Shown piece by piece: positions 1 through 33,378 of a DNA stretch of 33,378 nt. A program made the position numbers and the translations under genes. The notes under the pieces are model-generated. The model saw nothing but the letters and a program-made list of their open reading frames with translations. It searched no databases and was not told where the DNA came from. Every line of letters starts with the position of its first letter. Within the stretch, counting starts at the first letter, position 1. Source of the DNA: Thermoleophilaceae bacterium (GTDB lineage Bacteria > Actinomycetota > Thermoleophilia > Solirubrobacterales > Thermoleophilaceae); the NCBI GenBank assembly GCA_036378175.1, contig DASUWY010000006.1:1-33378 (forward strand), read 5' to 3'.

Positions 1-203
1 CCCACCTCGCCGCCCTGATGCAGACCAACGTCAACGTGCAGGCGCTCGCCGTCGAGGCGGCGCTGACCGGCTCGCGCGACGCTGCGAAGCGCGCCGCGAT
101 GCTCGACCCCCACACGGCGGCCGAGCTGCCGCTCGACGAGATCTCGGCGCTGATGGACGAGCTGATCGCCGCACACGGCGAGCTGATCCCGCCCCTGCGG
201 TGA
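1..203 (+). CDS. C-terminal fragment of a GH4-family glycosidase (alpha-glucosidase/galactosidase type)
   Basis: The reading frame is open from the left edge (codons from base 3) to a TGA at 201-203, so only about 66 C-terminal residues are in the window. The fragment resembles the C-terminus of NAD- and Mn-dependent GH4 glycosidases: an Asn-Val-Gln stretch, then VEAALTGSRDAA, a MLDPHTAAELPLDEI segment and a final helix ending in AAHGELIPPL. In this family the region is helical and helps form the oligomer; the NAD site and catalytic residues would lie upstream and cannot be seen. The next gene starts 4 bp downstream on the same strand, so the two are probably cotranscribed in a sugar-metabolism operon. 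Substrate cannot be assigned. Confidence 0.6.
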   Translation, partial: HLAALMQTNVNVQALAVEAALTGSRDAAKRAAMLDPHTAAELPLDEISALMDELIAAHGELIPPLR

Positions 204-207
204 CACG

Positions 208-1242
208 ATGTCGGGCATGACCTACCTGCCCGCCTCCGACCGCTACGAGCGCTCGCCCTACCGCCGCTGCGGGCGCAGCGGCATCCAGCTGCCGGCGATC
301 TCGCTCGGCCTCTGGAACAACTTCGGCGACGACAAGCCGCTCGAGACCATGCGCGCGATGCTGCGCCGCGCCTTCGACCGCGGCATCTGCCACTTCGACC
401 TCGCCAACAACTACGGCCCGCCGGCCGGCTCCGCGGAGATCAACTTCGGCCGCATCCTGCGCGAGGACCTCGCGCCGTGGCGCGACGAGCTGCTCATCTC
501 CACCAAGGCGGGCTACGACATGTGGCCCGGCCCCTACGGCGAGTGGGGATCGCGCAAGTACCTGCTCGCGAGCCTCGACCAGAGCCTGCAGCGCATGGGG
601 CTCGACTACGTGGACATCTTCTACTCGCACAGGTTCGACCCGGACACGCCCCTCGAGGAGACGCTCGGCGCGGTGGCCGACGCCGTGAAGCAGGGCAAGG
701 CGCTGTACGCCGGCATCTCGTCGTACTCGGGCGCACGCACCGAGGAGGCGGCGCGGATCCTGCGCGAGATGGGCACGCCGCTCTTGATCCATCAGCCCTC
801 GTACTCGCTTGTCAACCGCTGGATCGAGGACGACCTGCTCGGGGTGCTGGAGAGCGAGGCAGTCGGTTGCATCGCGTTCTCCCCGCTCGCGCAGGGCCTG
901 CTCACCGACCGCTACCTGAACGGCGTGCCCGAGGGATCGCGCGCCACCAAGGGCACGTTCTTCAACCGCGATTGGCTCACGGACGAGAACCTGGGCCACG
1001 TGCGCGCGCTCAACGACATCGCGCGTGGGCGCGGCCAGTCGCTCGCGCAGATGGCGTTGGCCTGGGTGCTGCGCGACGAGCGCGTGACCTCCGCGCTGAT
1101 CGGAGCGAGCAGCGTCCGCCAGCTCGACGACAATCTCGACTCGCTCAACAAGCTCGACTTCTCGGACGATGAGCTCAGGGAGATCGACGAGCACGCCGTG
1201 GATCTCGGGATCAACATCTGGGAGCAGTCCAGCTCGTACTAG
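208..1242 (+). CDS. Aldo/keto reductase, YghZ (L-glyceraldehyde 3-phosphate reductase)-like
   Basis: NADPH-dependent aldo/keto reductase of 344 residues; E. coli YghZ, which reduces L-glyceraldehyde 3-phosphate and methylglyoxal, is similar in length. The AKR tetrad is visible: Asp64 and Tyr69 in DLANNYG, Lys100 in STKAGYD and His141 in FYSHRFD. The C-terminal half has the cofactor-binding LIGASSVRQLDDNL segment. An ATG at 217 would give an N-terminus that lines up with the YghZ start, so the true start may be three codons downstream; neither start has a clear Shine-Dalgarno. It lies 4 bp after the GH4 gene and ends 10 bp before the GroES-like gene. Cytoplasmic carbonyl detoxification or sugar reduction is likely. 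The family is clear; the exact substrate is not. Confidence 0.93.
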   Translation: MSGMTYLPASDRYERSPYRRCGRSGIQLPAISLGLWNNFGDDKPLETMRAMLRRAFDRGICHFDLANNYGPPAGSAEINFGRILREDLAPWRDELLISTKAGYDMWPGPYGEWGSRKYLLASLDQSLQRMGLDYVDIFYSHRFDPDTPLEETLGAVADAVKQGKALYAGISSYSGARTEEAARILREMGTPLLIHQPSYSLVNRWIEDDLLGVLESEAVGCIAFSPLAQGLLTDRYLNGVPEGSRATKGTFFNRDWLTDENLGHVRALNDIARGRGQSLAQMALAWVLRDERVTSALIGASSVRQLDDNLDSLNKLDFSDDELREIDEHAVDLGINIWEQSSSY

Positions 1243-1252
1243 GTTTGACGCC

Positions 1253-1648
1253 GTGAGGAATCAGCTTCGCCCGCTCTTCGACCAGGTGGTGATCAAGGAG
1301 CTCGAGCCGGACCGCGTCCGGCGCTCCGGGCTCGTGGTGCCGCCGGGCACGCATGAACCGCCGCCGCAGCACGGCATCGTGCTCGCTGTTGGCCCCGGCC
1401 TCGACTGGTGGGGTGGCGCCGGCATCGCGATGCCGGTCAAGCCCGGAGACCACGTGGTGTTCCCCGCCTCCGCCGGCGCGTGGGTGGAGGTGGACGAGGA
1501 GCGCCTGCTCGTGTGCCGCGTGGGTGAGCTGCTGGGCGTGCTCGAGCAGGTGCGCGACTGCCCGCGCTGCGCCGAGATCCCTCTCGAGGAGGGCGACACC
1601 TGCCCGGTGTGCGGTCGGACGGGGCCGACCGCGAGCGCTATCGGCTAG
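1253..1648 (+). CDS. GroES/Cpn10-like protein with a C-terminal zinc ribbon
   Basis: 131 residues from a GTG at 1253. Residues 4-98 match the Cpn10 fold: LRPLFDQVVIKELE opens the beta barrel, SGLVVPPG sits where the mobile loop that contacts GroEL would be, and VKPGDHVVFP and LLVCRVGELLGVLE are later strands. Unlike the usual GroES of about 95-100 residues, the chain continues into a four-cysteine knuckle, CPRC (Cys103, Cys106) and CPVC (Cys117, Cys120), typical of a rubredoxin-type zinc ribbon. No groEL lies nearby, so this is probably a second, specialised GroES paralogue. A role as a co-chaperonin or a metal-sensing variant is inference. The 3' end overlaps the convergent lipoprotein gene by 4 bp. 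Confidence 0.75.
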   Translation: MRNQLRPLFDQVVIKELEPDRVRRSGLVVPPGTHEPPPQHGIVLAVGPGLDWWGGAGIAMPVKPGDHVVFPASAGAWVEVDEERLLVCRVGELLGVLEQVRDCPRCAEIPLEEGDTCPVCGRTGPTASAIG

Positions 1649-2214
1649 GTCGTCCCTTCGGGCGACGGCGTGATCTCGCCGTTCCCCGCGATCTCGATGT
1701 CCTGCGGGAGCGGGACCTGCACGCGCGCGGCCTCGAGTGCCAGCGCCGCGCGCCACGCGACAATGGTCCGGCGCTGCTCAGGCTCGGACCGCGGGAGACG
1801 ATCCCACCTGCGTCCTGGCAGTGCCGCGATCAGCGCTTGGAGATACCTGTCCTCGAGCGCGTAGGTCCGCGCGTAGGCGTTCTGTGCGCCCCAGAGGTCG
1901 GGCGGCACGCCTCGCACCGCGTCCACCGCATTCACGTATGAGACGAAGCGGCGTTCGAGGTGCCGCAGCGCGTGCTGGGCCCCGGCGGCGGTGAGACGGT
2001 GCTCGTGGTAGCCGCGCAGGATCGGGTCGGTTCCACCGAGCAGCTTGTTCACGTGGAGACGCAGCGGCTCGATCGCGCGGAGGTACGCGCGGAGGGCGTG
2101 CTGCTCCGCCGGGCGGGGGAGGTTGGTCGACCCGGCGGAGCCGCAGCCTGCTGCGGCGAGCGCCGCCACGAGGACGGCGCCCACGCAGGCCTGTCTAGTA
2201 CGCGTAGCCGCCAC
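1645..2214 (-). CDS. Predicted lipoprotein of unknown function
   Basis: 189 residues. The N-terminus is a lipoprotein signal: positive residues, a hydrophobic stretch and the lipobox LAAAGC with Cys24 as the lipidation site. The mature part looks largely helical, with charged segments such as HALRHLERRFVSYVNAVDAVRG, and I recognise no catalytic motif. It starts 20 bp inside the end of the upstream Lipoprotein_15-like gene on the same strand, so translational coupling is likely and the two may act together at the outer face of the membrane. The 3' end overlaps the convergent GroES-like gene by 4 bp. Export and lipid anchoring are well supported; function is unknown. Confidence 0.8.
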   Translation of the reverse strand: MAATRTRQACVGAVLVAALAAAGCGSAGSTNLPRPAEQHALRAYLRAIEPLRLHVNKLLGGTDPILRGYHEHRLTAAGAQHALRHLERRFVSYVNAVDAVRGVPPDLWGAQNAYARTYALEDRYLQALIAALPGRRWDRLPRSEPEQRRTIVAWRAALALEAARVQVPLPQDIEIAGNGEITPSPEGTT

Positions 2215-2734
2215 CGCTCGACGATGTGGAACCGGTGGCCGACTTGGGAGCGGCGGTCACCTTCGTGCCGGAGGGACCGACCGTCCACCACTTCGCGCCG
2301 AACTCGTCCACGCCCTGGCCGTTGGTCTGCCCCGCCGACTGGTCGCCGGCGAAGTAGTAGAGCGGGTGCCCGTTGAGGGTCACCTGCTTCGAACCGTCGC
2401 TGCGCTTCACCAGGGTGAGGGCCCCGGCCGCGATGCCGCCGCCCGCGGCGGGCTTGCTGCCGGCGGTGAAGGGCGGCCAGTTGCTGGCGCACGCGCCAGT
2501 GCAGGTGCTCTTCATGCCGGTGTCGTGCGAGAACAGGTAGAGCGTCCTGCCCTGACTGTCCGTGATGATCTTGCCGAGCGGTGTGCTGGCGGACATCACG
2601 CTGGCGCCGGCGCTCGACGCGGCAGACTTCGCGCTCGAGGAGCTCGAGCCGCCGCTGCTGCCGCCGCAGCCGGCCACGATGAGTGCGATCACTGCCGCCG
2701 AGGCAAATGTCGCGAGGTACTTCCGGGGGGTCAT
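2195..2734 (-). CDS. Lipoprotein with two secreted-repeat (PF03640, Lipoprotein_15-type) units
   Basis: 179 residues. A lipobox IVAGC (Cys23) follows a hydrophobic signal, then a Ser/Gly/Ala-rich linker of about 25 residues of the kind that tethers lipoproteins. Two repeats typical of PF03640/COG4315 follow: GKIITDSQGRTLYLFSHD with CTGACASNWPPF, and VTLNGHPLYYFAGD with FGAKWWTVGPSG. The paired cysteines in the first unit may form a disulfide. The family is common in actinobacteria and has no settled biochemical role. A strong Shine-Dalgarno, AAGGAGGA at 2741-2748 (complement), lies 6 nt before the ATG. It is the first gene of a two-gene unit and is separated from msrA by a hairpin. Confidence 0.88.
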   Translation of the reverse strand: MTPRKYLATFASAAVIALIVAGCGGSSGGSSSSSAKSAASSAGASVMSASTPLGKIITDSQGRTLYLFSHDTGMKSTCTGACASNWPPFTAGSKPAAGGGIAAGALTLVKRSDGSKQVTLNGHPLYYFAGDQSAGQTNGQGVDEFGAKWWTVGPSGTKVTAAPKSATGSTSSSGGGYAY

Positions 2735-2781
2735 TTCGGGTCCTCCTTGAACCGAGTCTTTCTGCTGTAGAAAGACGCCGA

Positions 2782-2808
2782 CCGCGGCCCGAAGCTTCCG
2801 GACCGCGG
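2782..2808 (-). terminator. Possible intrinsic terminator after msrA
   Basis: Two CCGCGG hexamers (2782-2787 and 2803-2808) flank a GAAGCTTC palindrome and can pair over about ten base pairs with a mismatch and a bulge. Read on the minus strand, the hairpin is followed by a short T-rich GTCTTTCT. It sits between the msrA stop and the lipoprotein Shine-Dalgarno, where a terminator would be expected. The T tract is short, so this is tentative. Confidence 0.4.
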
Positions 2809-2825
2809 CCGTGGAGGACCCTTCT

Positions 2826-3479
<654 letters not shown>

Positions 3480-3481
3480 GT

Positions 3482-4384
3482 TCACTCCTCGATCGCGAAG
3501 GTGGTCGGCTCGCGCGGAAGGGTCGCGGGGTCGAAGCGGCCGAGCAGTTCACTCGGCGTCAAGCGCTCCCTCAGGGCTGCAAGTTCAAGGCTAGCTGCCA
3601 TCCACGCAAGCGCTTCATCCGGGTCCCAGTCCTCGAGAGTCACCGATCCGTGACGCTTCGCCAGCCGGTTGCCGTCCGGCCCGAGAACGAGCGGCACGTG
3701 GGCGTAGCTCGGCGGCGTGATGCCCAGCAGCCGCGCGAGCTCGATCTGGCGCGGCGTGGAATCGAGCAGATCGTCCCCGCGCACCACCTCGCGAACGTCC
3801 TGGTCCGCGTCGTCCACCACCACCGCGAGCTGGTACGCGGGCGTGCCGTCGCCGCGCCACAGCACGAAGTCGTCCACCACGCCGGACACCTGCCCATGGA
3901 GCCGATCCTCGAACTCCACTCGCACGGCTCCCGCATCGAGCCGCAACGCCCCCGGCCTGCCGGAGGCTTCGCGCTCGGCCCGCTCCGCTTCGCTGAGGCG
4001 GCGGCAGGTGCCGGGATACGCGCCCTCCGGGAGCGGCCCGTGCGGCGCCTCGGCGGCGGCGCGGATCTCCGCGCGCGTGCACCAGCACGGATACACCCGC
4101 CCGGCCTCGCGCAGCTCCTCGAGCGCCTCTCGGTAGCGCTCGGTGCGAGTGGACTGATGCCACGGCTCGCCGTCCCAGTCCAGCCCGATGGCGCGCAGGT
4201 CTTCGATCTGGACGCGCTCGTGCTCCGGCTTCGAGCGCGCCTGGTCGAGGTCCTCGATCCGCAGCAGGAAGCGCCCTCCACCGGAGCGCGCGAACAGCCA
4301 CGCCAGCAGCGCGGTGCGCAGGTTGCCCAGGTGCAGCCGGCCGCTCGGGCTCGGCGCGAAACGCCCGTCCGACGAGGAGCTCAC
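3482..4384 (-). CDS. gluQ: Glutamyl-Q tRNA(Asp) synthetase (GluQ-RS)
   Basis: A 300-residue GluRS paralogue lacking the anticodon-binding half, which separates it from GltX at about 470 residues. In characterised bacteria the enzyme attaches glutamate to queuosine at position 34 of tRNA-Asp. The class I signature is present as [12 protein letters not shown] (HIGH-like), with LAKRHG as the KMSKS equivalent. Zinc-binding residues match the E. coli YadB pattern: Cys100, Cys102, probably Tyr123, and Cys127. It starts with GTG 7 bp after the BNR-protein gene and runs directly into msrA. Whether this organism makes queuosine cannot be seen here. Confidence 0.93.
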
Positions 4385-4391
4385 CTGTGGA

Positions 4392-5663
4392 TCATGGCGT
4401 GCGCTGACTCCAGCGCTGCAGTGCGGGTGGGTTGAGCGGCGCCCGCATCATCACCACGAGATCCGAGTAGTCCTTGTAGTAGCGGTAGCTGCCCCACGTC
4501 CACAGCAGCGCGCGATCGCCGGAGATGCCGCGCGGCACCACCGGCCGCAGGTTGTCCCGCGTGCTGTCGGTGGTCACAGGGGTGCGCGTCCAGCTCTTGC
4601 CGAGATCGTGGGTCTGCCAGCGCTCGAGCTCGAAGCGTCCGTTCACCATGATCGAGAGGTAGACGATGTTCGCGTTGGAGTGGTCGATCGTCATGCCGGC
4701 CGAGTACGACGGGTCCGCGTCGATGTGCGGCCCGGCGTCGATCAGCTTGCGGTCGAGCCAGTGCGTGCCCGTCCAGCGCGCGTAGCGGTAGCTGTGCAGG
4801 TTCTCGTTCTTGAGCGTCGCGTACAGGATCACGGGGTGCCCGTACTGGTCGTGAGCGATGTCCCACATCCATGCCTTGCCGTCCGCCTTCCAGGAGTAGA
4901 TCCGCTCGCCGCGCCGGTAGTCGAACGGCACCCGGGTGCTGCGCGTGATGCGGCTGCCGTTCGCCCGCCGCACCCACCAATCCCTGAGCTGCGCGAAGTA
5001 GAGGCTCGTCTCGGCGGATCCCGGATGCGCGCCGGTGTAGGCGAAGCGGATCGAGTTGCCGTAGACGTCGTACTTCGCGTATGGCCGCTGATGCTTCGCC
5101 CCACGCAGGAGGGTGCGCGCCTTGCTCCACGTCTTCAGGTCGCGCGTCGTGGAGAAGGTGGGCTGCCAGTTGCCCCCGCGCCAGAAGAGATACAGGCGCC
5201 CGTTCATCCAAACCGGATTCGGATACGTGTAGCCGAGTGACCCGGGCGAGTTCACCGGCACGCTGCGCTCGGAGCTCCAGGCGTTCACGCCGCCCGGCTT
5301 CTGGCTCACGCGGAACCACATGTGCGTGTTGCGCTGAAGCCGGCCTGAGTGCGGCGAGTAGAAAGCCACGAGCCGACCGTCCGGCAGCGTGGTGAGCGAC
5401 GGGTTGGAGTGATCGTCGCTCGGCAATGTTGCGTGGAGCCGTGCCTGCGACATCGCGCCCGTCGGGAGCGAGATGCGACCAACCTCCACATTGCCCTCGC
5501 TCGTGATCCAGCCCACGTACACGTCGCTGCCGATCGCGATGGCGCGCGGATCGCCGAACCAGGACCACCCGCCGCCGGCCACGGTGAGCGTGGATGCCGC
5601 CGCTGACGATGGCACGAGCGCGCAGCCGAGTAGCAGCAGCAGCAGGAGTCGAGATTTCTTCAC
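4392..5663 (-). CDS. Secreted BNR-4-type repeat (six-bladed propeller-like) protein
   Basis: 423 residues starting with GTG. A Sec signal peptide is clear (KKSR, poly-Leu core, cleavage near SSAAA-S, around residue 23). The mature chain has repeated blades resembling sialidase/BNR proteins: DDHSNPSLTTLPDGRLVAFYS, YTYPNPVWMNGRLYLFWRGG, STTRDLKTWSKARTLL, DQYGHPVILYATLKN and THDLGKSWTRTPV, with typical Asp-box-like S-x-D-x-x-x-x-W elements. The pattern fits the BNR_4 family, which includes polysaccharide lyases and carbohydrate-binding proteins, but I cannot point to catalytic residues. It begins a minus-strand run followed by gluQ and msrA. Extracellular polysaccharide binding or cleavage is the likeliest role. 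Confidence 0.8.
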   Translation of the reverse strand: MKKSRLLLLLLLGCALVPSSAAASTLTVAGGGWSWFGDPRAIAIGSDVYVGWITSEGNVEVGRISLPTGAMSQARLHATLPSDDHSNPSLTTLPDGRLVAFYSPHSGRLQRNTHMWFRVSQKPGGVNAWSSERSVPVNSPGSLGYTYPNPVWMNGRLYLFWRGGNWQPTFSTTRDLKTWSKARTLLRGAKHQRPYAKYDVYGNSIRFAYTGAHPGSAETSLYFAQLRDWWVRRANGSRITRSTRVPFDYRRGERIYSWKADGKAWMWDIAHDQYGHPVILYATLKNENLHSYRYARWTGTHWLDRKLIDAGPHIDADPSYSAGMTIDHSNANIVYLSIMVNGRFELERWQTHDLGKSWTRTPVTTDSTRDNLRPVVPRGISGDRALLWTWGSYRYYKDYSDLVVMMRAPLNPPALQRWSQRTP

Positions 5664-5716
5664 CGCTTCAGGCTAAGGCCACGAGCGGTCGGCGGCCGTC
5701 CGTTCGAACTACTCGG

Positions 5717-6619
5717 TCAGGGTGTGTGAACTACTGGTGATATAGCCGACCGCGCGGGCTGGACGCGAACCGGCCGCCGGCCGCTGATGCCACGCAGCGA
5801 TGCCGGGGGCTTCGTGGCGAGTATCCAGTGGGCGAGCTCGCGTCCCACGATCTCGCTCCCGCGCGCGTTGAGGTTGTAGCCGTTTGCCCCGCGCAGCGAC
5901 GGGTCGGTGCCGAGCAGCTCCGCGTAGTCGAGCTCCGCCGCTCCGCAGCGCTCGGCCGCCGCGTGCAGGTGAGCTGCCGTGCGTGCGCAGACCGGCAGCT
6001 GCTTTGGGTACGGGTACACCCGCGGGAACGGGTGCATCAGCGCAACGCGCGCCTCGGGCCATTCCCGCGAGACCTCGCGGAGGAAGCGCTCGAGCGCCTC
6101 GCTGCCGTGCCACTCGTGCGCGGGACGACCGATCACCCGGACCACGGGGCGCAGCGGGCGGTACACGCTGAACACCCGGTGCCCGAGCCGGCGCCCGAGA
6201 TCGCAGCGGAGCTTCATGATCGTCGGGGTATCGGGAAGGATCAACCGGCGCGCGTAGCTGGTGCCGACATGGACCACGATCACGTCCGGGTCCCCGGCGA
6301 GATCCGCCCGCCGGCGGAGCAGGTCCATGTCCGGTAGGTCCTCGAACAGCACGGCGAAGTAGTGCGCGAAGTCCATCCCCACGCCGTGCTGGAGGAGCGT
6401 TTCGGCCGTCGCGCGCGGAAAGCCGAGCGGGGCGCGGAAGTCGTGGGAGCACTCCATGCTCCGCAGGCTGCAGTCGCCCACGTGGAGCATCCGGACCGTC
6501 GGCAGGCCGGGCCGCGCGGTGCCGCGCCAGGCGCGCACGGGGTCGGCAACCGGCGGGCCGACCACGGCCCGGTATGCACGCCGCGCGACGCGCCGCGGAG
6601 TGAGTACCTGAGTCCTCAC
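5717..6619 (-). CDS. SGNH/GDSL-hydrolase-like protein with altered catalytic positions
   Basis: 300 residues from a GTG. The fold pattern of an SGNH hydrolase can be traced: block I at TVRMLHVGDC (residues 41-50), a strand DVIVVHVGTSY (112-122) where block III usually carries GxND, and GYNLNARGSEIVG (247-259) where block V usually carries DxxH. The usual residues are changed: GDS is GDC, the block III Asn is missing, and Asp and His of block V are both Asn (246, 249). The protein may be a non-catalytic relative or use different residues. No signal peptide is evident. A 53-bp gap separates it from the downstream BNR gene. Function unknown; SGNH assignment moderate. Confidence 0.6.
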   Translation of the reverse strand: MRTQVLTPRRVARRAYRAVVGPPVADPVRAWRGTARPGLPTVRMLHVGDCSLRSMECSHDFRAPLGFPRATAETLLQHGVGMDFAHYFAVLFEDLPDMDLLRRRADLAGDPDVIVVHVGTSYARRLILPDTPTIMKLRCDLGRRLGHRVFSVYRPLRPVVRVIGRPAHEWHGSEALERFLREVSREWPEARVALMHPFPRVYPYPKQLPVCARTAAHLHAAAERCGAAELDYAELLGTDPSLRGANGYNLNARGSEIVGRELAHWILATKPPASLRGISGRRPVRVQPARSAISPVVHTP

Positions 6620-6681
6620 CTCGATTCGAGTATGTACGCAACATTCGCTCGCGGCAAGCCCCTCGCTAGTCTGCGTGCGCC

Positions 6682-7998
6682 ATGTCCGCCTCCCTCCTTG
6701 ACGAGCTCATCGACTGGCTGCGGATCCCCTCGATCTCCACAGGCGGCGGCGATCCCGCAGACATCGCTCGCGCGGCCGATTGGGTGTGCGAGCGGGTCGA
6801 AGCCGCCGGCGGCAGCGCGGAGGCCGACACGCAGCTTGGTGGCAACCCGCTCGCGGTCGGCGAGCTGCGCGCAACCAGTGGCGACGCTCCCACGGTCCTC
6901 ATCTACGGCCACTACGACGTGCAGTCGGTGGGTGACGAGAGCGCATGGACCACGCCGCCTTTTGAGCCCCACATCCGCGACGGCCGCATCTACGCGCGCG
7001 GCGCCGCGGACGACAAGGGCAACTTCCTGCCGCTCCTGCATGTGGCGTGCGAGCTGGCGCGCGAGGGCGCGCTTCCGGTGAACGTGCGCGTGCTCGTGGA
7101 GGGCGAGGAGGAGGCTGGAAGCGAGGCGGTGGCCAAGTGGATCGCGGCCGACGACCGACGCGCCGACTGCGCGCTGGTGTTCGACGGCGGCATGGCCGAT
7201 GAGCAGACGCCCGCGGTCACCGTCGGGCTCCGCGGCATGGTGATGGTGGAGATCGAGGTGCGGACCGCGGAGCGCGACCTGCACTCGGGCCTCTACGGCG
7301 GCAGCGTTCTGAACGCGCTGCACGTGCTGAACGCGATGGCGGCGACGGTGGCGCCCGGTCCCGACGGCCGCGTGCGCGACGAGCTTCGCGTGGGGATCGA
7401 GCCGCCGGCGCAGGCCGAGCTGGAGTCGTGGAAGCGGCTGAAGGCGGGCGACGCGGTGATCGGCGAGGTGGGCGGCCGGCCCGTCTGGAGCGAGGCCGGA
7501 GCCGAGTACTACATGCGCAACGGTGCCGACGCCTCGCTCGACATCAACGAGCTCCGTGGCGGCGAGCCACGCACCGTGGTGCCGTCCACTGCGCGCGGAG
7601 CGATCAGCCTGCGGCTCGCGCCGCGCCAGGATTCGGCCGCGATGAAGGACGAGCTCGAGCGGTTGTTGCGCTCGGCCGTGCCGGAGGGCGCGGAGGTGAG
7701 CTTCAAGTGGCATCACGCGGAGCCCGCGCTCTCCGACCCGGAGTCGGCGCCGGTGAAGCTGGCGGCGGAGGCGATCGGCCGCGCGTGCGGTGTGCCGGCC
7801 GCGTTGGTGCGTTCCGGCGGTTCGATCCCGGCGGTGGCTGAGCTGATGAACCACGGCATTCCGACCGTGGTCAGCGGCTTCACGCTGCCCGACGACGCGT
7901 TTCACGCGCCCAACGAGTCGTTCAGCCTCCGGAGCCTCGAGCTGGGCGAGCGGTCCGCACACGAGCTGTACGGCGCGCTCGCCGCTCTGCGCGCGTAA
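6682..7998 (+). CDS. M20 family metallopeptidase (dipeptidase-type)
   Basis: A cytoplasmic di-zinc peptidase of 438 residues, the usual length for M20 dipeptidases. Metal and catalytic residues are visible: His77 and Asp79 in YGHYDVQ, the bridging Asp110 in RGAADDKGN, the general-base Glu pair in VEGEEEAGS (142-144), Asp168 in VFDGG and His408 in FHAPNESF. Between them lies the lid/dimerisation domain, including DLHSGLYGG. The ATG lies about 60 bp from the divergent SGNH-like gene. The PPOX gene follows after 6 bp, suggesting an operon. It probably releases amino acids from small peptides; substrate range is not predictable. Confidence 0.93.
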   Translation: MSASLLDELIDWLRIPSISTGGGDPADIARAADWVCERVEAAGGSAEADTQLGGNPLAVGELRATSGDAPTVLIYGHYDVQSVGDESAWTTPPFEPHIRDGRIYARGAADDKGNFLPLLHVACELAREGALPVNVRVLVEGEEEAGSEAVAKWIAADDRRADCALVFDGGMADEQTPAVTVGLRGMVMVEIEVRTAERDLHSGLYGGSVLNALHVLNAMAATVAPGPDGRVRDELRVGIEPPAQAELESWKRLKAGDAVIGEVGGRPVWSEAGAEYYMRNGADASLDINELRGGEPRTVVPSTARGAISLRLAPRQDSAAMKDELERLLRSAVPEGAEVSFKWHHAEPALSDPESAPVKLAAEAIGRACGVPAALVRSGGSIPAVAELMNHGIPTVVSGFTLPDDAFHAPNESFSLRSLELGERSAHELYGALAALRA

Positions 7999-8004
7999 GC
8001 GCTC

Positions 8005-8382
8005 GTGAGCGTCTTCACCGAGGCCGAGCTTCAGTACCTCGCCGGCGGGCGCCAGCTTGGACGGCTCGCGACGGTGGGCGCTGACGGGACGCCGCACGTC
8101 GTGCCGGTCGCGTGGATCTACAACGCCGCGCGCGACACCATCGACGTCGGCGGGCACGACCTGGAGCACTCGAAGAAGTTCCGCGACGTGCGGCGGTCGG
8201 GCCGAGCGGCGATCGTGATCGACGACCTCGCCAGCGAGGACCCATGGCACCCGCGCGGCATCGAGGTGCGCGGTCGCGGCGAGGCGATCGCGCTGCCCAC
8301 GCCGCTGATCCGGATACATCCGGAACGGATCGTCACGTGGGGGATCGAGCGGACGCCGGGCGCGCGGACGGTGGGGGGCTAG
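8005..8382 (+). CDS. PPOX-class split-barrel oxidoreductase, probably F420-dependent
   Basis: 125 residues from a GTG. The N-terminal EAELQYLAGGRQLGRLATVGADGTPHVVPVAW is typical of the pyridoxamine-phosphate-oxidase-like split barrel that binds F420 or flavin in actinobacteria, followed by KKFRDVRRSGRAAIVIDD and a GIEVRGRGEAI strand. The C-terminus HPERIVTWGIE resembles the OxyR/MSMEG_5819 subgroup of F420-binding PPOX proteins. Proteins of this group reduce a range of small molecules. It lies 6 bp after the M20 peptidase. The cofactor is inferred from family resemblance, not from a diagnostic residue. Confidence 0.8.
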   Translation: MSVFTEAELQYLAGGRQLGRLATVGADGTPHVVPVAWIYNAARDTIDVGGHDLEHSKKFRDVRRSGRAAIVIDDLASEDPWHPRGIEVRGRGEAIALPTPLIRIHPERIVTWGIERTPGARTVGG

Positions 8383-8454
8383 ACCGTCGAACATCCGTCC
8401 ACACACGTATGGCGCTGCGGGTCTAGGGGGAAGAACATGGTCAGGTGAAGACTC

Positions 8455-8892
8455 GTGCCTGACCTTCCACTCTCAGAAGACGCCGCTCTCGTGCTCGCCC
8501 TCGCGGGTACCGCCATCCGCTTCGCGGACTCGCCGCAGTCCGAGGCCGAGCACTGGCTGCGGATTCTCCGGATGCACGGCGAGGTGGGCTCGGCCATGCA
8601 GGCGCTGGGCGTGGGGGAGAAGCCGCTCGCCCCCACGGACAGCGGCCGCGCCACACAGCGCTTCCGGCGTGGCGGCGGGAACATCGTGGAGCTCACCCGG
8701 GCGCGTGCCGCCGAGGAGGCGGTCCGGCGCGGCGCTGGGCTCGTCGGAACCGTGGACGTCCTGCACGCGGTCGGTGACATCTACGGCAGCTACTTCGAGG
8801 AAGTTCTCTACTCGCGCGGCCCGACGCTCGCCGAGCTGAACGAGCGCCTCGCCAGCGCTCCGGACGAGCCCTCGGCCGTCCAGCACGGCTGA
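8455..8892 (+). CDS. Hypothetical protein, faintly Clp-N-like
   Basis: 145 residues from a GTG with AGGTGAAG 4 nt upstream as a Shine-Dalgarno. The sequence is helical and soluble. Two segments, AEHWLRILRMHGEVGSAMQALGV and GTVDVLHAVGDIYGSYFEEVLYSRG, loosely resemble the repeat of the Clp ATPase N-domain (a Thr/Glu-His-Leu-Leu helix followed by a Leu-Gly-Val helix). That could mean an adaptor or substrate-recognition domain without an ATPase, but this rests on pattern only. About 70 bp separate it from the PPOX gene and 38 bp from the membrane-protein gene that follows. No assigned function. Confidence 0.6.
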   Translation: MPDLPLSEDAALVLALAGTAIRFADSPQSEAEHWLRILRMHGEVGSAMQALGVGEKPLAPTDSGRATQRFRRGGGNIVELTRARAAEEAVRRGAGLVGTVDVLHAVGDIYGSYFEEVLYSRGPTLAELNERLASAPDEPSAVQHG

Positions 8893-8930
8893 CCCGCCCG
8901 GTTCAAGCCACGCCGCTACGATCCGCCGCC

Positions 8931-9311
8931 GTGTTCTGGTGGCACGTGGTTCGGTGGCTGCACCTGCTGGCGATGGCGTTCTTCGTCGGCGGCCAGTTGA
9001 TGCTCGCCGCCGTGGTGGTGCCCACGCTGCGCGGCGGCGACAACCGCGAGGCCATCCGAAGCGTGGCGCGCCGCTTTGGCATCGGCAGCGCGGTTGCGAT
9101 CGCCGTGCTGGTGATCACCGGCTCGCTCATGGCAAGCCACTATCACCGCTGGGGGGATGGGGAGTTACACGTGAAGCTCGGGCTCGTCGTGCTTGTCGGC
9201 CTGTTGATCGGCTGGCATACACGCAAGCCCGAGCTTCATGTCCTGGAAGGACTCGTGTTTCTGCTGTCGCTGGCGATCGTCTGGCTCGGGATCGCCATCG
9301 CGCACTTCTGA
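8931..9311 (+). CDS. Small four-helix membrane protein, CopD/DUF2269-like
   Basis: 126 residues from a GTG. Four hydrophobic segments are visible at about residues 6-30, 48-68, 78-95 and 101-122. The opening WWHVVRWLHLLAMAFFVGGQLML carries His residues in the first helix, and further His lie in SHYHRWGDGELHVK and GWHTRK, a pattern shared by CopD-like and related haem- or copper-associated membrane proteins. The family assignment is tentative because such helices are poorly diagnostic. It ends 5 bp before the end of the convergent DUF892 gene. Confidence 0.65.
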   Translation: MFWWHVVRWLHLLAMAFFVGGQLMLAAVVVPTLRGGDNREAIRSVARRFGIGSAVAIAVLVITGSLMASHYHRWGDGELHVKLGLVVLVGLLIGWHTRKPELHVLEGLVFLLSLAIVWLGIAIAHF

Positions 9312-9316
9312 ACGCG

Positions 9317-10294
9317 CTACGAGCGGCTGCTCGACCGTGAGCGGCTCGAGCGGGATGCGCTCGGGCTGCCGCCATTCGAGCTCGAGCGAGTCGAGCGCGA
9401 GCTGCGGGACCCGGAGCTGCGGGTGGATCCGCTGCTGCGCGAACCGCTGCTGCGCGAGGAACCGCTACTCCGCGACGACCCCGTGCTGCGCGAGCTGCCG
9501 GACGAACCACTGCTGCGCGACGAGCCGCTGCTGCGCGACGAGCCGGAGCTGCGGGTGGACCTGCTGCTGCGCGACGAGCCGCTGCTCCGCGACGAGCTGG
9601 AGCCGCTGCGCGACCGCGACGACGTCGAGCCCGACCTGCTGCGCGACGAGCTGGAGCCGCTGCGCGAACGCGACGACGACGAGCTCGAGCTGCTGCGCGA
9701 ACGCGACGAGGACGACGAGCTACGCCGGCGCGAGCTGCTGCGGCCGGTCGGCCGCTGCGACGCCGGGATCTCAGCAGTGGCCACAGCCTTCGTGAGCTGC
9801 GGGATCTGGCGCTCGAGGAACTTCGACATCCGCTCCTCCTCGCGCCGGATGCGCTTGGCGAGCTGTGCCGTGTCCTTGTCGCCGACGGCGGTGGCGAGCG
9901 TCTCGATCGCGGTGTAGGTGGCGATCTCCTCGGCCTCGTCCTGGAACTCCGTCTTGGCGTTCTTCAGCATCTTCTCCTGCTCGCCCGTGCCGCGGGCCAT
10001 GTGCAGCGGACCCTGCGCCAGCGCCGCAGCCTTGTTGGCCGCGGTCTGCAGCGTGTTCGCCGCGCCGGCAACGCCGTCGGCGCCGGCCTGGCCGCCGAGC
10101 TGCTTGATGCGCCGCTCCACGTCACGCGCGTGCGCCTTGGTCTCCTTGAGATGCTCCTGGAGCCGCTTCTTGTAGGGCGCGCGCGTGGTCATCGCGATGT
10201 GCGCCTCGAGCGCGGTCTCGAGTTGCTTCTCTTTTCCATAAGCCTCGTTGAGGTACTGCACGAGCTTCGAGTCGCGCTCGTTGAGTTCAGCCAT
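9317..10294 (-). CDS. DUF892 (YciF-type ferritin-like) protein with a long Arg/Ser-rich tail
   Basis: 325 residues from the ATG at 10294; GGAGG and AGG motifs lie upstream. Residues 4-172 are a ferritin-like four-helix bundle of the DUF892/YciE-YciF stress family: LVQYLNEAYGKEKQLE, LEAHIAMT, HLKETKAHARDVERRIKQLGG, DEAEEIATYTAIETLA and IRREEERMSKFLERQI carry the Glu/His residues that bind the di-metal site. From about residue 182 to the end the chain is almost only Ser, Arg, Gly and Thr (RSSSRRRSSS, SSRSRSGSS, RSSGSSRSSG repeats), about 140 residues. This highly basic, disordered tail is unusual for the family and could bind nucleic acid or polyphosphate. A stress-sigma-like promoter lies upstream, facing CsbD. 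Confidence 0.9.
   Translation of the reverse strand: MAELNERDSKLVQYLNEAYGKEKQLETALEAHIAMTTRAPYKKRLQEHLKETKAHARDVERRIKQLGGQAGADGVAGAANTLQTAANKAAALAQGPLHMARGTGEQEKMLKNAKTEFQDEAEEIATYTAIETLATAVGDKDTAQLAKRIRREEERMSKFLERQIPQLTKAVATAEIPASQRPTGRSSSRRRSSSSSSRSRSSSSSSSSRSRSGSSSSRSRSGSTSSRSRSGSSSSRSSGSSRSSRSTRSSGSSRSSGSSRSSGSSGSSRSTGSSRSSGSSRSSGSRSSGSTRSSGSRSSRSTRSSSNGGSPSASRSSRSRSSSRS
9420..9740 (-). repeat. Degenerate tandem repeats encoding the Arg/Ser tail
   Basis: Internal DNA repeats built on GCTGCTGCGCGACGAGC-like units encode the RS tail. One 25-bp block, CGACGAGCTGG followed by AGCCGCTGCGCGA, occurs at about 9590 and again 54 bp later, a multiple of three, so length changes would keep the frame. 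Repeat slippage between strains is plausible. Confidence 0.7.
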
Positions 10295-10341
10295 GCTTAC
10301 CTGCCTCCCGGGAGGATTCGGATTCCGGTCGAGGATTCGTA

Positions 10342-10366
10342 ATACCCAACACACGCAGGGCGACAC
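10342..10366 (-). promoter_or_regulatory. SigB/SigF-like stress promoter for the DUF892 gene
   Basis: On the minus strand GTGT (10366-10363) is followed after 15 nt by GGGTAT (10347-10342). This matches the GNNT-N14-16-GGGTAT form of actinobacterial SigB/SigF promoters. The start codon lies about 47 bp downstream. The -35 is weaker than that of the facing CsbD promoter. Confidence 0.55.
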
Positions 10367-10382
10367 CCCGGGCGCGCTAACC

Positions 10383-10407
10383 GTTTGGAGCGAGGTCTCA
10401 TGGGTAG
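10383..10407 (+). promoter_or_regulatory. SigB/SigF-like stress promoter for the CsbD gene
   Basis: GTTT (10383-10386), 15 nt, then GGGTAG (10402-10407), a close match to the SigF/SigB consensus GTTT-N15-17-GGGTA. The predicted start site near 10413 leaves a leader of about 34 nt carrying GAAGGGAG before the csbD ATG. Confidence 0.65.
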
Positions 10408-10446
10408 GACTGAGATGTCCCGATCGACCGAAGGGAGCTATTGCCA

Positions 10447-10638
10447 ATGGGCATCCTCGACAAGATCACCGGGCGCGCGAAGAAGGCGGCCGGCGACATC
10501 GCGGACGACGCGTCACTCCGCCGCGAAGGCAGGCAGGAGGAGCGCAAGGGCGAGGCCAAGGACGAACTGGCGAACGCTCAGGAGAAGGCGGACGCCAAGG
10601 CCGAAGAGGTCGCGAACCTCGAGCGTAAGACGAACTGA
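10447..10638 (+). CDS. CsbD-family stress protein
   Basis: 63 residues, very hydrophilic. MGILDKITGRAKKAAGDIADD and RREGRQEERKGEAKDELANAQEKADAK are the hallmark pattern of CsbD (PF05532), small proteins induced by general stress sigma factors in Bacillus and other bacteria; molecular function is unknown. The ATG at 10447 is preferred to the TTG at 10441 because GAAGGGAG ends 9 nt upstream. It is transcribed from its own stress-type promoter and faces the DUF892 gene, which belongs to another stress-induced family. It ends 3 bp before the stop of the convergent small membrane peptide. Confidence 0.9.
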   Translation: MGILDKITGRAKKAAGDIADDASLRREGRQEERKGEAKDELANAQEKADAKAEEVANLERKTN

Positions 10639-10641
10639 CGT

Positions 10642-10734
10642 CTAGAGCTTGATCAGCACGATGATCGCGCTGATCACGACGCAGATGATGATCACGATCT
10701 GCATCGCGATCCAGAAGCGCGGCAGCTGGTTCAA
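10642..10734 (-). CDS. 30-residue single-pass membrane peptide coupled to the response regulator
   Basis: A small open frame starting with TTG at 10734 and ending with TAG at 10642. The start overlaps the TGA of the response regulator gene as TTGA, a classic translational-coupling arrangement. The product begins MNQLPRFW and continues with about 20 hydrophobic residues rich in Ile and Val (IAMQIVIIICVVISAIIV), ending in LIKL: one transmembrane helix with a short Arg-containing N-terminus and a terminal Lys. The frame fills the gap between the two neighbouring genes exactly. No Shine-Dalgarno is seen, so expression would depend on coupling. Function unknown; a membrane partner of the regulator is speculation. 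Confidence 0.5.
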   Translation of the reverse strand: MNQLPRFWIAMQIVIIICVVISAIIVLIKL

Positions 10735-11360
10735 TCGATGAGCGACTGACGGAGCGCGATCGCGACGGCGTGCGTGCGGGTGTCCGCCTGCAGCTTCGCG
10801 ATCACGCGCTTCGTGTCCGACTTCACGGTCTCCACGCTCAAGCCGATCCGCCGGGCGATCTCCTCCGTGTGATAGCCCTCGGCGAGTAGCTGAAGGATCT
10901 CTCGCTCCCGTTCGCTCAGCGGCTGCTCGCGACTGCCCGCGCTCGTCATGAGCAGCGCGGGTGAGAGCGAAGGGTCCACGAATGGCTTGCCCTCGGCCAC
11001 CGTGCGAATCGCGCGCAGCAGGTCCTCAGGAGGCGAGCCCTTCATCACGTAGCCGCGGGCCCCCGCCGCGATCGCGTCCGACAGGAGTCGCTTGTCGCCG
11101 TACGCGGAGAACACGACGAAGCTCACGTTCGGCGCGGCCTCGTGAATGCGCTTCACGGCCGAGATGCCGTCGATGCCCGGCAGGCGGACGTCGATCAGGA
11201 CGATCTGGGGGTTGAGCCGCGCCACCGCCTCGAGCGCCTCCTCGCCGGTCTCGACCGTGCCGACCAGCTCGAGGTCGTCGAGCTGTCCAAACAGGAGGTC
11301 AAGGCCCTGGCGGACGACGGGATGGTCATCTACGCCAAGGCAGCGAGTCCGGGCGCCCAT
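10731..11360 (-). CDS. NarL/LuxR-family response regulator
   Basis: 209 residues from the ATG at 11360. The receiver domain (about 5-120) has the acidic pair Asp11-Asp12, the phosphoacceptor Asp57 in IVLIDVRLPG, Ser85 in FSAYGD and Lys107 in YVMKGSPP. The C-terminal LuxR helix-turn-helix (about 140-205) has LSEREREILQLLAEGYHTEEIARRIGLSVETVKSD. No sensor kinase is adjacent, so its partner is elsewhere. Starts further upstream are possible (an in-frame ATG 36 bp earlier), but the receiver begins immediately after Met at 11360. It is divergent from the universal stress protein gene and coupled to the 30-residue membrane peptide. Confidence 0.92.
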   Translation of the reverse strand: MGARTRCLGVDDHPVVRQGLDLLFGQLDDLELVGTVETGEEALEAVARLNPQIVLIDVRLPGIDGISAVKRIHEAAPNVSFVVFSAYGDKRLLSDAIAAGARGYVMKGSPPEDLLRAIRTVAEGKPFVDPSLSPALLMTSAGSREQPLSEREREILQLLAEGYHTEEIARRIGLSVETVKSDTKRVIAKLQADTRTHAVAIALRQSLID

Positions 11361-11458
11361 TCTGGTGATGGTACAGCGGTTGAGCCATTGCTGCATGAAT
11401 TCGGCGCGTGCGGCGCATATGATGCGCGCGCTGCGCGTCGGCAACGGGAAGGAGAGGG

Positions 11459-11902
11459 ATGTTCAGGTCAATCGTGGTGGGTACGGACGGCTCTGAAACG
11501 GCAAAGGAGGCCGTACGTCAAGCCACGGAGTTGGCCAAGAGCATTTCGGCGGAGCTGTACGTCGTCAGTGCGTACGAGCCGGTGCCGGAGGGGCGCCTCC
11601 GTGCGGAACGCCGGGACGCGCCGGACGACCTCCAGTGGTCGATCAACCCGCGGGAGGACGTGGAGGCCACCCTCAGCGGCGCCGCTGACTCGATCCAGGA
11701 GTCCGGGGTGAAGGTCGAGACGTTCGCGCGCGAGGGCGATCCCGCGGATGCGATCCTCGACGTCGCCGAGGAGCGAGGTGCCGACCTCATCGTGGTGGGC
11801 AACAAGGGCATGACCGGTGCGAAGCGGTTCCTGCTCGGCTCGGTGCCGAACAAGGTGTCGCATCACGCGCCGTGCAGCGTCCTCATCATCCGGACGACCT
11901 GA
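11459..11902 (+). CDS. Universal stress protein (UspA family)
   Basis: 147 residues, single Usp domain. MFRSIVVGTDGSETAKEAV starts the Rossmann-like fold, and the ATP-binding G-2x-G-9x-G-S pattern is complete in GNKGMTGAKRFLLGSVPNKV, followed by the terminal strand APCSVLIIR. It therefore probably binds ATP. AAGGAGAGGG directly precedes the ATG as a strong Shine-Dalgarno. It is divergent from the response regulator; a TATGAT at 11418-11423 could be its -10. Usp proteins act in dormancy and stress responses. The 3' end overlaps the convergent hydrolase gene by 17 bp. Confidence 0.95.
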   Translation: MFRSIVVGTDGSETAKEAVRQATELAKSISAELYVVSAYEPVPEGRLRAERRDAPDDLQWSINPREDVEATLSGAADSIQESGVKVETFAREGDPADAILDVAEERGADLIVVGNKGMTGAKRFLLGSVPNKVSHHAPCSVLIIRTT

Positions 11903-12647
11903 GGAAGTCGAGCAGCAGCTCGCGGAACTGCTCCGGCGTCTCGAGCGGCGCAAGGTGACCCGCGCCTGCGATGAGCTCGTGGCGGGCGTTCGGCATGGCC
12001 TCCGCCATCGACTCTGCGCCGGCGATGAAGTCGCCCTTGTCCCGATCGCCGGCCGCGATCAGCGTGGGAGCGTCGATCTCGCTCAGCCGCTGTGGGTTCT
12101 CCTCGAGCGGGTCCGGCGCCTCGCTCACATCGGCGCCCTCCTGTAACTCGTAGGCGCGGCGCTGCATCGCGGCCACCTGGTCGCGCAGCGCCTGTGGCGC
12201 GTCCGGAAGCGTCCAACCGTCCGCCACCGCCCGCGCGGCAGCGTCGAGGTCCTCGTTCTCGAGTGCCTCCTCCTCGGTCGCCCATATCGACTCGAGCTCC
12301 TCGGACGGCTCGAGGTCGGGCGCGGGTGCCGAGATGAGCGCGAGGGCCGACACGCGCTCGGGCGCCACGAGCGCCACCCGCTGCGCCACGGCTCCGCCGA
12401 ACGAGTTGCCCACGAGCGCGGCGCGGCCGATTCCGAGGTGGTCGAGCGCGCGTAGGACGTCGAGCCATGGCGCCTGCTCGCCGGGCACGACCTCCGCGTC
12501 GCCGAAGCCGGGGAGGTCGAGAGCCACCACTCGGTAACCGGCGGCGGCAAGCGGTTTGAGATGGTCCGCCCACATGCGGCGGTCGCACACGCCCGCGTGG
12601 AGCAGCACGAGCGCGGGGCCACTGCCGGCTTCGTCATGCGGAAGCAC
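11886..12647 (-). CDS. Alpha/beta-fold hydrolase
   Basis: 253 residues from a GTG at 12647. The alpha/beta hydrolase core is complete: oxyanion region VLLHAG, DLPGFGD, the nucleophile elbow GNSFGG with Ser82, Asp201 in AAGDRDKGD and His231 in AGAGHLAPLE. A helical cap lies between about residues 110 and 185, rich in Glu and Ala. The frame is open further upstream into the subtilase gene, but that part is a shadow; the start at 12647 places the standard LVLLHAG strand near the N-terminus. It lies 20 bp downstream of the subtilase on the same strand. Substrate cannot be inferred; esterase or C-C hydrolase activity is likely. Confidence 0.88.
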   Translation of the reverse strand: MLPHDEAGSGPALVLLHAGVCDRRMWADHLKPLAAAGYRVVALDLPGFGDAEVVPGEQAPWLDVLRALDHLGIGRAALVGNSFGGAVAQRVALVAPERVSALALISAPAPDLEPSEELESIWATEEEALENEDLDAAARAVADGWTLPDAPQALRDQVAAMQRRAYELQEGADVSEAPDPLEENPQRLSEIDAPTLIAAGDRDKGDFIAGAESMAEAMPNARHELIAGAGHLAPLETPEQFRELLLDFLRSSG

Positions 12648-12667
12648 GGCTGGGCAGTATCTCCGAG

Positions 12668-14017
<1,350 letters not shown>

Positions 14018-14054
14018 CAGGCTAGGGTGGGCTCCAAAGAGAGTATTCGGCAGA

Positions 14055-14080
14055 AACAACCTCTGGCTCCAGAAGTTGTT
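14055..14080. promoter_or_regulatory. 26-bp inverted repeat between subtilase and tadA
   Basis: AACAACCTCTGG and CCAGAAGTTGTT are 12-bp arms with one mismatch around a 2-bp centre. It lies in the 87-bp divergent gap, where an operator is more likely than a terminator. The regulator is unknown. Confidence 0.5.
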
Positions 14081-14104
14081 GTACCTGGCCGGACGTACCC
14101 CTGA

Positions 14105-14569
14105 GTGACATCGATCTTTTTCCCCCGCGACGAGTACTTCATGCGGCTCGCCCTGCGTGAGGCCGAGCGGGCACTGGAGCATGAGGACCTGCCGGTGGGC
14201 TGCGTGATCGCCCGCGATCAGGAGGTGATCGGGGCCGCGCCTAACGAGCGGGAGCTGCGCGGGGATCCCACAGCTCATGCCGAGATCCTGGCTCTGAGAG
14301 AGGCTTCGCAGGCCGTGGGGGGCTGGCGGCTGGCGGATGCGGTGCTGTACGTGACGCTGGAGCCGTGCGCGATGTGCGCCGGGGCGATGGTGCTCGCCCG
14401 GGTGCCGCGTGTGGTCTACGGCGCCCTGAACCCGAAGGCGGGGGCCGCGGGCAGCGTGCTCAACGTGCTGGCCGAGCCGCGCCTCAATCACAGGCCGCAG
14501 GTCGCGGGCGGCCTGCTCGCCGATGAGTCCGCGGCGCTGTTGCGGGAGTTCTTCGCCACGCGGCGCTGA
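14105..14569 (+). CDS. tadA: tRNA-specific adenosine deaminase TadA
   Basis: Deaminates adenosine 34 of tRNA-Arg(ACG) to inosine. 154 residues, the usual length. The zinc-dependent deaminase motif is complete: His58 and catalytic Glu60 in TAHAEI, then Cys88 and Cys91 in LEPCAMCAGAM. Substrate-binding segments GWRLADAVLYVTLEP and YGALNPKAGAAGSV are typical of TadA rather than cytidine deaminase. The GTG at 14105 is chosen because the sequence before the in-frame ATG at 14141 (FFPRDEYFM) matches the usual N-terminal helix. It abuts the stop of the convergent SDR gene. Confidence 0.94.
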   Translation: MTSIFFPRDEYFMRLALREAERALEHEDLPVGCVIARDQEVIGAAPNERELRGDPTAHAEILALREASQAVGGWRLADAVLYVTLEPCAMCAGAMVLARVPRVVYGALNPKAGAAGSVLNVLAEPRLNHRPQVAGGLLADESAALLREFFATRR

Positions 14570-15424
14570 TCAGCGGCCGGGCTTCGGATAGGTGGTGCCC
14601 ACCATCCCGTCCCAGGCGCGGTCGGGGAGCACAGCGTGGAGGGCGAGCATCAGGCGAGCCGACGCCGTCACTGGGTAGCGCGTCTTCGGCCGATCCCGGG
14701 TGAGCGCGTGTTCGATTTGCCGGGCCACCGCGTCCGGCTTCGCACCGAGCCGGCTGAGCGCCCCCCTGTACGCGCCCGCTGTGGTGGCGGCGACGGCGGC
14801 GTTGAACCTGGCGTAGGGGCCATCGTCCGTGCTGGGGTGGCCTATCGAGCCCACCGCGGTGTCGCCGAATTGGGTGCGGATCAGTCCGGGCTCGATCAGC
14901 ACCACGTGAATGCCGAAACCCGAGACCTCAAAGCGCAGCGCGTCAGACAGCGCCTCCACCGCGTACTTGGTGGCGTGGTAGGCGCCGCCGCCGGGGAAGG
15001 TGAGCCTGCCGCCCATCGAGCTGAGGTTCACGATCCGGCCCTCGCGCTTGGTCCGCATGCCCGGAAGCACGAGCTGGCACATCCGGACGAGGCCGAACAC
15101 GTTGGTCTCGAACTGCCGTCGCAACTGGTCGGGCGGAATCGACTCGACAGCGCCCGACTGGCTGTAGCCGGCGTTGTTCACCAGCGCCCATACCGAGCCG
15201 TGTTCTTCGTGTACGGAATTGACGGCCGCCTTCATGGAGTTCTCGTCCGTCACGTCGAGCGCGAGGGTGCGGCAGCCTCGTTGCCGGAGATCCTCGATCG
15301 ACTCCGGTTTGCGAGCGGTGGCGTAGACCGTGAACTCCGCGCGCTTGGCCAGCCGCTCGGCGGTAGCGCGTCCGATCCCCGTTGAGCAGCCGGTGATCAG
15401 CACCGCCTTCTCTGTGCGCGCCAT
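14570..15424 (-). CDS. Short-chain dehydrogenase/reductase (classical SDR)
   Basis: 284 residues. The cofactor motif TGCSTGIG (residues 11-18), ATARKPE after the second strand, LDVT (55-58) and NNAG (82-85) indicate a classical SDR; the Arg-rich ATARK suggests NADP preference. Catalytic residues are Ser135 (NLSSMGG), Tyr148 and Lys152 (YHATK). The C-terminal region is longer than in the simplest SDRs and ends in DRAWDGMVGTTYPKPG. It lies between tadA (convergent, no gap) and tRNA-Ser (divergent). Substrate unknown; a lipid- or steroid-type alcohol is possible. Confidence 0.93.
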   Translation of the reverse strand: MARTEKAVLITGCSTGIGRATAERLAKRAEFTVYATARKPESIEDLRQRGCRTLALDVTDENSMKAAVNSVHEEHGSVWALVNNAGYSQSGAVESIPPDQLRRQFETNVFGLVRMCQLVLPGMRTKREGRIVNLSSMGGRLTFPGGGAYHATKYAVEALSDALRFEVSGFGIHVVLIEPGLIRTQFGDTAVGSIGHPSTDDGPYARFNAAVAATTAGAYRGALSRLGAKPDAVARQIEHALTRDRPKTRYPVTASARLMLALHAVLPDRAWDGMVGTTYPKPGR

Positions 15425-15453
15425 GCCCTAGACGCTAGCCTTCTTGGCGCTCT

Positions 15454-15542
15454 GGAGGGGTGCCGGAGTGGTTGAACGGGGCGGTCTCGAAAACCGTTAG
15501 CGGCGGTTTCGTCGCTCGAGGGTTCGAATCCCTCCCCCTCCG
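15454..15542 (+). tRNA. tRNA-Ser (anticodon CGA)
   Basis: Acceptor arms GGAGGGG and CCCCTCC with discriminator G, an anticodon stem GCGGT/ACCGT with loop CTCGAAA giving anticodon CGA, a long class II variable arm (TAGCGGCG, loop, CGTCGCTC) and a T-arm GAGGG-TTCGAAT-CCCTC. 89 nt without encoded CCA. It reads UCG codons, which are common here. An AbiEi-like gene lies 53 bp downstream. Confidence 0.96.
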
Positions 15543-15544
15543 CA

Positions 15545-15566
15545 TTCGCCTCCCTTGGGGGGCGAA
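15545..15566 (+). terminator. Probable hairpin terminator after tRNA-Ser(CGA)
   Basis: TTCGCCTCCC and GGGGGGCGAA form a 10-bp stem with one G-T pair and a 2-nt loop, directly after the tRNA. No clear T tract follows, so it may be a processing or pausing element instead. Confidence 0.4.
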
Positions 15567-15595
15567 CTTCTCCACCGCCTGGACTTTTAGGGCCA

Positions 15596-16471
15596 GTGGC
15601 CCCAAAAAACCAGAGCGTGGAGAGCAAGATCGAGCAGCTCGCGACTCGGGCGAAGGGCATCGTCACACGTGCAGAGCTGCTCGATGCCGGCGTGAGCAGC
15701 GACGAGATCAGGCACCGCCTGGAGATCGGTGTGCTCTTGACCCAATACCGCGGTGTCTACCGCGTGGGTCATCGAGCTCCGAACTTCGAGTCCTCTTACA
15801 TGGCTGCTGTAAAGGCTCGCGGTGAGGGGGCGCTGCTCAGCGGGATGGCTGCGGTCTACCTGCTGAGCTTGATCAGGGGAACGCCCCCACAGCCCGAGGT
15901 GACTGCTCCCACGCAGCGGCTCGGGGCGCGCCACTCGCCATCGATCTGCCGCAACGACGCCACCACCTGGCGCGGCATTCCGGTGACCACAGTTCCTCGC
16001 ACGCTGATCGACGTCGCCGCGCGGCTCACCGAGGACGAGCTCGCGCGCATTTGCCACGAAGCCGGTGTGCTCCACAGAGTCACACCCGCGATGGTCGAGC
16101 GTCTCCTCAACCCGAATGCGAAAGGGGCCGCCAAGCTCCGCGCCGTCATGCGCGGGGACGCCAAGGTGCTCCTCAGCAAGCTCGAGCGCAGGTTCCAGCA
16201 GCGGTTGAAGGATGCCGGCCTGCCCCTGCCGGAAACCAACAGGCCCGTCGGTGGCCGCCGCGTGGATTGCCATTGGCCGGAACACAAACTGACCGTTGAA
16301 CTCCAGAGCTACGGGTTCCACAACTCGCGCTACTCCTGGGAGCAGGACCAGCGGCGTCAGCGCGAGGCGTACGCGCGAGGTGACCAGTTCCGCAGCTACA
16401 CCTGGCACGACGTTTTCGAGGAGCCCGTCCAGATGATGCGCGAGCTGAGACAGCTGCTGCCGAATCGCTAG
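15596..16471 (+). CDS. AbiEi-type N-terminal domain fused to a DUF559-like nuclease fold
   Basis: 291 residues from a GTG. The N-terminus (about 8-60: IEQLATRAKGIVTRAELLDAGVS, YRGVYRVGH) is the winged-helix of AbiEi-type transcriptional antitoxins; the middle, TTVPRTLIDVAA, is typical of the same group. The C-terminus (about 218-291) resembles the PD-(D/E)xK DUF559 fold: Asp224 in RRVDCHWPE, Glu235 in TVELQ, then FHNSR and DQRR. The usual ELD is ELQ here, so a catalytic acid is changed. No AbiEii toxin lies next to it. It may be a solitary defence or regulatory protein; its position just after tRNA-Ser hints at acquired DNA, but no integrase or direct repeat is visible. Confidence 0.78.
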   Translation: MAPKNQSVESKIEQLATRAKGIVTRAELLDAGVSSDEIRHRLEIGVLLTQYRGVYRVGHRAPNFESSYMAAVKARGEGALLSGMAAVYLLSLIRGTPPQPEVTAPTQRLGARHSPSICRNDATTWRGIPVTTVPRTLIDVAARLTEDELARICHEAGVLHRVTPAMVERLLNPNAKGAAKLRAVMRGDAKVLLSKLERRFQQRLKDAGLPLPETNRPVGGRRVDCHWPEHKLTVELQSYGFHNSRYSWEQDQRRQREAYARGDQFRSYTWHDVFEEPVQMMRELRQLLPNR

Positions 16472-16481
16472 CTTCCAGCGC

Positions 16482-17426
16482 ATGGCCCCAGCGATCGAGA
16501 CTCGAGGACTCTGCAAGCGCTACGGCGACGTTCGCGCTCTGGATGGCGTGGACCTGAGGGCTGACAAGGGCACCGTGCTCGGGCTCCTCGGGCCGAACGG
16601 CGCCGGCAAGACCACGGCCGTGCGCATCCTCACCACGCTGCTCAGGCCAGACGGCGGCAGCGCGCGCGTGGACGGCCTGGACGTGGTGAAGGACGCAACC
16701 AGGCTGCGCGAACGGATCGGCCTCGCCGGCCAGTACGCGGCCGTCGACGAGAGCCTGACCGGCCATGAGAACCTCACGCTGTTTGGGCGCCTCTACGGCA
16801 TGGGCAAGCGTGACGCTCGCGCTCGCGCCAACGAGCTGCTCGAGCGCTTCGATCTCGAGGACGCCGGTGACCGTCTCGTGAGCACCTACTCCGGCGGCAT
16901 GCGGCGGCGGCTCGACCTCGCCGGCGCGCTCGTGGCGCGCCCGCCCGTGCTCTTCCTCGACGAGCCCACCACCGGGCTCGACCCGCGCAGCCGCCTGGGC
17001 CTCTGGCAGACGATCGAGGATCGAGTGAGCGAGGGCGCCACCGTTCTCCTCACCACGCAGTACCTCGATGAGGCCGATCGGCTGGCCGACCAGATCGCGG
17101 TGATCGACCACGGCAAGGTGATCGCCGAGGGCAGCGCGGCGCAATTGAAGGACCGCGTGGGCGGCGACCGCCTGGAGGTCCACCTCGAGGACGAAACCCA
17201 GATCGAACGGGCGAGCCAGGCCCTGGCCTCCGTGGTAAGCGAATCCCCCGAACTCAGAGACGGTGTGCTCACTGCTGCAGTTTCGAGAAGAGACGGCACC
17301 GTGGCGAACGCGCTGCGACGCCTGGACGACGCAGGCATCGAGGTGAGTGACCTCACGCTCAGGCGCCCCAGCCTGGATGACGTGTTTCTAGCCCTCACCG
17401 GGCGCGAGGCGGAGGAGACCGAATGA
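16482..17426 (+). CDS. ABC transporter ATPase, DrrA-type
   Basis: 314 residues. Walker A GPNGAGKTT (37-45), signature YSGGMRRR (136-143), Walker B VLFLDEPTTGLD (156-167), and TTQYLDEAD in place of the usual H-loop, as in the daunorubicin-resistance DrrA group, where the His is replaced by Gln. The C-terminal regulatory domain (about 225-305) includes LTLRRPSLDDVFLALTG, also typical of DrrA. It powers export through the adjacent permease and shares an ATGA overlap with it. The ATG lies 10 bp after the AbiEi-like gene. Substrate unknown; a hydrophobic drug or lipid-like compound is plausible. Confidence 0.94.
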   Translation: MAPAIETRGLCKRYGDVRALDGVDLRADKGTVLGLLGPNGAGKTTAVRILTTLLRPDGGSARVDGLDVVKDATRLRERIGLAGQYAAVDESLTGHENLTLFGRLYGMGKRDARARANELLERFDLEDAGDRLVSTYSGGMRRRLDLAGALVARPPVLFLDEPTTGLDPRSRLGLWQTIEDRVSEGATVLLTTQYLDEADRLADQIAVIDHGKVIAEGSAAQLKDRVGGDRLEVHLEDETQIERASQALASVVSESPELRDGVLTAAVSRRDGTVANALRRLDDAGIEVSDLTLRRPSLDDVFLALTGREAEETE

Positions 17427-18184
17427 CCGCCTTCCACGACGCCCTGCTCCTCGCCGAGCGCAACCTGCGCCGCCTCCCGCGCAACCCCGACCTGCTGGTG
17501 GGCGTGACCTTCCAGCCGATCATGTTCGTGGTCCTATTCACGTACGTGTTCGGCGGGGCGATCGTCACCCCCGGGTACGACTACATCGACTTCTTCCTGC
17601 CCGGCATCGTGATCCAGATGATCGCGTTCACCGGCTACGCCACCTCGCTCGGCATCTCGGACGACCTGCGCAAGGGCCTGATCGACCGCTTCCGCTCGTT
17701 GCCCATCGCGCGCTCGGCGGTGATCGCCGGCCGCACCTTCAGCGACATCGCGATGAACGTGATCGCGCTCACCACGATGCTGATCGTGGGCTTCATCGTC
17801 GGCTTCTCCTTCAACGCGAACGCCGCGGAGATCGTTGCCGGCCTCGCACTCGTCCTGTTCTTCGGCTACGCGATGTCGTGGGTGTACGCGTTCATCGGGC
17901 TCATCTCGTCAACGCCCGAGTCGGCCTCCGCGCTGATCACGGTGATCATCTTCCCGCTCACGTTCGTGTCGTCGGTCTACGTGCCGACCCAGTCGATGCC
18001 CAAGGTGCTCGAGGCGATCGCGAACGCGAACCCGATCACCACGATCGTGGACGCACTGCGCGCGCTCTGGCTCGGCGCGCCCGCCGGTACCGACATCTGG
18101 GTCGGGCTCCTCTGGTGCGTGGGGATCACCGCGGTGTTCTCGGTGCTCGCGACGGCGCGCTACCGGCGCACCGTGGCGCGCTGA
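17423..18184 (+). CDS. ABC-2 type permease, DrrB-like
   Basis: 253 residues with six hydrophobic segments (roughly 28-46, 55-75, 106-130, 137-160, 168-188, 225-245). The N-terminal RNLRRLPRNPDLLVGVTFQPIMFVVLF and the conserved FRSLPIARSAVIAGR motif before the third helix place it in the DrrB/ABC-2 family. It starts within the last codons of the ATPase gene (ATGA overlap) and forms the membrane part of the exporter, probably as a dimer with two ATPases. Its 3' end overlaps the convergent TetR gene by 25 bp, so transcription of either gene reaches into the other. Export substrate not predictable. Confidence 0.94.
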   Translation: MTAFHDALLLAERNLRRLPRNPDLLVGVTFQPIMFVVLFTYVFGGAIVTPGYDYIDFFLPGIVIQMIAFTGYATSLGISDDLRKGLIDRFRSLPIARSAVIAGRTFSDIAMNVIALTTMLIVGFIVGFSFNANAAEIVAGLALVLFFGYAMSWVYAFIGLISSTPESASALITVIIFPLTFVSSVYVPTQSMPKVLEAIANANPITTIVDALRALWLGAPAGTDIWVGLLWCVGITAVFSVLATARYRRTVAR

Positions 18185-18747
18185 GCGAGAAGCGCTTTCA
18201 CCATCACATCGGCCGCCGCGGCGTTCGACAGGCCACTTCCTGAAAGCTGCCGCCAGGTGCCGAAGTTGAGCGCCAGGTCCAGAGCGGCCTGCGCCTTCTT
18301 GCCGCGCGGCAAGGCCGGCGCCAGCGCGGAACGAGCGCGGGCCAGCTGTTCGCCAAAGCGAAGGAAGAAGAGCTCGCGCGAGAGCTCGTGCGTCTCCATG
18401 TCGGCGTGCACGCGGCCGAACATGTCCTGGTTGCGCTCATAGAACCCGTACATCTCGGTAAGCCCTAATTGCAGCCGTTCTTCGCCGCGCAGCGCCCGCC
18501 ACGCCGACGGATCGGGCGCGGGATTCCGTTGCATGTAGAGGCCGGAGCACGCCAGCCCGAGGTCGCGCTCGGTGGGGAAGTGGCTGTAGAGCGTCGCCCG
18601 CTGGACGCCGGCCAGCTCGGCGACGTCGCTGAAAGTGGTTCGCGCGGGTCCCTTGGTCGAGTGCAACTGGATCGCGGCCTCCACGATCCGCCGCCGCGTC
18701 TCGGCCTGCGCCTCAGCGCGCTTCTTGAGCTCGTACTTACGCTTCAT
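18160..18747 (-). CDS. TetR-family transcriptional regulator
   Basis: 195 residues from the ATG at 18747. The N-terminal helix-turn-helix is typical: RRRIVEAAIQLHSTKGPARTTFSDVAELAGVQRATLYSHFPTERDL (about 21-66). The C-terminal ligand domain is helical and not assignable. Upstream lies a short divergent region shared with the ODP gene, containing TGTATAGC and GCTATACA arms that are good operator candidates; TACAAT in the first arm would put the start site next to the ATG, so the mRNA may be leaderless and autoregulated. It probably controls the ODP gene and perhaps the convergent exporter. Confidence 0.9.
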   Translation of the reverse strand: MKRKYELKKRAEAQAETRRRIVEAAIQLHSTKGPARTTFSDVAELAGVQRATLYSHFPTERDLGLACSGLYMQRNPAPDPSAWRALRGEERLQLGLTEMYGFYERNQDMFGRVHADMETHELSRELFFLRFGEQLARARSALAPALPRGKKAQAALDLALNFGTWRQLSGSGLSNAAAADVMVKALLAQRATVRR

Positions 18748-18757
18748 TGAACAGCAT

Positions 18758-18810
18758 TGTATAGCTAAAGCTTGACAGCCGCACGCGGCCGGTGTATGAA
18801 TCGCTATACA
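18758..18810. promoter_or_regulatory. TetR operator candidate and sigma-70-type promoter of the ODP gene
   Basis: Plus strand: TTGACA (18772-18777), 17 nt, TATGAA (18795-18800), an almost ideal housekeeping promoter. Inverted arms TGTATAGC (18758-18765) and GCTATACA (18803-18810) flank it, the second near the predicted transcription start and the first over the TetR -10 (TACAAT on the minus strand). One TetR could repress both genes. Confidence 0.7.
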
Positions 18811-18836
18811 CCTGTGCTCAACCAAAGGATCGGCCC

Positions 18837-19586
18837 ATGCAGACTCGCATCGACAACATCACCGGCGGCATCTACCGGATCTCCACGTGGAACGAGGACT
18901 ACGGCATCACGTTCAACCAGTTCCTCATCGACGACGAGCGTCCCACGCTCATCCACACCGGCGAGTACGACCACTACGAGGCCATCCGCGGCGCGATCAG
19001 CCAGGTGCTCGACCCCGCGACGCTGGCGAACATCATCCTGCTCCACTGGGAGGGCGACGAGAACGGCGGGATGGACCGCTTCATGGCGGAGGCGCGCGAG
19101 TCGGAACTGGTGGGATCGGCGCTGTCGATCGGCCTGAACGCCCACGGCTTCGGTCTACACGAGCGCGTCCGCGGCTTCACGGACGGCGAGAAGCTCGAGC
19201 TGGGAAAGCACACGCTGCGCTTCCTCGAGACACCGCACGTGCACCATTGGGACTCGATGATGATCGTGGAGGAGTCCACGGGCAGCCTCTTCCCGTCCGA
19301 CCTCTATCTCCAGCCGGGCGATCAGCCGCCGGTGGTCACGGAGAACCTGTCTGACGCGATGATCGAGGTGTACCGCGGAGTGGGCATCTTCGCCCACGAG
19401 AACCCGGTCCGCGCGGTCGACGAGCGCATCGCGGCGCTGGCGCCCGAATGGATCCACAGCATGCACGGCGGCAGCATCGCCGGCGATTCGCTGCGCTACT
19501 TCTCGCAGGCGCTTCAGGAGCGCGAGTTCGCGTACGCCGGCTGGCTCCTCGGCCGGGAGGTCGGAGCTCCCAGCGAGCAGCGCTAG
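18837..19586 (+). CDS. Metallo-beta-lactamase-fold diiron protein (ODP family)
   Basis: 249 residues from the ATG at 18837, preceded by AAAGGAT. The fold matches the oxygen-binding diiron (ODP) domain found in flavodiiron proteins: His70-Glu72-Asp74 in HWEGDENGGM, a His cluster at TPHVHHWD (134-137), Asp155 in FPSDLYLQPGD and His210 in SMHGGSIAGD. In flavodiiron enzymes the diiron site reduces O2 or NO, with electrons from a flavodoxin domain, which is absent here. It is expressed from a strong promoter under probable TetR control. Oxygen or NO sensing or detoxification is inferred. An FprA-like reductase lies convergent downstream but is not shown to be its partner. Confidence 0.83.
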   Translation: MQTRIDNITGGIYRISTWNEDYGITFNQFLIDDERPTLIHTGEYDHYEAIRGAISQVLDPATLANIILLHWEGDENGGMDRFMAEARESELVGSALSIGLNAHGFGLHERVRGFTDGEKLELGKHTLRFLETPHVHHWDSMMIVEESTGSLFPSDLYLQPGDQPPVVTENLSDAMIEVYRGVGIFAHENPVRAVDERIAALAPEWIHSMHGGSIAGDSLRYFSQALQEREFAYAGWLLGREVGAPSEQR

Positions 19587-19635
19587 ACGCCGGAAAGAGC
19601 CCGGCAGCCGCCCAGGCCCGCGATCTCGACCGGGA

Positions 19636-19666
19636 GGGAGCGAGCGCGTCTGCGCTCATCGCTCCC
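19636..19666. terminator. Bidirectional hairpin between ODP gene and fprA
   Basis: GGGAGCGAGCGC (19636-19647) pairs with GCGCTCATCGCTCCC (19652-19666), leaving a 3-nt bulge. It lies in the 85-bp gap between two convergent genes and could stop transcription from both sides. No clear T tract. Confidence 0.5.
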
Positions 19667-19671
19667 GCGCA

Positions 19672-21066
19672 CTAGCGCTCGACCCGGATCGCGCCCTGCG
19701 CGACCGCAATCATCTCCGGCACGCGCACGAGCTTCACGCGCGGGCGGCCCTGAGGCTCGCCCAGACCCTGCTCATGTGTGTCGATGGCCTCCCAGCCCTC
19801 CCAGGTGACGAGGCTGGGCACGCACTCGCGCAACCACGCCTCGATCGCCTCGGGGTCGGACGAGGCCGAAGGCTCATTCAGGCGGCCCGCCTCCACGTCC
19901 TCCACGACGCGCGCGACGGTGTCCGCCGCGTCCTTCTTGTTCGTGCCGATCACGCCGCTCGGGCCGCGCTTGATCCAGCCCACCGCGTACTCGCCGGGCA
20001 GCCGCTCGCCGTCCTCGGAGGTCACGCGCCCGCCCTCGTTGTGGATGAGCCCGCGGCGCTCGTCGAACGGCACGCCCGGCAGCGGGTTGCCGCGGTAGCC
20101 GATGGAGCGCAGCACGAGGCCGCACGAGATCACTTCCTCCTCGCCCGTGGACACCGCCCGCAGGCGGCCGCTCTCATCGGGCTCGATCCGGTTGCGAACC
20201 ACTCGCAGGCCGGTGACGCAGCCGGAGTCCTCCTCGCCGAGCACCTCCACCGGGGACCGCAGGAAACGCAGCTCGATGCGGTGGCTCTTGTCGCCCGGCG
20301 GTAGCTGCGAGTACTCGCGCAGGATCTCGACGTTGCGCCGGTTGGTGGGCTCGGCCGCGTCGGATTCCAGCCATGCCGCGCTGTGCTCGTCCAGTTCCAC
20401 CTCGGCGGGATCCACGATCACGTTCGCCCGCTGCAGCTCGCCCAGCTCGCGCAGCTCGGGGTTGGTGAACGCCGCCTGCGCCGGCCCGCGCCGTCCCAGC
20501 AGGATCACGTGCTCCACCTGTGCCGCCGCGAGGCCCGCCACGGCGTGGTCCGCGGTATCGGTGACGTTGATCTCGTCGGGATCGAGCACGAGCATGCGCG
20601 CCACGTCGATGGCCACGTTGCCATTCCCGATCACCACGGCGCGAGTGGCGGAGAGGTCGAATTCCGCGTCCGCGAAGTCGGGATGGCCGTTGTACCAGGC
20701 CACGAACTCCGTGGCCGAGTGCGATCCGGGACGATCCTCGCCGGGAATGCCTAGGCGGTTGTCCGTGGCGGTTCCCACCGCGTACACCACCGCGTGGTAG
20801 CGCTCGAGCAGGTCCTCCCGCTGCACATCTGAGCCGAGCTCGACGCCGCCGAAGAAGCGAAAGCCCGGCTTCCGCGCTGTCTTCTCGTATACGCGCGTGA
20901 CCGACTTGATCTTCGGGTGATCCGGCGCCACACCCGCGCGAACCAGCCCGAACGGCGTGGGGAGGACGTCGTACAGATCGACCTCGAATCCCTGGCCCAG
21001 GAGCTGTTCGGCCGTATAGAAACCCGCCGGCCCCGCGCCGACGATGGCTGCCCGTCGAGCACTCAT
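19672..21066 (-). CDS. fprA: Ferredoxin-NADP+ reductase, FprA/adrenodoxin reductase type
   Basis: 464 residues from the ATG at 21066; mycobacterial FprA is about 456. FAD-binding VGAGPAG (9-15) is followed by VDLYDVLPTPFGLVRAGVAPDH, a hallmark of adrenodoxin-reductase-type enzymes. NADP-binding GNGNVAIDVARM lies at 147-158, and LLGRRGPAQAAFT, WIKRGPSGVIGTNK and the final FAD contact are present. It moves electrons between NADPH and ferredoxin. The C-terminal 60 residues include a WLRECVPSLVTWEGWEAID segment common in the family. The start is 43 bp from the divergent amidohydrolase. Confidence 0.92.
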   Translation of the reverse strand: MSARRAAIVGAGPAGFYTAEQLLGQGFEVDLYDVLPTPFGLVRAGVAPDHPKIKSVTRVYEKTARKPGFRFFGGVELGSDVQREDLLERYHAVVYAVGTATDNRLGIPGEDRPGSHSATEFVAWYNGHPDFADAEFDLSATRAVVIGNGNVAIDVARMLVLDPDEINVTDTADHAVAGLAAAQVEHVILLGRRGPAQAAFTNPELRELGELQRANVIVDPAEVELDEHSAAWLESDAAEPTNRRNVEILREYSQLPPGDKSHRIELRFLRSPVEVLGEEDSGCVTGLRVVRNRIEPDESGRLRAVSTGEEEVISCGLVLRSIGYRGNPLPGVPFDERRGLIHNEGGRVTSEDGERLPGEYAVGWIKRGPSGVIGTNKKDAADTVARVVEDVEAGRLNEPSASSDPEAIEAWLRECVPSLVTWEGWEAIDTHEQGLGEPQGRPRVKLVRVPEMIAVAQGAIRVER

Positions 21067-21109
21067 CGGGCCGGAGGATACGCATCTGTGGTTGATTTCC
21101 ATCTGGCAC

Positions 21110-21994
21110 ATGGCCATCGACATCGACAAGATCGTCGCGATCGACGTGCACACGCACGCCGAGCGCTCGTCGCACGGCGAGGAGGACGAGGTCGCGCTCG
21201 AGTACCTCGCGGCGGCCAAGAAGTACTTCGGCGGCGAGCCACCGCGCCCGACCACCCAGGAGGTGGCCGACTACTACCGCAGCCTCAACATGGCGGCCAT
21301 CGTCTTCACCGTGGACGACGAGTCCGGCATGGGCCGCAAGCGCGTTCCGAACGAGGAGGTGGCCGAGCTCGCGCATAAGAACGACGACGTGCTGATCCCG
21401 TTTGCGAGCGTGGACCCGCACAAGGGCAAGCTCGGCATCCGCGAGGCCAGGTGGCTGATCGAGGAACACAAGGTGCGCGGCTTCAAGTTCCACCCGAACA
21501 CGCAGGCGTTCTGGCCGAACGACAGGACCTTCTATCCGCTCTACGAGGTGATCGCCGAGGCGGGCCTCATCGCGCTCTTCCACTCGGGCACGACCGGCAT
21601 CGGAGCCGGCATGCCGGGCGGCGGCGGCGTGCATCTCAAGTACTCGAATCCCATGTGCATCGACGACGTGGCGGCCGACTTCCCGGACCTCGACATCATC
21701 CTCGCCCATCCGTCCTTCCCCTGGCAGGACGAGGCGCTGGCGATCGCGGTGCACAAGCCCAACGTCTACATCGACCTGTCCGGCTGGTCGCCGAAGTACT
21801 TCCCGAAGAACCTGATCCAGTACACGAACACCCTGCTGAAGAACAAGATGCTCTTCGGCTCCGACTACCCGCTGATCACGCCCGAGCGCTGGATCGCGGA
21901 CTTCGAGAAGATCGACATCAAGGACGAGGTGCGGCCGCTCGTGCTGAAGGAGAACGCGGCGCGGCTTCTGAAGCTCAGAGGTGGAGCCGCATGA
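21110..21994 (+). CDS. Amidohydrolase-2 family metal-dependent hydrolase or decarboxylase
   Basis: 294 residues from the ATG at 21110. This is a TIM-barrel amidohydrolase (PF04909): metal ligands His14 and His16 in DVHTHAE, His158 in LFHSG, His200 in LAHPSFPW and Asp252 in FGSDYPL. The family includes decarboxylases such as ACMSD and gamma-resorcylate decarboxylase as well as lactone hydrolases, and sequence alone does not pick among them. FKFHPNTQAFWPND and a proline/glycine-rich loop (GIGAGMPGGGGVHLKYSNP) mark the active-site rim. The 3' end overlaps the convergent GNAT gene by 20 bp. Probably in aromatic-compound catabolism. Confidence 0.9.
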   Translation: MAIDIDKIVAIDVHTHAERSSHGEEDEVALEYLAAAKKYFGGEPPRPTTQEVADYYRSLNMAAIVFTVDDESGMGRKRVPNEEVAELAHKNDDVLIPFASVDPHKGKLGIREARWLIEEHKVRGFKFHPNTQAFWPNDRTFYPLYEVIAEAGLIALFHSGTTGIGAGMPGGGGVHLKYSNPMCIDDVAADFPDLDIILAHPSFPWQDEALAIAVHKPNVYIDLSGWSPKYFPKNLIQYTNTLLKNKMLFGSDYPLITPERWIADFEKIDIKDEVRPLVLKENAARLLKLRGGAA

Positions 21995-22433
21995 AGCGGT
22001 TGTGCCCGTCCAGCTCCTCCACGTAGGAGCTGAAGCCGAGCCGCTCGTACAGAGCCAGCGCCGGCGCGTTCGCATCGTTCACGTCCAGCTCCAGGCGGCG
22101 GCAGCCCCTCTCGCGCGCCCGCCCGGCGGCGGCGCGCACGAGCTCCGCTCCGAGGCCGCGTCCGCGTGCGGCGTCCTCCACGTAGAGGTCCTCGAGCAGG
22201 CAGTCCGGGGCATCCCACCAGAGGCTGTAGCGGTAGCGGAGCTGGCAGACGCCGGCCGCGCCCTCGTCCACGGCGCCGAGCAGGAAGTCCGTGTTCTCGT
22301 CCGCCAGCAGCCGCTCGATCCCGAGGGCGAACGTATCGTCGTCCGGCCAGTCGCGCCTCCACCAGTTGCGGAACGCGATCATCAGCCGCGTGACATCCGC
22401 GGCCTCGTCAGGTCCCGCGACCCAGACCCTCAA
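21975..22433 (-). CDS. GNAT-family N-acetyltransferase
   Basis: 152 residues from a TTG at 22433. The acetyl-CoA pyrophosphate-binding loop RGRGLG (90-95) lies in LYVEDAARGRGLGAELVRAAAGRARERGCRRLELDV, followed by the NANAPALALYERLGF helix-strand, both diagnostic. The start overlaps the stop of the 53-residue membrane protein gene as TTGA. The acceptor could be a protein, antibiotic or small amine and cannot be told from sequence. The 3' end overlaps the amidohydrolase gene by 20 bp on the opposite strand. Confidence 0.88.
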   Translation of the reverse strand: MRVWVAGPDEAADVTRLMIAFRNWWRRDWPDDDTFALGIERLLADENTDFLLGAVDEGAAGVCQLRYRYSLWWDAPDCLLEDLYVEDAARGRGLGAELVRAAAGRARERGCRRLELDVNDANAPALALYERLGFSSYVEELDGHNRFMRLHL

Positions 22434-22591
22434 TCGTCGTCCGGCCAGCGGCCGTGCTCATCGAAGTAAACGCGCGCCGCCTCCTCCTTCGCGGCCTGAG
22501 GCGTTCCCCGCTCCACGATGTGGATCACGACGGGGTAGGCCACGAGACCCACGACCGCGATGATCGCCGCTATCAGCTCCACGGTCTGCAC
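22430..22591 (-). CDS. 53-residue single-pass membrane protein coupled to GNAT
   Basis: A small frame from GTG at 22591 to TGA at 22430. The product starts MQTVELIAAIIAVVGLVAYP, followed by VVIHIVERGT, so residues 5-25 form one transmembrane helix; the rest is soluble and charged (TPQAAKEEAARVYFDEHGRWPDDD). The TGA overlaps the TTG of the GNAT gene. The start is 18 bp beyond the end of the diguanylate cyclase on the same strand, so all three may be one transcript. No Shine-Dalgarno is seen. The frame fits the gap and codes a plausible membrane protein; function unknown. Confidence 0.55.
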   Translation of the reverse strand: MQTVELIAAIIAVVGLVAYPVVIHIVERGTPQAAKEEAARVYFDEHGRWPDDD

Positions 22592-22609
22592 CGCGTCGAA
22601 CGGTAATAG

Positions 22610-24244
22610 CTACACGGGCAGGTCGGCCTCGCCACCGGAGCGCTTGGCTCCGTACATGGCCTGGTCGGCGGCGTTGAAGAGCGCGCTCGGCGTGACACCG
22701 TCGGCAGGGCACACCGCCACGCCGAAGCTCGCGCGCAGCCCGCTCAGGCGCTCGTCCTGCTGGAACGCGAGCGCGGAGGACACGCGGTCCACCACGTCCC
22801 CCGCAATCTCGTTCCCCGCCTCCACCAGGATGAGACCGAACTCGTCGCCCCCCAGCCGGTAGGCGCCATCCGAGCTGCGCAGGGCGTCGCGCAGCACAGC
22901 CGCCACGTGCTCGAGGGCCTGATCGCCGGCGAGATGGCCGTGACGGTCGTTCACGTCCTTGAACCCGTCGAGATCGCAGACCACGAGCGCGAACGAGGTG
23001 CCGTAGCGCAGCGCGCGCGAGGTCTCGAGCTCGAGCCGCGCCATGAACGAGCGGCGGTTGCCGAGGCGAGTGAGGGGATCGTGGTCGGCGAGGAAGCGCA
23101 TCTCCTCGAACTGGGCCATCGAGTCGAGAGCGGTCGTGGCCTGGTTGGCGAACATGCGCAGGGCCTTGAGGCTGTCGCGCGAGGGAATCAGGCGGTCCTC
23201 CGGGTCGTCCACCCAGATCAGCGCGATCACCTCGCGGTCGCGGTCATACAGCGGCACGAGCAGCCAGTGGTGGTTCCAGGCGTTCGGCCCGCGGCCGTTC
23301 GACACCGATGAGTAGGTGGGCTCGTGGGTGTTCACGCGCGCCCGTGCCTCCTCGGGCGTGACGAGGAAGCAGCCTTCGACCTCGAACTGCGAGTCGAGCA
23401 GCGGCTTGATCGATTGGATCGACACCGGCGGCGGGAGCGTGACGCCGGCCATGTCCCAGCCCGACGCGGCGCGCACGTGGAAGCGCCCGTCCGTTCGATC
23501 CAGCAGGTCAATCGAGACCTTCTCGAACCTGAGCGCCTCACGGATGCCGTCGCACACCGATTCGAGGATGGAGTCGATCGAGCGCGACTCGGTGAGCCGC
23601 GAGGACACGAGGAGCAGCTGCTCGAGGGACTGCCGGTAGTGGCCGGCGCGCTCCGCCTCCTGAGTGCTCTCAACGGCCAGCGCGGCGTGCGCGGCCACGG
23701 CCACGAGCACGTCCAGCTCGGCGTCGCTCGGCGTTCGCCCGGACGCGGGCTCGTCCACGGAGATCAGCCCGAGCGTGCTGCCGTCGCCGCGGCGCAGCGG
23801 CACGAGCAGCGCGTCCTCGGGATGCCACGCGTCCGGCTCGCTGCTCGGCGCCCAGTCCGGAACGAAGCTCGCGCCGTCGATGGAATTCCAATCGAACTCG
23901 TTGTGGGGGATGAAGTAGGCGCCACGGCGCAGGAAGCGCTCGTGGATCAGCGGGGCGATGTCCTCCCACTCGCGCACGGTTCCCATCAGAACCCCGCGCG
24001 CCTCCTCGCTGCCGTGCACGGCGGTGACCTCGAAGTCGTTCCAGGCCGGCCGGTAGAGGGTGATCACCACCGTGGCGAAGCCGAGCGACTCGCACACGGT
24101 GCGCGCGATCGCGTCGAGGACCGAGGAAAGCTTGTGCTCGCCCCGCAGCAGGCGGGTGACCTCGAGAAGTCCCCTCAGGTGGGCGATCGACGACTCCGGC
24201 GACCCGGAGCGGTCGATCTCGTGTCGGGGCGTGTTCGGCTGCAT
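22610..24244 (-). CDS. Diguanylate cyclase with two GAF domains
   Basis: 544 residues from the ATG at 24244. Two GAF-type sensory domains (about 20-185 and 200-370; for example FATVVITLYRPAWNDFEVTAV, LLVPLRRGDGSTLGLISVDEP, HHWLLVPLYDRDREVIALIWVDDP) precede a GGDEF domain. The active site is the intact GGDEF at 465-469 (YRLGGDEFGL), and an inhibitory site RSSD (456-459) lies five residues before it, so it should make c-di-GMP and be feedback-inhibited. The GAF ligand is unknown. No transmembrane segment is seen. It is divergent from mreB, with 136 bp between. Confidence 0.94.
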   Translation of the reverse strand: MQPNTPRHEIDRSGSPESSIAHLRGLLEVTRLLRGEHKLSSVLDAIARTVCESLGFATVVITLYRPAWNDFEVTAVHGSEEARGVLMGTVREWEDIAPLIHERFLRRGAYFIPHNEFDWNSIDGASFVPDWAPSSEPDAWHPEDALLVPLRRGDGSTLGLISVDEPASGRTPSDAELDVLVAVAAHAALAVESTQEAERAGHYRQSLEQLLLVSSRLTESRSIDSILESVCDGIREALRFEKVSIDLLDRTDGRFHVRAASGWDMAGVTLPPPVSIQSIKPLLDSQFEVEGCFLVTPEEARARVNTHEPTYSSVSNGRGPNAWNHHWLLVPLYDRDREVIALIWVDDPEDRLIPSRDSLKALRMFANQATTALDSMAQFEEMRFLADHDPLTRLGNRRSFMARLELETSRALRYGTSFALVVCDLDGFKDVNDRHGHLAGDQALEHVAAVLRDALRSSDGAYRLGGDEFGLILVEAGNEIAGDVVDRVSSALAFQQDERLSGLRASFGVAVCPADGVTPSALFNAADQAMYGAKRSGGEADLPV

Positions 24245-24323
24245 CTCGTGACAGGGCAGGAGCGCAGAGCGGGTCCTCCCTACTGCTAGATCGACTCTCA
24301 CCCCACCCGACTTGAATCTGGCC

Positions 24324-24358
24324 CCTCGGTCTGGCCGAGGAACTCCGCCGTTTGGCGA
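24324..24358 (+). other. Two hairpins in the mreB leader
   Basis: CCTCGG-TCTGG-CCGAGG (24324-24340) and CGCC-GTTT-GGCG (about 24347-24358) could form stem-loops just upstream of mreB. They may affect translation or be incidental in GC-rich DNA. Confidence 0.3.
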
Positions 24359-24380
24359 GACCACTACGCTGAGCCTGCAG

Positions 24381-25448
24381 ATGGGCATTTTTTCGTCGCA
24401 ATTGGGCGCCCGTGACATGGCGATCGACCTCGGCACGGCGAACACGCTTGTGTACGTCCGCGGCCGCGGAATTGTGGTGTCCGAGCCATCGGTTGTGGCG
24501 ATGGATACGAACACCGGCGCCGTTCACGCGGTGGGCAGCGAGGCCAAGCGCATGATCGGGCGCACGCCGGCATCGATCTCGGCGATCCGGCCTCTGCGCC
24601 ACGGCGTGATCGCCGACTTCGAGGTGACCGAGCAGATGCTCCGGTACTTCATCCGCAAGGTCCACCAGAGCCGCTTCGCGCACCCGCGACTCGTGATGTG
24701 CGCGCCGTCCGGCGTGACCGACGTGGAGAAGCGCGCGGTGATCGAGGCCTCCCTCTCCGCCGGCGCGCGTCGCGTGAACCTGATCGAGGAGCCGATCGCC
24801 GCGGCCATCGGCGCCGGGCTCGCCATCGAGGAGCCCGTGGGCAACATGGTGGTGGACGTGGGCGGCGGCACCACCGAGGTGGCGGTGATCTCGCTGGGCG
24901 GAATTGTGGTGGCGGAATCGGTGCGCACCGGCGGGTACGAGCTCGACGAGGCCATCGCCGGCTACATCAAGCGCGAGCACGGCATCGCGATCGGCCAGCA
25001 GACCGCCGAGGACATCAAGCTGTCGATCGGCTCCGCCCGGCCGCAGGAGGAGGAGCAGAGCGCGGAGGTGCGCGGGCGCGACCTCGTGTCCGGCCTTCCG
25101 AAGTCCGTGATGCTCACCGCCGAGGAGGTCCGCGGCGCGCTCGAGGCGCCGCTCGTGGAGATCATCGACGCGGTGAAGGAGACGCTCGAGCGGACCCCGC
25201 CGGAGCTCGCCGCCGACATCGCCGAGCGCGGCATCCTGCTCGCGGGCGGCGGCGTGCTGCTGCAGGGATTCGACGAGCGCATCCGCGAGGAGACGGGCAT
25301 GCCGGCCAGCCTCGCCGAGTCGCCGCTCACCTGCGTGGCCGTGGGATCCGGCCGATCGCTCGAGGAGTTCGAGACGATCGCTCGCACGGGCGGGGACGGC
25401 GCCAGCCGCACCCGCGCCAAGCGCCTGGCTCAGCGCGTTCGCACGTAG
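24381..25448 (+). CDS. mreB: MreB-like actin homologue (rod shape determination)
   Basis: 355 residues from the ATG at 24381. Actin-superfamily nucleotide motifs are intact: phosphate 1 DLGTANTLVYVRGRG (about 16-30), connect 1 around LIEEPIAAAIGAGL, phosphate 2 VVDVGGGTTEVAVIS (about 156-170), and the adenosine motif LLAGGGVLLQGFDERI. The N-terminal MGIFSSQLGARDMAID is similar to other MreBs. It polymerises along the inner membrane and directs cell-wall synthesis. No mreC, mreD, rodA or pbp2 follows, so this is a lone copy in this window; the ParM/MamK group is less likely given the motif spacing. It abuts the stop of the convergent secreted-protein gene. Confidence 0.94.
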   Translation: MGIFSSQLGARDMAIDLGTANTLVYVRGRGIVVSEPSVVAMDTNTGAVHAVGSEAKRMIGRTPASISAIRPLRHGVIADFEVTEQMLRYFIRKVHQSRFAHPRLVMCAPSGVTDVEKRAVIEASLSAGARRVNLIEEPIAAAIGAGLAIEEPVGNMVVDVGGGTTEVAVISLGGIVVAESVRTGGYELDEAIAGYIKREHGIAIGQQTAEDIKLSIGSARPQEEEQSAEVRGRDLVSGLPKSVMLTAEEVRGALEAPLVEIIDAVKETLERTPPELAADIAERGILLAGGGVLLQGFDERIREETGMPASLAESPLTCVAVGSGRSLEEFETIARTGGDGASRTRAKRLAQRVRT

Positions 25449-26420
25449 CTAGCCGCGAGGCAGCGAACTCGTGTCCACGGCCTCGAAGTCGCGGCCGGTC
25501 ACCCTGCCGAGCTGGTGCAGATCGTCGTTGTTCCAGCCGCGCGCCGGCGCGCCGCTGATGAACCACGGTGAGCCGTTGTCGGCCACGATCATCCCGTACT
25601 TCTTGAGTGCCTTCAGCACGATCCGCGCCTGCCGGGGGAAGCCCGAGATGTCGAAGCTCGCCTTCAGCCGGAAGCGCTGGCCCATGGCCGGCACGCTGGG
25701 GTTGTCTGTATCACCCGCCTGGTGGCGCGCCGGGTAGATGAACGCCCTGCGCGTGTCTGGCACGGTGAAGCGCAGGGCGTGATTGATCGAGCCGTGGCGC
25801 GCTTCCGACCAGCGCGCGAGGCCAGGGAAGATCGGCAGGCCGGCGGCGTCGGCTGACGTCCAGGTCTTCGGCCTGAGGTGGTTCGAGCGCAGGCTCCAGA
25901 TCGCGCCCGACCCTGCATGCCATCCCGCGGCCGTGTGCCGGAGGGCATAGAGCTCGTACAGCTTGCAGTGCGAGCGGTCGATGATGATCGCGTGGCGGTC
26001 GCCGGTGGAGTTGCGGCCGCCCTCGATCGGCACGTTCCGCGGGATCGGATACGGCCCCTTGTCGGATTCGGAGGAGTAATCGAACCGCACCCGCACCTTG
26101 TGCTGCCTGCGCGACACGATGGTGTACGGGATGCCGATCGGGCCGCCGCCGTATGTCCCTGACCCGAAGTCCGGATGCACCGGCTTGTCCTCGCCGATTG
26201 AGCGGACGAGGGCATCCGAGTCCTTCGCCACCGGCAGCTTGTCCACCGGCAGGTTCCACTGGTTCGACGCGGGAAACACCGGGCAGCCGGAGATCTTCAC
26301 GGCGCGCCTGCTCGCCGCCCCGCCGGCGGCCGCGAACGCGGCGCCTGCTGTGGCGGCCGCGACGGCTGTGAGCACGACTAGCTGCCTCCCGAGCACCGAT
26401 TGAGCGTACAGAGGTCTCAC
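25449..26420 (-). CDS. Secreted conserved protein of unknown function
   Basis: 323 residues from a GTG at 26420 (an in-frame GTG at 26396 is also possible). A signal-peptide-like stretch, LVVLTAVAAATAGAAFAAAGG, is followed by a mature chain with CPVFPASNQWNLPVD, FGSGTYGGGPIGIPYTIV, HAIIIDRSHCKLYELYA, SEARHGSINHALRFTVP and a final GWNNDDLHQLGRVTG. These well-conserved-looking Trp, His and Asp residues suggest a globular extracellular domain, and I cannot name the family. Two cysteines (in SGCPVF and SHCKLY) may form a disulfide. Its neighbours suggest no function. Export is moderately sure. Confidence 0.72.
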   Translation of the reverse strand: MRPLYAQSVLGRQLVVLTAVAAATAGAAFAAAGGAASRRAVKISGCPVFPASNQWNLPVDKLPVAKDSDALVRSIGEDKPVHPDFGSGTYGGGPIGIPYTIVSRRQHKVRVRFDYSSESDKGPYPIPRNVPIEGGRNSTGDRHAIIIDRSHCKLYELYALRHTAAGWHAGSGAIWSLRSNHLRPKTWTSADAAGLPIFPGLARWSEARHGSINHALRFTVPDTRRAFIYPARHQAGDTDNPSVPAMGQRFRLKASFDISGFPRQARIVLKALKKYGMIVADNGSPWFISGAPARGWNNDDLHQLGRVTGRDFEAVDTSSLPRG

Positions 26421-26454
26421 GGGTGCCCCATTTGTCCGCAAAATGCACCTGTTT

Positions 26455-26481
26455 GGTTTACGCGTACCGGCGGCGGGGTAG
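26455..26481 (+). promoter_or_regulatory. SigB/SigF-like stress promoter for the small basic protein
   Basis: GGTTT (26455-26459), 16 nt, then GGGTAG (26476-26481), a very good match to the actinobacterial SigF/SigB pattern. The predicted start site near 26487 gives a leader of about 48 nt with GGGAGGA before the ATG at 26535. Confidence 0.65.
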
Positions 26482-26534
26482 CACAAATGCGCCGCGCCGG
26501 ACTCGCCGGCGCCCATTCCGCAGGGAGGAACGTG

Positions 26535-26732
26535 ATGGATGCTGAGCCCACGGAGCCCGCTCCCAGGCGCTCCACAGCCAAAGACTCGACTGGCCTGATG
26601 GTGAAGGCCACCCGCCGCGGATCGCTGGTGCTCGAGACCGAGAATGCGCGCCGGATGATGCGCCGCTTCAGGAAGCTGCGCCCCGAGCGTGAGCAGGGAG
26701 GCGACCCGCGGGCCGCCGGCGCCACGCCTTAG
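26535..26732 (+). CDS. Small basic hypothetical protein
   Basis: 65 residues from the ATG at 26535, with GGGAGGA 5 nt upstream. The C-terminal half is highly basic (KATRRGSLVLETENARRMMRRFRKLRPERE), the start is Pro/Glu-rich and no transmembrane segment is present. Such proteins can bind nucleic acid or polyanions, but nothing here proves it. A SigB/SigF-like promoter lies upstream, so it is probably a stress protein. The next small acidic protein starts 13 bp downstream. No family recognised. Confidence 0.7.
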   Translation: MDAEPTEPAPRRSTAKDSTGLMVKATRRGSLVLETENARRMMRRFRKLRPEREQGGDPRAAGATP

Positions 26733-26745
26733 GTACCCTCGCCGT

Positions 26746-26898
26746 ATGGAGCGAGAAGAGTCGGATCAGCTGCCAGAGGAAGGCCCGGCCGAGCAGGTGC
26801 CCGACGACGAGGGCGGCGAGGCGCGCGAGGACGCGGAGCGGAATGAGCCCGCGGACGATGATGGGCAGGCCACTGGGCATCCGCCCAACGCCGGCTAG
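26746..26898 (+). CDS. Small acidic hypothetical protein
   Basis: 50 residues, about a third Glu/Asp, with no hydrophobic core: MEREESDQLPEEG, DDEGGEAREDAERNEPADDDG. Intrinsically disordered by composition. It starts 13 bp after the basic protein and probably shares its stress promoter, so an acidic/basic pair is made together. No family recognised. Charge-based pairing is a guess. Confidence 0.6.
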   Translation: MEREESDQLPEEGPAEQVPDDEGGEAREDAERNEPADDDGQATGHPPNAG

Positions 26899-26927
26899 GT
26901 CATAGGTCATAGGTCATAGGTCATAGG
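26897..26927 (+). repeat. Tandem AGGTCAT heptamers
   Basis: Four perfect AGGTCAT copies plus AGG occupy 26897-26927, directly upstream of the DUF3291 GTG and just after the acidic gene. In GC-rich DNA this AT-richer array is unusual. It could set a variable promoter-to-start distance or bind a protein in series. Replication slippage is likely. Confidence 0.85.
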
Positions 26928-26936
26928 CTTCTGCCT

Positions 26937-27434
26937 GTGACCTCGTTTCATCTCGCTCAGGTCAACTTGGCTCGGCCCGTTGAGCCGCTTGATTCGGAGC
27001 TGCTCCGCGAGTTCGTCGAGTCGCTGGATTCTGTGAATGCGGTGGCTGATGGCGCTCCGGGGTTCGTCTGGCGGCTTCAGACGGATGAGGGAAATGCGAC
27101 GTCGGTGCGGGTGCTCGACGACGACTCGCTGATCGTGAACATGTCCGTGTGGGAATCGATCGAGGCGCTGCGCGCCTTCGTGTACACCGCGCCCGAGCAT
27201 CTAGCCGTGATGAAGCGGAGGCGCGAATGGTTCGAGCGGATGGAGACGCACCTCGCCCTCTGGTGGGTGCCCGCCGGCCACGTCCCGACGGTCGCGGAGG
27301 CAGAGCAGCGCGTCACGCTGCTGAGCGCCATCGGCCCCTCGCCCGACGCCTTCACCTTCCGCCGCCACTTTCCGCCTCCGGACACGAATGCGGCGGAGCC
27401 GGTCGACGACGACCGCTGGCTCTGCCCCGCTTAG
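26937..27434 (+). CDS. DUF3291 family protein
   Basis: 165 residues from a GTG. The sequence fits DUF3291 (PF11695): FHLAQVNLARPVEPL at the start, PGFVWRLQTDEGNATSV, LIVNMSVWESIEALRAFVY and HLAVMKRRREWFERMETHLALWWVP. The fold resembles antibiotic-biosynthesis monooxygenase-like ferredoxin folds, so a small-molecule-binding role is possible. No catalytic residue can be named. It starts 10 bp after the heptamer array and overlaps the convergent DUF72 gene by 4 bp. Function unknown. Confidence 0.85.
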   Translation: MTSFHLAQVNLARPVEPLDSELLREFVESLDSVNAVADGAPGFVWRLQTDEGNATSVRVLDDDSLIVNMSVWESIEALRAFVYTAPEHLAVMKRRREWFERMETHLALWWVPAGHVPTVAEAEQRVTLLSAIGPSPDAFTFRRHFPPPDTNAAEPVDDDRWLCPA

Positions 27435-28159
27435 GCGCCCAGCAGCCGCTTCAGCTCAAGCGCGTTCCTCACCGCGTACTCGTTCCAGTCGTTGTTGAAG
27501 TACACGTATGCCTCCACGCTCTCGCGCCACTCGCGAAGGCGCGCCGCCCACTCCTCGAGCTCGCGCTGTGAGTAGTTCCCGCCGCGCCCGCGGTGGCCGT
27601 AGTGGAAGCGCACGAAGGTCCAGCCGGCGGTGAACTCGTGCGTCTGAAAGGGCCGCTCGGGCGTGTCCCCGATCACCAGCGCCGCGCGGTGCCGGCGGAG
27701 CAGCCGGTACACGTCCTCGCAGAACCAGCTGGGATGCCGGAACTCGAAGCAATGACGCCCCTTTGGCAAGGCCTCGAGGGCGCTGCGCAACCGCTCGTCG
27801 TCGCGCTGGAAATTGCCGGGCAGCTGCCACAGCACCGGTCCCATCTTCGGGGACTCCACCAGCGGCTCGATGCGTTCGTAGAAGCGCCTCACCCCCTCGT
27901 CCATGTTGGTCAGGCGCTTGATGTGGGTCAGGTAGCGGCTCGCCTTCACGGTGAAGACGAAGCCGGGAGGGGACTGCTTCACCCAGTTTTCGACCGCTGA
28001 GCGATTTGGCAGCCGGTAGAAGGTGTTGTTGATCTCGACGGTGTCGAACGCCTCCGCGTAGCGCTCGAGCCAGCGCCGCGCGGGAAGCCCCTGAGGGTAG
28101 AACGACTCGCGCCAGGCCTTGTAGTTCCAGCCCGAGCAACCGATGCGGACGCGCTTCAT
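27431..28159 (-). CDS. DUF72 family protein (YecE-like)
   Basis: 242 residues, the usual length for DUF72. RIGCSGWNYKAWRESFYP at the start, VEINNTFYRLPNRSAVENWV and FTVKASRYLTHIKRL are signatures of this TIM-barrel family. HCFEFRHPSWF and VYFNNDWNEYAVRNALELKRL near the end are conserved too. The family is widespread, of unknown biochemical function, and often near DNA-repair or iron-sulfur genes. It starts 24 bp after the small membrane protein on the same strand and may be in the same operon. Confidence 0.93.
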   Translation of the reverse strand: MKRVRIGCSGWNYKAWRESFYPQGLPARRWLERYAEAFDTVEINNTFYRLPNRSAVENWVKQSPPGFVFTVKASRYLTHIKRLTNMDEGVRRFYERIEPLVESPKMGPVLWQLPGNFQRDDERLRSALEALPKGRHCFEFRHPSWFCEDVYRLLRRHRAALVIGDTPERPFQTHEFTAGWTFVRFHYGHRGRGGNYSQRELEEWAARLREWRESVEAYVYFNNDWNEYAVRNALELKRLLGA

Positions 28160-28183
28160 GCCGGTGTCCCGGCCGTGGCGCGC

Positions 28184-28417
28184 TTAGGCGAGCGTCTGCC
28201 GGTCCCGCTCGGTGAACTCGGTCTTCTGAGCCTTGGCGTCGTCGAGCTCGGTCTTGATGTCACCGGCGCGCTTGGCACGCCCGGCGAACATACCGACCGC
28301 TCCCACCGCAAGCGCGATGATCAGGATCGGCACACCGAGGATCGGAGTGCCCCACACGAACGCGGCGCCGGTGGCGAGAACGAGCAGCGTGAAGATTGCG
28401 AGCGTAAGCGGTGCCAT
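28184..28417 (-). CDS. Small two-helix membrane protein
   Basis: 77 residues: two hydrophobic segments (about 5-23 and 27-45) then a charged tail, GRAKRAGDIKTELDDAKAQKTEFTERDRQTLA. No family named with confidence. It lies 24 bp upstream of the DUF72 gene on the same strand. Directly upstream is a GGTTT-N17-GGGTAC site fitting a SigB/SigF promoter, so stress induction is likely. It sits next to the BON protein gene, whose product is probably also envelope-located. Confidence 0.8.
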   Translation of the reverse strand: MAPLTLAIFTLLVLATGAAFVWGTPILGVPILIIALAVGAVGMFAGRAKRAGDIKTELDDAKAQKTEFTERDRQTLA

Positions 28418-28427
28418 TGCAGCAGGG

Positions 28428-28455
28428 GTACCCCGACCCGCGCGGAGCGCAAACC
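28428..28455 (-). promoter_or_regulatory. SigB/SigF-like promoter for the two-helix membrane protein
   Basis: Minus strand GGTTT (28455-28451), 17 nt, GGGTAC (28433-28428). The spacing is at the long end of the accepted range. It lies between the BON gene stop and the membrane-protein ATG. Confidence 0.5.
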
Positions 28456-28460
28456 TCGCG

Positions 28461-28907
28461 CTATCCGGGCAGGTGCAGCAGGCTGCGGACGGCCTCCACG
28501 CCTTCCACGCGCTCTGCGCCGTGCACGAGCGCGTCGATCTGCTCCTGCGTTTCCACCTCGCCGCGCAGGTACACCACGCTGCCCTCGGCGTTCACGCTCA
28601 CGCGGCCCTTGGGCGCGTCCTCGGGTCGGAAGATCACCGACTCGACCTTGCGCGCCAGGGCTGTGTTGTCGAGGTCGGGGTTGCCCGAGCCGGCGCCGGT
28701 GACGCGCTTGGCCCCGCCGGTGGCCGTACCGGCCGCAAAGCGGGCCTGGCTGTCGAGCTCCCTGCCCGTCTTCCTCACGCGCGCGAGGAACATGTCCTTC
28801 GCCTTCGCTCGGCGTCCCCGGCCCTGTTGCGGATCGAGCAGATATGCGGCGGCTGCTCCGGTGGCGCCGGCTACGGTCGTCAGTCCGATCTTGGGAATGA
28901 TGGCCAT
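28461..28907 (-). CDS. BON-domain protein
   Basis: 148 residues. The N-terminus is a short hydrophobic segment (KIGLTTVAGATGAAAAYLLDP), possibly an anchor, then a basic linker with GRGRRAKAKDMFLARVRKTG. The BON domain (about 80-146) is recognisable by LARKVESVIF, VSVNAEGSVVYLRGEVETQEQIDALV and VEGVEAVRSLLHL; BON domains bind phospholipid or glycan and appear in osmotic-stress proteins such as OsmY. A GGGGGAC Shine-Dalgarno lies before the ATG. It has its own GTTT-N15-GGGTAG promoter, supporting a stress role. Divergent from the membrane zincin. Confidence 0.9.
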   Translation of the reverse strand: MAIIPKIGLTTVAGATGAAAAYLLDPQQGRGRRAKAKDMFLARVRKTGRELDSQARFAAGTATGGAKRVTGAGSGNPDLDNTALARKVESVIFRPEDAPKGRVSVNAEGSVVYLRGEVETQEQIDALVHGAERVEGVEAVRSLLHLPG

Positions 28908-28946
28908 GGTCTGTCCCCCTGAATCGAGTGGCCCTCTGCCTCGCCG

Positions 28947-28971
28947 CTACCCGATCGAATTGCGCCGAAAC
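28947..28971 (-). promoter_or_regulatory. SigB/SigF-like stress promoter for the BON gene
   Basis: Minus strand GTTT (28971-28968), 15 nt, GGGTAG (28952-28947): the same spacing and hexamer as the CsbD promoter. The ATG lies about 40 bp downstream. Confidence 0.65.
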
Positions 28972-29006
28972 GACCTCTGCCGGGCGCGGCGTACGCTTGT
29001 TCAGAG

Positions 29007-29582
29007 ATGAACGAAGGCCCTCGTTCCGCACTGCGCGCCGCGGCCATCGCCGTCTTCGCCGTGGGGGTGCTGCTCATGTTCCTTCACCCGCCCTCGCTGT
29101 CCGGCGCGGGCGGCCTCGCGACGCTGATCGTGGCGGCGATCGCGTTCTTCCTGGTGGTGGCGTGGGGGACCGTGGCGCTGATGGGCCGGGGCGGGATGAC
29201 CGAGGAGGAGTTCGAGCGCCTCGTGCGCCGGAGCGAGGAGCTGGCGCGTGAGCCGGACCTCGCACGCGATGCCACCGAGTTCGAGTTGCTGGTGGCAGAC
29301 GCGATCGACCGGCTGCCGCCCGAGTTCCAGGCGCTGCTCGAGAAGACGCCGGTGGTGGTGTCGCGCCGCGGGGCGCAGGCCGGCGCCTACGGCCACTACT
29401 TCGGCGACACGGTTGCGCGAGGCAATTACGAGAACCGCATCGTGATCTACCAGGACACCCTCGAGCGCGACTTCGGATACGACCCGGATGTGCTCGCCGC
29501 GCAGGTGGAGCGGGTGCTGCGCCACGAGCTCGCGCATCACCTGGGCTGGGACGAGCCGGGCGTGCGCGGTCTCGGTCTCTAG
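29007..29582 (+). CDS. Membrane-anchored zincin-like metalloprotease
   Basis: 191 residues. Two hydrophobic segments (about 10-30 and 36-58) anchor the N-terminus, followed by a soluble domain. The C-terminus carries HELAHHLGWDE (His173, Glu174, His177, Glu183), a zinc-binding HExxHxxGxxE motif. LVADAIDRLPPEFQALLEKTPVVVS and the YQDTLERDF segment are typical of the small zincin family found in actinobacteria and others (PF06262-like), whose substrates are unknown. It lies 20 bp before tRNA-Ser(GGA) and is divergent from the BON gene. Activity is likely; substrate unknown. Confidence 0.83.
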   Translation: MNEGPRSALRAAAIAVFAVGVLLMFLHPPSLSGAGGLATLIVAAIAFFLVVAWGTVALMGRGGMTEEEFERLVRRSEELAREPDLARDATEFELLVADAIDRLPPEFQALLEKTPVVVSRRGAQAGAYGHYFGDTVARGNYENRIVIYQDTLERDFGYDPDVLAAQVERVLRHELAHHLGWDEPGVRGLGL

Positions 29583-29601
29583 CTACGCTTTGTCGCGTTC
29601 C

Positions 29602-29691
29602 GGAGAGGTGTCCGAGTGGCTTAAGGAGCGCGACTGGAAATCGCGTGGGCGGGGTTGACCTGCCTCGAGGGTTCGAATCCCTCCCTCTCCG
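29602..29691 (+). tRNA. tRNA-Ser (anticodon GGA)
   Basis: Acceptor arms GGAGAGG and CCTCTCC with discriminator G, an anticodon stem CGCGA/TCGCG with loop CTGGAAA (anticodon GGA), a long class II variable arm and a T-arm GAGGG-TTCGAAT-CCCTC. 90 nt, no encoded CCA. Reads UCC and UCU codons. Confidence 0.96.
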
Positions 29692-29700
29692 CTCGTCACG

Positions 29701-29721
29701 TTCCCGCGCTAGAGCGCGGAA
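29701..29721. terminator. Hairpin after tRNA-Ser(GGA)
   Basis: TTCCCGCGCT (29701-29710) pairs with AGCGCGGAA (29713-29721), leaving one bulged C and a 2-nt loop. It contains the stop of the convergent thioredoxin-fold gene and may terminate both. No clear T tract. Confidence 0.4.
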
Positions 29722-29987
29722 GGTTCCCGATGAGCCCGCGCCCACTGGGCGATGGCCGCGGAGCCGTCGATGATCGAGCCGTCGTCGAGGACGAGTGTCG
29801 GCACCTTGTAACTGCCGGACAGCTCCTTGACCTCGCGGCGGCCCCTGAACAGGCGATCGGTGCCGTAGCAGCCGAAGGTCCTGACGACCTCGAACTCATG
29901 TCCGGCCTCCCTCAGCGCGCGGTGTGCCTTGGCGCACGGGTGGCGGTCTGGCGGGCCGAACGTGCCGTAACAGACATAGAGCTTCAT
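29709..29987 (-). CDS. Thioredoxin-fold protein, GST N-terminal-like
   Basis: 92 residues, the size of one thioredoxin-fold domain. MKLYVCYGTFG opens the first strand, HPCAKAHRALREAGHEFEVV the helix and second strand, KVPTLVLDDG holds the cis-Pro strand, and DGSAAIAQW the final helix, as in the N-terminal half of glutathione S-transferases and glutaredoxin-like proteins. Cysteines are at 6, 18 and 40; Cys18 occupies the helix start, where redox proteins often have Cys or Ser. No C-terminal GST domain follows. Its start shares ATGA with the stop of the TetR gene, so it is coupled to it. Disulfide or thiol chemistry is likely; partner unknown. Confidence 0.8.
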   Translation of the reverse strand: MKLYVCYGTFGPPDRHPCAKAHRALREAGHEFEVVRTFGCYGTDRLFRGRREVKELSGSYKVPTLVLDDGSIIDGSAAIAQWARAHREPSAL

Positions 29988-30604
29988 GCGGCTGTCCTTC
30001 CTCCCGCGCCGTTGGCGAGGATGAGGGCGGGGAGCTCGAAGAATGCGCGGTCCGGAACGCTGCGAGGGTCGGCGAGGCGTTCGAGCGCCAGGCCGTTGGC
30101 GACCGCGGTGAGGGCGAGGGCGATCTGGGCCGCCGGGACGGCAGGCTCGACACCGGCCTGCGCGGCCTGTGCCTCGATCACGCGCTGGAGCGCCGCGCGC
30201 AGCGCACGCAGTCGCTTGACCATACGGCGGCGCGCCTGCGGGTGCCGCGCCGCGTACGAGACGAACTCGAAGTAGAGGCGCGGCCACGTGCCGTCGCGGA
30301 CGACGGCGAGGAACTGCTCGGCAAAGGCACCCCAACCGGCCACCGGCGTACGCTCGAGCTCGGCGGTGTAGCGCGCGCAGCGCTCGTCGAGAAGCGCCAG
30401 GAACAAGTCTTCCTTGGTCCTGTAGCGGTAGTACAGGGCGCCCTTCGTCAGGCCCACGCGATCAGCGATCTGCTCCATCGTCGCCGCCTGGAAGCCGCGC
30501 TCCGCGAACGTCTCGGCTGCCGCAGCCAGCAGCGCCGCGGTCCTGGCGGCGTTCTTTTGAGCTCGCGCGGGCTTCGCGCCTGCAACTGCAGCTTTCATAC
30601 GCAT
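29984..30604 (-). CDS. TetR-family regulator
   Basis: 206 residues from the ATG at 30604 (the ATG at 30598 is also possible). The helix-turn-helix AALLAAAAETFAERGFQAATMEQIADRVGLTKGALYYRYRTKEDLFLALL is at about 25-75; the rest is a helical ligand domain. It reads into the thioredoxin-fold gene with an ATGA overlap. Its start codon lies inside the first of two tandem near-palindromes, and the divergent GNAT start lies in the second, so it probably represses both directions. Ligand unknown. Confidence 0.9.
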   Translation of the reverse strand: MRMKAAVAGAKPARAQKNAARTAALLAAAAETFAERGFQAATMEQIADRVGLTKGALYYRYRTKEDLFLALLDERCARYTAELERTPVAGWGAFAEQFLAVVRDGTWPRLYFEFVSYAARHPQARRRMVKRLRALRAALQRVIEAQAAQAGVEPAVPAAQIALALTAVANGLALERLADPRSVPDRAFFELPALILANGAGGRTAA

Positions 30605-30628
30605 GAGTATGTTATACGCATGAGTATG
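30597..30628. promoter_or_regulatory. Tandem TetR operators covering both start codons
   Basis: ATACGCATGAGTATG occurs at 30597-30611 and again at 30614-30628, a 17-bp period. Each copy is nearly palindromic (ATAC-N-CATG-N-GTAT). The TetR ATG (30604) is inside the first, the GNAT ATG (30620) inside the second. TATAAC on the minus strand and TATGTT on the plus strand lie 6 nt before each ATG and may be -10 elements. Confidence 0.75.
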
Positions 30629-31393
30629 AAGATGGAACAGCAGCTTCGTGCGCGGCAGAAGGCCAGCCAGCGCGCGTTCTACCGAGCGATGGCGGGTGGA
30701 TATCCCGGCGCTGAGCTCCTCGAGCTCGACGGCATCCAAGCGACGGTGGTGCCAGTGCGCGAGTGGTTCTCGATCTTCAACAGCGCCTTCTACGACGACC
30801 CGGCGCAGCTCGAGCTTGTGTATCCCAGGCTCGCGGCGGCCTACGAAGCGGCCGGGGTGAAGGCGTGGAGCGTGTGGGTACCGCCCGACGAGCCGCGAGC
30901 ACCGGCAATCTTGGGCTCGAGAGGTCACGTACTCGACTCCACGCCGATGCTCTGTGCCGCCGAGATCGACACGCTCGACCTCGCGCCGCGGCGTGAGCTC
31001 GACCTCCACCCGGCACCGGACTGGGAACTCGTCGGTGAGGTCAATGACCTCGCCTACGGCGTGTTACAGCCGTGGTCGCTGGCGGCCGTCTTCGAGACGA
31101 TGGACGATGCAGCCAGCCACCTGCACGTCGCACGAGCCGGAGGCCAGGCGGCGTGCGCGCTCATCGCCCGCGAGCAGGGCGGCGACTGCTACTTCTGGTT
31201 CGTAGCCACCGTGCCGGGCGCGCGCGGTGCCGGACTCGCCAGCGAGCTGATGCGCCACGCCCTCCGCGAAGCAAGGGAGCGTGGCTGCACCACGACCACA
31301 CTGGAGTCCACGGCGGCCGCCGAGAAGATGTACGCGCAGCTCGGCTACACCCCCCTCGGCCGCTATGAGATGTGGGAACTGCGCACGCCCTAG
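30620..31393 (+). CDS. GNAT-family N-acetyltransferase
   Basis: 257 residues from the ATG at 30620; ATGs at 30626 and 30632 are also in frame. The C-terminal GNAT domain (about 150-255) is clear: VATVPGARGAGLASELMRHALREARERGC with the acetyl-CoA loop ARGAGLA (201-207), then TLESTAAAEKMYAQLGYTPLGRYEMWEL. The N-terminal part (about 20-140) has no assigned family but contains WFSIFNSAFYDDP and YPRLAAAYEAAGVKAWSVWVP, seen in other two-part GNATs. It is probably controlled by the divergent TetR. Substrate unknown; self-resistance or detoxification by acetylation is possible. Confidence 0.88.
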   Translation: MSMKMEQQLRARQKASQRAFYRAMAGGYPGAELLELDGIQATVVPVREWFSIFNSAFYDDPAQLELVYPRLAAAYEAAGVKAWSVWVPPDEPRAPAILGSRGHVLDSTPMLCAAEIDTLDLAPRRELDLHPAPDWELVGEVNDLAYGVLQPWSLAAVFETMDDAASHLHVARAGGQAACALIAREQGGDCYFWFVATVPGARGAGLASELMRHALREARERGCTTTTLESTAAAEKMYAQLGYTPLGRYEMWELRTP

Positions 31394-31414
31394 GCGCCTG
31401 TTCGGTAACAGCGC

Positions 31415-31452
31415 TGCGCCAATTGCGCAACGGGTGCGTACTTTTTCACCCG
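31415..31452 (+). terminator. Possible terminator after the GNAT gene
   Basis: TGCGC-CAATT-GCGCA (31415-31429) is followed by CGGGTG and CACCCG (31431-31436, 31447-31452) with CTTTTT between them. These could stop transcription before the next gene. The T run is inside the loop, so the call is tentative. Confidence 0.35.
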
Positions 31453-31484
31453 CGAGGCTCGATTCACATGCATTCTCTTTCTGG

Positions 31485-32336
31485 ATGCACTACCACCGGG
31501 TCCACCTCAGCGGTCCAGAAGCAGCCGTCGAAGCCGTCGGCGCGGACCTTGTCGCGCGCGGTGGGAGCCTGCTCGAGCACGGCCGGCTGGCGTTCCTGAC
31601 GCTTGCCGACGGGAGCGGCGAGGTGTGGGAGGAGCTGTCGCAGGTTCACCGGGGCGCGGTGTTGGGCGTGGAGGGCTTCGAGCTGTTCGACGATGAGTTC
31701 GTACAGACGATCGTCGCGAGCGGCGTCGCCACCGAGATGGCTCGGCGCAGCGTGGTTCCAGAGGCATGCCACTCCTTCTACGACGAGGGCGACCCGCTGG
31801 ACGAGTCGCTGGTGCGCACGGCGGCGGAGCTGGTCAACGGCGGGCGGCTGCGGCACGAGCTCGGTCCCGTGTCGCGCGGGCTCGACGTGTCCCTCGAGAT
31901 CGGCGCCGCGCTCGGTCGTCTGTGCGCGCCGCCCGCCTCGGAGGGAGCGAGCGCGCGAGCGGTGGACGGCGTGATCGAGCTGGGTGCGCGCGCGCTCTGG
32001 GTGAGCTCGCTCAAGCAGTGGTCGCATCCCGCCGAGCGCGACTTCGAGCACGCCCTGGGGCTCACGCGATCGGTGGTGCAGGTGTGCCGGTCCGAGTTCT
32101 TCGACCAGCCGGGCAGCGCGGACTGGAGTGAGTGGCTGCAGGTTCTCATCGGAGCGACTTCCGACGTCCTCGACGCCGCCACGCACTGGTGGCCCGACAT
32201 GGGCGCCGACGCTCGCGCGGTCGGCTCCGAGCACTTCGGCACCCCCCAGGAGCAACTCGAGGGGGCGGCGCAGGCACTGCTCACCACGTGCCTCGAGACG
32301 TTGGCGCTGTTCGCCTGTGTGAGCGAAAGCCAGTAG
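31485..32336 (+). CDS. Hypothetical protein
   Basis: 283 residues from the ATG at 31485, the first methionine before HYHRVHLSGPEAAVEAVG; the frame is open further upstream but looks non-coding there. The chain is soluble, acidic and probably mostly helical in its second half: SRGLDVSLEIGAALGRL, VIELGARALWVSSLKQWSHPAERDFEHALGL, LETLALFACVSESQ. An early segment, GVEGFELFDDEFVQTIVASGVATEMARR, is also helical. No family, catalytic motif or membrane segment is recognised. It ends 2 bp before the stop of the convergent SpoIIE-type phosphatase gene. No function assigned. Confidence 0.68.
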   Translation: MHYHRVHLSGPEAAVEAVGADLVARGGSLLEHGRLAFLTLADGSGEVWEELSQVHRGAVLGVEGFELFDDEFVQTIVASGVATEMARRSVVPEACHSFYDEGDPLDESLVRTAAELVNGGRLRHELGPVSRGLDVSLEIGAALGRLCAPPASEGASARAVDGVIELGARALWVSSLKQWSHPAERDFEHALGLTRSVVQVCRSEFFDQPGSADWSEWLQVLIGATSDVLDAATHWWPDMGADARAVGSEHFGTPQEQLEGAAQALLTTCLETLALFACVSESQ

Positions 32337-32338
32337 GC

Positions 32339-33378
32339 CTACACGCGCGCCGTCGCCAGCGACTCCACCAGCGGCAGCGCCAGCGTGACCTGCGGGCGGG
32401 TGCCCGTCACGATCTTCACGCGCACGATCGCTCCGCCGTAGTCCTCGGCGCGGGCGTCCGCGCGGCGCACGAGGTCGCCGATCTCCACCGGGGGGATCCC
32501 GCACGCTGCGAGGAAGCGGCGCAGGTCGCGCTCGCCACCGGCGCGCAGCTCGAGCTCCTCGATCCGCTCGGCCGGCTCGTCCGTCGCGGGGGGCAGGCCG
32601 GCCACCGGACGCAGGATGCAGGCGGCCATGTCGTCCGGCACGTGGTCCGCCCCTTCGCGGATGCCCTCGAGGAGCGCGGTGGCCGAGATGTCGCCGTTCA
32701 GGTCCTCGATCAGCGCGGCGAGCCGCTCGCGGCCGAACAGCTCTCCATCCACACGTGCCTCGGCGAGGCCGTCGGTGAAGAAGCACGCGGTCGCTCCCAC
32801 CGGCAGCCCGACCGTGGTCTGTCGAACGCCGGTGCGCTCGCCCACGCCGATCGGCGGTGCCGACACGGCGGTCACGGGCTCGTGGGCCGGCGCGCCGAGC
32901 AGGATGGGCGGCGGGTGTCCGGCGCAGGAGAAGGTGAGCGTGCCAGCGGCCGGGTCGTACACCGCAATGGCCGCGGTGGCGAAGCCGGAGCCGAGGTTGT
33001 GCTCGAGCGTCTCGCCGGCGAGGCGCATCGCGATGCGCGGCTCGAGGCCTGTCTCGAGATACGCCCGGAGCGTGTAGCGGAGGAGAGCGGTGCGCGCGAG
33101 CGCCTCGCGGCCATGGCCGGCCACGTCGCCGAGGACGAGTCCGACCTTGCCGGCCTCGAGCTGGAAGACGTCGTAGAAGTCGCCACCGGCGCCGGGGCCG
33201 TCCGCAGGGCGGTAGGCCACCGATGCGGCAAGCGGCCCGATCCGCTCCGGCACCTCGGGGAGGAGGGCCGCCTGCAGGAGGCCGACCTCCTGGAGCAGGT
33301 GGCCGCGCTGGCGGCGTAGCCGGCGCGCACGAAGCGTGACGGTGGTCCAGGAGGCGATGGCGGCGAGGAGGAGCGCCG
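32339..33378 (-). CDS. SpoIIE-type PP2C phosphatase (RsbU-like), 5' end beyond the window
   Basis: The frame stays open from 32339 to the right edge, giving 346 residues without the N-terminus. The visible start is a hydrophobic stretch (ALLLAAIASWTTVTL), then a basic linker and coiled LQEVGLLQAALLP. The phosphatase domain follows: RPADGPGAGGDFYDVF and VLGDVAGHG carry metal-binding Asp residues, DGLAEAR and PDDMAACILRP the rest of the site. In family members this dephosphorylates an anti-anti-sigma factor and switches on stress sigma factors. About 90 C-terminal residues (ELRAGGERDLRRFLAACGIPP onward) faintly resemble an RsbW-like ATPase but lack a clear N-box. A GTG at 33253 would be a false start inside the domain boundary. 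Confidence 0.88.
   Translation of the reverse strand, partial: ALLLAAIASWTTVTLRARRLRRQRGHLLQEVGLLQAALLPEVPERIGPLAASVAYRPADGPGAGGDFYDVFQLEAGKVGLVLGDVAGHGREALARTALLRYTLRAYLETGLEPRIAMRLAGETLEHNLGSGFATAAIAVYDPAAGTLTFSCAGHPPPILLGAPAHEPVTAVSAPPIGVGERTGVRQTTVGLPVGATACFFTDGLAEARVDGELFGRERLAALIEDLNGDISATALLEGIREGADHVPDDMAACILRPVAGLPPATDEPAERIEELELRAGGERDLRRFLAACGIPPVEIGDLVRRADARAEDYGGAIVRVKIVTGTRPQVTLALPLVESLATARV

What the first reader, a model, noticed from the sequence alone, without database searches (positions are those of the whole stretch)
9317..9870. Ferritin-like stress protein with an arginine/serine-rich tail like eukaryotic SR proteins
The DUF892 protein ends in about 140 residues made almost only of Ser, Arg, Gly and Thr in RS and RSSG repeats. 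DUF892/YciF proteins are normally about 165-170 residues and stop after the four-helix bundle. The tail is strongly positive and should be disordered. It could bind DNA, RNA or polyphosphate, as the tails of some Dps proteins do, or drive condensates, and Ser/Thr phosphorylation could tune it. This would be a tailed, possibly nucleoid-associated, iron-storing protein. Function is speculation.
Basis: partly seen in the sequence, partly recalled or inferred. Interest (0 to 1): 0.65.

Follow-up and report, generated by a model that had tools for sequence, protein, structure and literature searches.

The report
Ferritin-like stress protein with basic tail
A soil actinobacterium's ferritin-like stress protein ends in a long floppy, strongly positively charged tail; relatives keep the charge while swapping the letters (serine/arginine or lysine/alanine), which suggests the tail grips DNA or another acidic polymer rather than working like a eukaryotic splicing protein.

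Summary
Window 10294..9320 (-) encodes a 325-residue protein: a DUF892 (YciE-like, ferritin-fold) domain, residues 1-178, then 147 residues of which 142 are Ser, Arg, Gly or Thr, with no Asp, Glu or Lys. The tail is neither a frame artefact nor a local slippage product. It marks a clade (39 distinct proteins, support 100/100) confined, in the genomes sampled, to Thermoleophilia/Solirubrobacterales. All have a basic tail of 14-180 residues. Tail sequence is not conserved; charge is: 1 acidic residue in 2568 across 38 tails, against about 2.6% in codon-position-preserving shuffles. Tail chemistry switches repeatedly between Ser/Arg-rich, mixed and H1-like Lys/Ala/Pro (PAAKK). So the eukaryotic SR-protein analogy is superficial and Ser phosphorylation cannot be the shared mechanism. 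Canonical ExxH iron-ligand motifs are absent, although four Glu are invariant or nearly so; iron storage is undecided. HU in these genomes is tailless, the one ferritin/Dps-family protein has no basic tail, and Lsr2 was not found in this genome. Best explanation: a YciE-type stress protein tethered non-specifically to DNA by a disordered cationic tail, working like the tails of mycobacterial Dps1 or HupB. Binding itself is untested. New variant of a known kind.

The parts
9761..10294 (-). DUF892/YciE-like ferritin-fold domain, residues 1-178 (helices 6-35, 39-65, 105-136, 140-175)
   Evidence: PF05974 54.6 bits; AF2 pLDDT >90; 3hiu Z 21.1, YciE 3ogh Z 19.1
9320..9760 (-). Disordered basic tail, residues 179-325, 147 aa, 97% Ser/Arg/Gly/Thr, net charge +31
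   Evidence: Composition; mostly low pLDDT, no secondary structure; basic tails in all clade members
9317..9319 (-). Stop codon
10299..10312 (-). Shine-Dalgarno-like stretch (GGGAGG/CAGG) upstream of the ATG
   Evidence: Read in sequence; not tested
10295..10446 (.). Intergenic region shared with a divergent CsbD-like gene; probable promoter region
   Evidence: no sigma-70 consensus found

Best explanation
The protein is a YciE-type DUF892 stress protein that has gained a disordered cationic C-terminal tail in Thermoleophilia. The four-helix domain (probably a dimer, as in YciE/YciF) supplies the ancestral, still undefined protective or oxidoreductive activity. Its tails, two per dimer, bind nucleic acid (most likely chromosomal DNA) non-specifically through phosphate-Arg/Lys contacts, placing the domain on the nucleoid and possibly bridging or condensing DNA under stress. 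Shown here: fold and tail disorder (both predicted), clade-wide conservation of positive charge and exclusion of acidic residues, free exchange of residue type. Inferred: dimer, DNA as ligand, nucleoid location, stress function.
For: All 39 distinct clade members have basic tails (NCPR +0.17 to +0.44, 14-180 aa), while the sister paralogue group is neutral and other actinobacterial DUF892 proteins are tailless. They form one clade, 100/100. There is 1 acidic residue in 2568 across 38 tails, against a shuffle mean of 2.6%, minimum 2.0%. Tail types SR/KA/mix change many times on the tree (14 changes in all; for SR, at least 4 forced by starred branches), as expected if only charge and disorder are selected. 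The folded domain is also less acidic in this clade: mean net +2.7 against -4.9 and -7.9. Some tails carry PAKK/KAAK-like H1 repeats (L017, L029), the motif type of mycobacterial HupB, whose tail is indispensable for nucleoid association (PMC5676037). Deleting the last 16 residues of M. smegmatis Dps abolishes DNA binding (PMC13319912); its basic tail was compared with protamine (PMC3026007). HU in all 27 readable loci of these genomes ends without a tail, the one Dps/ferritin-family hit outside DUF892 has no basic tail, and Lsr2 was not found in this genome.
Against: No binding, localisation or expression data exist. A basic tail could equally bind RNA, ribosomes, polyphosphate or acidic proteins. 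Some members have tails of only 12-24 residues, which would bind weakly. The gene is not linked to DNA-related genes and gene order is not conserved outside the genus.
Confidence: 0.6

Rival explanations
1. The tail binds another polyanion: RNA or ribosomes, or polyphosphate, under stress, with or without condensates; DNA binding is incidental.
For: Arg-rich, Gly/Ser-spaced disordered tails are typical of RNA-binding and phase-separating proteins (established knowledge); window and L006 tails are enriched in RS dipeptides and poor in adjacent basic pairs.
Against: Clade members with Lys/Ala/Pro H1-like tails have the composition of DNA-compacting tails; nothing in the gene neighbourhood points to RNA or polyphosphate.
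Confidence: 0.22
2. An SR-protein-like switch: Ser/Thr kinases phosphorylate the tail and tune binding or condensation.
For: 61% Ser in the window tail with RS dipeptides above shuffled expectation.
Against: Orthologous tails with 5-7% Ser (L017, L029, L054) do without; RS enrichment is not clade-wide. Could still hold within the window's genus.
Confidence: 0.08
3. The tail is a functionally neutral, slippage-driven low-complexity extension.
For: Imperfect tandem repeats, length differences between close relatives and a relaxed pN/pS of 0.4-0.9 in tails.
Against: Acidic residues excluded far below expectation, positive charge kept through repeated changes of residue type, and no tailless member in the clade.
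Confidence: 0.05
4. The tail works in the cell envelope, binding anionic wall polymers.
For: A cell-surface proteomics paper from Anabaena turned up in the DUF892/YciF literature search (PMC4103569, listed; not read further).
Against: No signal peptide or membrane segment is apparent by eye at the conserved N-terminus MAELNERD... (sequence).
Confidence: 0.05

Closest known systems
DUF892 family PF05974: E. coli YciE (3ogh) and Xanthomonas XCC3681 (3hiu)
   Same: Domain family and fold (Z 19.1 and 21.1); four Glu in register (E22, E51, E123, E153) and ExxM instead of ExxH in the last helix.
   Different: The known structures end after the bundle (166-173 aa chains); here a 147-residue basic tail follows.
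M. smegmatis Dps1 with its basic C-terminal tail
   Same: Ferritin-fold core with a disordered basic C-terminal tail; stress protein in Actinomycetota (PMC3026007, PMC13319912).
   Different: Dps belongs to PF00210 and forms dodecamers with a ferroxidase centre; this protein scores under the PF00210 cut-off alone (22.4 against 24.5), and its assembly is unknown. The tail here is far longer than the 16 residues deleted in Dps.
Mycobacterial HupB (HU with H1-like PAKK/KAAK tail)
   Same: Lys/Ala/Pro tails of several orthologues are of the same kind; tail needed for nucleoid binding in HupB (PMC5676037).
   Different: Unrelated folded domain; the window's own tail is Ser/Arg-rich with no Lys.
Eukaryotic SR proteins
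   Same: RS dipeptides in the window tail above shuffled expectation.
   Different: No RNA-recognition domain; RS content not conserved among orthologues.

Membership tests
DUF892 (PF05974) | Profile match above the gathering score | tested here: met
   54.6 bits against 23.7
DUF892 (PF05974) | YciE/YciF-type four-helix ferritin fold | tested here: met
   AF2 model; 3hiu Z 21.1 rmsd 1.4 over 141; 3ogh Z 19.1
DUF892 (PF05974) | Protein ends at the bundle (~160-173 aa), as in solved members (usual, not strictly defining) | tested here: not met
   325 aa with 147-aa tail; this makes it a variant, not a reason to exclude it
Ferritin/bacterioferritin-type di-iron protein | ExxH motifs in helices B and D plus Glu in A and C | tested here: not met
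   E22, E51, E123, E153 invariant or nearly so, but the His positions are A54/variable and M156; the ExxH rule is from general knowledge. A carboxylate-only site is not excluded
Dps | PF00210 match over the cut-off | tested here: inconclusive
   22.4 against 24.5 alone; 24.7 with neighbours in frame
Dps | Dodecameric cage and ferroxidase centre at dimer interface | not testable with these tools
   Only a monomer was modelled
Dps | Basic disordered tail that binds DNA | tested here: inconclusive
   Basic, disordered tail present; binding not testable here
Eukaryotic-type SR protein | RS-repeat region conserved in the family | tested here: not met
   RS+SR above shuffles in window and L006 but at expectation or near zero in L018, L032, L017, L029, L019
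Eukaryotic-type SR protein | RNA-recognition domain | tested here: not met
   No such Pfam match
Nucleoid-associated protein | Binds and localises to chromosomal DNA | not testable with these tools
   Needs gel shift and imaging

The most novel reading that the evidence does not exclude
In Thermoleophilia, where HU has no tail and Lsr2 was not found in this genome, a ferritin-like DUF892 protein has become a lineage-specific nucleoid-associated protein: an H1/protamine-like cationic tail of freely interchangeable chemistry delivers a stress-protective ferritin-fold domain to DNA.
Probability: 0.35. Interest if true: 0.7.

Novelty: new variant of a known kind. Interest (0 to 1): 0.5.

Why it matters
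DUF892/YciF proteins are widespread stress proteins with no settled function. A clade that carries a DNA-binding-type tail gives a handle on where the family acts. The natural series of orthologues with the same domain but Ser/Arg, mixed or Lys/Ala tails of 14 to 180 residues is a ready-made test of how far charge alone, rather than sequence, sets tail function. It would also suggest which protein compacts DNA in a large, little-studied soil actinobacterial class.

Tried and rejected
Opposite-strand ORF (9423..9917 +, LLRDEPLLRDE): rejected as the gene, since the minus frame is the conserved one (domain pN/pS 0.04) and orthologous tails of other composition would not preserve it. Upstream TTG start (376 aa): rejected, orthologues start at the ATG. 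Operon or conserved neighbourhood: none beyond the genus; clusters shared by many loci were only the gene itself, and CsbD/Usp/regulator neighbours recur essentially only in the same genus. Tail residue type explained by GC content: no correlation (K/(K+R) rho -0.21, p 0.20). Relatives on plasmids: none. Other proteins with this tail in the own genome: none found with the tail as query, but low-complexity searching is weak. Promoter consensus: none. Literature on tailed DUF892: nothing found in the open library. Phyla other than Actinomycetota were not surveyed for tailed DUF892 proteins, apart from the plasmid collection.

Full report
Observation. The minus strand from 10294 to 9317 encodes a 325-residue protein. 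Residues 11-170 match DUF892 (PF05974) at 54.6 bits, cut-off 23.7. The last 147 residues are 61% Ser and 21% Arg; with Gly and Thr these make 142 of 147, and there is no Asp, Glu or Lys. The start at ATG 10294 is backed by orthologues that begin at the same Met and by a ribosome-binding-like GGGAGG. The mechanical 376-aa ORF in the list comes from an upstream TTG and is not supported. Serine is written with both codon families (TCG 41, AGC 34, TCC 11) and the DNA repeats are imperfect, so the tail is not one pure DNA repeat.

Relatives. A scan of genome contigs gave 30 loci, all from Thermoleophilia/Solirubrobacterales or actinobacterial MAGs. Searches of 61 relatives, 250 genomes of the class and 296 of the phylum added more. 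Among the 61 relatives, 24 carry a copy at 54% identity or more. Matches above about 50% identity have a basic tail in every case read, including two genomes of another order of the class (family f74) with short 21-residue tails, and one at 48% with 12 residues. At about 45% identity lies a second group with a neutral linker and a different C-terminal part; farther DUF892 proteins of the phylum are tailless.

Conservation of charge, not sequence. The 39 distinct tails are 14-180 residues long with net charge per residue +0.17 to +0.44. Leaving out one tail with an altered end (L022) and the first eight residues of each tail, there is 1 acidic residue in 2568; shuffling each codon position separately gives 2.6% on average and never below 2.0% in 200 trials. 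Residue choice is free: Ser/Arg-rich in the window and many Thermoleophilaceae, mixed Arg/Ala/Thr in others, and H1-like Lys/Ala/Pro in several Solirubrobacterales (e.g. AAAKKPAAKKATAKKATAKK in L029). On an IQ-TREE tree of the domains the tailed proteins form one clade at 100/100, while the tail type needs many changes. Long tails are less dense in charge than short ones (rho -0.68). In close pairs the tail evolves at pN/pS 0.4-0.9, the domain at 0.04-0.32. The pattern is that of a disordered segment under selection for positive charge, not for motifs.

Structure. AlphaFold2 gives a confident four-helix bundle and a tail with no secondary structure, pLDDT mostly 43-61. The nearest solved structures are the DUF892 proteins XCC3681 (3hiu, Z 21.1) and YciE (3ogh, Z 19.1), then bacterioferritins and Dps. 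Glu22, Glu51, Glu123 and Glu153 are invariant or nearly so, as are His48 and Tyr127, but the two His of the usual ExxH motifs are not there: position 54 varies and position 156 is Met throughout. The printed alignments show the same pattern in YciE and XCC3681. Iron storage is therefore not established; a carboxylate-only metal site remains possible.

Mechanism. Disordered basic tails bind DNA non-specifically in two actinobacterial precedents: M. smegmatis Dps loses DNA binding on removal of its last 16 residues (PMC13319912; compared with protamine in PMC3026007), and HupB needs its H1-like tail to associate with the nucleoid (PMC5676037). In the genomes studied here HU has no such tail in 27 of 27 loci where its end could be read; Lsr2 was not found in this genome; its one other ferritin/Dps-family protein has no basic tail. 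I therefore judge that the tail most likely tethers a YciE-type stress domain to DNA. The choice of DNA over RNA or polyphosphate is inference. Phosphorylation of the Ser/Arg tail may add regulation in this genus, but cannot be the shared function, since orthologous tails with 5-7% Ser exist.

Context. The gene lies divergently next to a CsbD-like gene (40.1 bits, cut-off 40), followed by a LuxR-type response regulator and a universal stress protein. This stress-flavoured neighbourhood is shared essentially only within the genus; elsewhere the gene stands alone.

Verdict. Observation confirmed; interpretation partly supported and reframed: not an SR-like protein but a clade-defining, charge-conserved cationic tail on a YciE-type protein. 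No description of it was found in the papers that could be searched. That library holds open-licence papers only, so absence there is not proof of novelty.

Noticed in passing
L060-L065, L137, L139, L140; own genome L002: A sister DUF892 paralogue group (~45% identity) carries a neutral Ala/Arg/Glu linker or Pro/Glu-rich linker and one or two copies of a helical-looking unit (e.g. PWPGYDELNVGEVERALTAADRERVAKIRDYERRHKGRQGVLEA) with no significant Pfam match.
   Followed up: partly
L035:4001-4640: One orthologue has an in-frame TAG at codon 47 with the rest of the frame, including a basic Lys/Arg/Ala tail, intact: recent pseudogene or assembly error.
   Followed up: partly
L022:4508-4750: Tail starts H1-like (KRPAAKKAPAKR) and then changes character with five or more acidic residues, as after a frameshift.
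   Followed up: no
window 10447-11902: CsbD-like protein, LuxR-type response regulator and universal stress protein next to the DUF892 gene.
   Followed up: partly
window 26896-26927: Perfect 7-base tandem repeat TAGGTCA, 4.6 copies.
   Followed up: no
L004 (own genome C71): A protein with two apparently tandem DUF892-like domains in one frame.
   Followed up: no
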